IMG/VR virus record: IMGVR_UViG_3300046010_000515
Span: 1 to 35,043 of that record
Direction: 5' to 3' (one strand)
DNA: 35,043 nt
DNA from: a virus
Part shown: in pieces, positions 1-35,043 of the stretch
Numbering within the stretch: the first letter of the stretch is position 1
Layout: every line of letters starts with the position of its first letter
Notes under the pieces: generated by a model
What the model was told of the DNA's origin: nothing
Seen by the model: the letters and a program-made list of their open reading frames with translations, nothing else
The model's database searches: none
Made by a program: the position numbers and the translations under genes

Positions 1-840
1 GAGTTGTCACAAGGTCTTGACCCCAACATCTTGCAGAACGTGACTGCCGCAGCCGTGGCATCCATGCAGCAAGCTGGCTCTGGCAAGATTGAGTTGATCG
101 CCCGTATCTTTGCCGAATCAGGCGTGAAAGAGCTGTTTGAAGGCATCATGCACTTGGTCAGCAAGTACCAGCAGAAAGAGCGAATCATTCGCTTGCGCGG
201 TACTTATGTCACTGTCGATCCCCGCACATGGGCCAACAAGTTTGACATCTCAATCAACGTGGGCTTGGGCAACGGCAACCGTGACCAGCAGATGGCAATG
301 CTCCAGATGGTGATGGCAAAGCAAGAGCAGATGATTGGGCAATATGGCCCTGCAAACCCGTTTGTGAGCTTTGGTCAGTACCGTGGCACTCTTGGCCGTA
401 TGGTCGAGGCTGCTGGCTTCAAAGACTCCGCTGAGTTCTTTAAGCCAATCAGCCCAGAGCAAGACCAGCAGTTTTCTAATCCACCTCCGCAAGAGCCGCC
501 AATGCCTCCAGAAGTTCAGGCTTACATGGCAAAGACTCAGGCCGAGATTCAAGCGCAACAGGCTAAGTTTCAAGCCGATATGCAAATGCAGCAAGCCAAG
601 ATGCAAGCTGATATGCAGTTTGAGCGAGAGAAGGCCGCACTTGAGTTGCAGCTTCAGCGTGAGAAAGCCGCTGCTGAACTTGAGATCATGCGCGAGAAAG
701 AAGCGTCCAAGTTGCAACTTGAGCGTGAGAAAATGAATATGCACTTCTTGATGAAGCAGCAAGAGTTTGAAGCAGAGGCGCAACTGAAGGCCATGAAGGT
801 CGGCGCTGGCATCACATCAAACGTGGAAATTCCGGGGTGA
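1..840 (+). CDS. Portal protein, C-terminal part (cut by the window edge)
   Basis: This is the last 279 codons of the portal gene whose first 435 codons lie at 33516-34820. Frame and sequence match across the join, giving 714 residues in all. Portal proteins form the dodecameric ring at the capsid vertex through which DNA enters and leaves. The segment starts within the ELSQGLDPNIL stretch and has no start codon of its own; the TTG at position 4 is internal to the frame. The tail (about residues 600-690 of the whole protein) is a Gln-, Glu- and Lys-rich coiled coil with repeated EREKAALELQLQREK-type heptads, which would fit a barrel or crown helix. The next gene starts 4 bases after its stop. 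Confidence 0.88.
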   Translation, partial: ELSQGLDPNILQNVTAAAVASMQQAGSGKIELIARIFAESGVKELFEGIMHLVSKYQQKERIIRLRGTYVTVDPRTWANKFDISINVGLGNGNRDQQMAMLQMVMAKQEQMIGQYGPANPFVSFGQYRGTLGRMVEAAGFKDSAEFFKPISPEQDQQFSNPPPQEPPMPPEVQAYMAKTQAEIQAQQAKFQADMQMQQAKMQADMQFEREKAALELQLQREKAAAELEIMREKEASKLQLEREKMNMHFLMKQQEFEAEAQLKAMKVGAGITSNVEIPG

Positions 841-843
841 TTT

Positions 844-2208
844 ATGAACTATCAAGAACTCACAAACATCCTTGGTCAAAATCAAAATGCCTTTTCTGGT
901 GTTGTTCCAGCAAATGTGAGAGCCCCGTCTATTGACCAGATCATCTCTGGCATCTCCAGTCAGTACCAGCCAATTAATCTTGGGTCTTATGGGCCTTCTG
1001 TTGGTGGCGCAAGCCGGTACATCACTGGATCGCCTAGCTTTGGCGACATTGAGCAAATTCCAGAATATGGACGATTGAACCAGATTTCTGGCCCTTCTTT
1101 TGTTCCTGCGGCTTTTGATAAAAGTGTTTATGAAGGGATCAACAATCAGAAGCTATCTGACTTGATTTCTCAGATTGACTCTGGTGTCCCGTTTGAATCT
1201 TACGGAGGTTTCGGTGGTAATTCTGGATCTAATAGTGTCTCTGTTGATGATGCTGGATTGGCAACATCTTCTAACATAGGAACAACAGGCGTAAGCATTG
1301 GCGCAATGGCTCTTGGCGCTATGACTGGTTTGCCGCTTGGTCTAATCTCTAATGTTGTTGGTAAACAGAACATTGCCAATGCAATCAACAATCAAAGCAA
1401 TGCCCAAGCTGCTGCGTTTAATCAGGCGCTTGTAGCCGCACAAATGGGGCTGGCAAACACCCCGGCAAACGCCGCTGCACTTGCTGCTGCTGTTGATTCA
1501 TTGTCTGCTGCAAACCAGTCAACTGCTGCCGCAGTATCTGCCGCACAAGCTGCTCAAGGAGCTACTGGCGCGACTGGTGGATCTGCTGCCGCTGCCGCTG
1601 CTGCTGCCGCCGCCTCAGCCGCTGCTGCTGGACACTCTGATGCGGCTATTGGTGCTGCCGCACAAGCTGCTGCTGATGCTGCTATTGGTGGTGCAAGTGC
1701 TTCTGCTGCTGCTGCCGCCGCTGCTGATGCCGCCAATGCCGCAGCCGCTGATGCCGCTGATGCAGACGGTGGTGGTCTTGGAACTGCTTCATCTGCTGCC
1801 GCCGATGCCGCTGCTTCTGGTGTAGCTGCTGCCGATGGTGTTGGTATGGATGGAATGGGTGTTGGAAATGTCGGCGCTGATTCTGGTGGCGGTGGTGGAG
1901 GCAGCGGTAGCTGCGTTATTGCAACACACGCTGTAAATTCTGGTGCGTTCACAAAGCAAGAAAAGTTTAACGCCATTAAATGGTGCGTTCGGCATTTGCA
2001 TGGAAAGTGGTGGGGCGAGGCCATTCGTAGAGGCTATCGTTACTGCGGCAATAAGGCAATTAGCCAAGGGAAAGCAGCTAACCATTACCAAGAATTTAAA
2101 GATTACGTCAATTTTGCAACTGGCAAGCATAGAAGCCTAAAAACTGGCTTAACATTTGTAGGACGCAATGTCCAATTTTTGGCAATCGGATTGTTTTTGA
2201 AAGACTAA
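844..2208 (+). CDS. Poly-Ala/Gly-rich protein with CFI-box-like C-terminal domain
   Basis: 454 residues in three parts. Residues 1 to about 200 are Ser/Gly-rich with a short hydrophobic stretch near GAMALGAMTGLPLGLIS. Residues of about 210-350 are Ala-rich runs ending in a Gly-rich linker. From Cys357 there is a compact domain starting CVIATHAV and containing KWWGEAIRRGYRY, which recalls the Cys-Phe-Ile-Ala-Thr (CFI-box) modules at protein C-termini. Hydrophobic residues end the chain. The gene sits between portal and scaffold, 4 bases after the portal stop, so a virion or assembly role is likely but unproven. The Ala tract is written in GCT/GCC repeats, which opens long spurious frames on both strands. 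Confidence 0.75.
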   Translation: MNYQELTNILGQNQNAFSGVVPANVRAPSIDQIISGISSQYQPINLGSYGPSVGGASRYITGSPSFGDIEQIPEYGRLNQISGPSFVPAAFDKSVYEGINNQKLSDLISQIDSGVPFESYGGFGGNSGSNSVSVDDAGLATSSNIGTTGVSIGAMALGAMTGLPLGLISNVVGKQNIANAINNQSNAQAAAFNQALVAAQMGLANTPANAAALAAAVDSLSAANQSTAAAVSAAQAAQGATGATGGSAAAAAAAAAASAAAAGHSDAAIGAAAQAAADAAIGGASASAAAAAAADAANAAAADAADADGGGLGTASSAAADAAASGVAAADGVGMDGMGVGNVGADSGGGGGGSGSCVIATHAVNSGAFTKQEKFNAIKWCVRHLHGKWWGEAIRRGYRYCGNKAISQGKAANHYQEFKDYVNFATGKHRSLKTGLTFVGRNVQFLAIGLFLKD

Positions 2209-2210
2209 GG

Positions 2211-2450
2211 ATGGACAAAAAACTCCAAGCTGAATGGGCAAACAATCTGTTGAAGGATGACTTTTTCATAAAAGTCATGGATGATTTGAAAAATCAGCAG
2301 ATTAGTGTGATAATTAACACAAATCGAGATGAGATTACAGAGCGCGAGGCCGCTTATAGTCACATCAAGACACTTGACCTGTTCCTTGGACACTTGCAAG
2401 GCATTGCCGCAGAAACCAAGATACAGGAAAAGAAGTGGAAGATTCTGTGA
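2211..2450 (+). CDS. Small conserved head-region protein, unknown function
   Basis: 79 residues, charged and largely helical (MDKKLQAEWANNLLKDDFF..., ending KIQEKKWKIL), with no membrane segment. It starts 3 bases after the previous stop; the preceding AAGGATGG gives a close AAGG ribosome site. Its place between the CFI-box protein and the scaffold suggests a head-assembly accessory. Small proteins with a similar C-terminal KKWKIL pattern occur at this place in related podoviruses, which is recalled, not searched. No enzymatic motif is visible. Confidence 0.75.
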   Translation: MDKKLQAEWANNLLKDDFFIKVMDDLKNQQISVIINTNRDEITEREAAYSHIKTLDLFLGHLQGIAAETKIQEKKWKIL

Positions 2451-2500
2451 GGAAACTCACCCGCAGTCCAGACGGTTTCTGGCGAAAACTGAGATAACAA

Positions 2501-3448
2501 ATGGAAAACACCAACCCCTCGGGGAGTGAAAGCCTAAGCGTAAACCAAGCCGCCAATGCGTTTCTGGGTTTGATGGGTAGTGACGATGGAGCCGAACAAG
2601 GCCAACCTGAAGAACAATCCGAAGAACTTGAAACGACTGGTGAAGTTGAATCTGAGGAATCTGAGTATTCGGACGAATCAGAGCCTGTAGAGGAAGTAAA
2701 GCCCCGCTACAAGGCAAAGGTCGGTGGTGAGGAAGTCGAGGTCGAACTTGACGAACTAATCAACGGCTATCAGCGCAGCAAGGATTACACACAAAAATCT
2801 CAGGCTCTGGCTGAACAACGCAAAGCAATTGATGCCGAGCGCCAACATCTTGAGCAAGTAAAACAAGAGCGACAAGCATACGCCCAGAAACTACAGGCAC
2901 TCGATAGCTTCTTGAGCCAGCAGAATCGGGGTGAGGATTTAGAAGTTTTGAAAGAAACAGACCCTATCGGCTATGCCGTTAAGGTGGCGGAACAGAGTCA
3001 GCGTGAGAAACAACTTGCAGTAGTTCGTGCCGAACAGCAACGCATTGCCCAACAGCAACAAGCGGAGCAACAGCAGAATCTGCAAAAACATCTCAAGTCT
3101 GAATCAGAGAAGCTAGCGTCTGTGATCCCAGAGCTGTCTACGCCAAAAGGTGATGCGATTCGGAAAGAAATCCGTGAATACGCACGATCTGTTGGCTGGT
3201 CAGATCAAGAACTCTCCTCAGTGTATGACCACCGCGCTGTGCTGACTTTGTATAAAGCGATGAAGTTTGAGCAACTTCAAAAGGGTAAGCCGGAGACTTT
3301 GAAGAAAGTCCAGCAAGCCCCAAAGATGCTCAAGCCCGGAACTTCAACGCCAAACACTAAGTCATCGCAAGAAAAGCAAGTGATGCAAAAGCTACGTCAA
3401 ACCGGCAAAGTCCGTGATGCTGCTGCTGCATTTGAACGATTCCTTTAA
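2501..3448 (+). CDS. Capsid scaffolding protein
   Basis: 315 residues directly upstream of the major capsid gene, the usual scaffold position. The first 75 residues are strongly acidic (EEQSEELETTGEVESEES). They are followed by a short KVGGEEVEVELDELINGYQRS module common to podovirus scaffolds, then a long Gln/Lys/Glu coiled coil (about residues 95-210). The C-terminus is basic, as expected for the helix that binds capsid subunits. Scaffolds build the procapsid and leave before or during packaging. No protease domain is visible. Confidence 0.85.
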   Translation: MENTNPSGSESLSVNQAANAFLGLMGSDDGAEQGQPEEQSEELETTGEVESEESEYSDESEPVEEVKPRYKAKVGGEEVEVELDELINGYQRSKDYTQKSQALAEQRKAIDAERQHLEQVKQERQAYAQKLQALDSFLSQQNRGEDLEVLKETDPIGYAVKVAEQSQREKQLAVVRAEQQRIAQQQQAEQQQNLQKHLKSESEKLASVIPELSTPKGDAIRKEIREYARSVGWSDQELSSVYDHRAVLTLYKAMKFEQLQKGKPETLKKVQQAPKMLKPGTSTPNTKSSQEKQVMQKLRQTGKVRDAAAAFERFL

Positions 3449-3465
3449 ATTTTTGGAGCTTTAAC

Positions 3466-4410
3466 ATGGCAACCTATCAAACCTATACCGCCATCGGTAT
3501 GCGCGAAGACCTCTCTGACGTTATCTATAACATCAGCCCCACTGACACGCCTTTCATGTCTTCCATCGGCAAGACCAAAGCAACTGCAACTTATCACGAG
3601 TGGCAGACTGACTCTTTGGCCGCTGCTGCTCTGGGTGGCGCTGTTGAAGGTGCTGATGCATCTAGCATCACTGCCTCGCCAACAACCCGTATCGGCAACC
3701 GCACACAGATTTTCACTAAGTCTGTCGCTGTCGCTGGCACTCTGGAAGCTGTTGACAAAGCTGGTCGTAAGTCTGAAAAGGCTTACCAGTTGGCTAAAGT
3801 GTCGGCTGAATTGAAGCGCAACATTGAACTGACTCTGTTGTCCAACCAAGTGGCTGCCGCTGGTAACTCCAGCACTGCTCGCACTTTGGGCGGTCTGCAA
3901 GCTTGGCTGAACACCAACTATGACGGTGGCACTGACGGTGTTGCTGGCTCTGCTGGTACAACTGCCCGTGTTGACGGTACTGATCGCACCTTCACAGAAA
4001 CCCTGCTGAAGACCGTGGTTGCCGAGGTGTACACCTCTGGCGGTTCGCCAAAAGTGTTGATGGTCAACCCTGCTCACAAGCAGTTGGTTTCGGCATTTGC
4101 TGGTATCGCTGCACAGCGTTACATGGCTACTTCCGACCAACCAACAACCATCATCGGCGCTGCTGATGTGTACATGAGCGATTTCGGCACTATTTCGGTT
4201 GTGCCTAACCGCTTTATGAACAGCACCAACGCTGGCGATGAGACAGCTTTCTTGGTCGATCCCGACATGGCTGCTGTGGCTTATCTGCGTCCTTTCGAAA
4301 CCATTGAATTGGCTAAGACTGGCGACAGCGAGAAGACCCAACTGTTGGCTGAATTGACTCTGGAAGTCAAGAACCAAGCTGCTCACGGCATCATTGCAGA
4401 TCTCTCGTAA
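3466..4410 (+). CDS. Major capsid protein, SU10/DUF5309-like
   Basis: 314 residues opening MATYQTYTAIGMREDLSDVI and containing NISPTDTPFMSSIGKTKA, the typical N-terminal signature of the SU10-type (DUF5309) HK97-fold capsid family. Later segments (PKVLMVNPAHKQLVSAF, DVYMSDFGTISVVPNR, DPDMAAVAYLRPFETIELAKTGDSEK) also fit that family. A clear GGAG ribosome site lies just upstream (TTTGGAGCTTTAACATG). It follows the scaffold by 17 bases and is closed downstream by a strong hairpin with a T tract. Codon use is the most even of the window, as expected for a highly expressed virion gene. Confidence 0.9.
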   Translation: MATYQTYTAIGMREDLSDVIYNISPTDTPFMSSIGKTKATATYHEWQTDSLAAAALGGAVEGADASSITASPTTRIGNRTQIFTKSVAVAGTLEAVDKAGRKSEKAYQLAKVSAELKRNIELTLLSNQVAAAGNSSTARTLGGLQAWLNTNYDGGTDGVAGSAGTTARVDGTDRTFTETLLKTVVAEVYTSGGSPKVLMVNPAHKQLVSAFAGIAAQRYMATSDQPTTIIGAADVYMSDFGTISVVPNRFMNSTNAGDETAFLVDPDMAAVAYLRPFETIELAKTGDSEKTQLLAELTLEVKNQAAHGIIADLS

Positions 4411-4429
4411 CACGGGACAGGCTTAGACC

Positions 4430-4438
4430 TGATATAAT
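4430..4438 (+). promoter_or_regulatory. Extended -10 promoter before the HNH gene
   Basis: TGATATAAT gives a perfect TATAAT (4433-4438) with the extended TGn element. No convincing -35 is visible 16-18 bases upstream. Transcription would begin near 4444-4447, inside the 5' arm of the hairpin at 4438-4463. It would drive the HNH gene at 4469. Confidence 0.55.
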
Positions 4439-4468
4439 GCCCTCACATTAACTTGTGGGGGCATTTTT
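4438..4468 (+). terminator. Hairpin with T tract after the capsid gene
   Basis: TGCCCTCACA (4438-4447) pairs with TGTGGGGGCA (4454-4463), ten pairs including one G-T, around a 6-base loop. TTTTT (4464-4468) follows at once. This is the form of an intrinsic terminator for the capsid transcript. The 3' arm also holds the only G-rich candidate ribosome site for the HNH ATG at 4469, so the same hairpin could block its translation on read-through RNA. Confidence 0.7.
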
Positions 4469-5038
4469 ATGTGTACTGTTGAAAACTGCGACAAGACAAT
4501 TTACGCTCATGGCTTTTGCCATATGCACTATCAGAGAAACAGAAAGCATGGGAACCCACTTGCAGGGTTTAAGAATCAAGCGCCACCAGAAGAAAGATTT
4601 TGGCGTTTTGTTGAGAAAACAGAAGGATGTTGGAGTTGGAAAGGAAAAAAGAAAAACGGTTACGGTGCTTTTTCTAAGGGTGCAAAAAAAGATGGAGATT
4701 TTTTGGCGCATCGTTTCTCATGGATGTTGCACAACAGCCAAGAAATCCCTGAAGGAATGTTCGTCATGCACAAGTGTGACAATCCAGAATGTACCAATCC
4801 TGAGCATCTGATTCTTGGAACGCCCAAGGAAAATACTCAAGATATGATTGCAAAAGGTCGAAAAAGGACGGTTGCTCCTGTTGGCCTTGGAAACGGCAAG
4901 TCACTGCTGAACGAGGAAAAAGTAAGATTAATACGCCAAAGCAATCTCCCTCATGCCGTAATTGCAAGGGAGCTTGGTGTTTCGTCTAACTGCGTCAGGG
5001 GCGTAAGAATTGGAAGAACGTGGAGCCATGTCGTTTGA
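4469..5038 (+). CDS. HNH homing-type endonuclease with Zn finger and HTH
   Basis: 189 residues. An N-terminal Cys/His cluster (C2, C7, C17, H20) suggests a small zinc finger. An HNH_3-type core lies at about residues 80-122 (AHRFSWMLH, VMHKCDNPECTNPEHL). A helix-turn-helix-like end (about 148-180, LPHAVIARELGVSSNCVRGV) follows a basic linker. This order of DNA-binding pieces around a nuclease core is typical of free-standing homing endonucleases, which cut allelic sites lacking the gene. It sits between the capsid gene and the next head gene with its own promoter-like signal and hairpin, and its codon use is more A-rich than that of its neighbours. No intron signature was seen. Confidence 0.88.
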   Translation: MCTVENCDKTIYAHGFCHMHYQRNRKHGNPLAGFKNQAPPEERFWRFVEKTEGCWSWKGKKKNGYGAFSKGAKKDGDFLAHRFSWMLHNSQEIPEGMFVMHKCDNPECTNPEHLILGTPKENTQDMIAKGRKRTVAPVGLGNGKSLLNEEKVRLIRQSNLPHAVIARELGVSSNCVRGVRIGRTWSHVV

Positions 5039-5064
5039 TGGGGCTTTTTTATTTACCATGCCAA

Positions 5065-5073
5065 TGATAGAAT
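5065..5073 (+). promoter_or_regulatory. Possible extended -10 promoter after the HNH gene
   Basis: TGATAGAAT (TAGAAT matches TATAAT at 5 of 6, with TGn) lies 7 bases before the ATG at 5081. A start this close would give an almost leaderless message for the next gene, so it may be chance. Confidence 0.3.
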
Positions 5074-5080
5074 TGCAATT

Positions 5081-5392
5081 ATGGAAAACCCTACATTTCG
5101 CAAATCTGTTGCTCATGCTGATGGTGAAGGCGGTTTGGTCATTCAAACTGCTCAAGATGTATCTGCCATTGTTGAGCGCAACAAGCAAGAATTTAACAGC
5201 TATGACGAACGGGCCAAGTGGTCTGACGAGCTGTATGGCAACAAAGTAGCATCCATTCCATTGACTGCAATTGATGACCTAAACAATCAGGGAATCATGC
5301 GTGGGTTTCACGTTATCGACAACACTCGGTTCGCAATGTGGTTAAACAACCCAGACAACCGAGCATGGCGCACTCGTCCGGGAGTAATTTAA
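5081..5392 (+). CDS. Conserved head-region protein, unknown function
   Basis: 103 residues (MENPTFRKSVAHADGEGGLVIQ..., ending WLNNPDNRAWRTRPGVI). No enzymatic or membrane motif is seen. It lies between the capsid gene, now separated by the HNH gene, and the adaptor gene, whose ATG begins immediately after its stop. This position suggests a head-completion or joining factor. Similar Asn/Trp-rich short proteins occur beside SU10-type capsid genes, from memory only. No clear ribosome site precedes the ATG; AATTGCAATT lies just upstream. Confidence 0.75.
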   Translation: MENPTFRKSVAHADGEGGLVIQTAQDVSAIVERNKQEFNSYDERAKWSDELYGNKVASIPLTAIDDLNNQGIMRGFHVIDNTRFAMWLNNPDNRAWRTRPGVI

Positions 5393-6010
5393 ATGAGCTT
5401 CACAAGTTACTCTGAGTTGAAAACAACCATCGCTGGTTATCTGGCCCGTACAGACCTGACCACACAGATTCCAGACTTCATTCGTTTGGCTGAGTTGCGC
5501 TTGCGCCGTGATCTGCGTATTCGCCAGATGCTGAAGTCCGTCACAACTTCTACTGTTGCCAATGATGAGACAGTGGAATTGCCAAGCGACTTTCTTGAGG
5601 TGCGTGACTTTGTGGTAGTTGGCAATCCTGTTCGTCCATTGAACTACTACAGTCCATCGGCGTTTAACCGAAACACCCGCACATGGGAGATTGGCAAGCC
5701 AGTGGATTACACGGTGCTTGCTAACGACTTTCAGTTGGCTCCAATCCCAGATACTGTGTACACATTGAAGATGTTTTACTTTGCTGCACCAGTATTCCTG
5801 AGTGACAGCAATACCAGCAATGCTTTCTTGGCTAATACGCCAGATGCCTTGCTGTACGGCGCTTTGCTTGAAGCTGCCCCGTACCTTATGGATGACGCAC
5901 GAATCAACACATGGGGAACTATGTTTGATCGCGCTATGGCATCAATCACACGCTCTGATGAACAAGGTCAGTATTCAGGCGTACCCCTTGTAATCCAAAC
6001 AACTTTGTGA
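5393..6010 (+). CDS. Head-tail adaptor protein, SU10-adaptor-like
   Basis: 205 residues. The N-terminus (SYSELKTTIAGYLARTDLTTQIPDFIRLAELRLRRDLRIRQM) has the helical pattern shared by podovirus adaptors, which bind below the portal. It is followed by LPSDFLEVRDFVV and a C-terminal helix region, LLYGALLEAAPYLMDDARINTW. The family links the portal ring to the tail nozzle. The gene starts directly at the end of the previous one (TAAATG), so translation is probably coupled. Position after capsid and before tail genes agrees with the call. Confidence 0.82.
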   Translation: MSFTSYSELKTTIAGYLARTDLTTQIPDFIRLAELRLRRDLRIRQMLKSVTTSTVANDETVELPSDFLEVRDFVVVGNPVRPLNYYSPSAFNRNTRTWEIGKPVDYTVLANDFQLAPIPDTVYTLKMFYFAAPVFLSDSNTSNAFLANTPDALLYGALLEAAPYLMDDARINTWGTMFDRAMASITRSDEQGQYSGVPLVIQTTL

Positions 6011-6018
6011 GGTAAATC

Positions 6019-6405
6019 ATGGCTGAAATGTCGAACTTCTTGGAGAATGCGCTTATCAACGCTACTCTCCGCAACACTTCTTACACATCGCCAGCGACTG
6101 TGTATCTGGCGCTCTACACAAGCGATCCAACTGATGCCGACACTGGCACTGAAGTGACTGGCAACGCATACGAGCGTCAATCCATCACTTTCGGCGCACC
6201 TTCTAACGGCGCATCGACAAACACTGCTGCGATTGAGTTTCCTCAAGCCACTGGCTCTTGGGGCACTGTTGCTTACATCGGAATTCGTGACGCATCTACC
6301 TCTGGCAACTTGCTGTATCACACTGCCTTGGATGCATCGAAAGCTATTGCAACTGGTGACGTTTTCCGTGTCGCCATTGGTTCATTGAGCGTCACTCTGG
6401 CTTGA
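6019..6405 (+). CDS. Small tail or decoration protein
   Basis: 128 residues, Ala/Thr/Ser-rich and beta-strand-like (FLENALINATLRNTSYTSPATVYLALYTSDPTDADTGTEV). The FLENALLNxxLRNxxYTxPxxVYLALYTxxPT pattern is shared by a family of phage structural proteins usually annotated as tail-fibre-like. GAGGTAAATC precedes the ATG and gives a good ribosome site. It lies between the adaptor and the repeat-rich tail protein. Head decoration is an alternative role that cannot be excluded from sequence alone. Confidence 0.7.
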   Translation: MAEMSNFLENALINATLRNTSYTSPATVYLALYTSDPTDADTGTEVTGNAYERQSITFGAPSNGASTNTAAIEFPQATGSWGTVAYIGIRDASTSGNLLYHTALDASKAIATGDVFRVAIGSLSVTLA

Positions 6406-6406
6406 T

Positions 6407-7294
6407 ATGGCTGATTTGCTCCCACCGTGGACGATAGATAGTCTTGACCAGCTAAAGGCTAGTCTTGACGATCTGACGCTCACGCTGGATAGCGAACTCT
6501 ACATAACATCGGTCACGCTTTGGGATGCTTACGGCTCGGTCAATGCCGCAGCTACTGTAAGCGCCCAAGCCACTCGGGTTCAAACTGCCTCTGCAAGCAT
6601 AACGGCAACTGCAAGTGTTTCTGCGTCTGCAATTAGGGTGCAACTTGCCAACGCAAGCGTCACCGCATTGGCGACAGTAACTGCTGACGCAACCCGTGTT
6701 CAGTTCGCAAATGCCGCTGTCACTGCTAATGCTACCGTCACTGCTGATGCAACTCGGATTCGGAATGGCGCTGGCGCTGTAACCGCTAATGCGACTGTTG
6801 CGGCTAGTGGCACAAGAGTTCAGTTTGCTGATGCCGCAATTACGGCGAACGCTACTGTCACGGCTCTTGGCGGTATTGTGGCAAACGCTGCGGCAAGCGT
6901 TACGGCAGATGCAACTGTCACCGCTGATGCTGTGCGTGTGCGTACCGCTGATGTTGCTGTGTCTTGTGTTGCAACGGTAACTGCTCTCGGTGGTATTGTT
7001 GCTGATGGCGCTGCATCGGTTGAGTGTGACGCGCAAGTAACCGCATTGGCTGGTGCTATTTATGCTGGCTTGGCTTCTGTTTCTGCGACAGCGACAATTT
7101 CTGTTTCTGCAACAAATGGACATAATTGGGCCGATGACGCTGAATCTGATAACACTTGGACGGTAGCACCAAGCAACGAGAACACATGGACTGAGATAAG
7201 CGTTTCTGACAACGTATGGACTGATATTCCAGCGTCAAACAACACTTGGTCACAGGCATCAAACGGGAATAATTCATGGCAACTACAAAACTAA
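6407..7294 (+). CDS. Tandem-repeat tail protein (20-residue and 10-residue Trp repeats)
   Basis: 295 residues. After a unique 48-residue start come nine consecutive 20-residue repeats (residues 49-228) of the form ATVTADATRVQFANAAVTAN. Residues 239-295 are six 10-residue units, each with Trp at position 3 (HNW, NTW, NTW, NVW, NTW, NSW). The regular Val/Ala alternation suggests a beta-solenoid or stacked beta-sheet fibre. The Trp units are exactly half the length of the main repeat. Its place between the small tail protein and the nozzle-like protein suggests a tail-shaft, fibre or connector part. The 3' end overlaps the next gene by 19 bases. Confidence 0.72.
   Translation: MADLLPPWTIDSLDQLKASLDDLTLTLDSELYITSVTLWDAYGSVNAAATVSAQATRVQTASASITATASVSASAIRVQLANASVTALATVTADATRVQFANAAVTANATVTADATRIRNGAGAVTANATVAASGTRVQFADAAITANATVTALGGIVANAAASVTADATVTADAVRVRTADVAVSCVATVTALGGIVADGAASVECDAQVTALAGAIYAGLASVSATATISVSATNGHNWADDAESDNTWTVAPSNENTWTEISVSDNVWTDIPASNNTWSQASNGNNSWQLQN
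6551..7090 (+). repeat. Nine diverged 60-bp tandem repeats (coding)
   Basis: The 540 bases encode nine 20-residue units. Units 3 and 4 are the closest to each other at protein level. Units 6 and 8 share the variant ATVTALGGIVA, so the array seems to have grown by copying blocks of two. DNA identity between units is only moderate, which points to an old array under protein-level constraint. Confidence 0.75.
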
Positions 7295-8724
7295 CATTTG
7301 GCGAATGGATGCCTGACCAGCCGGGAATCTCTGGCGCTTTGACTGATGCTAAGAACGTGGTTTCTCAGGCTATTGGTTATGGCCCGTTGCCAAGTGCCGC
7401 AAGATTCTCTGCTGCTGCGGCTGAAGACCTGACAACCCTTGTTGCCGGTAAGACTCCAGCCAACACAACAAAGCTGTTTGCTGCTGGCTCGACCAAGATT
7501 TATGACGTTTCTGGTGTTGGCGCAATGACCAATGTGTCAAAGTCTGGTGGCTACTCGCCAAACGCAAACGCTGATCGCTTCCGCTTTACTCAGTTTGGCA
7601 ACGTCATCATTGGCACAAACAACAGCAACCCAATGCAAGCCTACACATTGGGAACATCTACAGCGTTTGCTGACCTTGATGCATCTGCTCCAATCTGCAA
7701 GTATTTGACCGTGGTGCGTGACTTTGTTGTCACTGCGTTTACTACCGAATCAACTGTCGCTTATCCAAACCGTGTTCGCTGGTCTGGTATCAACGATGAG
7801 ACTGAGTGGGGTTCTAGTCAAGTCACGCAAGCTGACTACCAAGACATTCCTGATGGCGGACAGATTGTTGGCATTCGTGGTGGTGAGTTTGGTTTGGTGT
7901 TCATGGAAAAGGGCATCAGCCGCATGAGCTATGTCGGCACACCTTTCATTTTCCAGTTTGACAACATCTCGCGTGGCAAGGGTTGTGTGGCCGCTGGCTC
8001 TATTGCACAGCTTCAAGGCATTAGCTTCTTCTTGTCTGACGATGGCTTTTATATGTGCGATGGGCAACAGATTCAAGCCATTGGCGCTGAGAAGGTTGAT
8101 CGCTGGTTCTTTCTGAATGCTGACGAATCCGGCTTTGACACCATGAGTGCTGCCGTTGATCCTGTCCGTAAACTGATTATTTGGAACTTCAAGACGATCT
8201 TTGCACAGCGCCAGCTAATCATCTATAACTTCACCACCAAGAAGTGGACTTATGGTGATGCCGGTGCTGATTACATCTCTGATGCTTCAACTTCTGCCTC
8301 TACTCTGGAAGAGCTTGACTCAATCTCGTCAAGCATTGATGCGCTGGCCGTAAGCCTTGATTCGATTCTTTATATGGGCGGCAAGTATTTCCTTGGCGGT
8401 ACTTCTGGCGCTTATGTCGTGACGTACAACGGGCAACCTGCTACTGGTCAACTGATTACAGGCGATTTAAACGCTGGTGGGCGCTCGGTGGTGACATTGG
8501 CTCGGCCACAGGTAGATGGTGGCTCTGCGACCGTTTCTGTGGCTTCTAGAACGCTTTTGAGCGAACAGCCATCGTTTGGAACTGCTGTTGCTGCCGACTA
8601 CGAAAACCGTGTGTCTTTGCGCTCAAATGGCAACTATCATCGGTTTAGGGTTGTGCCAACTGGTGTTGGTTGGACAACGGCTGTTGGTTTGGATATTGAT
8701 TTGTCTGGTCAGGGTACACGATGA
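7276..8724 (+). CDS. Tail nozzle-like protein, P22 gp10-type beta-propeller candidate
   Basis: 482 residues with beta-rich, repeated segments (FRFTQFGNVIIGTNN, RDFVVTAFTTE, NRVRWSGINDETEW, GGEFGLVFMEKGISRMSYVG, LSDDGFYMCDGQQIQAIGAEKVDRWFF). These segments match the style of podovirus packaged-DNA stabilisation or nozzle proteins of the P22 gp10 type. Such proteins form a hexameric tube under the adaptor. The RWSGINDxTEW motif is frequent in that group. Its place downstream of adaptor and tail genes agrees. It starts inside the end of the repeat protein and its stop overlaps the next ATG (ATGA). Confidence 0.68.
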   Translation: MATTKLTFGEWMPDQPGISGALTDAKNVVSQAIGYGPLPSAARFSAAAAEDLTTLVAGKTPANTTKLFAAGSTKIYDVSGVGAMTNVSKSGGYSPNANADRFRFTQFGNVIIGTNNSNPMQAYTLGTSTAFADLDASAPICKYLTVVRDFVVTAFTTESTVAYPNRVRWSGINDETEWGSSQVTQADYQDIPDGGQIVGIRGGEFGLVFMEKGISRMSYVGTPFIFQFDNISRGKGCVAAGSIAQLQGISFFLSDDGFYMCDGQQIQAIGAEKVDRWFFLNADESGFDTMSAAVDPVRKLIIWNFKTIFAQRQLIIYNFTTKKWTYGDAGADYISDASTSASTLEELDSISSSIDALAVSLDSILYMGGKYFLGGTSGAYVVTYNGQPATGQLITGDLNAGGRSVVTLARPQVDGGSATVSVASRTLLSEQPSFGTAVAADYENRVSLRSNGNYHRFRVVPTGVGWTTAVGLDIDLSGQGTR

Positions 8725-9509
8725 ACCAATTTCGCCTTCTGCCGCCATTTGGTCAAGACCCTCGGGTTGTTGCCGAGATTGTCAATGGAGCGATGAACGG
8801 CAAGACCAACAACACAGGGACAATCACCCTTGCCACTGGAAACGCCACAACCACAACGCTTTATGACGAGCGCATCAGCCCTGACAGCAAGATCATCTTG
8901 ATTCCGTTTTCTGATGCTGCCGAGCAAGATGCTGCTCCTTATGGTCAGTTTTCAAATAATACAGACCAGATTGCGCCAAGCATAGGAACAAGTGCAGTGG
9001 TTTTGTGGGATACGACAGAGCTATCCAATGGCGTTTATCTGTCAAATAGCACAAGAATCAACGTAAGAAACGGCGGCACTTACAACGTCAATTTTTCGTT
9101 ACAACTGCAAAACAGCACAAATGACCACCAATATGCTGATGTTTGGTATCGAGTAAATGGTGCTGATGTCGTTCGTTCTGGTTCTCGGTTTGGTATACCG
9201 CCAAGGAAGTCAACGGGCGACCCTGCTGCAATGATTGGCTACATGAGCATTTTTGTTGAGCTAGATGCCAACGACTACGTTGAAATTGCTGGTTCTGTGT
9301 CTGATGTGGGCGTGACGCTTGAGCATTACGCTGCTGATACTGGAATCCCAAGGCCAGCAATCCCTGCGGCGATCATATCTGTGCAATACATTGCGCCGAT
9401 GGCATACGCAAACGTCTATGTCAGCGCCCAATTCAAGGGTTCAGCAACAATCACGCACTTTGCAAATTCAACGGCCAACAAGACATACGCCTATGTTGTT
9501 GTTGGGTAA
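8721..9509 (+). CDS. Structural tail-region protein, unknown function
   Basis: 262 residues opening MNQFRLLPPFGQDPRVVAEIVNGAMNGKTNN. An N-terminal helical anchor is followed by beta-rich sequence (TGTITLATGNATTTTLYDERISPDSKIILIPFSDAAEQD) and a C-terminal half resembling a jelly-roll or TNF-like fold (YNVNFSLQLQN, VELDANDYVEIAG), which is common in receptor-binding tips. The stop is followed closely by a TATAAT-like box and a hairpin. The ATG overlaps the previous stop (ATGA), which argues for coupled translation. A role in a tail knob or fibre is inferred from fold character only. Confidence 0.68.
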   Translation: MNQFRLLPPFGQDPRVVAEIVNGAMNGKTNNTGTITLATGNATTTTLYDERISPDSKIILIPFSDAAEQDAAPYGQFSNNTDQIAPSIGTSAVVLWDTTELSNGVYLSNSTRINVRNGGTYNVNFSLQLQNSTNDHQYADVWYRVNGADVVRSGSRFGIPPRKSTGDPAAMIGYMSIFVELDANDYVEIAGSVSDVGVTLEHYAADTGIPRPAIPAAIISVQYIAPMAYANVYVSAQFKGSATITHFANSTANKTYAYVVVG

Positions 9510-9515
9510 ACTGTA

Positions 9516-9521
9516 TATAAT
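9516..9521 (+). promoter_or_regulatory. Perfect TATAAT box, -35 weak
   Basis: TATAAT lies right after the stop of the preceding gene. No good -35 is found at 16-18 bases; TTGTTG at 9496-9501 is only 14 away. As at 4433-4438, the last T of the box is also the first base of a downstream hairpin. Confidence 0.35.
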
Positions 9522-9553
9522 GGATTCCATCGGATCACCCGTCATGGAATCCA
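9521..9553 (+). terminator. Perfect 10-bp hairpin between tail genes
   Basis: TGGATTCCAT (9521-9530) pairs exactly with ATGGAATCCA (9544-9553) around 13 bases, in which CGG and CCG may pair further. The tail is GAACTTTTA, so it is not a classical T tract. It may slow or stop transcription, or protect the 3' end of the upstream message. Confidence 0.55.
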
Positions 9554-9573
9554 GAACTTTTAGGAGTTAAATC

Positions 9574-10500
9574 ATGGCGGTCACCACCTCCACACAAATT
9601 GATCCAACAATCCAGCCATTTCTGAGCTACGGATTGGGCGAGGCACAGCGTCTGTATCAGGCTGGTGGCCCTCAATACTACCCCGGTCAGACCTACGTTG
9701 CACCTTCTGCCACAACTCAATCTGGTCTTCAGGCGCTTGAGAATCGCGCAATGCAGGGCAGCCCACTGGTTGGTCAAGCACAGCAGCAAATTGGAAACAC
9801 CATTGGCGGCAGTTACCTGTCAGGCAATCCGTTCTTTCAAGGCGCTTTTGCTCCTGCCGCGCAAGCTGCTACACAGCAGTTCCAGACAGCAATCGGCGAC
9901 ATTGGCTCTGCTGCGTCTAAGGCTGGTCGATACGGCTCTGGTGCAATGGGTACGCTGCAAGATCGTGCTTCTGGTCAACTGGCGCAGCAACTGAGCAACA
10001 CTGCTGGTCAACTGGCTTATCAGAACTACTCTGACGAACGCGCACGACAGCAAGCCGCAACAATGGCTGCTCCTGCAATGGCTCAGGCTGACTATCAGGA
10101 CATCCAGAATCTGCTGGCTGCTGGTCAGGCCCGTGAAGGCTACACAGGCCAGCAGTTGCAGTCCGACATTGCTCGGTTTAACTTTGGTCAGCAACAACCA
10201 CAGCAGAACTTGGCAACCTTCTTGTCTAGCGTGTACGGCAACCCAATGGCAACATTGAAAAGCCAAACTCAAAGCGGTTCTGCCGATACATCTACCCTGC
10301 AAAACGTGCTTGGCACTGCTGCAACTTTGGGTGGTGTATATAAGAATCTTGGCGGCTCTACTGGCATCAGTAATTTGTGGAACTCTGGTTCAAATTGGCT
10401 TAGTGGCCTTGGCCCCACTACTAATGCTTTAAGTTCTGCGGCGTATGGCGTTGGAGATGTCGGATTTGAAAGTATGCTTTCTGACATTTACGGCTTCTAA
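9574..10500 (+). CDS. Probable DNA-ejection (internal virion) protein 1
   Basis: 308 residues, rich in Gln, Ala, Gly and Ser (LSYGLGEAQRLYQAGGPQYYPGQTYV, GRYGSGAMGTLQDRASGQLAQQLSNTAGQLAYQNYSDERARQQ). It is largely helical, with Gly-rich loops at the end. It is the first of three consecutive genes of this composition placed after the tail genes and before the fibres, which matches the three ejection-protein genes of many podoviruses. AGGAGTTAAATC gives a strong ribosome site. No membrane segment or enzyme motif is obvious. The ejection role is inferred from composition and order. Confidence 0.68.
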   Translation: MAVTTSTQIDPTIQPFLSYGLGEAQRLYQAGGPQYYPGQTYVAPSATTQSGLQALENRAMQGSPLVGQAQQQIGNTIGGSYLSGNPFFQGAFAPAAQAATQQFQTAIGDIGSAASKAGRYGSGAMGTLQDRASGQLAQQLSNTAGQLAYQNYSDERARQQAATMAAPAMAQADYQDIQNLLAAGQAREGYTGQQLQSDIARFNFGQQQPQQNLATFLSSVYGNPMATLKSQTQSGSADTSTLQNVLGTAATLGGVYKNLGGSTGISNLWNSGSNWLSGLGPTTNALSSAAYGVGDVGFESMLSDIYGF

Positions 10501-10509
10501 GGACTAATC

Positions 10510-11754
10510 ATGGCAGGATTACTTGACATTTTCGGCACTGGTGGCACTCAGACTCTTGGTCTTTTGGGCATGAGTCCAGAGGACATCCAGCGCAACCGTG
10601 ATGACGCACAAGCACAAGCCTTGTATGGATTGGCTGCTCGTTTGTTCCAAGGTGGCAACACTGGTCAATCAATTGCTGAAGGCTTGCAGCAAGGCCAGAA
10701 GCTGTATTCGTCTGCAATGCAAAACCAACTGCAAGAGCAAGTGCAGGGCTTTCAGATGAAAGATTTGCTGGAGAAACGCAAACGTGAGCAAGAGGCATTG
10801 ACTCGTCAGGCTCAGATTGATCGCGCCATTGCTGGTTCTTATCAACCCGCCGTTGCTGGCATTCCTGCTCAGATGGTTGAGGAAGATGGTCGCTACATTG
10901 GTGAGACTCCTGCTGTGGCTGGTCGTACTGCTGGTCTTGATTTTCAAGCACTGGCCCCTGCACTGATGGCAAGCCCACAAGGTCGCAAAACACTGTCTGA
11001 GTTGGTGACTGCTCAAAAGGGCTTGGCTGGCGACACCTTTAGTCTTGCTGAAGGCGCAAAGCAATTCATGCGCGATCCATTTACTGGTGCAGTAACTGAA
11101 GTTGCTTCTGGCGCTCCAAAGCAAGATGCAATGCCAACCTCTTTGCGCGAGTTCATGGCAGCACAGCAAAACCCTGAATTTGCTAAATTCTTGACACAAC
11201 AAAAAGTTGCATCTGCTCCAAAAATTGCCGTTGATTTGAAAGACCCAACAGCAGTAGCAAAAGCACAATCTGATGTTGTTAAGGACTGGCGCAGTGTTGT
11301 AAAAGATACTGGCGCAATGGAAGTGGCAGACCGTTATAAATCAGCAGTAACCGCTGTTGCTCAAGGAAACGCAGGAAACAAGGCTGCTGATGGCGCTTTG
11401 ATTTACGCAATCGGCAAGATTTATGATCCTTCTGGCGCTGTTCAAGAAGGCGACAAAGCTACGATTCTTGGCAACCGATCAATTCCAGACTCGATTAAGT
11501 CTTACGCACAAAAAGCATTTTCTGGTCAAGATTTGTTGCCTTCAGAACGCAATGGTTTGTTGTCTGTTGCAAGTCAAATCGTCCAATCCAAGGCAAAAAA
11601 CCTTGAAGCGCAAAAGGCTCCTTACACAAGCATTTCAAGGCAACTTGGCGGCTCTGGAGAATTGTTGTTGAATCCTCTTGCTGATGTACTTGCATCAGGT
11701 AGTGGCGACATTGCAGAGCAAGCAAGAGCTGAACTTGCAAAACGCAGAAAGTGA
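10510..11754 (+). CDS. Probable DNA-ejection (internal virion) protein 2
   Basis: 414 residues opening MAGLLDIFGTGGTQTLGLLGMSPEDIQRNRDDAQAQ (read here in overlapping pieces MAGLLDIFGTGGTQTLGLLG and MSPEDIQRNRDDAQAQ), a hydrophobic start followed by long amphipathic helices (LQEQVQGFQMKDLLEKRKREQEALTRQAQIDR region). The protein is Ala/Gln-rich throughout and ends in a basic AELAKRRK. It is second in the ejection-type trio. AAGGACTAATC serves as ribosome site. Its MAGLL start is shared with two proteins far away in the late block (29112 and 29736). Confidence 0.68.
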   Translation: MAGLLDIFGTGGTQTLGLLGMSPEDIQRNRDDAQAQALYGLAARLFQGGNTGQSIAEGLQQGQKLYSSAMQNQLQEQVQGFQMKDLLEKRKREQEALTRQAQIDRAIAGSYQPAVAGIPAQMVEEDGRYIGETPAVAGRTAGLDFQALAPALMASPQGRKTLSELVTAQKGLAGDTFSLAEGAKQFMRDPFTGAVTEVASGAPKQDAMPTSLREFMAAQQNPEFAKFLTQQKVASAPKIAVDLKDPTAVAKAQSDVVKDWRSVVKDTGAMEVADRYKSAVTAVAQGNAGNKAADGALIYAIGKIYDPSGAVQEGDKATILGNRSIPDSIKSYAQKAFSGQDLLPSERNGLLSVASQIVQSKAKNLEAQKAPYTSISRQLGGSGELLLNPLADVLASGSGDIAEQARAELAKRRK

Positions 11755-11755
11755 A

Positions 11756-13633
11756 ATGATGGCTGATCTATCTAAACTTTCGGACAAAGACTTAGAGGCA
11801 TTGGCTTCTGGTGATTTGTCTTCAATGTCAGACGCTGCTTTAAAAGTGCTTGCTGGGGTTCCAGAGGTGCAAGCGCCAAAGGTCAGCAAGTCACCTTATG
11901 CTGGTCTTACCAAACAAGAGATTATTGACAAGGTAATGACCCCGCCAAAGATGCCAACAATGGAATCTGGCAATGCTTCTGATTTGCTGCGTCAACTTGG
12001 CTTGTTCGGTCGCGCTGCAATCACTGGCGCTGCATCTTTGCCGCTGTTGGTTGCAGAGCCTGTTGCCGCCATTACTGGTCAGCCAAGTCAAGCTGGTCAA
12101 CTCCAGCGTCTGTTGACTCAATTGGGTCTTCCTGAGCCTCGTACTGGTCAAGAGCGTGTAATTCAAGACATTACAAGTGCTGGCTCTGCTGTTGCTGCGC
12201 CTGCTGCTATTGCTCAACGCACTGCTCCAGCAATTCAGAAATTTCTTTCTGAGAATCTTGGCACTCAGGCCGCTGCTGCGACTGGTGGCGCTTTGGCCTC
12301 TGGTGCTGCACGTGAAGGCGATGCAAGCCCAATGATGCAATTGATTGGCAGTCTTGGCGGCTCCATGCTTGGTGGCGGTGCAACTGGTTTGGCTCCAGCC
12401 GCTACAAGGGCTGTTAAAGAGTCTGTGCGCCCATTTACACAAGCTGGTCGTGAAGCCATTACTGGTAACGTGCTTAGAAGCCTTGCAACCAATGCAGATC
12501 AGGCTATTGAGTCAGGCGCTACATTTGCACCAGTAATCCCCGGTTATCGCCCAACAACAGCACAAGCAACCCGTGATATTGGTTTGATTTCTGCTGAGAC
12601 TCCAATTCGCGCACTTGATACAACAGGTCGATTTGGAACGCAAATTGGCGAGGCCAACCAAGCGCGGATGGCTATACTTGACCGATTGGCAAAAGACAAG
12701 TCGGCAATTGACCAAGCTGTGCAAAAACGCACAGAAGTTACACAGCCTTTGCGGGAACAAGCATTTGCACAATCAACGGTAACGCCTGAGACATTCCAAT
12801 CTGCCGTTGCTTTGAACGTCAACAAGACCATTGATGACATCTTGGCTTCTGACGCTGGCGCTCGTGGCACTGTCAAGAAAACAATGAATTGGGCTAAAGA
12901 GCAGCTTGCTGAAGGCACAACTCCACAGCGTTTGTATGAGGTTCGCAAAGACCTGCGCGATGCTGCACAAGGATTGCTTGATAAAGATGGTTCGCAATAC
13001 AGCTTGGCAAAAGGCCAGCTTGAACAAGTCATCAAATCTGTTGACGATACGATTGAAGCTGCTGCTCCCGGTTACCAAGACTATTTGAAGAAGTTTGCAA
13101 CATCAAGCCGTGGCATTGAAAGATTGCAAGCGGCGCAAGAGTTTCGAGGCAAAGTTCTTTCAACAACACCCGACCCTTCAAGGGTTGGTGATTTCTTGAT
13201 TTCTCAGCCATCATTTACTCGTGCAATTCGTGCTGCCGAGAAAGACACAAAGTTGTCTAAGTCTCAAATGGCTGCACTTTCAAAAGTTGCTCAAGACTTG
13301 GACTCTGGCGTATTGGCTAGGGCTGTAAAAGTTCCCGGCTCTGATACATTCAAAAACATCAGCACCGCAAACATTATTGGTGGGATCATTGGCAAACAAA
13401 TGTTTGGTGAAGTTCCCCCGGCAATGCAAAAAATTGGCGCACCATTGAATTGGCTATACAACGGCACTGACGATGCTATTCGTGAATTGTTGGTGGATGC
13501 CATGCTTGACCCAAAGCTTGCATCACGACTGATGACAAAGGCATCAATGGTCACGGTTGAGCCATTGAGCAAAGAACTGCAACGCAAAGCCATCTCGCTT
13601 GGTTATGGCGCAACATTTGGACTAACGGAGTAA
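11756..13633 (+). CDS. Probable DNA-ejection (internal virion) protein 3, large
   Basis: 625 residues, the largest of the trio. The ATG at 11756, one base after the preceding TGA, was chosen over an upstream in-frame start that would overlap the previous gene; ATG at 11759 is equally possible. The N-terminus (LSDKDLEALASGDLSSMSDAALKVLAG) is an acidic helical motif seen in phage internal proteins. Residues of about 85-230 contain Ala/Gly-rich hydrophobic helices (GRAAITGAASLPLLVAEPVAAITG, GGALASGAAREGDASPMMQL) that could insert in membranes. The rest is long amphipathic helix. No lytic transglycosylase motif was seen. Confidence 0.68.
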   Translation: MMADLSKLSDKDLEALASGDLSSMSDAALKVLAGVPEVQAPKVSKSPYAGLTKQEIIDKVMTPPKMPTMESGNASDLLRQLGLFGRAAITGAASLPLLVAEPVAAITGQPSQAGQLQRLLTQLGLPEPRTGQERVIQDITSAGSAVAAPAAIAQRTAPAIQKFLSENLGTQAAAATGGALASGAAREGDASPMMQLIGSLGGSMLGGGATGLAPAATRAVKESVRPFTQAGREAITGNVLRSLATNADQAIESGATFAPVIPGYRPTTAQATRDIGLISAETPIRALDTTGRFGTQIGEANQARMAILDRLAKDKSAIDQAVQKRTEVTQPLREQAFAQSTVTPETFQSAVALNVNKTIDDILASDAGARGTVKKTMNWAKEQLAEGTTPQRLYEVRKDLRDAAQGLLDKDGSQYSLAKGQLEQVIKSVDDTIEAAAPGYQDYLKKFATSSRGIERLQAAQEFRGKVLSTTPDPSRVGDFLISQPSFTRAIRAAEKDTKLSKSQMAALSKVAQDLDSGVLARAVKVPGSDTFKNISTANIIGGIIGKQMFGEVPPAMQKIGAPLNWLYNGTDDAIRELLVDAMLDPKLASRLMTKASMVTVEPLSKELQRKAISLGYGATFGLTE

Positions 13634-13636
13634 ACC

Positions 13637-14182
13637 ATGCCAAAAGTAAAAATCTCAGAATGGAGCGAAACTCCAGCAAACAACACCGACATTGATGGCA
13701 TTAACATCGCTGAAGGTTGCGCTCCGAGTGGCATCAACAACGCCATTCGTGAGTTGATGTCTCAGGTCAAAGACTTGTACGCTGGCACAACTGGTGATGC
13801 AAGTGCTGTTGCTGGTGGTGGTACTGGTGCGACAACTGCTGCTCAGGCCAAGATCAACCTTGCTGTCGTGACTGCTGCAACTGGCTCTTCTATCATTGCA
13901 ACTGGCAATACTGGAGAGCGTGACGGTACACCTGCCGCTGGCTACTTCCGATTCAACACCACACTGTCAAAGTTTGAGGGCTACAGCGGCACTGCTTGGG
14001 GTTCTGTTGGTGGTGGTGCTACTGGTGGTGGGACTGACGAAATCTTCATTGAAAACGGTCAGACTATCACGACAAATTACACCATCCCAGCCACAAGAAA
14101 TGCTATGAGTACCGGGCCAATCACGGTAAACTCAGGGGTGACGGTTACGGTTTCCAGCGGCGCACGCTGGGTTGTCCTTTAA
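13637..14182 (+). CDS. Tail-fibre-region protein
   Basis: 181 residues. The N-terminus, KISEWSETPANNTDIDGINIAEGCAPSGINNAIRELM, is a recurrent phage tail-fibre segment in which NIAEGCxPSxINNAIRExM is the hallmark; here it is quoted from residues of about 4-40. The C-terminal half is Gly/Thr-rich and ends in a beta-hairpin-like GPITVNSGVTVTVSSGARWVVL-type tip used in fibre trimers. It is the first gene of the fibre cluster, with GGAGTAAACC as ribosome site. It may be a fibre base or adaptor for the spike genes downstream. Confidence 0.72.
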   Translation: MPKVKISEWSETPANNTDIDGINIAEGCAPSGINNAIRELMSQVKDLYAGTTGDASAVAGGGTGATTAAQAKINLAVVTAATGSSIIATGNTGERDGTPAAGYFRFNTTLSKFEGYSGTAWGSVGGGATGGGTDEIFIENGQTITTNYTIPATRNAMSTGPITVNSGVTVTVSSGARWVVL

Positions 14183-14192
14183 GGGGTAAGAC

Positions 14193-15041
14193 ATGGCAAT
14201 TGTTTTGAATGGAACAACGGGCATCACCAACGATGGTGGCTACACAGGTGACGGTGTAGTCTTTGCTGACACGACCCCTGCGGATACGCTGGTGACGACT
14301 ACTGGCGGTAACGTGGGTATTGGGACGAGTTCGCCAGGAACAAAGTTCGATGTTCGCGCAGGCAGCGTTGTTCAGACCATTTACAACACTGACGCAACAA
14401 GCAACGACTCCCACAACGCAACAATTCGCGCTTACGCTGCGTCAACATCGTACTGGAACAAGCTGGTCCTTGATGGCTCGCAGTTAATCCTGAACTCCTA
14501 CGGCGCAGAACGCGCCCGTATCGACTCCAGCGGTAACTTGCTGGTGGGGACTACGAGTGATGTTTCAGGCGCAGCGGACGGTATTCAGCTTCGTGCAGGA
14601 AACGGGAATACAAAATTCAGCGTAAACAACACCGGAAATAACGTACAAATTTATTTCTACAACGGTAACGGAATTGTTGGCTCGATCAACACTAACGGCT
14701 CGGCGACCTCTTACGTAACATCATCCGACTACCGTCTGAAAGAGAACGTCCAGCCCATGACCGGCGCACTTTCCCGTGTTGCCGCACTCAAACCTGTGAC
14801 CTACAAATGGAAAATTGACGGCTCCGATGGTGAGGGCTTCATTGCTCACGAACTGCAATCAGTAGTCCCTGAGTGTGTAACCGGTGAAAAAGATGCGGTG
14901 GACGCTGAGGGCAACCCTCAGTACCAAGGCATCGACACCAGCTTCTTGGTTGCCACACTGACCGCAGCCATCCAAGAACTCAAGGCCATCGTTGACGCAC
15001 AAGGCGCTGAGATTACCGCCCTGAAAGGAACACAACCATGA
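14193..15041 (+). CDS. Tail spike or fibre with S74 autoprotease chaperone domain
   Basis: 282 residues. Residues 1-50 contain GGNVGIGTSSPGTKFDVRA, typical of fibre proteins. From about residue 176 there is an intramolecular chaperone of the peptidase S74 family, with SSDYRLKENV (Ser178, Asp179, Arg181, Lys183) and GFIAHEL. In this family the domain drives trimer folding and then cleaves itself off before the Ser of SDxRxK. It ends in a coiled coil (LVATLTAAIQELKAIVDAQ). The fibre part is short, about 175 residues, so it is probably a tip or a small spike. GGGGTAAGAC is its ribosome site; the stop overlaps the next start. Confidence 0.88.
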   Translation: MAIVLNGTTGITNDGGYTGDGVVFADTTPADTLVTTTGGNVGIGTSSPGTKFDVRAGSVVQTIYNTDATSNDSHNATIRAYAASTSYWNKLVLDGSQLILNSYGAERARIDSSGNLLVGTTSDVSGAADGIQLRAGNGNTKFSVNNTGNNVQIYFYNGNGIVGSINTNGSATSYVTSSDYRLKENVQPMTGALSRVAALKPVTYKWKIDGSDGEGFIAHELQSVVPECVTGEKDAVDAEGNPQYQGIDTSFLVATLTAAIQELKAIVDAQGAEITALKGTQP

Positions 15042-15565
15042 GCAAGATTTCGTTAAGCGGAAATGCCTCCGGCACAGGCACGTTCACACTGGCAAGCCCA
15101 AACAGCAACACCGACCGAACCCTGACGCTGCCAGATGCAACAGGAACCATGCTTGTTTCTGGTCAGCCCGTAACCGCTACAACAGGTAACTTTAGTGGTG
15201 ATGTGACGCTTGGTTCTTCTGTTTTGGCAACGCCTACAGGTTCGGCTCCGTCTTATACCTGCCGCGCATGGGTCAACTTCAACGGCCAAGGCACTGTGGC
15301 TATTCGTGCAAGTGGTAACGTGTCGAGCATCACGGACAACAACGCTGGCGATTACACGATCAACTTCACTACGGCGATGCCTGATGCGGATTATGCAGTA
15401 AGCATTGGTGCCGTTAAAAATGACACTAATCCTGACGGTAATTTTAGGGCTACATTTGGTCAATCAAACATCCTTCCTTCTACAACCAGTTTTCGCATTG
15501 TGACCGCTTATGCAAGCGGAGGAAATACCGATTTTCCTGTAGTTGCTTGTATTGTTTTCCGATAA
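15038..15565 (+). CDS. Tail-fibre protein with TLTLPDATGT collar motif
   Basis: 175 residues. The N-terminal FTLASPNSNTDRTLTLPDATGT is a frequent fibre motif (shortened here). It is followed by a beta-rich receptor-type domain (ARWVNF-like CRAWVNFNGQGTVAIRAS, NNAGDYTINFTTAMPDADYAV). This second domain resembles a common phage head-binding or receptor-binding fold with a CRAWVNFNG start. The ATG overlaps the S74 gene's stop region, so the two are translationally linked and may be parts of one fibre complex. Confidence 0.75.
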   Translation: MSKISLSGNASGTGTFTLASPNSNTDRTLTLPDATGTMLVSGQPVTATTGNFSGDVTLGSSVLATPTGSAPSYTCRAWVNFNGQGTVAIRASGNVSSITDNNAGDYTINFTTAMPDADYAVSIGAVKNDTNPDGNFRATFGQSNILPSTTSFRIVTAYASGGNTDFPVVACIVFR

Positions 15566-15592
15566 CGCCATCACTGACTCAAAGGAACCCAA

Positions 15593-15784
15593 ATGAACTC
15601 AAGAATCATTTATCCCACTGACGATGGCGGCGTGGCCGTTATCATCCCCGCTCCTGAGTGCGGCCTGAGCATCGAAGCCATTGCAGCCAAGGACGTTCCT
15701 GCTGGCAAGCCGTACAAGATCGTGGATGCCTCTGACATCCCCGCAGACCGCACATTCCGTAACGCATGGGAATTTACAGCATGA
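15593..15784 (+). CDS. Small fibre-associated protein
   Basis: 63 residues (MNSRIIYPTDDGGVAVIIPAP..., with AAKDVPAGKPYKIVDASDIP and a final FRNAWEF). This recurrent small protein sits within phage fibre clusters, often beside a helical partner such as the next gene. A role as fibre chaperone or minor tail protein is plausible, but nothing enzymatic is visible. AAAGGAACCCAA gives the ribosome site. Its stop overlaps the next start (ATGA). Confidence 0.7.
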   Translation: MNSRIIYPTDDGGVAVIIPAPECGLSIEAIAAKDVPAGKPYKIVDASDIPADRTFRNAWEFTA

Positions 15785-16008
15785 TTACCGTCAACCTCGA
15801 CAAAGCCAAAGTCATCGTGCATGACATTCGCAGAGCCAAGCGCACTGCTGAGTTCGCACCTCTGGACGTAAAGGCCACCATCCCATCGGAAGCCGCTGCT
15901 GCGGAAGCTGCCCGTCAAGCTGTGCGTGAAAAATACGCTGCTGTGCAATCCCAGATTGATGCAGCTTCCGGCGTGGCTGAACTAAAAACCATTGTGGAGA
16001 GCCTGTAA
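15781..16008 (+). CDS. Small helical fibre-associated protein
   Basis: 75 residues, mostly helical and Ala-rich (MITVNLDKAKVIVHDIRRAKRTAEFAPLDVKATIPSE, then EAARQAVREKYAAVQSQIDAA; quoted in parts). The start at 15781 overlaps the previous stop; an in-frame ATG at 15766 would lengthen the overlap. It pairs with the upstream 63-residue gene as a unit seen in many fibre clusters. DIRRAKR and FAPLDxxxTIP are the recognisable parts. A fibre-assembly or minor-tail role is inferred from position. Confidence 0.7.
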   Translation: MITVNLDKAKVIVHDIRRAKRTAEFAPLDVKATIPSEAAAAEAARQAVREKYAAVQSQIDAASGVAELKTIVESL

Positions 16009-17000
16009 TGTCAACCGTAAACGCAACATCTTATAAAGACGCATCAGGCGGCAGCAATGCTGTCCTGTACGGCGTGGCAGCACCTGCGAACTCAATGGGG
16101 TTCCGAAATCGCCTGATGAATGCAAACATGGCTATTGCTCAACGAGCCACATCGGCCACCGTAACTGCTGGAACGGCTGTTCCTACAGCGTCTACCGGAT
16201 ACCCTGCTGTTGATCGTTTCTTTGTCTACAGCACAGGCGCTAACGTCACTGCTGCTCGGGTGGCGGGTGCTGGCAATACACAGTACCGTATGCAGATCAC
16301 TGGCGCAGCTTCGGTCACAGCCGTGGGTGTTGGTCAACGTATTGAGCAGTCGAACTCTTACGACTTGGCTGGTGGCAACGCCACACTGTCTGTTGACCTT
16401 GCAAACAGCTTGTTGACAACCGTGACATGGACAGCTTCATACGCCACAACAGCGGACACCTTTGGAACCATTGGCACACCCACCAAGACGCAGATCGCCA
16501 CAGGCACGTTCACCGTTAACAGCACCGTAACAAATTACACCGCCACTTTTGCAGTCCCTGCCGCAGCCACAACAGGGGTTGAGGTTCTTTTGACTGTGGG
16601 CGCACAGACTTCAGGCACTTGGACAATTGGCAACATTCAGCTTGAAGCTGGCAGCGTTGCTTCCCCGTTTCAAAGAATTGATTACGGTCGCCAGTTGATT
16701 CAGTGCCAACGGTATTACCAAAAAACAGGCGGGTACTTTGCGGCCACGCAATCAGGCAATGAGCTTAACGCCGTTGGTTCTTGCAATGTAAAAGTGGAAA
16801 TGCGAGCGCCCCCCACTGCAATACTTCCTGCGGGGTCTAGATTTCACAAGCCGGGGGTTGCCTTTTATTCAATTACGGCAATTGACTCAGGCCCACAAGC
16901 AAACGGGGACGGCTATCAGACCGCCACGATTGCCGCAGGTGCTGGAACCTCGACTGTAGGACAGATTGAGTCTGGTCTTATTCTTTCAGCGGAGCTTTAA
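16008..17000 (+). CDS. Receptor-binding tail fibre
   Basis: 330 residues. The stretch [22 protein letters not shown], then [10 protein letters not shown], and the later [30 protein letters not shown], are the hallmark blocks of a widespread phage fibre domain (blocks quoted in part). That domain has a jelly-roll carbohydrate-binding-like middle ([35 protein letters not shown]). Such proteins form the distal fibre and contact host surface glycans. The last 90 residues are likely the variable receptor-reading tip. TAATG joins it to the previous gene. Confidence 0.78.
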
Positions 17001-17002
17001 GC

Positions 17003-17158
17003 ATGTACAAAACCCTTCCCGAGACATTTGACGGTCGCCAGTTTGTTCGCCGTCTCTTCGATGGCGCTTGCATCCCCTTCGACCCCGCCAACACAGACTA
17101 CGCCGAGTACCTGAAATGGCTGGACGAGGGCAACACGCCACTGCCTGCTGACGAGTAA
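17003..17158 (+). CDS. Small protein after the fibre gene
   Basis: 51 residues ([20 protein letters not shown]..., ending GNTPLPADE), acidic and soluble. It starts 2 bases after the fibre stop. Its short NTDYxEYLKWLxEGNTPLP block is common in proteins encoded next to tail-fibre tips, which suggests a fibre chaperone or tip partner. GGAGCTTTAAGC before the ATG supplies the ribosome site. No catalytic motif is seen. Confidence 0.7.
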
Positions 17159-17172
17159 AAATGGAGTGACGG

Positions 17173-17352
17173 ATGACTACGATCAACGCGACAGAAGCAC
17201 GACTGTCTACACATGAAGAAGTCTGTGCTATTCGTTATGAACAAATCAATGCTCGGCTCAAGCGTCTTGAAGCGATCATGCTCAAGACTGCTGGCGTGAT
17301 GCTGCTGTCTATGGGTGGCACAATCTTCTCTGCCGTTTGGATACTCAAGTGA
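17173..17352 (+). CDS. Small membrane protein, XhlA-like lysis accessory candidate
   Basis: 59 residues. The first 36 are charged and helical (ARLSTHEEVCAIRYEQINARLKRLEAIM) and are followed by one transmembrane helix (GVMLLSMGGTIFSAVWILK). A short coiled coil followed by one membrane helix at the C-terminus is the layout of XhlA-type lysis partners. It opens the lysis cassette that ends with holin and endolysin. The neighbouring GTG gene starts inside its stop codon. Family assignment is by layout only. Confidence 0.65.
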   Translation: MTTINATEARLSTHEEVCAIRYEQINARLKRLEAIMLKTAGVMLLSMGGTIFSAVWILK

Positions 17353-17441
17353 AAGACTTTGCCGAGGCTTTTGTCGCGGCAGTCTTCATTGTTGGCATTG
17401 TTGTTTGGACGATCAGGGTGCTGATTGAGGTATTGAAATGA
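17349..17441 (+). CDS. Tiny membrane peptide in lysis cassette
   Basis: 30 residues from a GTG start overlapping the previous stop (AAGTGA): MKDFAEAFVAAVFIVGIVVW, then TIRVLIEVLK. One membrane helix fills most of it. Tight coupling on both sides (its TGA overlaps the next ATG) supports that it is translated. It could be a holin modulator. The start is chosen for frame length and overlap; there is no separate ribosome site. Confidence 0.55.
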   Translation: MKDFAEAFVAAVFIVGIVVWTIRVLIEVLK

Positions 17442-17884
17442 TTGCAGAAATTGCTGCTGCCAATGCCGCTTTTGCGGTTATCAAAGGCGCTTTGGCTAAC
17501 GGCAAGGAGTTGCATCAGCTTGGCTCTCGGGTCTTTGACTACTTTGACAACAAAGCCAAGATTCAAGAGAACGCGACCAAGAAGGGCAATAGCTCTGACC
17601 TTGAAGAGTTCATGGCTTTGGAGCGCCTCAAGCAGCAAGAAGAAGAGTTGCGTGAGCGCATGGTCTACGCTGGTCGCCCCGGTATGTGGGACGATTGGGT
17701 GAAGTTTCAAGCTATTGCTGCCCGTAAGCGCAGAGAAGCCAAAGAAGCTGCTGCCCGTGAAGCCCTAAGACGCAAGAAAGCCATTGCAAGGCTTACTGAA
17801 TACATTGCGATGGGTATGGCTGCGGTTGTTCTTGCTGGGCTGATTATTTACGGGATCGTTTTATACATCAGGTATTTGCGATGA
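17438..17884 (+). CDS. Membrane-anchored protein in lysis cassette
   Basis: 148 residues. The N-terminus is Ala-rich and helical (IAEIAAANAAFAVIKGALANGKEL). The middle is a highly charged coiled coil (LERLKQQEEELRERM, ARKRREAKEAAAREALRRKKAIARL), and the C-terminus is one transmembrane helix (YIAMGMAAVVLAGLIIYGIVLYI). The GRPGMWDDW segment (about residues 80-88) stands out as a conserved-looking loop. It could be a cytoplasmic, membrane-attached factor, for example in lysis timing. No enzyme motif is present. Coupled by ATGA at both ends. Confidence 0.72.
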   Translation: MIAEIAAANAAFAVIKGALANGKELHQLGSRVFDYFDNKAKIQENATKKGNSSDLEEFMALERLKQQEEELRERMVYAGRPGMWDDWVKFQAIAARKRREAKEAAAREALRRKKAIARLTEYIAMGMAAVVLAGLIIYGIVLYIRYLR

Positions 17885-18498
17885 GTGACGAAAAGCTAAA
17901 CGCCAACTCCACACTTGACAAGGTGCTTGGGTATGTGGACAGCCCATTCAAGCTGTTTGCCATCTTGGTGATGGGCGTGGTGGCTTTCTCTGGCTACTTC
18001 CTGTGGCAGAACCAAGAGTTCATGTTTGATGCCTACAAAGAATCCAAGAAACTGCCTGAGATCAACACCAGCCGAGCAGATGATGCCAGTTCTATGCTGT
18101 TCAAGAAAACTGGTGCAACGGTGGTCGCTGTCTTTAAGGTCAACCCATTGTTTGGCAGCAGGGTGCTTTACAGGGCGTACACCAAGGATGGCAGGGACAA
18201 GTCCGTGGAAGACATTGATGTCGGCCTGTTTAGCCAGAATGCGTCCAACAATGCTGACATTATCAAGTTGATGACCAACGAGATTCCTTGCGGCGAGTAC
18301 CGATACGCTCAGTCTGAGGTGGGCCTGTGGTACATCGAAAAAGGTGTTGGGTTTACTTGCCGGGTAAGTGTCCCACCAGACAGCCACAGGTTTGTTGGAC
18401 AGATCACGGTGGGCTGGACACAGCAGCCTGAAAACATTGAGCAAGTGAAATTCATGCTGGAGATCGCCAGCGCCATGCTAACCAAAAGGGGTAACTGA
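17881..18498 (+). CDS. Membrane protein in lysis cassette, unknown function
   Basis: 205 residues. A transmembrane helix near residues 23-42 (LFAILVMGVVAFSGYFLW) follows a short cytoplasmic start. The rest is soluble, with two cysteines (C at IPCGEYRY and C at FTCRVSVPP) that could pair if it faces the periplasm. A spanin-like role is conceivable, but there is no lipobox, Pro-rich linker or embedded partner, so I do not assign it. It is coupled to both neighbours, and its stop shares bases with the holin start. Confidence 0.7.
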   Translation: MSDEKLNANSTLDKVLGYVDSPFKLFAILVMGVVAFSGYFLWQNQEFMFDAYKESKKLPEINTSRADDASSMLFKKTGATVVAVFKVNPLFGSRVLYRAYTKDGRDKSVEDIDVGLFSQNASNNADIIKLMTNEIPCGEYRYAQSEVGLWYIEKGVGFTCRVSVPPDSHRFVGQITVGWTQQPENIEQVKFMLEIASAMLTKRGN

Positions 18499-18926
18499 TG
18501 TTTCCATTGACCGCATTACTTGAAGTGGGTGGCAAGCTGATTGACAAGCTAGTACCTGACCCAGAAGCCAAAGCCAAAGCACAGATGGAGTTGGCAAAGA
18601 TGGCTCAAGATGGTGAGCTTGCCAAAATGGCTAATGACACCAAGTTGTTCGAGACTGAGCAAAACAACCTCACAGACCGCTTAAAAGCAGATATGTCATC
18701 TGACTCTTGGCTGTCCAAAAACATTCGCCCTATGACCCTTCTGTTGATTCTTGGGGGCTATTTCACATTTGCCATGATGTCTGCTTTCGATTACGACACA
18801 AACAGGTCGTATGTTGAGTTGCTTGGACAGTGGGGAATGCTGGTGATGTCGTTCTACTTTGGTGGGCGAACATTGGAAAAGATTATGGACATGAAATCTG
18901 ACAAGAAAGACAAGGACGCAAAGTGA
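18498..18926 (+). CDS. Holin of 3TM type
   Basis: 142 residues. A helical amphipathic N-terminal half (KLIDKLVPDPEAKAKAQMELAKMAQDGELAK) is followed by SWLSKNIRPMTLLLILGGYF and a second hydrophobic segment, LLGQWGMLVMSFYFGGRTLEKI. These are the key blocks of the phage 3TM holin family (PF11351-like), with the RPM before the first clear membrane helix and FGGR after the last. The family makes pores that release the endolysin. The endolysin gene follows at once, overlapping by four bases. Confidence 0.85.
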   Translation: MFPLTALLEVGGKLIDKLVPDPEAKAKAQMELAKMAQDGELAKMANDTKLFETEQNNLTDRLKADMSSDSWLSKNIRPMTLLLILGGYFTFAMMSAFDYDTNRSYVELLGQWGMLVMSFYFGGRTLEKIMDMKSDKKDKDAK

Positions 18927-19522
18927 TTACTGCTGAACAACTCAAAGAGCTGCACATTGATGACGATTGGTTGGAGCCTTTGAATGAGGCTTTCCAACGC
19001 TATGAGATCAACACCCCCTTGCGGATGGCTGCTTTCATTGGTCAATGCGCCCATGAGTCTGGAAACTTCAAGACCCTGCAAGAAAATTTGAACTACAGCG
19101 CCGAGGGCTTGTGCCGTGTGTGGCCTTCACGTTTCCCCACATTGGAAGCCGCAAAACCTTACCACCGCAACCCCGACAAGATCGCCAACAAGGTTTATGG
19201 TGGCCGTATGGGTAACGGTACAGAAGAAACAGGTGAAGGCAGTCTTTACAAGGGCCGAGGTCTCATCCAATTGACTGGCAAGGACAACTATACCCTTTGC
19301 GGGGATGCCTTGGGCATGGACTTCATTCACTCGCCTGATTTAGTCTTGGCTCCAAAGTATGCGGCACTTTCAGCGGCATGGTACTGGAACAAGCGTGGCC
19401 TGAACAAAGAGGCCGATGCAAAAGACTACACCGCCATGACCAAGAAGATCAATGGCGGCGTAATTGGTTTAGATGACCGTATCAAGCATATCAAGCACGC
19501 TTTGGATGTTCTAGGCGGTTGA
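18923..19522 (+). CDS. GH19-family endolysin (chitinase-like)
   Basis: 199 residues from a GTG start overlapping the holin stop (GTGA). Blocks typical of phage GH19 lysozymes are present: AAFIGQCAHESGNFK with the likely catalytic Glu45, ENLNYSAEGL, and YKGRGLIQLTGKDNY at about residues 109-123. NGG near KKINGGVIGLDDR also fits. The enzyme cleaves peptidoglycan after holin opening. There is no signal peptide, which agrees with holin-dependent release. The 3' end overlaps a leftward gene by 32 bases, so the two transcripts run into one another. Confidence 0.9.
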   Translation: MITAEQLKELHIDDDWLEPLNEAFQRYEINTPLRMAAFIGQCAHESGNFKTLQENLNYSAEGLCRVWPSRFPTLEAAKPYHRNPDKIANKVYGGRMGNGTEETGEGSLYKGRGLIQLTGKDNYTLCGDALGMDFIHSPDLVLAPKYAALSAAWYWNKRGLNKEADAKDYTAMTKKINGGVIGLDDRIKHIKHALDVLGG

Positions 19523-19682
19523 TTGGGATGTAGCAACAGGCTTCAGAAGCACTTGTCTCCACTAGCACGACAGGTGTTCTTTGGCCCATTTGCTGTTTTG
19601 CGTGGTTGATATACCGCTTGCAGTTGTGGCAATAGTGATCCGGGTGTTCAGGATCACATCTAGCAACATCAAACAGCAGCAT
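19491..19682 (-). CDS. Small Cys-rich protein, unknown function
   Basis: 63 residues beginning MLLFDVARCDPEHPDHYCHN, followed by CKRYINHAK and ending in an ACCYIPINRLEHP block. A Cys/His set (C9, C18, C21, H12/H17) suggests a zinc site. The start at 19682 overlaps the DUF3310 gene; an in-frame ATG at 19700 is possible. It is the last gene of the leftward block and converges on the endolysin. Small proteins with a MLLFDVARCD start occur in related phages, from memory. Confidence 0.65.
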   Translation of the reverse strand: MLLFDVARCDPEHPDHYCHNCKRYINHAKQQMGQRTPVVLVETSASEACCYIPINRLEHPKRA

Positions 19683-19965
19683 CTTTGTATTCCAATTCAA
19701 GCAGCAGCTCTAGGTAATGGATTGCCTTCTTGATGTCAGCAGCCCCGTTTTTTTCCTTGTACCTAGTCACATACTTCACTACATTTCCGGCACAAAAACC
19801 CAGATTGTTTGCATGAATGTAGACAATCGGCTGGATGCCTTTGTCCTTGTAGTGGTTGCCAGAGACTTGTTTATCAAGTGCTGATCCAGTTGCAGACACA
19901 TACACAATGGTTGCACAGCCATGTTGCAAGCAAGCCTCTGGTGTTGGGCAAGTATCGCAAAGCAT
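19669..19965 (-). CDS. DUF3310-type protein
   Basis: 98 residues. After a short Cys-rich start (MLCDTCPTPEACLQHGC) comes the DUF3310 core: ALDKQVSGNHYKD, IQPIVYIHANNLGFCAGNVVKYVTRYKEK and DIKKAIHYLELLLELE (quoted in parts). The family is widespread in phages and often called nucleotide-kinase-like, but its reaction is not settled. It starts inside the MazG-like stop (TAATG), so both are co-translated, suggesting linked roles in nucleotide pools. Confidence 0.82.
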   Translation of the reverse strand: MLCDTCPTPEACLQHGCATIVYVSATGSALDKQVSGNHYKDKGIQPIVYIHANNLGFCAGNVVKYVTRYKEKNGAADIKKAIHYLELLLELEYKDAAV

Positions 19966-20270
19966 TACGACTCCTTGACGAACACGCCATTGGGCATCAG
20001 AGTGCCTTTGCGGTCTTTGATTTCGGCATAGGCTTTCTCTATGCAAGTCACCAAGTTGATGTCTTGCAAGGCGCAATAGTTGACCAGACAGACCATCACA
20101 TCACCAACGCCATCAATGATTCCTGCTTTGTCTTTCTTGATGGTGGCATCAGCCAACTCACCAAGTTCAGACATGGCCTTGAGAAGCTGCGTGTCAGGGG
20201 TTGAGTTCGGAATAATCTTCCGAGCCTCAGACCACTGGATAATTTTCATTTCGACATCTGCGTAACTCAT
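19965..20270 (-). CDS. MazG-like nucleotide pyrophosphohydrolase
   Basis: 101 residues from MSYADVEMKIIQWSEARKII. The pattern of metal-binding acids is that of the all-alpha NTP pyrophosphohydrolase superfamily: KAMSELGELADA (ExxE-type) and DGVGDVMVCLVNY (DxxxD-like). These enzymes hydrolyse NTPs or dNTPs, or alarmones. AAGGAAAAACC precedes the ATG at 20270 and decides the start. The frame stays open upstream to an ATG at 20351, which would add 27 residues but lacks a good ribosome site. It is coupled to the DUF3310 gene. Confidence 0.82.
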   Translation of the reverse strand: MSYADVEMKIIQWSEARKIIPNSTPDTQLLKAMSELGELADATIKKDKAGIIDGVGDVMVCLVNYCALQDINLVTCIEKAYAEIKDRKGTLMPNGVFVKES

Positions 20271-20370
20271 GGTTTTTCCTTGTAGGTGGGGCTTACTCGC
20301 TGCGTCTGCGCCGACCTTCATGGCTATGGGCCATGCGTCATCACGCAGCATCCGCTTTCAGCCCCGTTAA

Positions 20371-20805
20371 TCAATATTCTTCACTCAATTCTTTGTGTCG
20401 CTGTTTATGGCATGGAGTGCAAAGCCACATGATTTCCAATTGTTTGTCATAGTCTTCGTGATGCCCTTCAACTTTTTCTGCTCCACATCGAACGCATGGG
20501 GTTTTTGTTAAAACTCCAGAACGAATTGCTCTTGCAACAGCAGAATGAGCAGCCTGTCTGCGCTTATCCTCTGCCCTCCATGCTCTTGTTACCTCAGTTC
20601 CTAACTTAATCCGATGCGGCAACTTGCCGCGCTCTCTGTCGTACTCTCGAATTTTTTCAAGATTTTTTTCACGATGGCTTCCAACATCTTTTTTGGTACA
20701 AACTTTGCATTTGTTGAGATGCCCATCAGCCATCATTGGATGTTTGTAAAAATCCTCTAATGGCTTGATGGACTTGCACTTAAAACACTCTTTCAAACGT
20801 GTCAT
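20371..20805 (-). CDS. HNH endonuclease with Zn ribbon, homing-type
   Basis: 144 residues. The N-terminus has two CxxC pairs (C7, C10 and C33, C36) in CFKCKSIKPLEDFYKH and KCKVCTKKD, a common zinc-ribbon leader of mobile HNH genes. The nuclease core is CVRCGAEKVEGHHEDYDKQLEIMWLCTPCHKQRH (two CxxC and HH, quoted here as CVRCG...HHEDY...LCTPCHKQRH). It lies between the SSB-like and MazG-like genes and has its own perfect -10 box, as expected for an inserted selfish gene. It is more A/T-rich than its neighbours. Confidence 0.85.
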   Translation of the reverse strand: MTRLKECFKCKSIKPLEDFYKHPMMADGHLNKCKVCTKKDVGSHREKNLEKIREYDRERGKLPHRIKLGTEVTRAWRAEDKRRQAAHSAVARAIRSGVLTKTPCVRCGAEKVEGHHEDYDKQLEIMWLCTPCHKQRHKELSEEY

Positions 20806-20836
20806 GCCGTACTCCTGTGCTTATGGATATACGACC

Positions 20837-20842
20837 ATTATA
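20837..20842 (-). promoter_or_regulatory. Perfect -10 box before the leftward HNH gene
   Basis: On the minus strand TATAAT occurs 32 bases before the HNH ATG, in CGGGTCTATAATGG. No close -35 match is present. It lies in the 45-base gap after the SSB-like gene and would give the HNH gene independent expression. Confidence 0.4.
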
Positions 20843-20850
20843 GACCCGTT

Positions 20851-21108
20851 TTAATTAAAAGGGACATCATCATCCATGTCATCAAACCCGCTGGAAGGCT
20901 TAGAAGCCTTTTTAACGGGCACTGCGTCCTTTGGCTTGACCGACAGGCTCATAAACTTTTTACCCGTCTTCTCGCTCGTTTTAAGCCATCCTGACACCCA
21001 GAGGTCAACGCCATTGACGTTGAGGCTTCCCTTGTAATCAGGATGATTGTCTTGTTGCTTGTCATCGTTCTTAAAGATGGCTCCGCGATTTGAATTGTCG
21101 TATTGCAT
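20851..21108 (-). CDS. SSB-like single-strand DNA-binding protein
   Basis: 85 residues. The body (NRGAIFKNDDKQQDNHPDYKG, SLNVNGVDLWVSGWLKT, GKKFMSLSVKPK) is a small beta-barrel-like sequence common in phages. The C-terminus ends GFDDMDDDVPFN, nearly the acidic DDDIPF tip by which bacterial SSB recruits partners. It is directly downstream of the ERF annealing gene with 2 bases between, the usual neighbour of an SSB. The role in coating single strands for annealing is inferred. Confidence 0.72.
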   Translation of the reverse strand: MQYDNSNRGAIFKNDDKQQDNHPDYKGSLNVNGVDLWVSGWLKTSEKTGKKFMSLSVKPKDAVPVKKASKPSSGFDDMDDDVPFN

Positions 21109-21110
21109 GG

Positions 21111-21713
21111 TTATTCCTTTGCTTTCTTGATTTCACTTCTTACTTTGCTTGGAAGCATTGACCACAAAGCCACCTTCTGCTCGGCTTCTAGGTTCTCCGC
21201 TTCCATCCTCTCAAGACCTTGCTTTCCGTCCAAGGCCATGATTTCTTGTGCCAAATCTTGCAGATACTGAAGTTCCTCTGCTGGCAGAGAATCAGCAATG
21301 CCTTGTGCTGGCGTGATAACTACTTTTTTTGTTTCAACTGGCTTAGATGAATCAAGAGCATCATGCTCAACAATCTCAAGCGCAGCAACCCACAAATATC
21401 GGCGCAGGTATGTTTGCACTGCTCCAAGGTTTTGCACCTCATGGCAGCCCTTTAAAGCTGCTGTAGACATGGGTGATTCGATGACGATTACTTCCTCTGG
21501 CTTGTCAGTATTGATGATCCGCAGATCAGCAGTTTCTTTGCCAAAGCTGATGATGCCTGTCAGTCCAAACTCTTTAAAGATTTCCAAAGCCGGGATGATG
21601 AAGTCGCCAAGTTCAAAATATTTGTAACCGGCAAACTTGTTGTGGCCCGACTTCTTGAGTTCGATGCTGTGGAACTTGGCCCGAGCAGCGTTGAGTTTTT
21701 GATAGACATTCAT
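21111..21713 (-). CDS. erf: ERF-family single-strand annealing protein
   Basis: 200 residues. The ERF superfamily pattern is clear: KKSGHNKFAGYKYFELGDFI, PALEIFKEFGLTGIISF and LGAVQTYLRRYLWVAALEI (the G-x2-Q-T-Y-x-R-R-Y-hydrophobic block). C-terminal residues 130-200 form a charged helical tail, which may contact other recombination proteins. ERF proteins anneal complementary single strands and promote circularisation or recombination of phage DNA. The gene is preceded within four bases by a 40-residue ORF and followed by the SSB-like gene. No exonuclease partner was identified. Confidence 0.88.
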   Translation of the reverse strand: MNVYQKLNAARAKFHSIELKKSGHNKFAGYKYFELGDFIIPALEIFKEFGLTGIISFGKETADLRIINTDKPEEVIVIESPMSTAALKGCHEVQNLGAVQTYLRRYLWVAALEIVEHDALDSSKPVETKKVVITPAQGIADSLPAEELQYLQDLAQEIMALDGKQGLERMEAENLEAEQKVALWSMLPSKVRSEIKKAKE

Positions 21714-21832
21714 TTTGATTCCTTGGTGTATTGTGGTGGGTATGGGATGTTAAACGCTTTGCAGAGTTCTTCCATCTTTGCCCAAGCTGTTGGGCTTTCC
21801 ATGCCCATTGCGTACAGATCATTCTCCGTCAT
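21710..21832 (-). CDS. Small ORF upstream of ERF
   Basis: 40 residues (MTENDLYAMGMESPTAWAKM, EELCKAFNIPYPPQYTKESK), acidic and helical with a Pro/Tyr-rich tail. It overlaps its neighbours on both sides by 4-14 bases, which supports real translation. The start is the ATG that overlaps the end of the 54-residue upstream gene. No family is recognised. Confidence 0.55.
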   Translation of the reverse strand: MTENDLYAMGMESPTAWAKMEELCKAFNIPYPPQYTKESK

Positions 21833-21983
21833 GCTTCACCTCTTTCTTTTCAACAATTACGCTTGGTGGCAGATCGCGGTAAGAGGCTCCACTTACAGTA
21901 TTAAAGCCTTGACCAAGAGTTGCTTTGTTGGCGTAATTCAAGATGATTTGCTCAACTTCTTCGCGTGTAAATTCGATTTTCAT
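21819..21983 (-). CDS. Small ORF in leftward block
   Basis: 54 residues (MKIEFTREEVEQIILNYANK, then ATLGQGFNTVSGASYRDLPP and SVIVEKKEVKHDGE). The first half is helical and the end is charged. AAAGGAATGAT precedes the ATG, a good ribosome site. It is a probable small regulatory or accessory protein; the function is unknown. Confidence 0.6.
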   Translation of the reverse strand: MKIEFTREEVEQIILNYANKATLGQGFNTVSGASYRDLPPSVIVEKKEVKHDGE

Positions 21984-21992
21984 ATCATTCCT

Positions 21993-22142
21993 TTAAAAAA
22001 ACCATAGGTAAAAACCATGCAAGATTCCAATCGGGAACAGCAATGCTCCAGCGATTAAAAAGCCCCACAAGCCTTGTGCAAAGCAAGTGAAGATGTGCGT
22101 GAACCATGCTGCAACTGTCAGCCAAATAATGATGGCCCCCAT
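21993..22142 (-). CDS. Small two-helix membrane protein
   Basis: 49 residues, almost all hydrophobic: MGAIIIWLTVAAWFTHIFTC, FAQGLWGFLIAGALLFPIGI and LHGFYLWFF, giving two membrane helices. The start codon shares bases with the previous gene's stop (TAATG). Similar small membrane proteins with a GxxIIWLxVAAWxTH start occur in related phages, from memory. A role in superinfection exclusion or host membrane takeover is possible but not supported by sequence. Confidence 0.65.
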   Translation of the reverse strand: MGAIIIWLTVAAWFTHIFTCFAQGLWGFLIAGALLFPIGILHGFYLWFF

Positions 22143-22297
22143 TACTTCACTCGCTCAACTTTGGTTGCAAGCAGCCATTTGTCTCCAAGGAAACGAATAG
22201 ACTTGATCCACTGGCGACAGTTATGTCGTTGTGTGCTGACTGGCACACCTTGAACGCAGAACAGGCTGCGTACTTGTTTGAGGGCTTGTGTGTTCAT
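22142..22297 (-). CDS. First leftward gene, small basic protein
   Basis: 51 residues (MNTQALKQVRSLFCVQGVPV, STQRHNCRQWIKSIRFLGDK, WLLATKVERVK), basic, with RHNCRQW and RFLGDKWLLA as notable blocks. AGGAGAGTCC lies just upstream and decides the start. It is the promoter-proximal gene of the leftward block, about 20 bases after the predicted transcription start. DNA-binding is possible given its charge, but no HTH is clear. Confidence 0.65.
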   Translation of the reverse strand: MNTQALKQVRSLFCVQGVPVSTQRHNCRQWIKSIRFLGDKWLLATKVERVK

Positions 22298-22323
22298 GGA
22301 CTCTCCTAAGTTGTGGAGCCTCT

Positions 22324-22396
22324 ATTGTTAACCCAAAAAACAATCATGTGTATTAGGACAAACCCTAATAGACACATCTTTTTTTTGAGGTAATCT
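22324..22396. promoter_or_regulatory. Divergent promoter region with palindromic element, copy 1
   Basis: The 19-bp ATTAGGACAAACCCTAATA (22352-22370) contains an inverted repeat (ATTAGG, 6-base gap, CCTAAT). Leftward: TACACA (22352-22347) as -35, 17-base gap, AACAAT (22329-22324) as -10. Rightward: TAGACA (22369-22374) as -35, 16-base gap, TAATCT (22391-22396) as -10. The element lies between the leftward recombination block and the rightward early block and overlaps both -35 hexamers, as an operator or activator site would. Confidence 0.6.
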
Positions 22397-22403
22397 TTGC
22401 GCT

Positions 22404-22583
22404 ATGAACACACATGAACAACATGAACGTATGGCTGTCGAGCCGTTGCTAGACTATGCAACATCGCTGGTTCAGCAATACACAAACCCGGATGACATGG
22501 AGGCTGCTACCAAAGCACTTCTGATCGTCACACTGGAACATATTTTTAACAGGAGAATCTACATTGAGCAAATTACACGCTAA
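22404..22583 (+). CDS. First rightward early gene, small acidic protein
   Basis: 59 residues (MNTHEQHERMAVEPLLDYAT, SLVQQYTNPDDMEAATKALL, IVTLEHIFNRRIYIEQITR), soluble and helical. GAGG lies 13 bases before the ATG; ATGs at 22413 and later are alternatives with poorer fit. It is the first gene after the divergent control region, the usual site for early regulators or host takeover proteins. No family is recognised. It overlaps the next gene, which begins at a TTG. Confidence 0.6.
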   Translation: MNTHEQHERMAVEPLLDYATSLVQQYTNPDDMEAATKALLIVTLEHIFNRRIYIEQITR

Positions 22584-22986
22584 GTTGTTTTACCTTGAGC
22601 AACTGAGCATAAACCCAAGCCATCACCGCATCATTGCAAACCGCATGGTTGAAAGATTTAGCGTGAGTCCAGCAATGGTCAAAGATGAACTGCTGGCTGA
22701 TGGGTACATCAAGCTGGACAAGGTTGTTCGCATGGGCGAGACACGCAAGAACAATTACTTTTTTGTTTTGACTGGCAAAAAGTTTGTATATACAACTGAA
22801 CCTGAAAAGCAAGTTTCCTCTGTAGGTTTCTGGCCTTGCGGCACAAAGAAGTCAACGGGCAATGCTTTTGATTTGTCAATGGCTAAGGGCTTGTTTAACA
22901 AGACAGAACTTGCGGCATCGGTAAACAAGGGCAAGCCAAACAACTACAACTCAACAGTGCAAATCATTGCCTACAGCCGAGCATGA
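22564..22986 (+). CDS. Small wHTH-like early protein
   Basis: 140 residues from a TTG start, chosen because AGGAG lies 9 bases upstream (AACAGGAGAATCTACATTG). The N-terminal half (YLEQLSINPSHHRIIANRMVERFSVSPAMVKDELLADGYIKLDKVV, in parts) looks like a winged helix: recognition helix at VSPAMVKDEL and a wing at YFFVLTGKKFVY. It may bind DNA and regulate early expression. No catalytic residue set is seen. It overlaps the next gene by ATGA. Confidence 0.65.
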   Translation: MSKLHAKLFYLEQLSINPSHHRIIANRMVERFSVSPAMVKDELLADGYIKLDKVVRMGETRKNNYFFVLTGKKFVYTTEPEKQVSSVGFWPCGTKKSTGNAFDLSMAKGLFNKTELAASVNKGKPNNYNSTVQIIAYSRA

Positions 22987-23174
22987 CATACAAGACAGAT
23001 TCAAGCAGCCAGTGTGCTGGCAAAGACAAGCTGCCAACAAAAGAGCTGGCGCTGGTCATCGTTGGTCGCCGCCGTGATAACCCAATGGAGGCTTACCGCT
23101 GCGTTCATTGCGGCTACTTTCATGTAGGCCATGCAACACCAAAGAAGCGAAATCTAAAAAGATCGCCGAAATAA
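22983..23174 (+). CDS. Small zinc-binding protein
   Basis: 63 residues with CVHCGYFHVGH, a CxxC-x3-H-x3-H set that should bind zinc. It is basic at the end (KKRNLKRSPK). The AYRCxxCGxxHxGH pattern is frequent in short early proteins of Burkholderiales phages, from memory. The ATG overlaps the previous TGA. It could bind DNA or a host protein. It is the last gene before the promoter and structured leader at 23195. Confidence 0.68.
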   Translation: MTYKTDSSSQCAGKDKLPTKELALVIVGRRRDNPMEAYRCVHCGYFHVGHATPKKRNLKRSPK

Positions 23175-23194
23175 TTTTGCAAACATAGAAAGTT

Positions 23195-23203
23195 TGTTAT
23201 GAT
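23195..23203 (+). promoter_or_regulatory. Extended -10 promoter with structured leader
   Basis: TGTTATGAT gives TGn plus TATGAT (5 of 6). TTGCAA at 23177-23182 is a possible -35 with a short 15-base gap. Transcription would start near 23210, inside the first arm of the structure at 23207-23274. Confidence 0.5.
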
Positions 23204-23206
23204 TGC

Positions 23207-23274
23207 GACACTGACTACCTTTAGCGGGGGAAAAGACGATTCATCACCGTCCTGTCAGTGTCTCTCAGTGATGA
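23207..23274 (+). ncRNA. Pseudoknot-capable leader RNA element
   Basis: GACACTGAC (23207-23215) pairs perfectly with GTCAGTGTC (23254-23262), and TCATCAC (23241-23247) pairs perfectly with GTGATGA (23268-23274). The arms alternate in order, so the two stems either form an H-type pseudoknot or exclude each other. The GCGGGGG run between them is purine-rich. It lies in the 5' leader of the HNH gene at 23299. No known riboswitch class was recognised. Assigned as a putative RNA element only. Confidence 0.4.
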
Positions 23275-23298
23275 CTTCCACCAATGATGAGGTGCGAC

Positions 23299-23781
23299 AT
23301 GATTACGCAAGAACTTGTAAATTCAGTTTTTGAATACAGAGATGGTGATTTGTATTTCAAAAAAACAATTTCAAAAAAAGCTAAAGAAGGGAAAAAAGCT
23401 GGTGGTATTGTTCCAAACGGCTACATCTCGGTTTCTTTTTTGAGGCATAAAACTTATGCTCATAGAGTTATTTTTTTGATGCACTATGGATATTTGCCAG
23501 AAGTCATAGATCACATTGATTGCAATCCTCTGAACAACAAAATAGAAAATTTAAGAGCAGCAACAAAGTCTCAAAACGGGATGAACAGAGGGAAACAAGT
23601 AAACAACTCATCTGGCTACAAAGGCGTTTACTTTTCCAAAGCAAGAAAAAAGTGGATTGCTCAAATAAAGATCAATCAAAAAATGAAATATTTAGGTGGA
23701 TTTGTTGAAAAAGATGACGCTCACAAGTGTTATCTTGAGGCTTCAAAAGATATTCACAAGGAGTTTGCTCGTTATGTCTAA
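23299..23781 (+). CDS. HNH/AP2-type homing endonuclease
   Basis: 160 residues from ATG 23299, chosen for the GAGGTG site six bases upstream; ATG 23284 would add MMRCD but has no ribosome site. N-terminal residues hold a small beta module (FEYRDGDLYFKKTISKKAKEGKKAGG). They are followed by HNH_3 (AHRVIFLMHYGYLPEVIDHIDCNPLNNKIENLRAATKSQNGMNR, in parts with DHIDCNPLNN). The C-terminus is an AP2-like DNA-binding domain (GYKGVYFSKARKKWIAQIKI). Its low GC compared with its neighbours supports recent transfer. Its stop overlaps the following small gene. Confidence 0.9.
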   Translation: MITQELVNSVFEYRDGDLYFKKTISKKAKEGKKAGGIVPNGYISVSFLRHKTYAHRVIFLMHYGYLPEVIDHIDCNPLNNKIENLRAATKSQNGMNRGKQVNNSSGYKGVYFSKARKKWIAQIKINQKMKYLGGFVEKDDAHKCYLEASKDIHKEFARYV

Positions 23782-23992
23782 AGGTTCAGTTCCAAGACCC
23801 TTCTCTGTAACCGCAGAGGATTTTTCAGCCCGATGGGAAACCATCTTTTCTAAAGGAAAGTCAAATGTTAACAATGTTCCAGAAAAAACCAGTGGGCCAG
23901 ATGGCTCGGCTCAAGCTGATCCTGTCCCGCAAGGAGGGAGCGACAGCAGCGGAGATAGCACGTTACCTTCCGACAACCAGCCCCCACAGTAA
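23774..23992 (+). CDS. Small protein with MSKGSxPRPF start, partly overprinted
   Basis: 72 residues. The first 30 (MSKGSVPRPFSVTAEDFSAR, WETIFSKGK) follow a short phage protein pattern seen widely (MSKGSxxRPxxxxxxxFxxxWxxIF), usually ending soon after the IF. Here the frame runs on for about 40 residues of low-complexity sequence (TSGPDGSAQADPVPQGGSDS) inside the next gene. The extension may be tolerated noise. ATG overlaps the HNH stop. Function unknown. Confidence 0.6.
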   Translation: MSKGSVPRPFSVTAEDFSARWETIFSKGKSNVNNVPEKTSGPDGSAQADPVPQGGSDSSGDSTLPSDNQPPQ

Positions 23993-24095
23993 GCTGGCCC
24001 GTTTGGAGCGTGAGCATATGTGGACGGTGCTGCGTAAAGACAATGGCAACGGAACCAAACAATACTTTGGCAAGCCACCGAAAGGCGCAAAATGA
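23865..24095 (+). CDS. Small winged-HTH protein
   Basis: 76 residues (MLTMFQKKPVGQMARLKLIL, SRKEGATAAEIARYLPTTSP, HSKLARLEREHMWTVLRKDN). A HTH at about 26-50 is followed by a wing ending GNGTKQYFGKPPKG. AAAGGAAAGTCAA precedes the ATG at 23865; ATG 23874 is possible. It is likely a DNA-binding regulator of the early block. It overlaps the preceding gene in another frame by 128 bases and the next by ATGA. Confidence 0.7.
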   Translation: MLTMFQKKPVGQMARLKLILSRKEGATAAEIARYLPTTSPHSKLARLEREHMWTVLRKDNGNGTKQYFGKPPKGAK

Positions 24096-24445
24096 CTGAC
24101 AAAGAACTATTGGAACTGGCTGCAAAGGCGGCTGGAATGCAGATCGTTGGCGAGGTCGATGAAATGATTTGTCAGCCAGATCACACGACTGGCGGCTTTG
24201 TAATTCGCAATGACCGGGGTGGTGATTCTTGCTGGAACCCCCTCACAGACGATGGCGATGCGCTACGACTGGCGGTGAAGTTGCAATTAAAGATCGAGCA
24301 CTATTCATTGACAAGCGATGGGTTTGATCGTGTTGGCGCAGGACATGGAAACGCACCAATTAAGTACGAAAACGACCCCTACGCCGCCGCCCGCAGAGCC
24401 ATTACCCGTGCAGCAGCAGAGATAGGCAAAACGCTAAAGAAGTGA
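24092..24445 (+). CDS. Phage ABA-sandwich domain protein
   Basis: 117 residues. The characteristic blocks are MTDKELLELAAKAAGM at the start, WNPLTDDGDALRLAVKLQLK in the middle and YAAARRAITRAAAEIGK at the end. Together they define the phage ABA-sandwich family. The function is unknown, though the family is very common in early regions of betaproteobacterial and gammaproteobacterial phages. It is one of the better host-group hints in this window. Promoter-like TGATATAGT overlaps its stop. Confidence 0.85.
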   Translation: MTDKELLELAAKAAGMQIVGEVDEMICQPDHTTGGFVIRNDRGGDSCWNPLTDDGDALRLAVKLQLKIEHYSLTSDGFDRVGAGHGNAPIKYENDPYAAARRAITRAAAEIGKTLKK

Positions 24446-24451
24446 TATAGT
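24443..24451 (+). promoter_or_regulatory. Extended -10 promoter before the DUF1376 gene
   Basis: TGATATAGT gives TGn plus TATAGT (5 of 6). No strong -35 is seen. It overlaps the stop codon of the previous gene and would start a leader of about 95 bases. Confidence 0.45.
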
Positions 24452-24457
24452 ATTGTG

Positions 24458-24552
24458 AAACACGGCTAGGTTGGGATTTGCTCCCCGACCGAAAAGGGTT
24501 ACCCCTTCCCCTGCCGCAGTTTCTTCAAAGGGGCTTGAAAAAGCGGGAAATC
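24458..24552 (+). promoter_or_regulatory. Structured leader with competing hairpins
   Basis: GGTTGGG (24469-24475) pairs with CCCGACC (24484-24490). AAGGG (24494-24498) pairs with CCCTT (24503-24507) around TTAC. CCCCTT (24502-24507) can instead pair with AAGGGG (24528-24533), so the second and third stems exclude one another. No T tract follows. It may tune translation or elongation into the DUF1376 gene. Confidence 0.4.
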
Positions 24553-25341
24553 ATGCACTACTACAAGAGAAATCTTGGCGACTATGCCAAGAAAACAGGC
24601 CGTTTGACAATGCTTCAACACGGAGCGTACACGCTTCTGATTGATTCGTGCTACGACCGTGAGTCTTTTCCAACGCTTGAACAAGCGATTGATTGGACTT
24701 GGGCAAGCACTGAGCAAGAGATTGAGGCTGTTAAGTTTGTTCTCAGCCGGTTTTTTAAGCTGGGTGAAGATGGTCAGTATGTGCAAGATCGCATACTTGC
24801 AGAGCTTCTTGAGTACCATCAAAAAGCTGACACAAACAAACGAATCGCCGTTGAACGTGAAACGAAGCGTAAGCAGAACAGCACGAACCGTGAACAAGCC
24901 GTTAACGAACCGCCACCTAACCATAAACCAATAACCATTAACCAAGAACCAAAGAGAGAGAAAGCAACTGTCGTTGCTACGCCTGAAGGCGTTTCTGATT
25001 CTGTTTGGCAAGATTTCTTAAAAATCCGCAAAGCAAAAAAAGCCTTGGTTACTCAAACTGTAATTGCTGGAATACAAAAACAAGCTGACGAGGTTGGCTG
25101 GACATTGGAAGCGGCATTGACTGAATGTGTTGTTCGTGGATGGCAATCGTTTCGTGCAGATTGGGTCAAGCCAAAGCAAACCTTTGCCCAACAAGCTGCT
25201 GACGTTGCCCGATCAACAGTCCCCGCCAAGAACACTGGCCCTGATCCTGTCCTGCTGAAGATTGAGGCTGATCGACAAAGGGCTGCTCCAATGCCTGACC
25301 ACATCCGTCAGCAAATCAACTCTGTGCTGAGGAAAGTATGA
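24553..25341 (+). CDS. DUF1376 (YdaU-type) replication-region protein
   Basis: 262 residues from ATG 24553; an upstream in-frame ATG at 24478 lies inside the structured leader and adds Pro-rich sequence foreign to the family. The N-terminal domain (YYKRNLGDYAKKTGRLTMLQ, HGAYTLLIDSCYDRESFPT, DRILAELLEYHQKADTNKRIA) matches DUF1376. That domain is found in phage replication proteins with a winged-helix fold. A charged linker (about residues 95-145) leads to a C-terminal helical part (DSVWQDFLKIRKAKKALVTQ, WQSFRADWV). The family is thought to take the place of an origin-binding or helicase-loading protein. No helicase is encoded here. Confidence 0.8.
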   Translation: MHYYKRNLGDYAKKTGRLTMLQHGAYTLLIDSCYDRESFPTLEQAIDWTWASTEQEIEAVKFVLSRFFKLGEDGQYVQDRILAELLEYHQKADTNKRIAVERETKRKQNSTNREQAVNEPPPNHKPITINQEPKREKATVVATPEGVSDSVWQDFLKIRKAKKALVTQTVIAGIQKQADEVGWTLEAALTECVVRGWQSFRADWVKPKQTFAQQAADVARSTVPAKNTGPDPVLLKIEADRQRAAPMPDHIRQQINSVLRKV

Positions 25342-25625
25342 GGCCGACACGACAGCAAAGAATCAGGGATTGCCTTAGAAGCCATGAGGACGGGCTAACA
25401 AGGCAAGAGCTATCCGACGCCCTAGGAATCCATATTGCTAACATCAAAACCGCGATTAAGGGTATGCCTGACGTTTATGTTGACCGATGGACAAGAGGAA
25501 GGCGCAATGCTTTACAAAAGGTTTATTGCGCCGTAAAGGTTCCTGAAGACTGCCCACATCCAAAGGATCAAGTGTTCCGTGGTGGCTGCGGTAGACCAAA
25601 AACTGTTTGGGTAACTATCCAATGA
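25338..25625 (+). CDS. HTH protein, first of two
   Basis: 95 residues. The N-terminal winged helix (RQQRIRDCLRSHEDGLTRQE, LSDALGIHIANIKTAIKGMP) is followed by a DVYVDRWTRGRRNALQKVYCAV wing-like strand pair (quoted in part). The end has Cys/His residues (EDCPHP, GGCGRP). The ATG overlaps the DUF1376 stop. It may regulate the early block or assist replication; family not recognised. Confidence 0.7.
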   Translation: MRPTRQQRIRDCLRSHEDGLTRQELSDALGIHIANIKTAIKGMPDVYVDRWTRGRRNALQKVYCAVKVPEDCPHPKDQVFRGGCGRPKTVWVTIQ

Positions 25626-25789
25626 CAAGAACACACGCACTGAAGAAATTGCTTGAGCATGGCGGCTTGACCCGCCGTGAGATTGTTGAGATTACTGGTT
25701 GGAAAGAAAAGCAGGTCCACTTCACGCTGGCTTACTTGGCGCAAATCAACGCAATCAAAAAACAAGAGAAATTGTGGATATTAGGGTAA
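25622..25789 (+). CDS. Small HTH protein, second of two
   Basis: 55 residues (MTRTHALKKLLEHGGLTRRE, IVEITGWKEKQVHFTLAYLA, QINAIKKQEKLWILG), a minimal winged helix with GLTRREIVEITGWKEKQVHFTL as the helix-turn-helix (in part). It shares the LTRxE pattern with its neighbour at 25338, so the pair may be an old duplication. Coupled by ATGA. Confidence 0.68.
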   Translation: MTRTHALKKLLEHGGLTRREIVEITGWKEKQVHFTLAYLAQINAIKKQEKLWILG

Positions 25790-25795
25790 TCACGA

Positions 25796-26008
25796 ATGGC
25801 TTACAGCAGGAAAACCATATCCAATGAGGGTGACAGATACATGATTGAGCTTGGTGAAGCGCGAGTCTTGTTCAGGACTTACGAATCAACAGGCCAAAGG
25901 GTGTTAACGCCTGTTCGCATGGAGTGGATCGAAAAGACCTACGGAACGGGCGCTGTTGTGAGGATTCGTGAGTATATGAAGAAATTACAAAGTGGTGAAC
26001 TTGAATGA
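25796..26008 (+). CDS. Small conserved early protein
   Basis: 70 residues (MAYSRKTISNEGDRYMIELG, EARVLFRTYESTGQRVLTPV, RMEWIEKTYGTGAVVRIREY), mixed alpha and beta and basic. It lies directly upstream of the RusA gene with an ATGA overlap. No family is recognised. It may be an accessory of the resolvase. Confidence 0.65.
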   Translation: MAYSRKTISNEGDRYMIELGEARVLFRTYESTGQRVLTPVRMEWIEKTYGTGAVVRIREYMKKLQSGELE

Positions 26009-26421
26009 CATTCCAATTAATCTTCAGCGTGGAGGGCGACCCTGTTGGAAAACAACGCCCAAGGTTTACAAAGACTGGCCGCACCTACACGCCAAAAAAG
26101 ACTTCTGACTACGAAGCGTTGATTGCCAGCCAAGCATTGTCTGCAATGTGCCCAGCAATACCGCTAGAAACGCCTGTAGCGGTCTATATCTACATCAACC
26201 ATGCAATCCCCGCCAGTTACTCAAAAAAACGCAAGGAATCCTGTTTAAACCGTTTGGAGCGCCCAAAGAAGCCTGACCTTGATAACGTGGCAAAAGCGTA
26301 CCTTGATGCAATGAACGGGATTGTCTACAAGGATGACGTTCAAGTTGTCAGCCTTCATGTGACAAAGCGGTACGACACGATTGCCAGCGTCCATGTTTGT
26401 GTGAGGGAGGAGCTGGAATGA
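26005..26421 (+). CDS. rusA: RusA-family Holliday-junction resolvase
   Basis: 138 residues. The N-terminus has FSVEGDPVGKQRPRFTKTGR, typical of RusA. The catalytic acids are in KKPDLDNVAKAYLDAMNGIV (Asp91, Asp93, Asp101) and KDD (Asp110, Asp111). RusA dimers cut four-way junctions formed during recombination or replication. The length is near the family norm of about 120. The NinB gene follows with an ATGA overlap, as often occurs in nin-like regions. Confidence 0.9.
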   Translation: MTFQLIFSVEGDPVGKQRPRFTKTGRTYTPKKTSDYEALIASQALSAMCPAIPLETPVAVYIYINHAIPASYSKKRKESCLNRLERPKKPDLDNVAKAYLDAMNGIVYKDDVQVVSLHVTKRYDTIASVHVCVREELE

Positions 26422-26834
26422 AAGTCACGCTCTACAACGCGCAACAGGCGCACACTGTCCTGAAAGACGTTTGGCAAAAAGCCAAGCCTTTCTTGCTGGC
26501 TGGTAACAAGCTGGTTCTGACAATCGAAGAGCAAAAGCGAAGCACCGAACAAAACGCCCTGCTTTGGTCTGTGCTGACCGATCTGTCAAAGCAAGTGCTG
26601 TGGCATGGCGAGAAGCTGACCAAAGAAGAATACAAGGATTTGCTGACTGCTGGCTTGAAAAAGCAACGGGCAATTCCCGGCATGGATGGTGGCTTTGTTG
26701 TTCTTGGAACTTCAACCAGCAAGATGACCAAGGCAGAGATGGCAGAGCTGATAACGCTGGCCCATGCATTTGGTGATATGCGTGATGTTGAGTGGTCGCC
26801 CACAAGCATTGGCGAGTTTCATGACGAAGGATGA
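26418..26834 (+). CDS. ninB: NinB-family recombination protein
   Basis: 138 residues. The family blocks are LTIEEQKRSTEQNALLWSVL, followed by KEEYKDLLTAGLKKQRAIPG, FVVLGTSTSKMTKAEMAELI and a final GDMRDVEWSP. Lambda NinB (Orf) promotes RecF-type recombination by binding SSB and single strands. The SSB-like gene at 20851 with an acidic tail is a natural partner here, which is inference. The start at 26418 overlaps the RusA stop, and GGAGCTGGA is the ribosome site. Confidence 0.88.
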   Translation: MKVTLYNAQQAHTVLKDVWQKAKPFLLAGNKLVLTIEEQKRSTEQNALLWSVLTDLSKQVLWHGEKLTKEEYKDLLTAGLKKQRAIPGMDGGFVVLGTSTSKMTKAEMAELITLAHAFGDMRDVEWSPTSIGEFHDEG

Positions 26835-27114
26835 AAAAGCCCACAAGCAAGCCGTGGCCGAACTTGGTTGCGCTTTGTGTCATCACTTGCATGGCGACCA
26901 TGATCCTGCCCCTGTAGAACTTCACCATTTGAGAGAAGGCGGTTGGGGTAAAGGCGGCTACATGACCTTGATACCGCTGTGCGCTGAACACCACCGTGGC
27001 AACACTGGATTTCACGGTCTTGGAAGCAAAGGGTTTGTCAAGCACTACGGCATCACGCAAAAAGAATTGCTTGATTGGACGCTTATGAGGGTTTCTCCTA
27101 ATACACAAGGCTAA
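26821..27114 (+). CDS. HNH nuclease of Ref/DUF968 type
   Basis: 97 residues from ATG 26821. A CxxC (GCALCHHLHGDHD) is followed by VELHHLREGGWGKGGYMTLI and PLCAEHHRGNTGFHGLG, giving the HH...H..H set of a compact HNH fold. Unlike the mobile HNH genes of this window, it sits in the nin-like cluster after RusA and NinB with a 14-base overlap, which suggests a resident recombination nuclease. Its C-terminal codons hold a copy of the control element at 27085. Confidence 0.82.
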   Translation: MTKDEKAHKQAVAELGCALCHHLHGDHDPAPVELHHLREGGWGKGGYMTLIPLCAEHHRGNTGFHGLGSKGFVKHYGITQKELLDWTLMRVSPNTQG

Positions 27115-27130
27115 TCTACAAGAGCAAAAT
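27085..27130 (+). promoter_or_regulatory. Degenerate third copy of control element with promoter
   Basis: ATGAGGGTTTCTCCTAAT (27085-27102) matches the reverse complement of the palindrome except one base in the left arm and one in the gap. TACACA (27102-27107) serves as -35, then 17 bases, then CAAAAT (27125-27130, 4 of 6). It would drive the small genes from 27157. Confidence 0.5.
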
Positions 27131-27156
27131 AAAGGCTCATTAACCAAGGAATCAAT

Positions 27157-27387
27157 ATGACTGAATTTGAGTACAACACAACTTTGAACGGCGGCATCAT
27201 CACTGTTGTCATGAAGATTGAGCATGATTTTGACGAAGACGGTGAAAGCATCCACACCAGTCTTGACGCTGTTTATTACGACTGCACTGATGTAACAGGC
27301 ATCTTATCCAAAGAACAACTGACAGCTTTGGAGATGGAAGCGGAAGCCGCCATGTCTGATTACAGCTTTGAGCAGAGAAACGTATGA
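27157..27387 (+). CDS. Small acidic protein
   Basis: 76 residues (MTEFEYNTTLNGGIITVVMK, IEHDFDEDGESIHTSLDAVY, YDCTDVTGILSKEQLTALEM), strongly acidic with a beta-rich first half. AAGGAATCAAT is the ribosome site. First gene after the control element at 27085. Acidic small phage proteins sometimes mimic DNA or inhibit host nucleases, but nothing specific supports that here. Confidence 0.65.
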   Translation: MTEFEYNTTLNGGIITVVMKIEHDFDEDGESIHTSLDAVYYDCTDVTGILSKEQLTALEMEAEAAMSDYSFEQRNV

Positions 27388-27554
27388 CAAGAGAACAATT
27401 GCGCGAAGAGTTTATGGAAGACTCTCAAGCCTACTGCTGCTACTGCGGCAATGCTCAAACCAGTTTTGGCTGCTGCCAAGAAAACCACTTTGAAACATTT
27501 GCCGAGATGGACGATAAAAGGCAACAAGAATTTTTAGATGCTGAGATGCCATGA
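27384..27554 (+). CDS. Small Cys-rich protein
   Basis: 56 residues (MTREQLREEFMEDSQAYCCY, CGNAQTSFGCCQENHFETFA). Cys pairs CCYC and CC with a His give a likely zinc site. The end is acidic (EMDDKRQQEFLDAEMP). Coupled by ATGA on both sides. No family recognised. Confidence 0.6.
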   Translation: MTREQLREEFMEDSQAYCCYCGNAQTSFGCCQENHFETFAEMDDKRQQEFLDAEMP

Positions 27555-27706
27555 AGACCCATCTCTACACCTACATTGCCATCGTTATCTGGGCTGTGGC
27601 TTCTGTGCTGGTGCTGCTGTACGCACCGAGGACTAACAACCCAACAGACTGCCAAGAGCTGGCACAACCTGAGCAAGACAAATGCAAAGCAAGGAGAAGG
27701 CTATGA
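27551..27706 (+). CDS. Small N-terminally anchored membrane protein
   Basis: 51 residues (MKTHLYTYIAIVIWAVASVL, VLLYAPRTNNPTDCQELAQP, EQDKCKARRRL). One membrane helix is followed by a short tail with two cysteines, outward-facing in the usual topology. Coupled to both neighbours. Function unknown. Confidence 0.58.
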   Translation: MKTHLYTYIAIVIWAVASVLVLLYAPRTNNPTDCQELAQPEQDKCKARRRL

Positions 27707-28053
27707 GAGACACGATAGACATGGCCCGCGAGGCATGGATAAGCGAAGCCGAAGCTGAAATGTTGCGGGATTTTGAGGAATGCTACTTGTCTTGTACTTA
27801 TTTGGATGACCTCAAAGCCTTTGAAGCCCTTGTTCGTGCTGATGAGCGTGAGGCCGCGCAAGCAGAACACGAAGCCGACAAGGTCATCATTGAGTACCAC
27901 GAAGCAGCGATCAAGCGGCTGGAGGCAGCGATACTGGCAGAGCGTGAGGCGTGTGCAAAGGTGTGCGACGAATTGCCTTGGAAAGACATGGGCCACATTC
28001 CATCAAACTTAGCATTTGCAGCCGCCATCCGTTCGCGTTCTAGCGAACACTGA
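27703..28053 (+). CDS. Helical early protein with AILAEREACAKVC motif
   Basis: 116 residues from ATG 27703, which overlaps the previous stop. It is nearly all charged helix (DTIDMAREAWISEAEAEMLR, EAAQAEHEADKVIIEYHEA) and ends with AILAEREACAKVCDELPW and AAAIRSRS. This last block recurs at the end of many small phage proteins of unknown function. A coiled-coil interaction role is likely. Confidence 0.65.
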   Translation: MRDTIDMAREAWISEAEAEMLRDFEECYLSCTYLDDLKAFEALVRADEREAAQAEHEADKVIIEYHEAAIKRLEAAILAEREACAKVCDELPWKDMGHIPSNLAFAAAIRSRSSEH

Positions 28054-28067
28054 GCAAGAGGCCAAAT

Positions 28068-28262
28068 ATGAGGCCAGACAGCCCCTGCATAGCCATCTGT
28101 ACAACCTTGTATGACGAAGTTTGCAAAGGTTGTGGACGCACATACATGGAAGTGGCTCTGTGGAACTCTATGTCCGAAGTTGAGAAAGAAGACATCTGGC
28201 AACGCATAGACGCAGAAGCCACTGCATGGCGATACAACACATACAAGGACAGAGTGAAATGA
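28068..28262 (+). CDS. DUF1289 protein
   Basis: 64 residues. SPCIAICTTLYDEVCKGCGR, then LWNSMSEVEKEDIW matches DUF1289, with four cysteines in C-x3-C-x7-C-x2-C spacing that probably bind iron or zinc. Bacterial members are small stand-alone proteins of unknown role; a phage copy suggests capture from a host or a host-modulating role. The next gene overlaps by ATGA. Confidence 0.82.
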   Translation: MRPDSPCIAICTTLYDEVCKGCGRTYMEVALWNSMSEVEKEDIWQRIDAEATAWRYNTYKDRVK

Positions 28263-28762
28263 GGAAGAAAAGCAAATACAAACCCAATGGAGTCCGTTTG
28301 GACGCTGTTAATTGGGTGCTTGCAGGGATGAAGCCAGTATCAAGCGTTGGTGACGCTATTGTTGTCCTGAAGGCCAAGAATCATTCAGCACTGACAGAGG
28401 TTGTCCAAGGCCGTGGAAACAGGGATCAGATAGATGTCCTGATTGCCGCACTTAATATGTGTGAGGCATACGCCGTTCACGGAAAAGGAAAAGATTGGTT
28501 GCCAGAGATTAACGAAGCACAAGATGCGCTGTATCACATGGCACAAAGAGGCGTGAATACGGAGAAGTTCTTATTCCGTGGCCCAGAGATGCAAGCCGTG
28601 AATTTGGCTATGGAAATACATGACCGCCAACTTGAAGAGTCAACGGTATCCATGCTGGAGAAGATGACCGACTTTGTAACAAAGCAGATCATCCTCAAGA
28701 GGGCAAGACCGATTGTTAAACAAGAACGTCAAAGTAAGCCAGAGCAAATGCTGCCAGCGTGA
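28259..28762 (+). CDS. Conserved phage protein at end of early block
   Basis: 167 residues from ATG 28259. Blocks such as VRLDAVNWVLAGMKPVSSVG, DQIDVLIAALNMCEAYAVHG, EAQDALYHMAQRG and FRGPEMQAVNLAMEIHDRQL, plus ILKRARPIV, are shared by a phage family often placed near the early-late boundary. The function is not established. It might be a transcription or late-switch factor given its position, which is speculation. Its 3' end overlaps a leftward gene by 47 bases. Confidence 0.75.
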   Translation: MRKKSKYKPNGVRLDAVNWVLAGMKPVSSVGDAIVVLKAKNHSALTEVVQGRGNRDQIDVLIAALNMCEAYAVHGKGKDWLPEINEAQDALYHMAQRGVNTEKFLFRGPEMQAVNLAMEIHDRQLEESTVSMLEKMTDFVTKQIILKRARPIVKQERQSKPEQMLPA

Positions 28763-28811
28763 TACCAAGACCGATTGCCAATGTGATGTCTGCGATTGTT
28801 TCTTTGCTCAT
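28716..28811 (-). CDS. Tiny leftward membrane peptide
   Basis: 31 residues (MSKETIADITLAIGLGITLA, AFALAYFDVLV), one membrane helix. AAAGGAATCACC precedes the ATG and makes translation likely. It overlaps the end of the rightward early gene by 47 bases. It forms, with the 43-residue gene upstream, a short leftward unit that starts at the 29038 control element. Confidence 0.6.
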   Translation of the reverse strand: MSKETIADITLAIGLGITLAAFALAYFDVLV

Positions 28812-28826
28812 GGTGATTCCTTTGAT

Positions 28827-28840
28827 GGGGCCGAAGCCCC
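28827..28840. terminator. GC-rich hairpin with tetraloop
   Basis: GGGGC (28827-28831) and GCCCC (28836-28840) close a 4-base loop; on the minus strand the loop is TTCG, a very stable form. There is no T tract. It could end the rightward early transcript or stabilise the leftward message between the two tiny genes. Confidence 0.4.
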
Positions 28841-28847
28841 GTTAAAT

Positions 28848-28979
28848 TTAAGCTGCAATTTCAACAATTTTCCAGTCTGCTTTGTGGCGAATTGCGTACA
28901 TTTTTGCAAAAGCACCTTGAGCAGCGCCGCGCGTTTTGTATGCTTTGTAAAAGTTGCCGTTGATGTAAAGATGAAACAT
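28848..28979 (-). CDS. Small basic leftward protein
   Basis: 43 residues (MFHLYINGNFYKAYKTRGAA, QGAFAKMYAIRHKADWKIVE, IAA), basic and beta-alpha-like. CGGAGCGACACA is the ribosome site. It starts about 25 bases after a predicted leftward transcription start (-10 GATAAT at 29016-29011). Function unknown; it could be a regulator of the early-late switch, given its placement. Confidence 0.62.
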   Translation of the reverse strand: MFHLYINGNFYKAYKTRGAAQGAFAKMYAIRHKADWKIVEIAA

Positions 28980-29010
28980 TGTGTCGCTCCGTTGTGTTGT
29001 TGATGACTCA

Positions 29011-29083
29011 ATTATCTACTTGTCCACAGGAAAATCCATTAGGACAAACCCTAATACACAACTCGCCAAATCTGTGCTAGTGT
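29011..29083. promoter_or_regulatory. Divergent promoter region with palindromic element, copy 2
   Basis: ATTAGGACAAACCCTAATA (29038-29056) is identical to copy 1. Leftward: TGGATT (29038-29033) as -35, 16 bases, GATAAT (29016-29011, 5 of 6). Rightward: TACACA (29055-29060) as -35, 17 bases, TAGTGT (29078-29083), with TGC just before it; TAAAAT at 29086-29091 is an alternative -10. It separates the tiny leftward unit from the late block starting at 29112. Confidence 0.6.
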
Positions 29084-29111
29084 TGTAAAATTCGGGTAAC
29101 TGGAGAACACT

Positions 29112-29471
29112 ATGGCTGGATTGCTTGGTACAGAACTGGAAATCTCAATCGAGATTGAGGAAGCTGAAGAGTCTAAATTTGACGAGGCTGAGAACGCCAA
29201 GACCGTCAAATACATGGAAGAAGCGCAAATGTACGGTCCAAAAGACCCAAGCAAGCCTTCCAGCGACTTCTGGCGCGACCTTGCCAATCATTGGCGCATT
29301 GCTCCAGATCAGGCCAAGCGCAAGCTGTGCAGTAATTGCGAATACGGCGATGACAGCCCAGAAACCAAAGAGATGTACGGCGACATGGCTATCTATTGCA
29401 AGAAGTTTGAGTTCGTCTGTGGCGAAGGCAAGACTTGCAAACGCTGGGAATCTTCACAAGGGGATGAATGA
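29112..29471 (+). CDS. First late gene, Cys-rich protein
   Basis: 119 residues. After MAGLLGTELEISIEIEEAEE, an acidic start, the middle has DFWRDLANHWRIAPDQAKRK. The end has five or more cysteines in CSNCEYGDD, YCKKFEFVCGEGKTCKRWE, fitting a zinc or iron-sulphur site. Small Cys-rich proteins with a C-terminal CxxWE recur near packaging genes in environmental phages, from memory. It leads the late block, with TGGAGAACACT as ribosome site. Confidence 0.7.
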   Translation: MAGLLGTELEISIEIEEAEESKFDEAENAKTVKYMEEAQMYGPKDPSKPSSDFWRDLANHWRIAPDQAKRKLCSNCEYGDDSPETKEMYGDMAIYCKKFEFVCGEGKTCKRWESSQGDE

Positions 29472-29605
29472 TGGGCACGACCAACCAGCAAATGCCAAAC
29501 CCCAAGCAAGCCAAGAAGCTGGCCGAACAAGCCAAAAAACAGGCTGAGTCTAAGGGCTACCAATCAATGCTTATGAAATTCTCCAAACCGAAAGGCAAAA
29601 AATGA
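29471..29605 (+). CDS. Small basic protein 1
   Basis: 44 residues (MGTTNQQMPNPKQAKKLAEQ, AKKQAESKGYQSMLMKFSKP, KGKK), Lys-rich and helical. The start overlaps the previous stop by one base. Probably nucleic-acid-binding or virion-internal by charge. No family recognised. Confidence 0.55.
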   Translation: MGTTNQQMPNPKQAKKLAEQAKKQAESKGYQSMLMKFSKPKGKK

Positions 29606-29733
29606 ACTACGGTAACGCTGCTGAAAAGATGGCAATGATGATGACTAAGCCAAAGAAGGCCAAGCCAGAGCCAAAGCGTGAGATGCCGATGCGCGGTGGC
29701 CGTACAGCAACCAACAAGGCAAAGAAGAAGTAA
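29602..29733 (+). CDS. Small basic protein 2
   Basis: 43 residues (MNYGNAAEKMAMMMTKPKKA, KPEPKREMPMRGGRTATNKA, KKK), Lys/Arg/Met-rich. It is coupled to its partner by ATGA. Together they make a basic pair before the ART gene. Function unknown. Confidence 0.55.
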   Translation: MNYGNAAEKMAMMMTKPKKAKPEPKREMPMRGGRTATNKAKKK

Positions 29734-29735
29734 AC

Positions 29736-30809
29736 ATGGCTGGCTTGCTTGGTGAAATCTTCAGTGCTGGCAATGTTGCAAAGCGTAAGCTGACCGATTT
29801 GCTTGGTAATCCACTGTTAAGCGCACAGCAGTTTGTTGGCAACATCAACGACAGGGCGCGTAACCTCAATGAGATGACCTCTGCTGCCGCAAGAGAAGGC
29901 ATGGACTACGGGCCAGCAACGCAGCGTTTGGCTGGTCTGATGGCTGAAGGCTACAACCCTATGGGTTTGACTGTGTTTCACGGTAGCCCAGCCAAGTTCA
30001 ACCGCTTTGACCGCACCAAGATCGGCTCTGGTGAGGGCGCACAGGCTTTTGGTTACGGTCACTATGTAGCTGAATCTCCAAGTGTGGCGCGTGAATACCA
30101 AGAAAAGCTATCAAGCACAGGCGGAGCAAAAAGGCTGGTTTCTCAATTCGGTCAACTTGATGACGCCATTTCTGAGGCTCAAAAAAGAGTTACTCATTAT
30201 GAGAACTTAATTAAACAACGTGCAGAAAATGTGCCGCTAGACAAGGCAAATTCTTTTTTGAAAATATCTAAAAAGAATTTACAAGACTTGCAAGATATGA
30301 AAGCTGGAGTGCCTGAAAATAAAGGGGCGCTTTACGAGATTGACCTTCCTGATGAGCAAATCGCTCGGATGCTTGACTATGACAATCCAGTAGACGAAAC
30401 AATCAGGAGTCGAGTAAGCCAAGCAGCTATGGAAAAGTTTGGGTCTGGATCAACTGGCACTTCTGGTGAATTACTTTACAAAGAGTTGACGCGAGAATTC
30501 CAAAACTTAGGAAGTCCTAATCCCGCAGCAGATGCTTCTGAGTTCTTGAGGGCACAAGGAGTTCCGGGAATTAAGTTTTTGGATCAAGGTAGCCGATCAA
30601 ACTTTACAGTGCAGAACACAGTAAAAGGAAATCCATACGGTGATCCAGTCTCCTTTATGACTGAGCAACAAGCAAAAGACTATGCCGCCGAACAGATTGA
30701 AAAAGGCTTTGGCACTCAAATTATTCCCGGAACATCAAACTTTGTTGTCTTCCCCGGCAACGAAGATATGCTTACAATCCTTAAACGCAACGGTGGATTG
30801 CTAGATTAA
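29736..30809 (+). CDS. ADP-ribosyltransferase-like protein (ART-PolyVal type)
   Basis: 357 residues. A 75-residue N-terminal helical part (MAGLLGEIFSAGNVAKRKLT...) is followed by the ART-like domain: LTVFHGSPAKFNRFDRTKIG at about 78-97, GEGAQAFGYGHYVAESP (99-115), a coiled-coil insert (about 130-190), LYEIDLPDEQIARMLDYD and GVPGIKFLDQGSR. It ends SNFVVFPGNEDMLTILKRNG. The HGS and GYGHYVAES blocks are hallmarks of the ART-PolyVal family, known as a piece of polyvalent proteins injected with phage or plasmid DNA. In the cell it would modify host proteins with ADP-ribose. The late position before terminase suggests that it is packaged. Activity is not shown by sequence alone. Confidence 0.75.
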   Translation: MAGLLGEIFSAGNVAKRKLTDLLGNPLLSAQQFVGNINDRARNLNEMTSAAAREGMDYGPATQRLAGLMAEGYNPMGLTVFHGSPAKFNRFDRTKIGSGEGAQAFGYGHYVAESPSVAREYQEKLSSTGGAKRLVSQFGQLDDAISEAQKRVTHYENLIKQRAENVPLDKANSFLKISKKNLQDLQDMKAGVPENKGALYEIDLPDEQIARMLDYDNPVDETIRSRVSQAAMEKFGSGSTGTSGELLYKELTREFQNLGSPNPAADASEFLRAQGVPGIKFLDQGSRSNFTVQNTVKGNPYGDPVSFMTEQQAKDYAAEQIEKGFGTQIIPGTSNFVVFPGNEDMLTILKRNGGLLD

Positions 30810-30848
30810 CCCGCAGATGTGAGTCTGCACTAAAGGCAAGCCAACGTA

Positions 30849-31163
30849 ATGGAGTTTGATACATTTGTTAGAGGCAAAAAAGAGTCTCTATATGTTATTG
30901 AATTTGATAGCGGCATCATCAAAGTTGGTAGAGGGTACTCTCCTGAACAAAGGATAAAAGTACACAGGCAGCTTGGTGAGATCGCTGGATGGAAGCTAAC
31001 AAAGATTTTTTCTCTTGAGTGCCATGTGGATGTTAAAAAAGCTGAAAAGCGTTTAATATCTATTTGCCTACAATCGTGCACAGAAGTAAGAGCTAGGGAA
31101 TGGTTCCTTGGGCTTGATTTTGATGCAATCGTTAACAGCGCAAAGGATTGCGCGCAACATTGA
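30849..31163 (+). CDS. T5orf172/GIY-YIG-superfamily protein
   Basis: 104 residues. LYVIEFDSGIIKVGRGYSPE is the GIY-YIG-like pair of strands (YVI...IKVGR). It is followed by QRIKVHRQLGEIAGWK, a helix with EKRLISIC and a final EWFLGLDFDAI, as in the T5orf172 or Mug113 group. It is more A/T-rich than its neighbours and lies alone between the ART and terminase genes, as mobile endonucleases do. Whether it cuts DNA is unknown. Confidence 0.78.
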   Translation: MEFDTFVRGKKESLYVIEFDSGIIKVGRGYSPEQRIKVHRQLGEIAGWKLTKIFSLECHVDVKKAEKRLISICLQSCTEVRAREWFLGLDFDAIVNSAKDCAQH

Positions 31164-31187
31164 CCAACCTACGGGAGTCAAACCAAG

Positions 31188-31526
31188 ATGAATAAATTAG
31201 GGAACGAAAATTCTGGCTTTGAAGAGCGTAAAGGCCGAGGAAGGCCTCCCGGCTCTCTTAACAAGGCCACCAAGACGTTTAGAGAGACTGTCAGTAGGTT
31301 GCTAGAGGATAACGCTGAAAATGTCTCTAAGTGGCTTATAGAGGTTGCCGAGGGAAGTGTCGAGAAAGAACTGAAAGCAGATCCCAAGGGCGCTTTGACA
31401 CTTCTGGCTCAGATGGCTGAATACGCCACTCCAAAGCTGAACCGAACTGAGATGACTGGTGACGGTGGTGGGCCAGTAGAGGTTTCGGGCATCCAAATCA
31501 AGTTGGTCAAGCCGAATGAATCTTGA
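31188..31526 (+). CDS. terS: Terminase small subunit
   Basis: 112 residues. The basic RKGRGRPPGSLNKATKTFRE start is the GRPxGSxNK block found in phage small terminases and DUF5681-like proteins. It is followed by a helical core (TVSRLLEDNAENVSKWLIEV, ALTLLAQMAEYATPKLNRTE). Small terminases bind phage DNA at pac or cos and load the large subunit. The ORF overlaps the large-subunit start by 11 bases, the strongest support for the call. Confidence 0.8.
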   Translation: MNKLGNENSGFEERKGRGRPPGSLNKATKTFRETVSRLLEDNAENVSKWLIEVAEGSVEKELKADPKGALTLLAQMAEYATPKLNRTEMTGDGGGPVEVSGIQIKLVKPNES

Positions 31527-32766
31527 ACTGGACTTCCCTGAAAAGTTGGGATTCCTGTTTGAGCCGCACCGATACAAGATTCTTTATGGTGGCCGTGGGT
31601 CTGCTAAGTCTTGGTCGGTGGCCCGAGCATTGATCGCCATTGCTGTTCAAAAGCAAACCCGCATTCTTTGCGCCCGTGAGTTGCAGAACAGTATCTCTGA
31701 CTCTGTGATTGCTCTGTTGGGCGACCAGATCAAAGCAATGAATCTGGAGTCCTTCTTTGACGTACAGCGCACAGCCATCTACGGTAAGAACGGGTCTGAG
31801 TTCAGCTTTGCTGGCCTGAAGCACAACGTCACCTCAATCAAGTCCTTTGAGGGTGTGGACATCTGCTGGATAGAAGAAGGCCAAGCGGTATCTAAGGTGT
31901 CGTGGGAGACTTTGATCCCAACCATCCGAAAGCCTGACTCTGAGATATGGGTGACTTTTAACCCTGACTTGGACACAGACGAGACTTACAAGCGGTTTGT
32001 GGTCAACCCTCCTGCAAGCGCAAAGATCGCCAAGGTCAACTGGTCAGACAACCCGTGGTTTCCTCAAGTCCTGAAGGATGAACTGGAAGACCTGAAGGCC
32101 AAGAACGTGGATTCTTACCTGAACGTCTGGGAAGGGCATACCCGCCAGATGCTGGATGGCGCTGTGTACGCCAACGAACTGAGGAAGGCTCAAGAGGACA
32201 ACCGGGTGCGTGAGCTGATTATTGACAAGTCAATCCCTGTGCAGACCTTTTGGGACTTGGGATGGGCTGACATGACCTCAATCTGGTTCGTTCAGGTGAT
32301 TGCCGGTGGTGAGGTCAGGGTGATCGACTTCTACCAGAACTGCCAGAAAACCATTGACCACTACGCTCAGGTCTTGCAGGACAAGGGCTACATCTACAAG
32401 GATTGGTGGCTGCCGCACGATGCCGAGCATAAGAATATGACGGGCAAGTCTGTCAAGGATATTCTTGAGGGCATGGGTAAACCTATCCGAATCACGCCAA
32501 AGCTGTCTGTTGCTGACGGTATCAACGCAGCCAGAACGCTGATGAACCGAGCATTCTTTGACGAGACAAGATGCGCTGATGGCTTGCAGAACTTGCGCCA
32601 TTACCGCTATGACGTTGACCCGAACACTAAGATGTTCAGCAACAAGCCACTGCACGACCAGCACTCACACGCTGCCGATGCTTGGCGTTATGTGGCCGTG
32701 GGCCTTGACGAGAATGTCGGGACTTGGGGCAAATCTATCAACAAACCAGCAAAGTGGGTGGTCTAA
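31516..32766 (+). CDS. terL: Terminase large subunit, PBSX/Terminase_3-like
   Basis: 416 residues. The Walker A variant GGRGSAKSW (residues 25-33), Walker B DICWIEEGQ (115-123) and coupling motif TFNP (147-150) form the ATPase. The RNase-H-like nuclease has DLGWAD (247-252), Asp271 in VIDFYQNC and the late HSHAADAWRYVA. The protein pumps DNA into the procapsid and cuts it. It is near the usual 420-residue length of the PBSX-type group, which often uses headful packaging and so fits a circularly permuted genome. Confidence 0.93.
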   Translation: MNLELDFPEKLGFLFEPHRYKILYGGRGSAKSWSVARALIAIAVQKQTRILCARELQNSISDSVIALLGDQIKAMNLESFFDVQRTAIYGKNGSEFSFAGLKHNVTSIKSFEGVDICWIEEGQAVSKVSWETLIPTIRKPDSEIWVTFNPDLDTDETYKRFVVNPPASAKIAKVNWSDNPWFPQVLKDELEDLKAKNVDSYLNVWEGHTRQMLDGAVYANELRKAQEDNRVRELIIDKSIPVQTFWDLGWADMTSIWFVQVIAGGEVRVIDFYQNCQKTIDHYAQVLQDKGYIYKDWWLPHDAEHKNMTGKSVKDILEGMGKPIRITPKLSVADGINAARTLMNRAFFDETRCADGLQNLRHYRYDVDPNTKMFSNKPLHDQHSHAADAWRYVAVGLDENVGTWGKSINKPAKWVV

Positions 32767-32949
32767 ATGTTTATGATGCGACAAGGTGATATTTCTAATG
32801 CCAAGCGGGTTGACGAACTTGAAAAGCGGGTGGAAATGCTTGAAAATGTGGTAAAGCAGTTACAAGAAAAAAATGCTAGAATAGGCAGACCACCAAAGGA
32901 GAAGGCTAATGGACAAAAGACTATCGGGAGTCTATCTAATTCAGAATAA
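32767..32949 (+). CDS. Small coiled-coil protein, 3' end altered by GIY-YIG insertion
   Basis: 60 residues. KRVDELEKRVEMLENVVKQL is a clear coiled coil, followed by RIGRPPKEK and then an odd ANGQKTIGSLSNSE tail that lies inside the GIY-YIG start region. A matching QLAERPKVGRPAKVK sits at the end of the GIY-YIG frame. I infer that the original gene ended GRPxK-type just before the portal and was split. ATG directly follows the terminase stop. Confidence 0.6.
   Translation: MFMMRQGDISNAKRVDELEKRVEMLENVVKQLQEKNARIGRPPKEKANGQKTIGSLSNSE
32874..32882 (+). promoter_or_regulatory. Extended -10 candidate for the GIY-YIG gene
   Basis: TGCTAGAAT gives TGn plus TAGAAT (5 of 6). No -35 match. It lies inside the split small gene, 27 bases before the GIY-YIG ATG. 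Confidence 0.35.
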
Positions 32950-33535
32950 GCTAGATGAGAAGTGTTATGTTGGGGTGTCTATAAACATTTACTCTCGATG
33001 GAGGCAGCACAAATATTGGGCAAAAAACAAAGAAGTTGCCTCAAGAATCACGCGCGCCATAAAAAAATACGGCGTTGAAAACTTTGAATTTTCAATTATT
33101 GAACTTTGCGACAAGGATTTCTTTGAGGAAAAAGAAAGACATTGGATAAGTAAATATGATTCAGTTTTAAATGGCTATAACTTAACCTATGGTGGAAGCA
33201 TAAAAAAAGTTATTTCAGAAGAAACAAAATTGAAGATGTCCAACAGCCGAATTGGAGTGCCAAAGTCTGATGGCCATAAGCAAAAAATTGCACAAGTCAA
33301 CGGATCAAAAGAAAACCGAGAAAAATTTTCAAAGTTAAGTCTTGGGCGCAAGCTGTCTGACGAAACTAAAAAAAAGATGTCCGAAAGCAAAAAAGGCTTT
33401 AAACACACTGAAGAAGCAAAAAGAAAGATGGGGGCTGCTTCCATTGCTCATTGGCAGCGCATAGCGTTACAATTAGCCGAACGCCCAAAGGTCGGGCGAC
33501 CAGCAAAGGTCAAAGATGAGCCAGAACGAACTTAA
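32909..33535 (+). CDS. GIY-YIG homing endonuclease with NUMOD3 repeats
   Basis: 208 residues. The GIY-YIG core spans about 6-90: SGVYLIQNKLDEKCYVGVS, RWRQHKYWA and KKYGVENFEFSIIE, with Glu in EEKERHWI and a final NGYNLTYGG. NUMOD3-type repeats follow (SEETKLKMSNSRIGVPKS, SDETKKKMSESKKGFKHT, EEAKRKMG), which bind DNA along the minor groove in this class. The last 20 residues (LAERPKVGRPAKVKDEPERT) differ in style and GC and look like the captured end of the split neighbour. AAAGGAG precedes the ATG. It stops inside the portal start. Confidence 0.92.
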   Translation: MDKRLSGVYLIQNKLDEKCYVGVSINIYSRWRQHKYWAKNKEVASRITRAIKKYGVENFEFSIIELCDKDFFEEKERHWISKYDSVLNGYNLTYGGSIKKVISEETKLKMSNSRIGVPKSDGHKQKIAQVNGSKENREKFSKLSLGRKLSDETKKKMSESKKGFKHTEEAKRKMGAASIAHWQRIALQLAERPKVGRPAKVKDEPERT

Positions 33536-35043
33536 AGCTGCGGTTCAAGCCGCGATTGATGACTCCATTGGATTCATTGAAAGCGAAACAGTTGAAATGC
33601 GTAAACAGGCTTTGCAAGCCTATTTGCGTCAGCCCTACGGAAACGAAGTAGAAGGCAAGTCTTCAATCGTTACTGGTGAAGTTGCAGAGGCTATTGATGG
33701 CGCTTTGCCAGCACTGATCCGCATCTTCACCGGCTCTGACGAAATCGTGGTGGCTGACCCTGTTGGCCCCGGCGATGAGGCTGGTGCAAAGCAAGCGACA
33801 GACTACCTAAACCACATCTTCCTCAAAGACAATCCCGGTGTCATCATCATGCATGACTGGTTCTTTGATGCGTTGCTGCAAAAGAACGGCATTGTCAAAG
33901 CTGTCTGGGAAGACAAAGAAGACGTTACCAAAGAGACTTACGAAGGTCTGTCTGATGACGAACTGGCAATGATGCTTCAAGATGAAAGCATTGAAGTCGT
34001 TGAGCAAGACACTGTAACCAATCCAATTGTTGACCCGATGGGCAATCCTGTCTTTGATGAGATGGGCGTTGCTGCCACTTATGGCATCCATGATGTCACC
34101 ATCAAAAAGGTGGAGAAGTCAGGCAAGGTCAAGATTTCCAACATCCCGCCTGAAGAGTTCCTGATGGCAAAGGCTGGCCGCACTGTGAAGGATTCTCCTT
34201 TCGTTGCACACCGCCGAATGATTACCCGCAGCGAACTGATCGCAATGGGCTTTGACGAAAAAATCGTGAACAGCTTGCCAACAGGCGATGCTTTGGCTTA
34301 CACGCCTGAACGTGTGGCCCGATTCTCCCCCGGTGAACAGCCATACGACACAGAGCCAAGCGACTCTTCAATGCAAGAGATTGAAGTCTTTGAGTGCTAC
34401 ATTTATTACGATGCCGATGAAGATGGTATCGCTGAGTTGCACCAAGTCTTCTACGCTGGCAATGACATTCTGAGTGATGAAGAAACGGACTATGTGCCGT
34501 TTTACTCTGTTTGCCCTCTGCCAATCCCGCACAAGTTCTTTGGCAACTCGCTGGCTGACCGCACTGTTGACTTGCAACTGATAAAGACAACTGTTACCCG
34601 TCAGATGCTGGACAATATGTATTTGACCAATAACAGCCGAGTCACCGCTGTTGAAGGCCAAGTCAACCTTGACGATTTGCTGACATCTACCGCTGGTGGC
34701 GTTATTCGCACCAAGTCTCCCGGCGCTGTCCAGCAGTTGGTTGTGCAGAACATGGCACAGCAATCGTTCCCAATGCTGCAATACTTGGACTCTGTTCAGG
34801 CCAAGCGCACAGGCGTGACTGAGTTGTCCCAAGGTCTTGACCCCAACATCTTGCAGAACGTGACTGCCGCAGCCGTGGCATCCATGCAGCAAGCTGGCTC
34901 TGGCAAGATTGAGCTGATCGCCCGTATCTTTGCCGAATCAGGTGTGAAAGAGCTGTTTGAAGGCATCATGCACTTGGTCAGCAAGTACCAGCAGAAAGAG
35001 CGAATCATTCGCTTGCGCGGTACTTATGTCACTGTCGATCCCC
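33516..35043 (+). CDS. Portal protein, N-terminal part (runs off the window end)
   Basis: The ATG at 33516 opens MSQNELKAAVQAAIDDSIGF and runs open to the window end, where it continues in frame at base 1 and stops at 840 (714 residues once joined). It resembles the large portal proteins of podoviruses, with a wing region near VTIKKVEKSGKVKISNIPPEEF and a conserved DPNILQNVTAAAV stem region. It follows terminase large, as in many tailed phages, separated only by a small gene and a GIY-YIG gene. The start overlaps the last 20 bases of the GIY-YIG frame. The portal call rests on size, position between terminase and scaffold, and sequence character. Confidence 0.88.
   Translation, partial: MSQNELKAAVQAAIDDSIGFIESETVEMRKQALQAYLRQPYGNEVEGKSSIVTGEVAEAIDGALPALIRIFTGSDEIVVADPVGPGDEAGAKQATDYLNHIFLKDNPGVIIMHDWFFDALLQKNGIVKAVWEDKEDVTKETYEGLSDDELAMMLQDESIEVVEQDTVTNPIVDPMGNPVFDEMGVAATYGIHDVTIKKVEKSGKVKISNIPPEEFLMAKAGRTVKDSPFVAHRRMITRSELIAMGFDEKIVNSLPTGDALAYTPERVARFSPGEQPYDTEPSDSSMQEIEVFECYIYYDADEDGIAELHQVFYAGNDILSDEETDYVPFYSVCPLPIPHKFFGNSLADRTVDLQLIKTTVTRQMLDNMYLTNNSRVTAVEGQVNLDDLLTSTAGGVIRTKSPGAVQQLVVQNMAQQSFPMLQYLDSVQAKRTGVTELSQGLDPNILQNVTAAAVASMQQAGSGKIELIARIFAESGVKELFEGIMHLVSKYQQKERIIRLRGTYVTVDP
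34821..35043 (+). repeat. Terminal overlap with bases 1-223 (circular assembly join)
   Basis: Bases 34821-35043 match bases 1-223 except at 34829 (C against A at 9), 34914 (C against T at 94) and 34943 (T against C at 123). All three changes are synonymous in the portal frame (Ser, Leu, Gly). The overlap lies inside one continuous gene, so it marks the join of a circularly permuted or closed genome, not a biological terminal repeat flanking genes. Confidence 0.9.

Follow-up and report, generated by a model that had tools for sequence, protein, structure and literature searches.

A palindromic promoter element recurs at three gene boundaries

Which kind of control does a short palindrome exert when it lies exactly between two divergent early gene blocks of a phage and recurs elsewhere in the same genome? 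The phage record analyzed here (35,043 bases; its whole length is referred to as the window) is apparently that of a circularly permuted P22-like podovirus, because both of its ends hold parts of one portal gene and the terminase, portal and other structural families match. Exploring the window, we found the 19-mer ATTAGGACAAACCCTAATA as exact copies at 22352-22370 and 29038-29056, both flanked by divergent genes, and a third copy with two mismatches (ATTAGGAGAAACCCTCATA) on the minus strand at 27084-27102, which an earlier sequence-only reading of this DNA had overlooked. Matches to the 19-mer with up to three mismatches numbered three in the window against a mean of 0.02 per dinucleotide shuffle, and no shuffle ever held three. 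The bare palindrome with three mismatches is not unusual (12 in the window, 7.8 expected), and the significance of the element therefore rests on the exact repeat and on the promoter geometry. The sites and promoter-like units of the window are as follows.

22352-22369: site 1, palindrome ATTAGG-N6-CCTAAT (ATTAGGACAAACCCTAAT), putative operator separating the leftward recombination block from the rightward replication block
27085-27102: site 2, imperfect palindrome ATGAGGGTTTCTCCTAAT, overlapping the 3' end of ORF 26764-27114
29038-29055: site 3, palindrome ATTAGGACAAACCCTAAT
22324-22352, minus strand: predicted promoter P1L; -35 TACACA (22352-22347), 17-nt spacer, -10 AACAAT (22329-22324)
22369-22396, plus strand: predicted promoter P1R; -35 TAGACA (22369-22374), 16-nt spacer with a T8 tract, -10 TAATCT (22391-22396)
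27102-27130, plus strand: predicted promoter P2, upstream of gene 27157; -35 TACACA (27102-27107), 17-nt spacer, -10 CAAAAT (27125-27130)
29055-29083, plus strand: predicted promoter P3R, upstream of gene 29112; -35 TACACA (29055-29060), 17-nt spacer, -10 TAGTGT (29078-29083)
29011-29038, minus strand: promoter-like unit P3L; -10 GATAAT (29016-29011), very poor -35 TGGATT, palindrome at the same offset as at site 1

Each copy runs into CCTAATA[CG]ACA, followed 16-17 nt on by a -10-like NANNNT. The palindrome ends on the base that opens the -35 hexamer, from which a spacer of 16-17 nt leads to the -10; at 22352 and 29038 this holds in either direction. The two promoters that had been proposed around the first copy, TACACA-17-AACAAT leftward (22352 down to 22324) and TAGACA-16-TAATCT rightward (22369-22396), are both present as described. 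Searched for CCTAATANACA-N16-18-NANNNT, the window yields four units and no more, a pair at 22352 and single ones at 27085 and 29038, as against zero in 100 shuffles; together with the shuffle counts for the 19-mer, this rules out a chance repeat. In these four units a sigma70-type -10, with its conserved A and final T, lies 16-18 nt from the -35. None of these promoters was flagged by a generic sigma70 scan at 9/12, and by consensus they are weak. There is one palindrome per site, tandem operators being absent at all three. The T run at 22379-22386 in the P1R spacer is nearly invariant in closer relatives and not in other groups.

Genes around the three sites

The genes adjoining site 1 include the following.

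22142-22297, minus strand: first leftward gene, encoding a conserved 51-aa protein
20851-21713, minus strand: leftward recombination block, with an Erf-like annealing protein (21111-21713) and a single-strand DNA-binding protein (20851-21108)
22404-22583, plus strand: first rightward gene, encoding a 59-aa helical-hairpin protein and predicted to be leaderless (7 nt from the -10 to the ATG)
22564-22986, plus strand: gene of a candidate regulator, 140 aa, whose N-terminal residues 1-70 form a predicted winged helix-turn-helix

The gene neighborhood agrees with the earlier placement of the 22352 copy between leftward recombination and rightward early blocks. To its left lie small genes and those of the Erf-like annealing protein, SSB, an endonuclease and a MazG-like protein; to its right lie the 59-aa (22404) and 140-aa (22564) proteins, an HNH enzyme, an O-like/primosomal protein, a RusA resolvase, NinB and a Ref-like nuclease. 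Site 3, which had been described as a second identical 19-mer at a divergent boundary, is an exact copy with small leftward ORFs and the leftward -10 GATAAT on one side (a 43-aa ORF with its ATG at 28979 and GGAG before it, plus another small one) and, on the other, gene 29112, which precedes the packaging genes; terminase and portal genes lie farther downstream of P3R, beyond 29112. The association with divergent boundaries holds at 22352 and 29038 and fails at 27085, where the element overlaps the end of the Ref-like nuclease gene in a non-divergent setting and faces gene 27157. Within the leftward promoter of site 3 there is a DnaA-box-like TTGTCCACA (29020-29028), the sole TTRTCCACA in the window; at this position relatives keep TTATCCACA or TTATCAACA.

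The gene at 22404 was found in 41 of 41 clustered site-1 loci. In three phage groups, 32 distinct sequences place the ATG of the first rightward gene 6 or 7 nt behind the -10; from this spacing the 22404 mRNA is predicted to lack a leader, as does that of lambda cI.

The element and its -10 spacing are conserved in related phages

The motif search in related phages that the sequence-only reading had proposed did find the element. ATTAGGN6CCTAATACACA matched viral contigs 36 times, mostly at the same three sites in diverged relatives, and relaxing the -35 part gave at least 120 matches, among them those of a second large group whose genes diverge in the same way and which has a 59-aa gene homologue in the equivalent place. 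Since the reversed control pattern gave 17 scattered viral matches against 36 for the real one, isolated matches in unrelated phages may be chance and only clustering and geometry count; raw match counts were accordingly dropped as proof.

Alignments of 26, 13 and 22 non-redundant relatives for sites 1, 2 and 3, respectively, showed that the element is kept at all three boundaries while the flanks diverge; its absence from matching boundaries, named earlier as evidence against a switch element, is thus not what related phages display. At site 1, column conservation reached 0.88 in the AAACCCT operator core, 0.93 in the -10 and 0.93 in the start codon as compared with 0.58 in the upstream flank, whereas the -35 (0.72) fell below operator core and -10 and matched TTGACA in 2-5 of 6 positions among relatives. 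A dyad-symmetric site conserved above its flanks at orthologous places, the hallmark by which an operator is judged, is therefore present. Of 26 relatives, 21 have 28 nt between CCC and the -10 at site 1. Counted from the palindrome, the -10 lies at offsets 20-22 in both directions at sites 1 and 3; NANNNT peaks at offsets 21 and 22 to either side of site 1 and at 22 to the right of site 3. On the P1L side NANNNT was seen at offset 21 in 12/26 relatives and at offset 22 in 16/26; on the P1R side TANNNT occupied offset 21 in 21/26, and on the P3R side offset 22 in 9/9. It is thus very likely that the element is real, conserved and regulatory.

Unrelated phages show this geometry too: among 48 independent flanks, taken from every phage in which the fully symmetric form was found, 18 carried NANNNT at offset 22, other offsets mostly yielding 0-7 and two reaching 9 and 13; for TANNNT in the same 48 flanks, offset 22 yielded 10 against at most 4 elsewhere. 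A fixed -10 distance at all sites and in unrelated phages is left without a reason if the sites serve replication or recombination (an origin or resolution site) and the promoters are incidental, a reading that we regard as most improbable even though such genes lie on either side and a DnaA-box-like sequence adjoins site 3.

Several unrelated phages (L279, L339, L306, L326, L046 and L343) carry up to four perfect TAGGGN4CCCTA palindromes within ~1.5 kb, some in tandem; these clusters may be arrays of the same operator. In four other loci (L101, L109, L128 and L133) the palindrome ATTAGGATAAACCCTAATAGACA adjoins a strong, terminator-like G+C hairpin, and in a different phage group (L069, L083, L107 and similar) a related divergent palindrome, ATTAGGGAAAGTCCTAAT, lies upstream of Erf and YqaJ-like genes. 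An intergenic match in Curvibacter phage P26059A has an incomplete palindrome and was taken as chance. No element was found in Limnohabitans phage DC31, and a literature search on the motif returned no relevant paper.

Candidate binding proteins

Judging from the sequence, the palindrome is very probably the docking site of a regulator that controls the phage gene programme. The 22564 protein, whose model has a confidently predicted winged HTH (pLDDT 81-88 over residues 1-70), is by this model a good candidate regulator; in fold searches it resembles PadR, MarR and BlaI/MecI (VIA Z up to 9.6; Foldseek E 0.016), i.e. winged HTH rather than XRE proteins. Pfam and PHROGs assigned a family to none of the proteins at 22404, 22564 and 25796. 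With the 22564 family as query, 112 contigs were recovered and 80 loci kept; where these extend upstream, almost every one has a palindrome, in one of several sequence variants, at a constant distance from the gene start. The second phage group encodes a clear winged HTH in the equivalent place, with a C-terminal motif in common with the 22564 type.

Among the tested window genes and phage proteins none was found in all element-bearing phages examined. Of the four small proteins that had been proposed as binders, those of 23865, 25338 and 25607 belong to families that went undetected in many element-bearing relatives, and the 22564-type family had no match in whole contigs with the element, G006 (40-kb) and G003 (27.6-kb), although fragments or unrelated replacements are possible. 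Wherever a site-1 type phage was checked, the gene of a 70-aa protein (25796-26008) accompanied the element, as did 22404 within the site-1 group; in three Manatee Spring relatives neither the element nor 22404 nor 25796 was found. Linkage can explain this co-occurrence. As a DNA binder, the 59-aa 22404 protein was rejected, its model being a helical hairpin without HTH.

Within a phage, sites 1-3 depart from a common consensus independently of one another. That specificity swaps between operator variants was rejected as the main reading, given that variation within a phage equals that between phages and that nearly identical 22564 proteins go with different variants.

Activation, repression and the origin of the regulator

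We propose that a dimeric DNA-binding regulator docks on the palindrome, which is built into sigma70-type promoters such that its edge is the first -35 base and its center falls ~43-44 bp ahead of the predicted start. A single operator would serve two back-to-back promoters at sites 1 and 3, and one promoter at site 2. The bound dimer would recruit RNA polymerase as a class II activator and so offset the poor -35 hexamers, and the recombination block, the replication block and the blocks from 27157 and 29112 would answer one signal. The arrangement typical of class II sites, in which the site abuts or overlaps a poor -35 at a fixed spacing, is that of the element. Activation is favored by the contrast of a conserved spacing and -10 with a poor, variable -35, a combination that an activator in contact with polymerase would demand. 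Some unrelated sites (L319 and L093) count against activation, since they carry near-consensus promoters, TTGACA-17-TAAAAT, that should need no activator. Moreover, if the binder is encoded by the phage, an early promoter must fire before the binder is made, favoring basal activity or repression at site 1; this logic and the near-consensus promoters speak for repression or for a host factor. Weighing these points, we consider activation somewhat more likely than repression and the element, by a small margin, an activator site. That one signal activates all four blocks in the class II manner from the operator of a dimeric regulator has, in our judgment, marginally better than even chances. The same protein could repress at some promoters or at high concentration.

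An operator for a repressor, in the style of the lambda right operator and Cro, is possible though rather doubtful. Here the 22564 protein, made from P1R, would shut both early directions and likewise the two later promoters. A single dimer site amid divergent early promoters, with a winged-HTH gene second in one of the operons, fits this reading, as do the closest folds of the 22564 protein, most of which are repressors, the palindrome in its fixed place upstream of nearly all of the 80 loci that have upstream sequence, and the winged HTH of the second phage group with its matching C-terminal motif. G006 and G003, however, keep the element and yielded no homologue of this protein, and the nearly identical winged-HTH domains of L029 and L032 accompany different site-1 variants. 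In addition, the -35 is already poor and variable, and an operator that always ends at its edge is stricter than repression needs.

The regulator may instead be encoded by the host and adopted by several unrelated phages of one host group, the phage supplying sites only. This alternative, which we hold to be tentative and on balance unlikely, concerns the encoder of the binder and is compatible with activation as well as repression. It would account for the same promoter-linked palindrome in phages with no common gene among those tested and for the independent variation of the three sites around one consensus; a host factor would also precede early transcription, and the Caulobacter and phage phiCbK regulators with common binding sites offer a precedent (PMC10688885). 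A host regulon should give many genomic matches, but 84,980 bacterial and archaeal genomes (257 Gb), searched for ATTAGGN6CCTAATACACA, i.e. for one -35 form only, gave a single match, in an archaeal MAG. A further step, that one host-encoded activator with few or no host-genome sites is the common early entry signal in several unrelated lineages of uncultured phages through a convergent operator-promoter unit, appears improbable, if worth bearing in mind.

That the element belongs to a promoter recognized by an alternative sigma factor or by a phage RNA polymerase, instead of binding a separate regulator, is very unlikely. The weak -35 sequences would suit it, as would the form ATTAGGGnnnA, which is superficially like some T7-family promoters. 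The element is palindromic, though, works in both directions by its layout and has a sigma70-like -10 at 16-17 nt, and a PHROGs search of 30 window proteins turned up neither a polymerase gene (single-subunit RNA polymerase included) nor a sigma gene.

The palindrome and its promoters represent a new operator family of an ordinary, known kind. They constitute a promoter-operator unit, defined from the DNA alone, that is used by a large group of uncultured phages, including for early replication and recombination genes. An 18-bp site at four promoters of one phage with strict spacing offers an exact handle for finding the regulator, and the predicted leaderless first gene adds a testable feature. 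If the regulator is the host's, unrelated phages would depend on the same host factor to start infection.

Comparison with known systems

In Caulobacter and phage phiCbK, host and phage XRE regulators (TgrL, RtrA/B and CdxA/B) have in common an operator made of a strong and a weak half-site (PMC10688885). The present site differs in that no XRE protein is linked to it. The resemblance to lambda OR, with PRM/PR, CI and Cro, lies in an operator amid divergent promoters, in a position near -42 fit for activation and in a leaderless first gene in one direction, the cI mRNA being naturally leaderless (PMC4965119). Unlike lambda, which has three 17-bp operators, the present phage has one 18-bp palindrome of different sequence, its predicted leaderless gene encodes a helical hairpin rather than a repressor, and no CI- or Cro-like protein was found among the window proteins searched. 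The middle promoter Pm of phage Mu likewise has a dyad site upstream of a poor -35 and depends on an activator, Mor (PMC4287176); Mor is known and phage-encoded, whereas in the present phage a single site is common to two promoters. IscR-activated promoters of E. coli such as PydiU have another DNA sequence and are chromosomal rather than phage-borne, yet in these, too, the regulator site includes the edge of a poor -35 and the spacing to the -10 is critical: at this position IscR compensates for the poor -35, and a shift by 1 nt turns activation into repression (PMC8561392).
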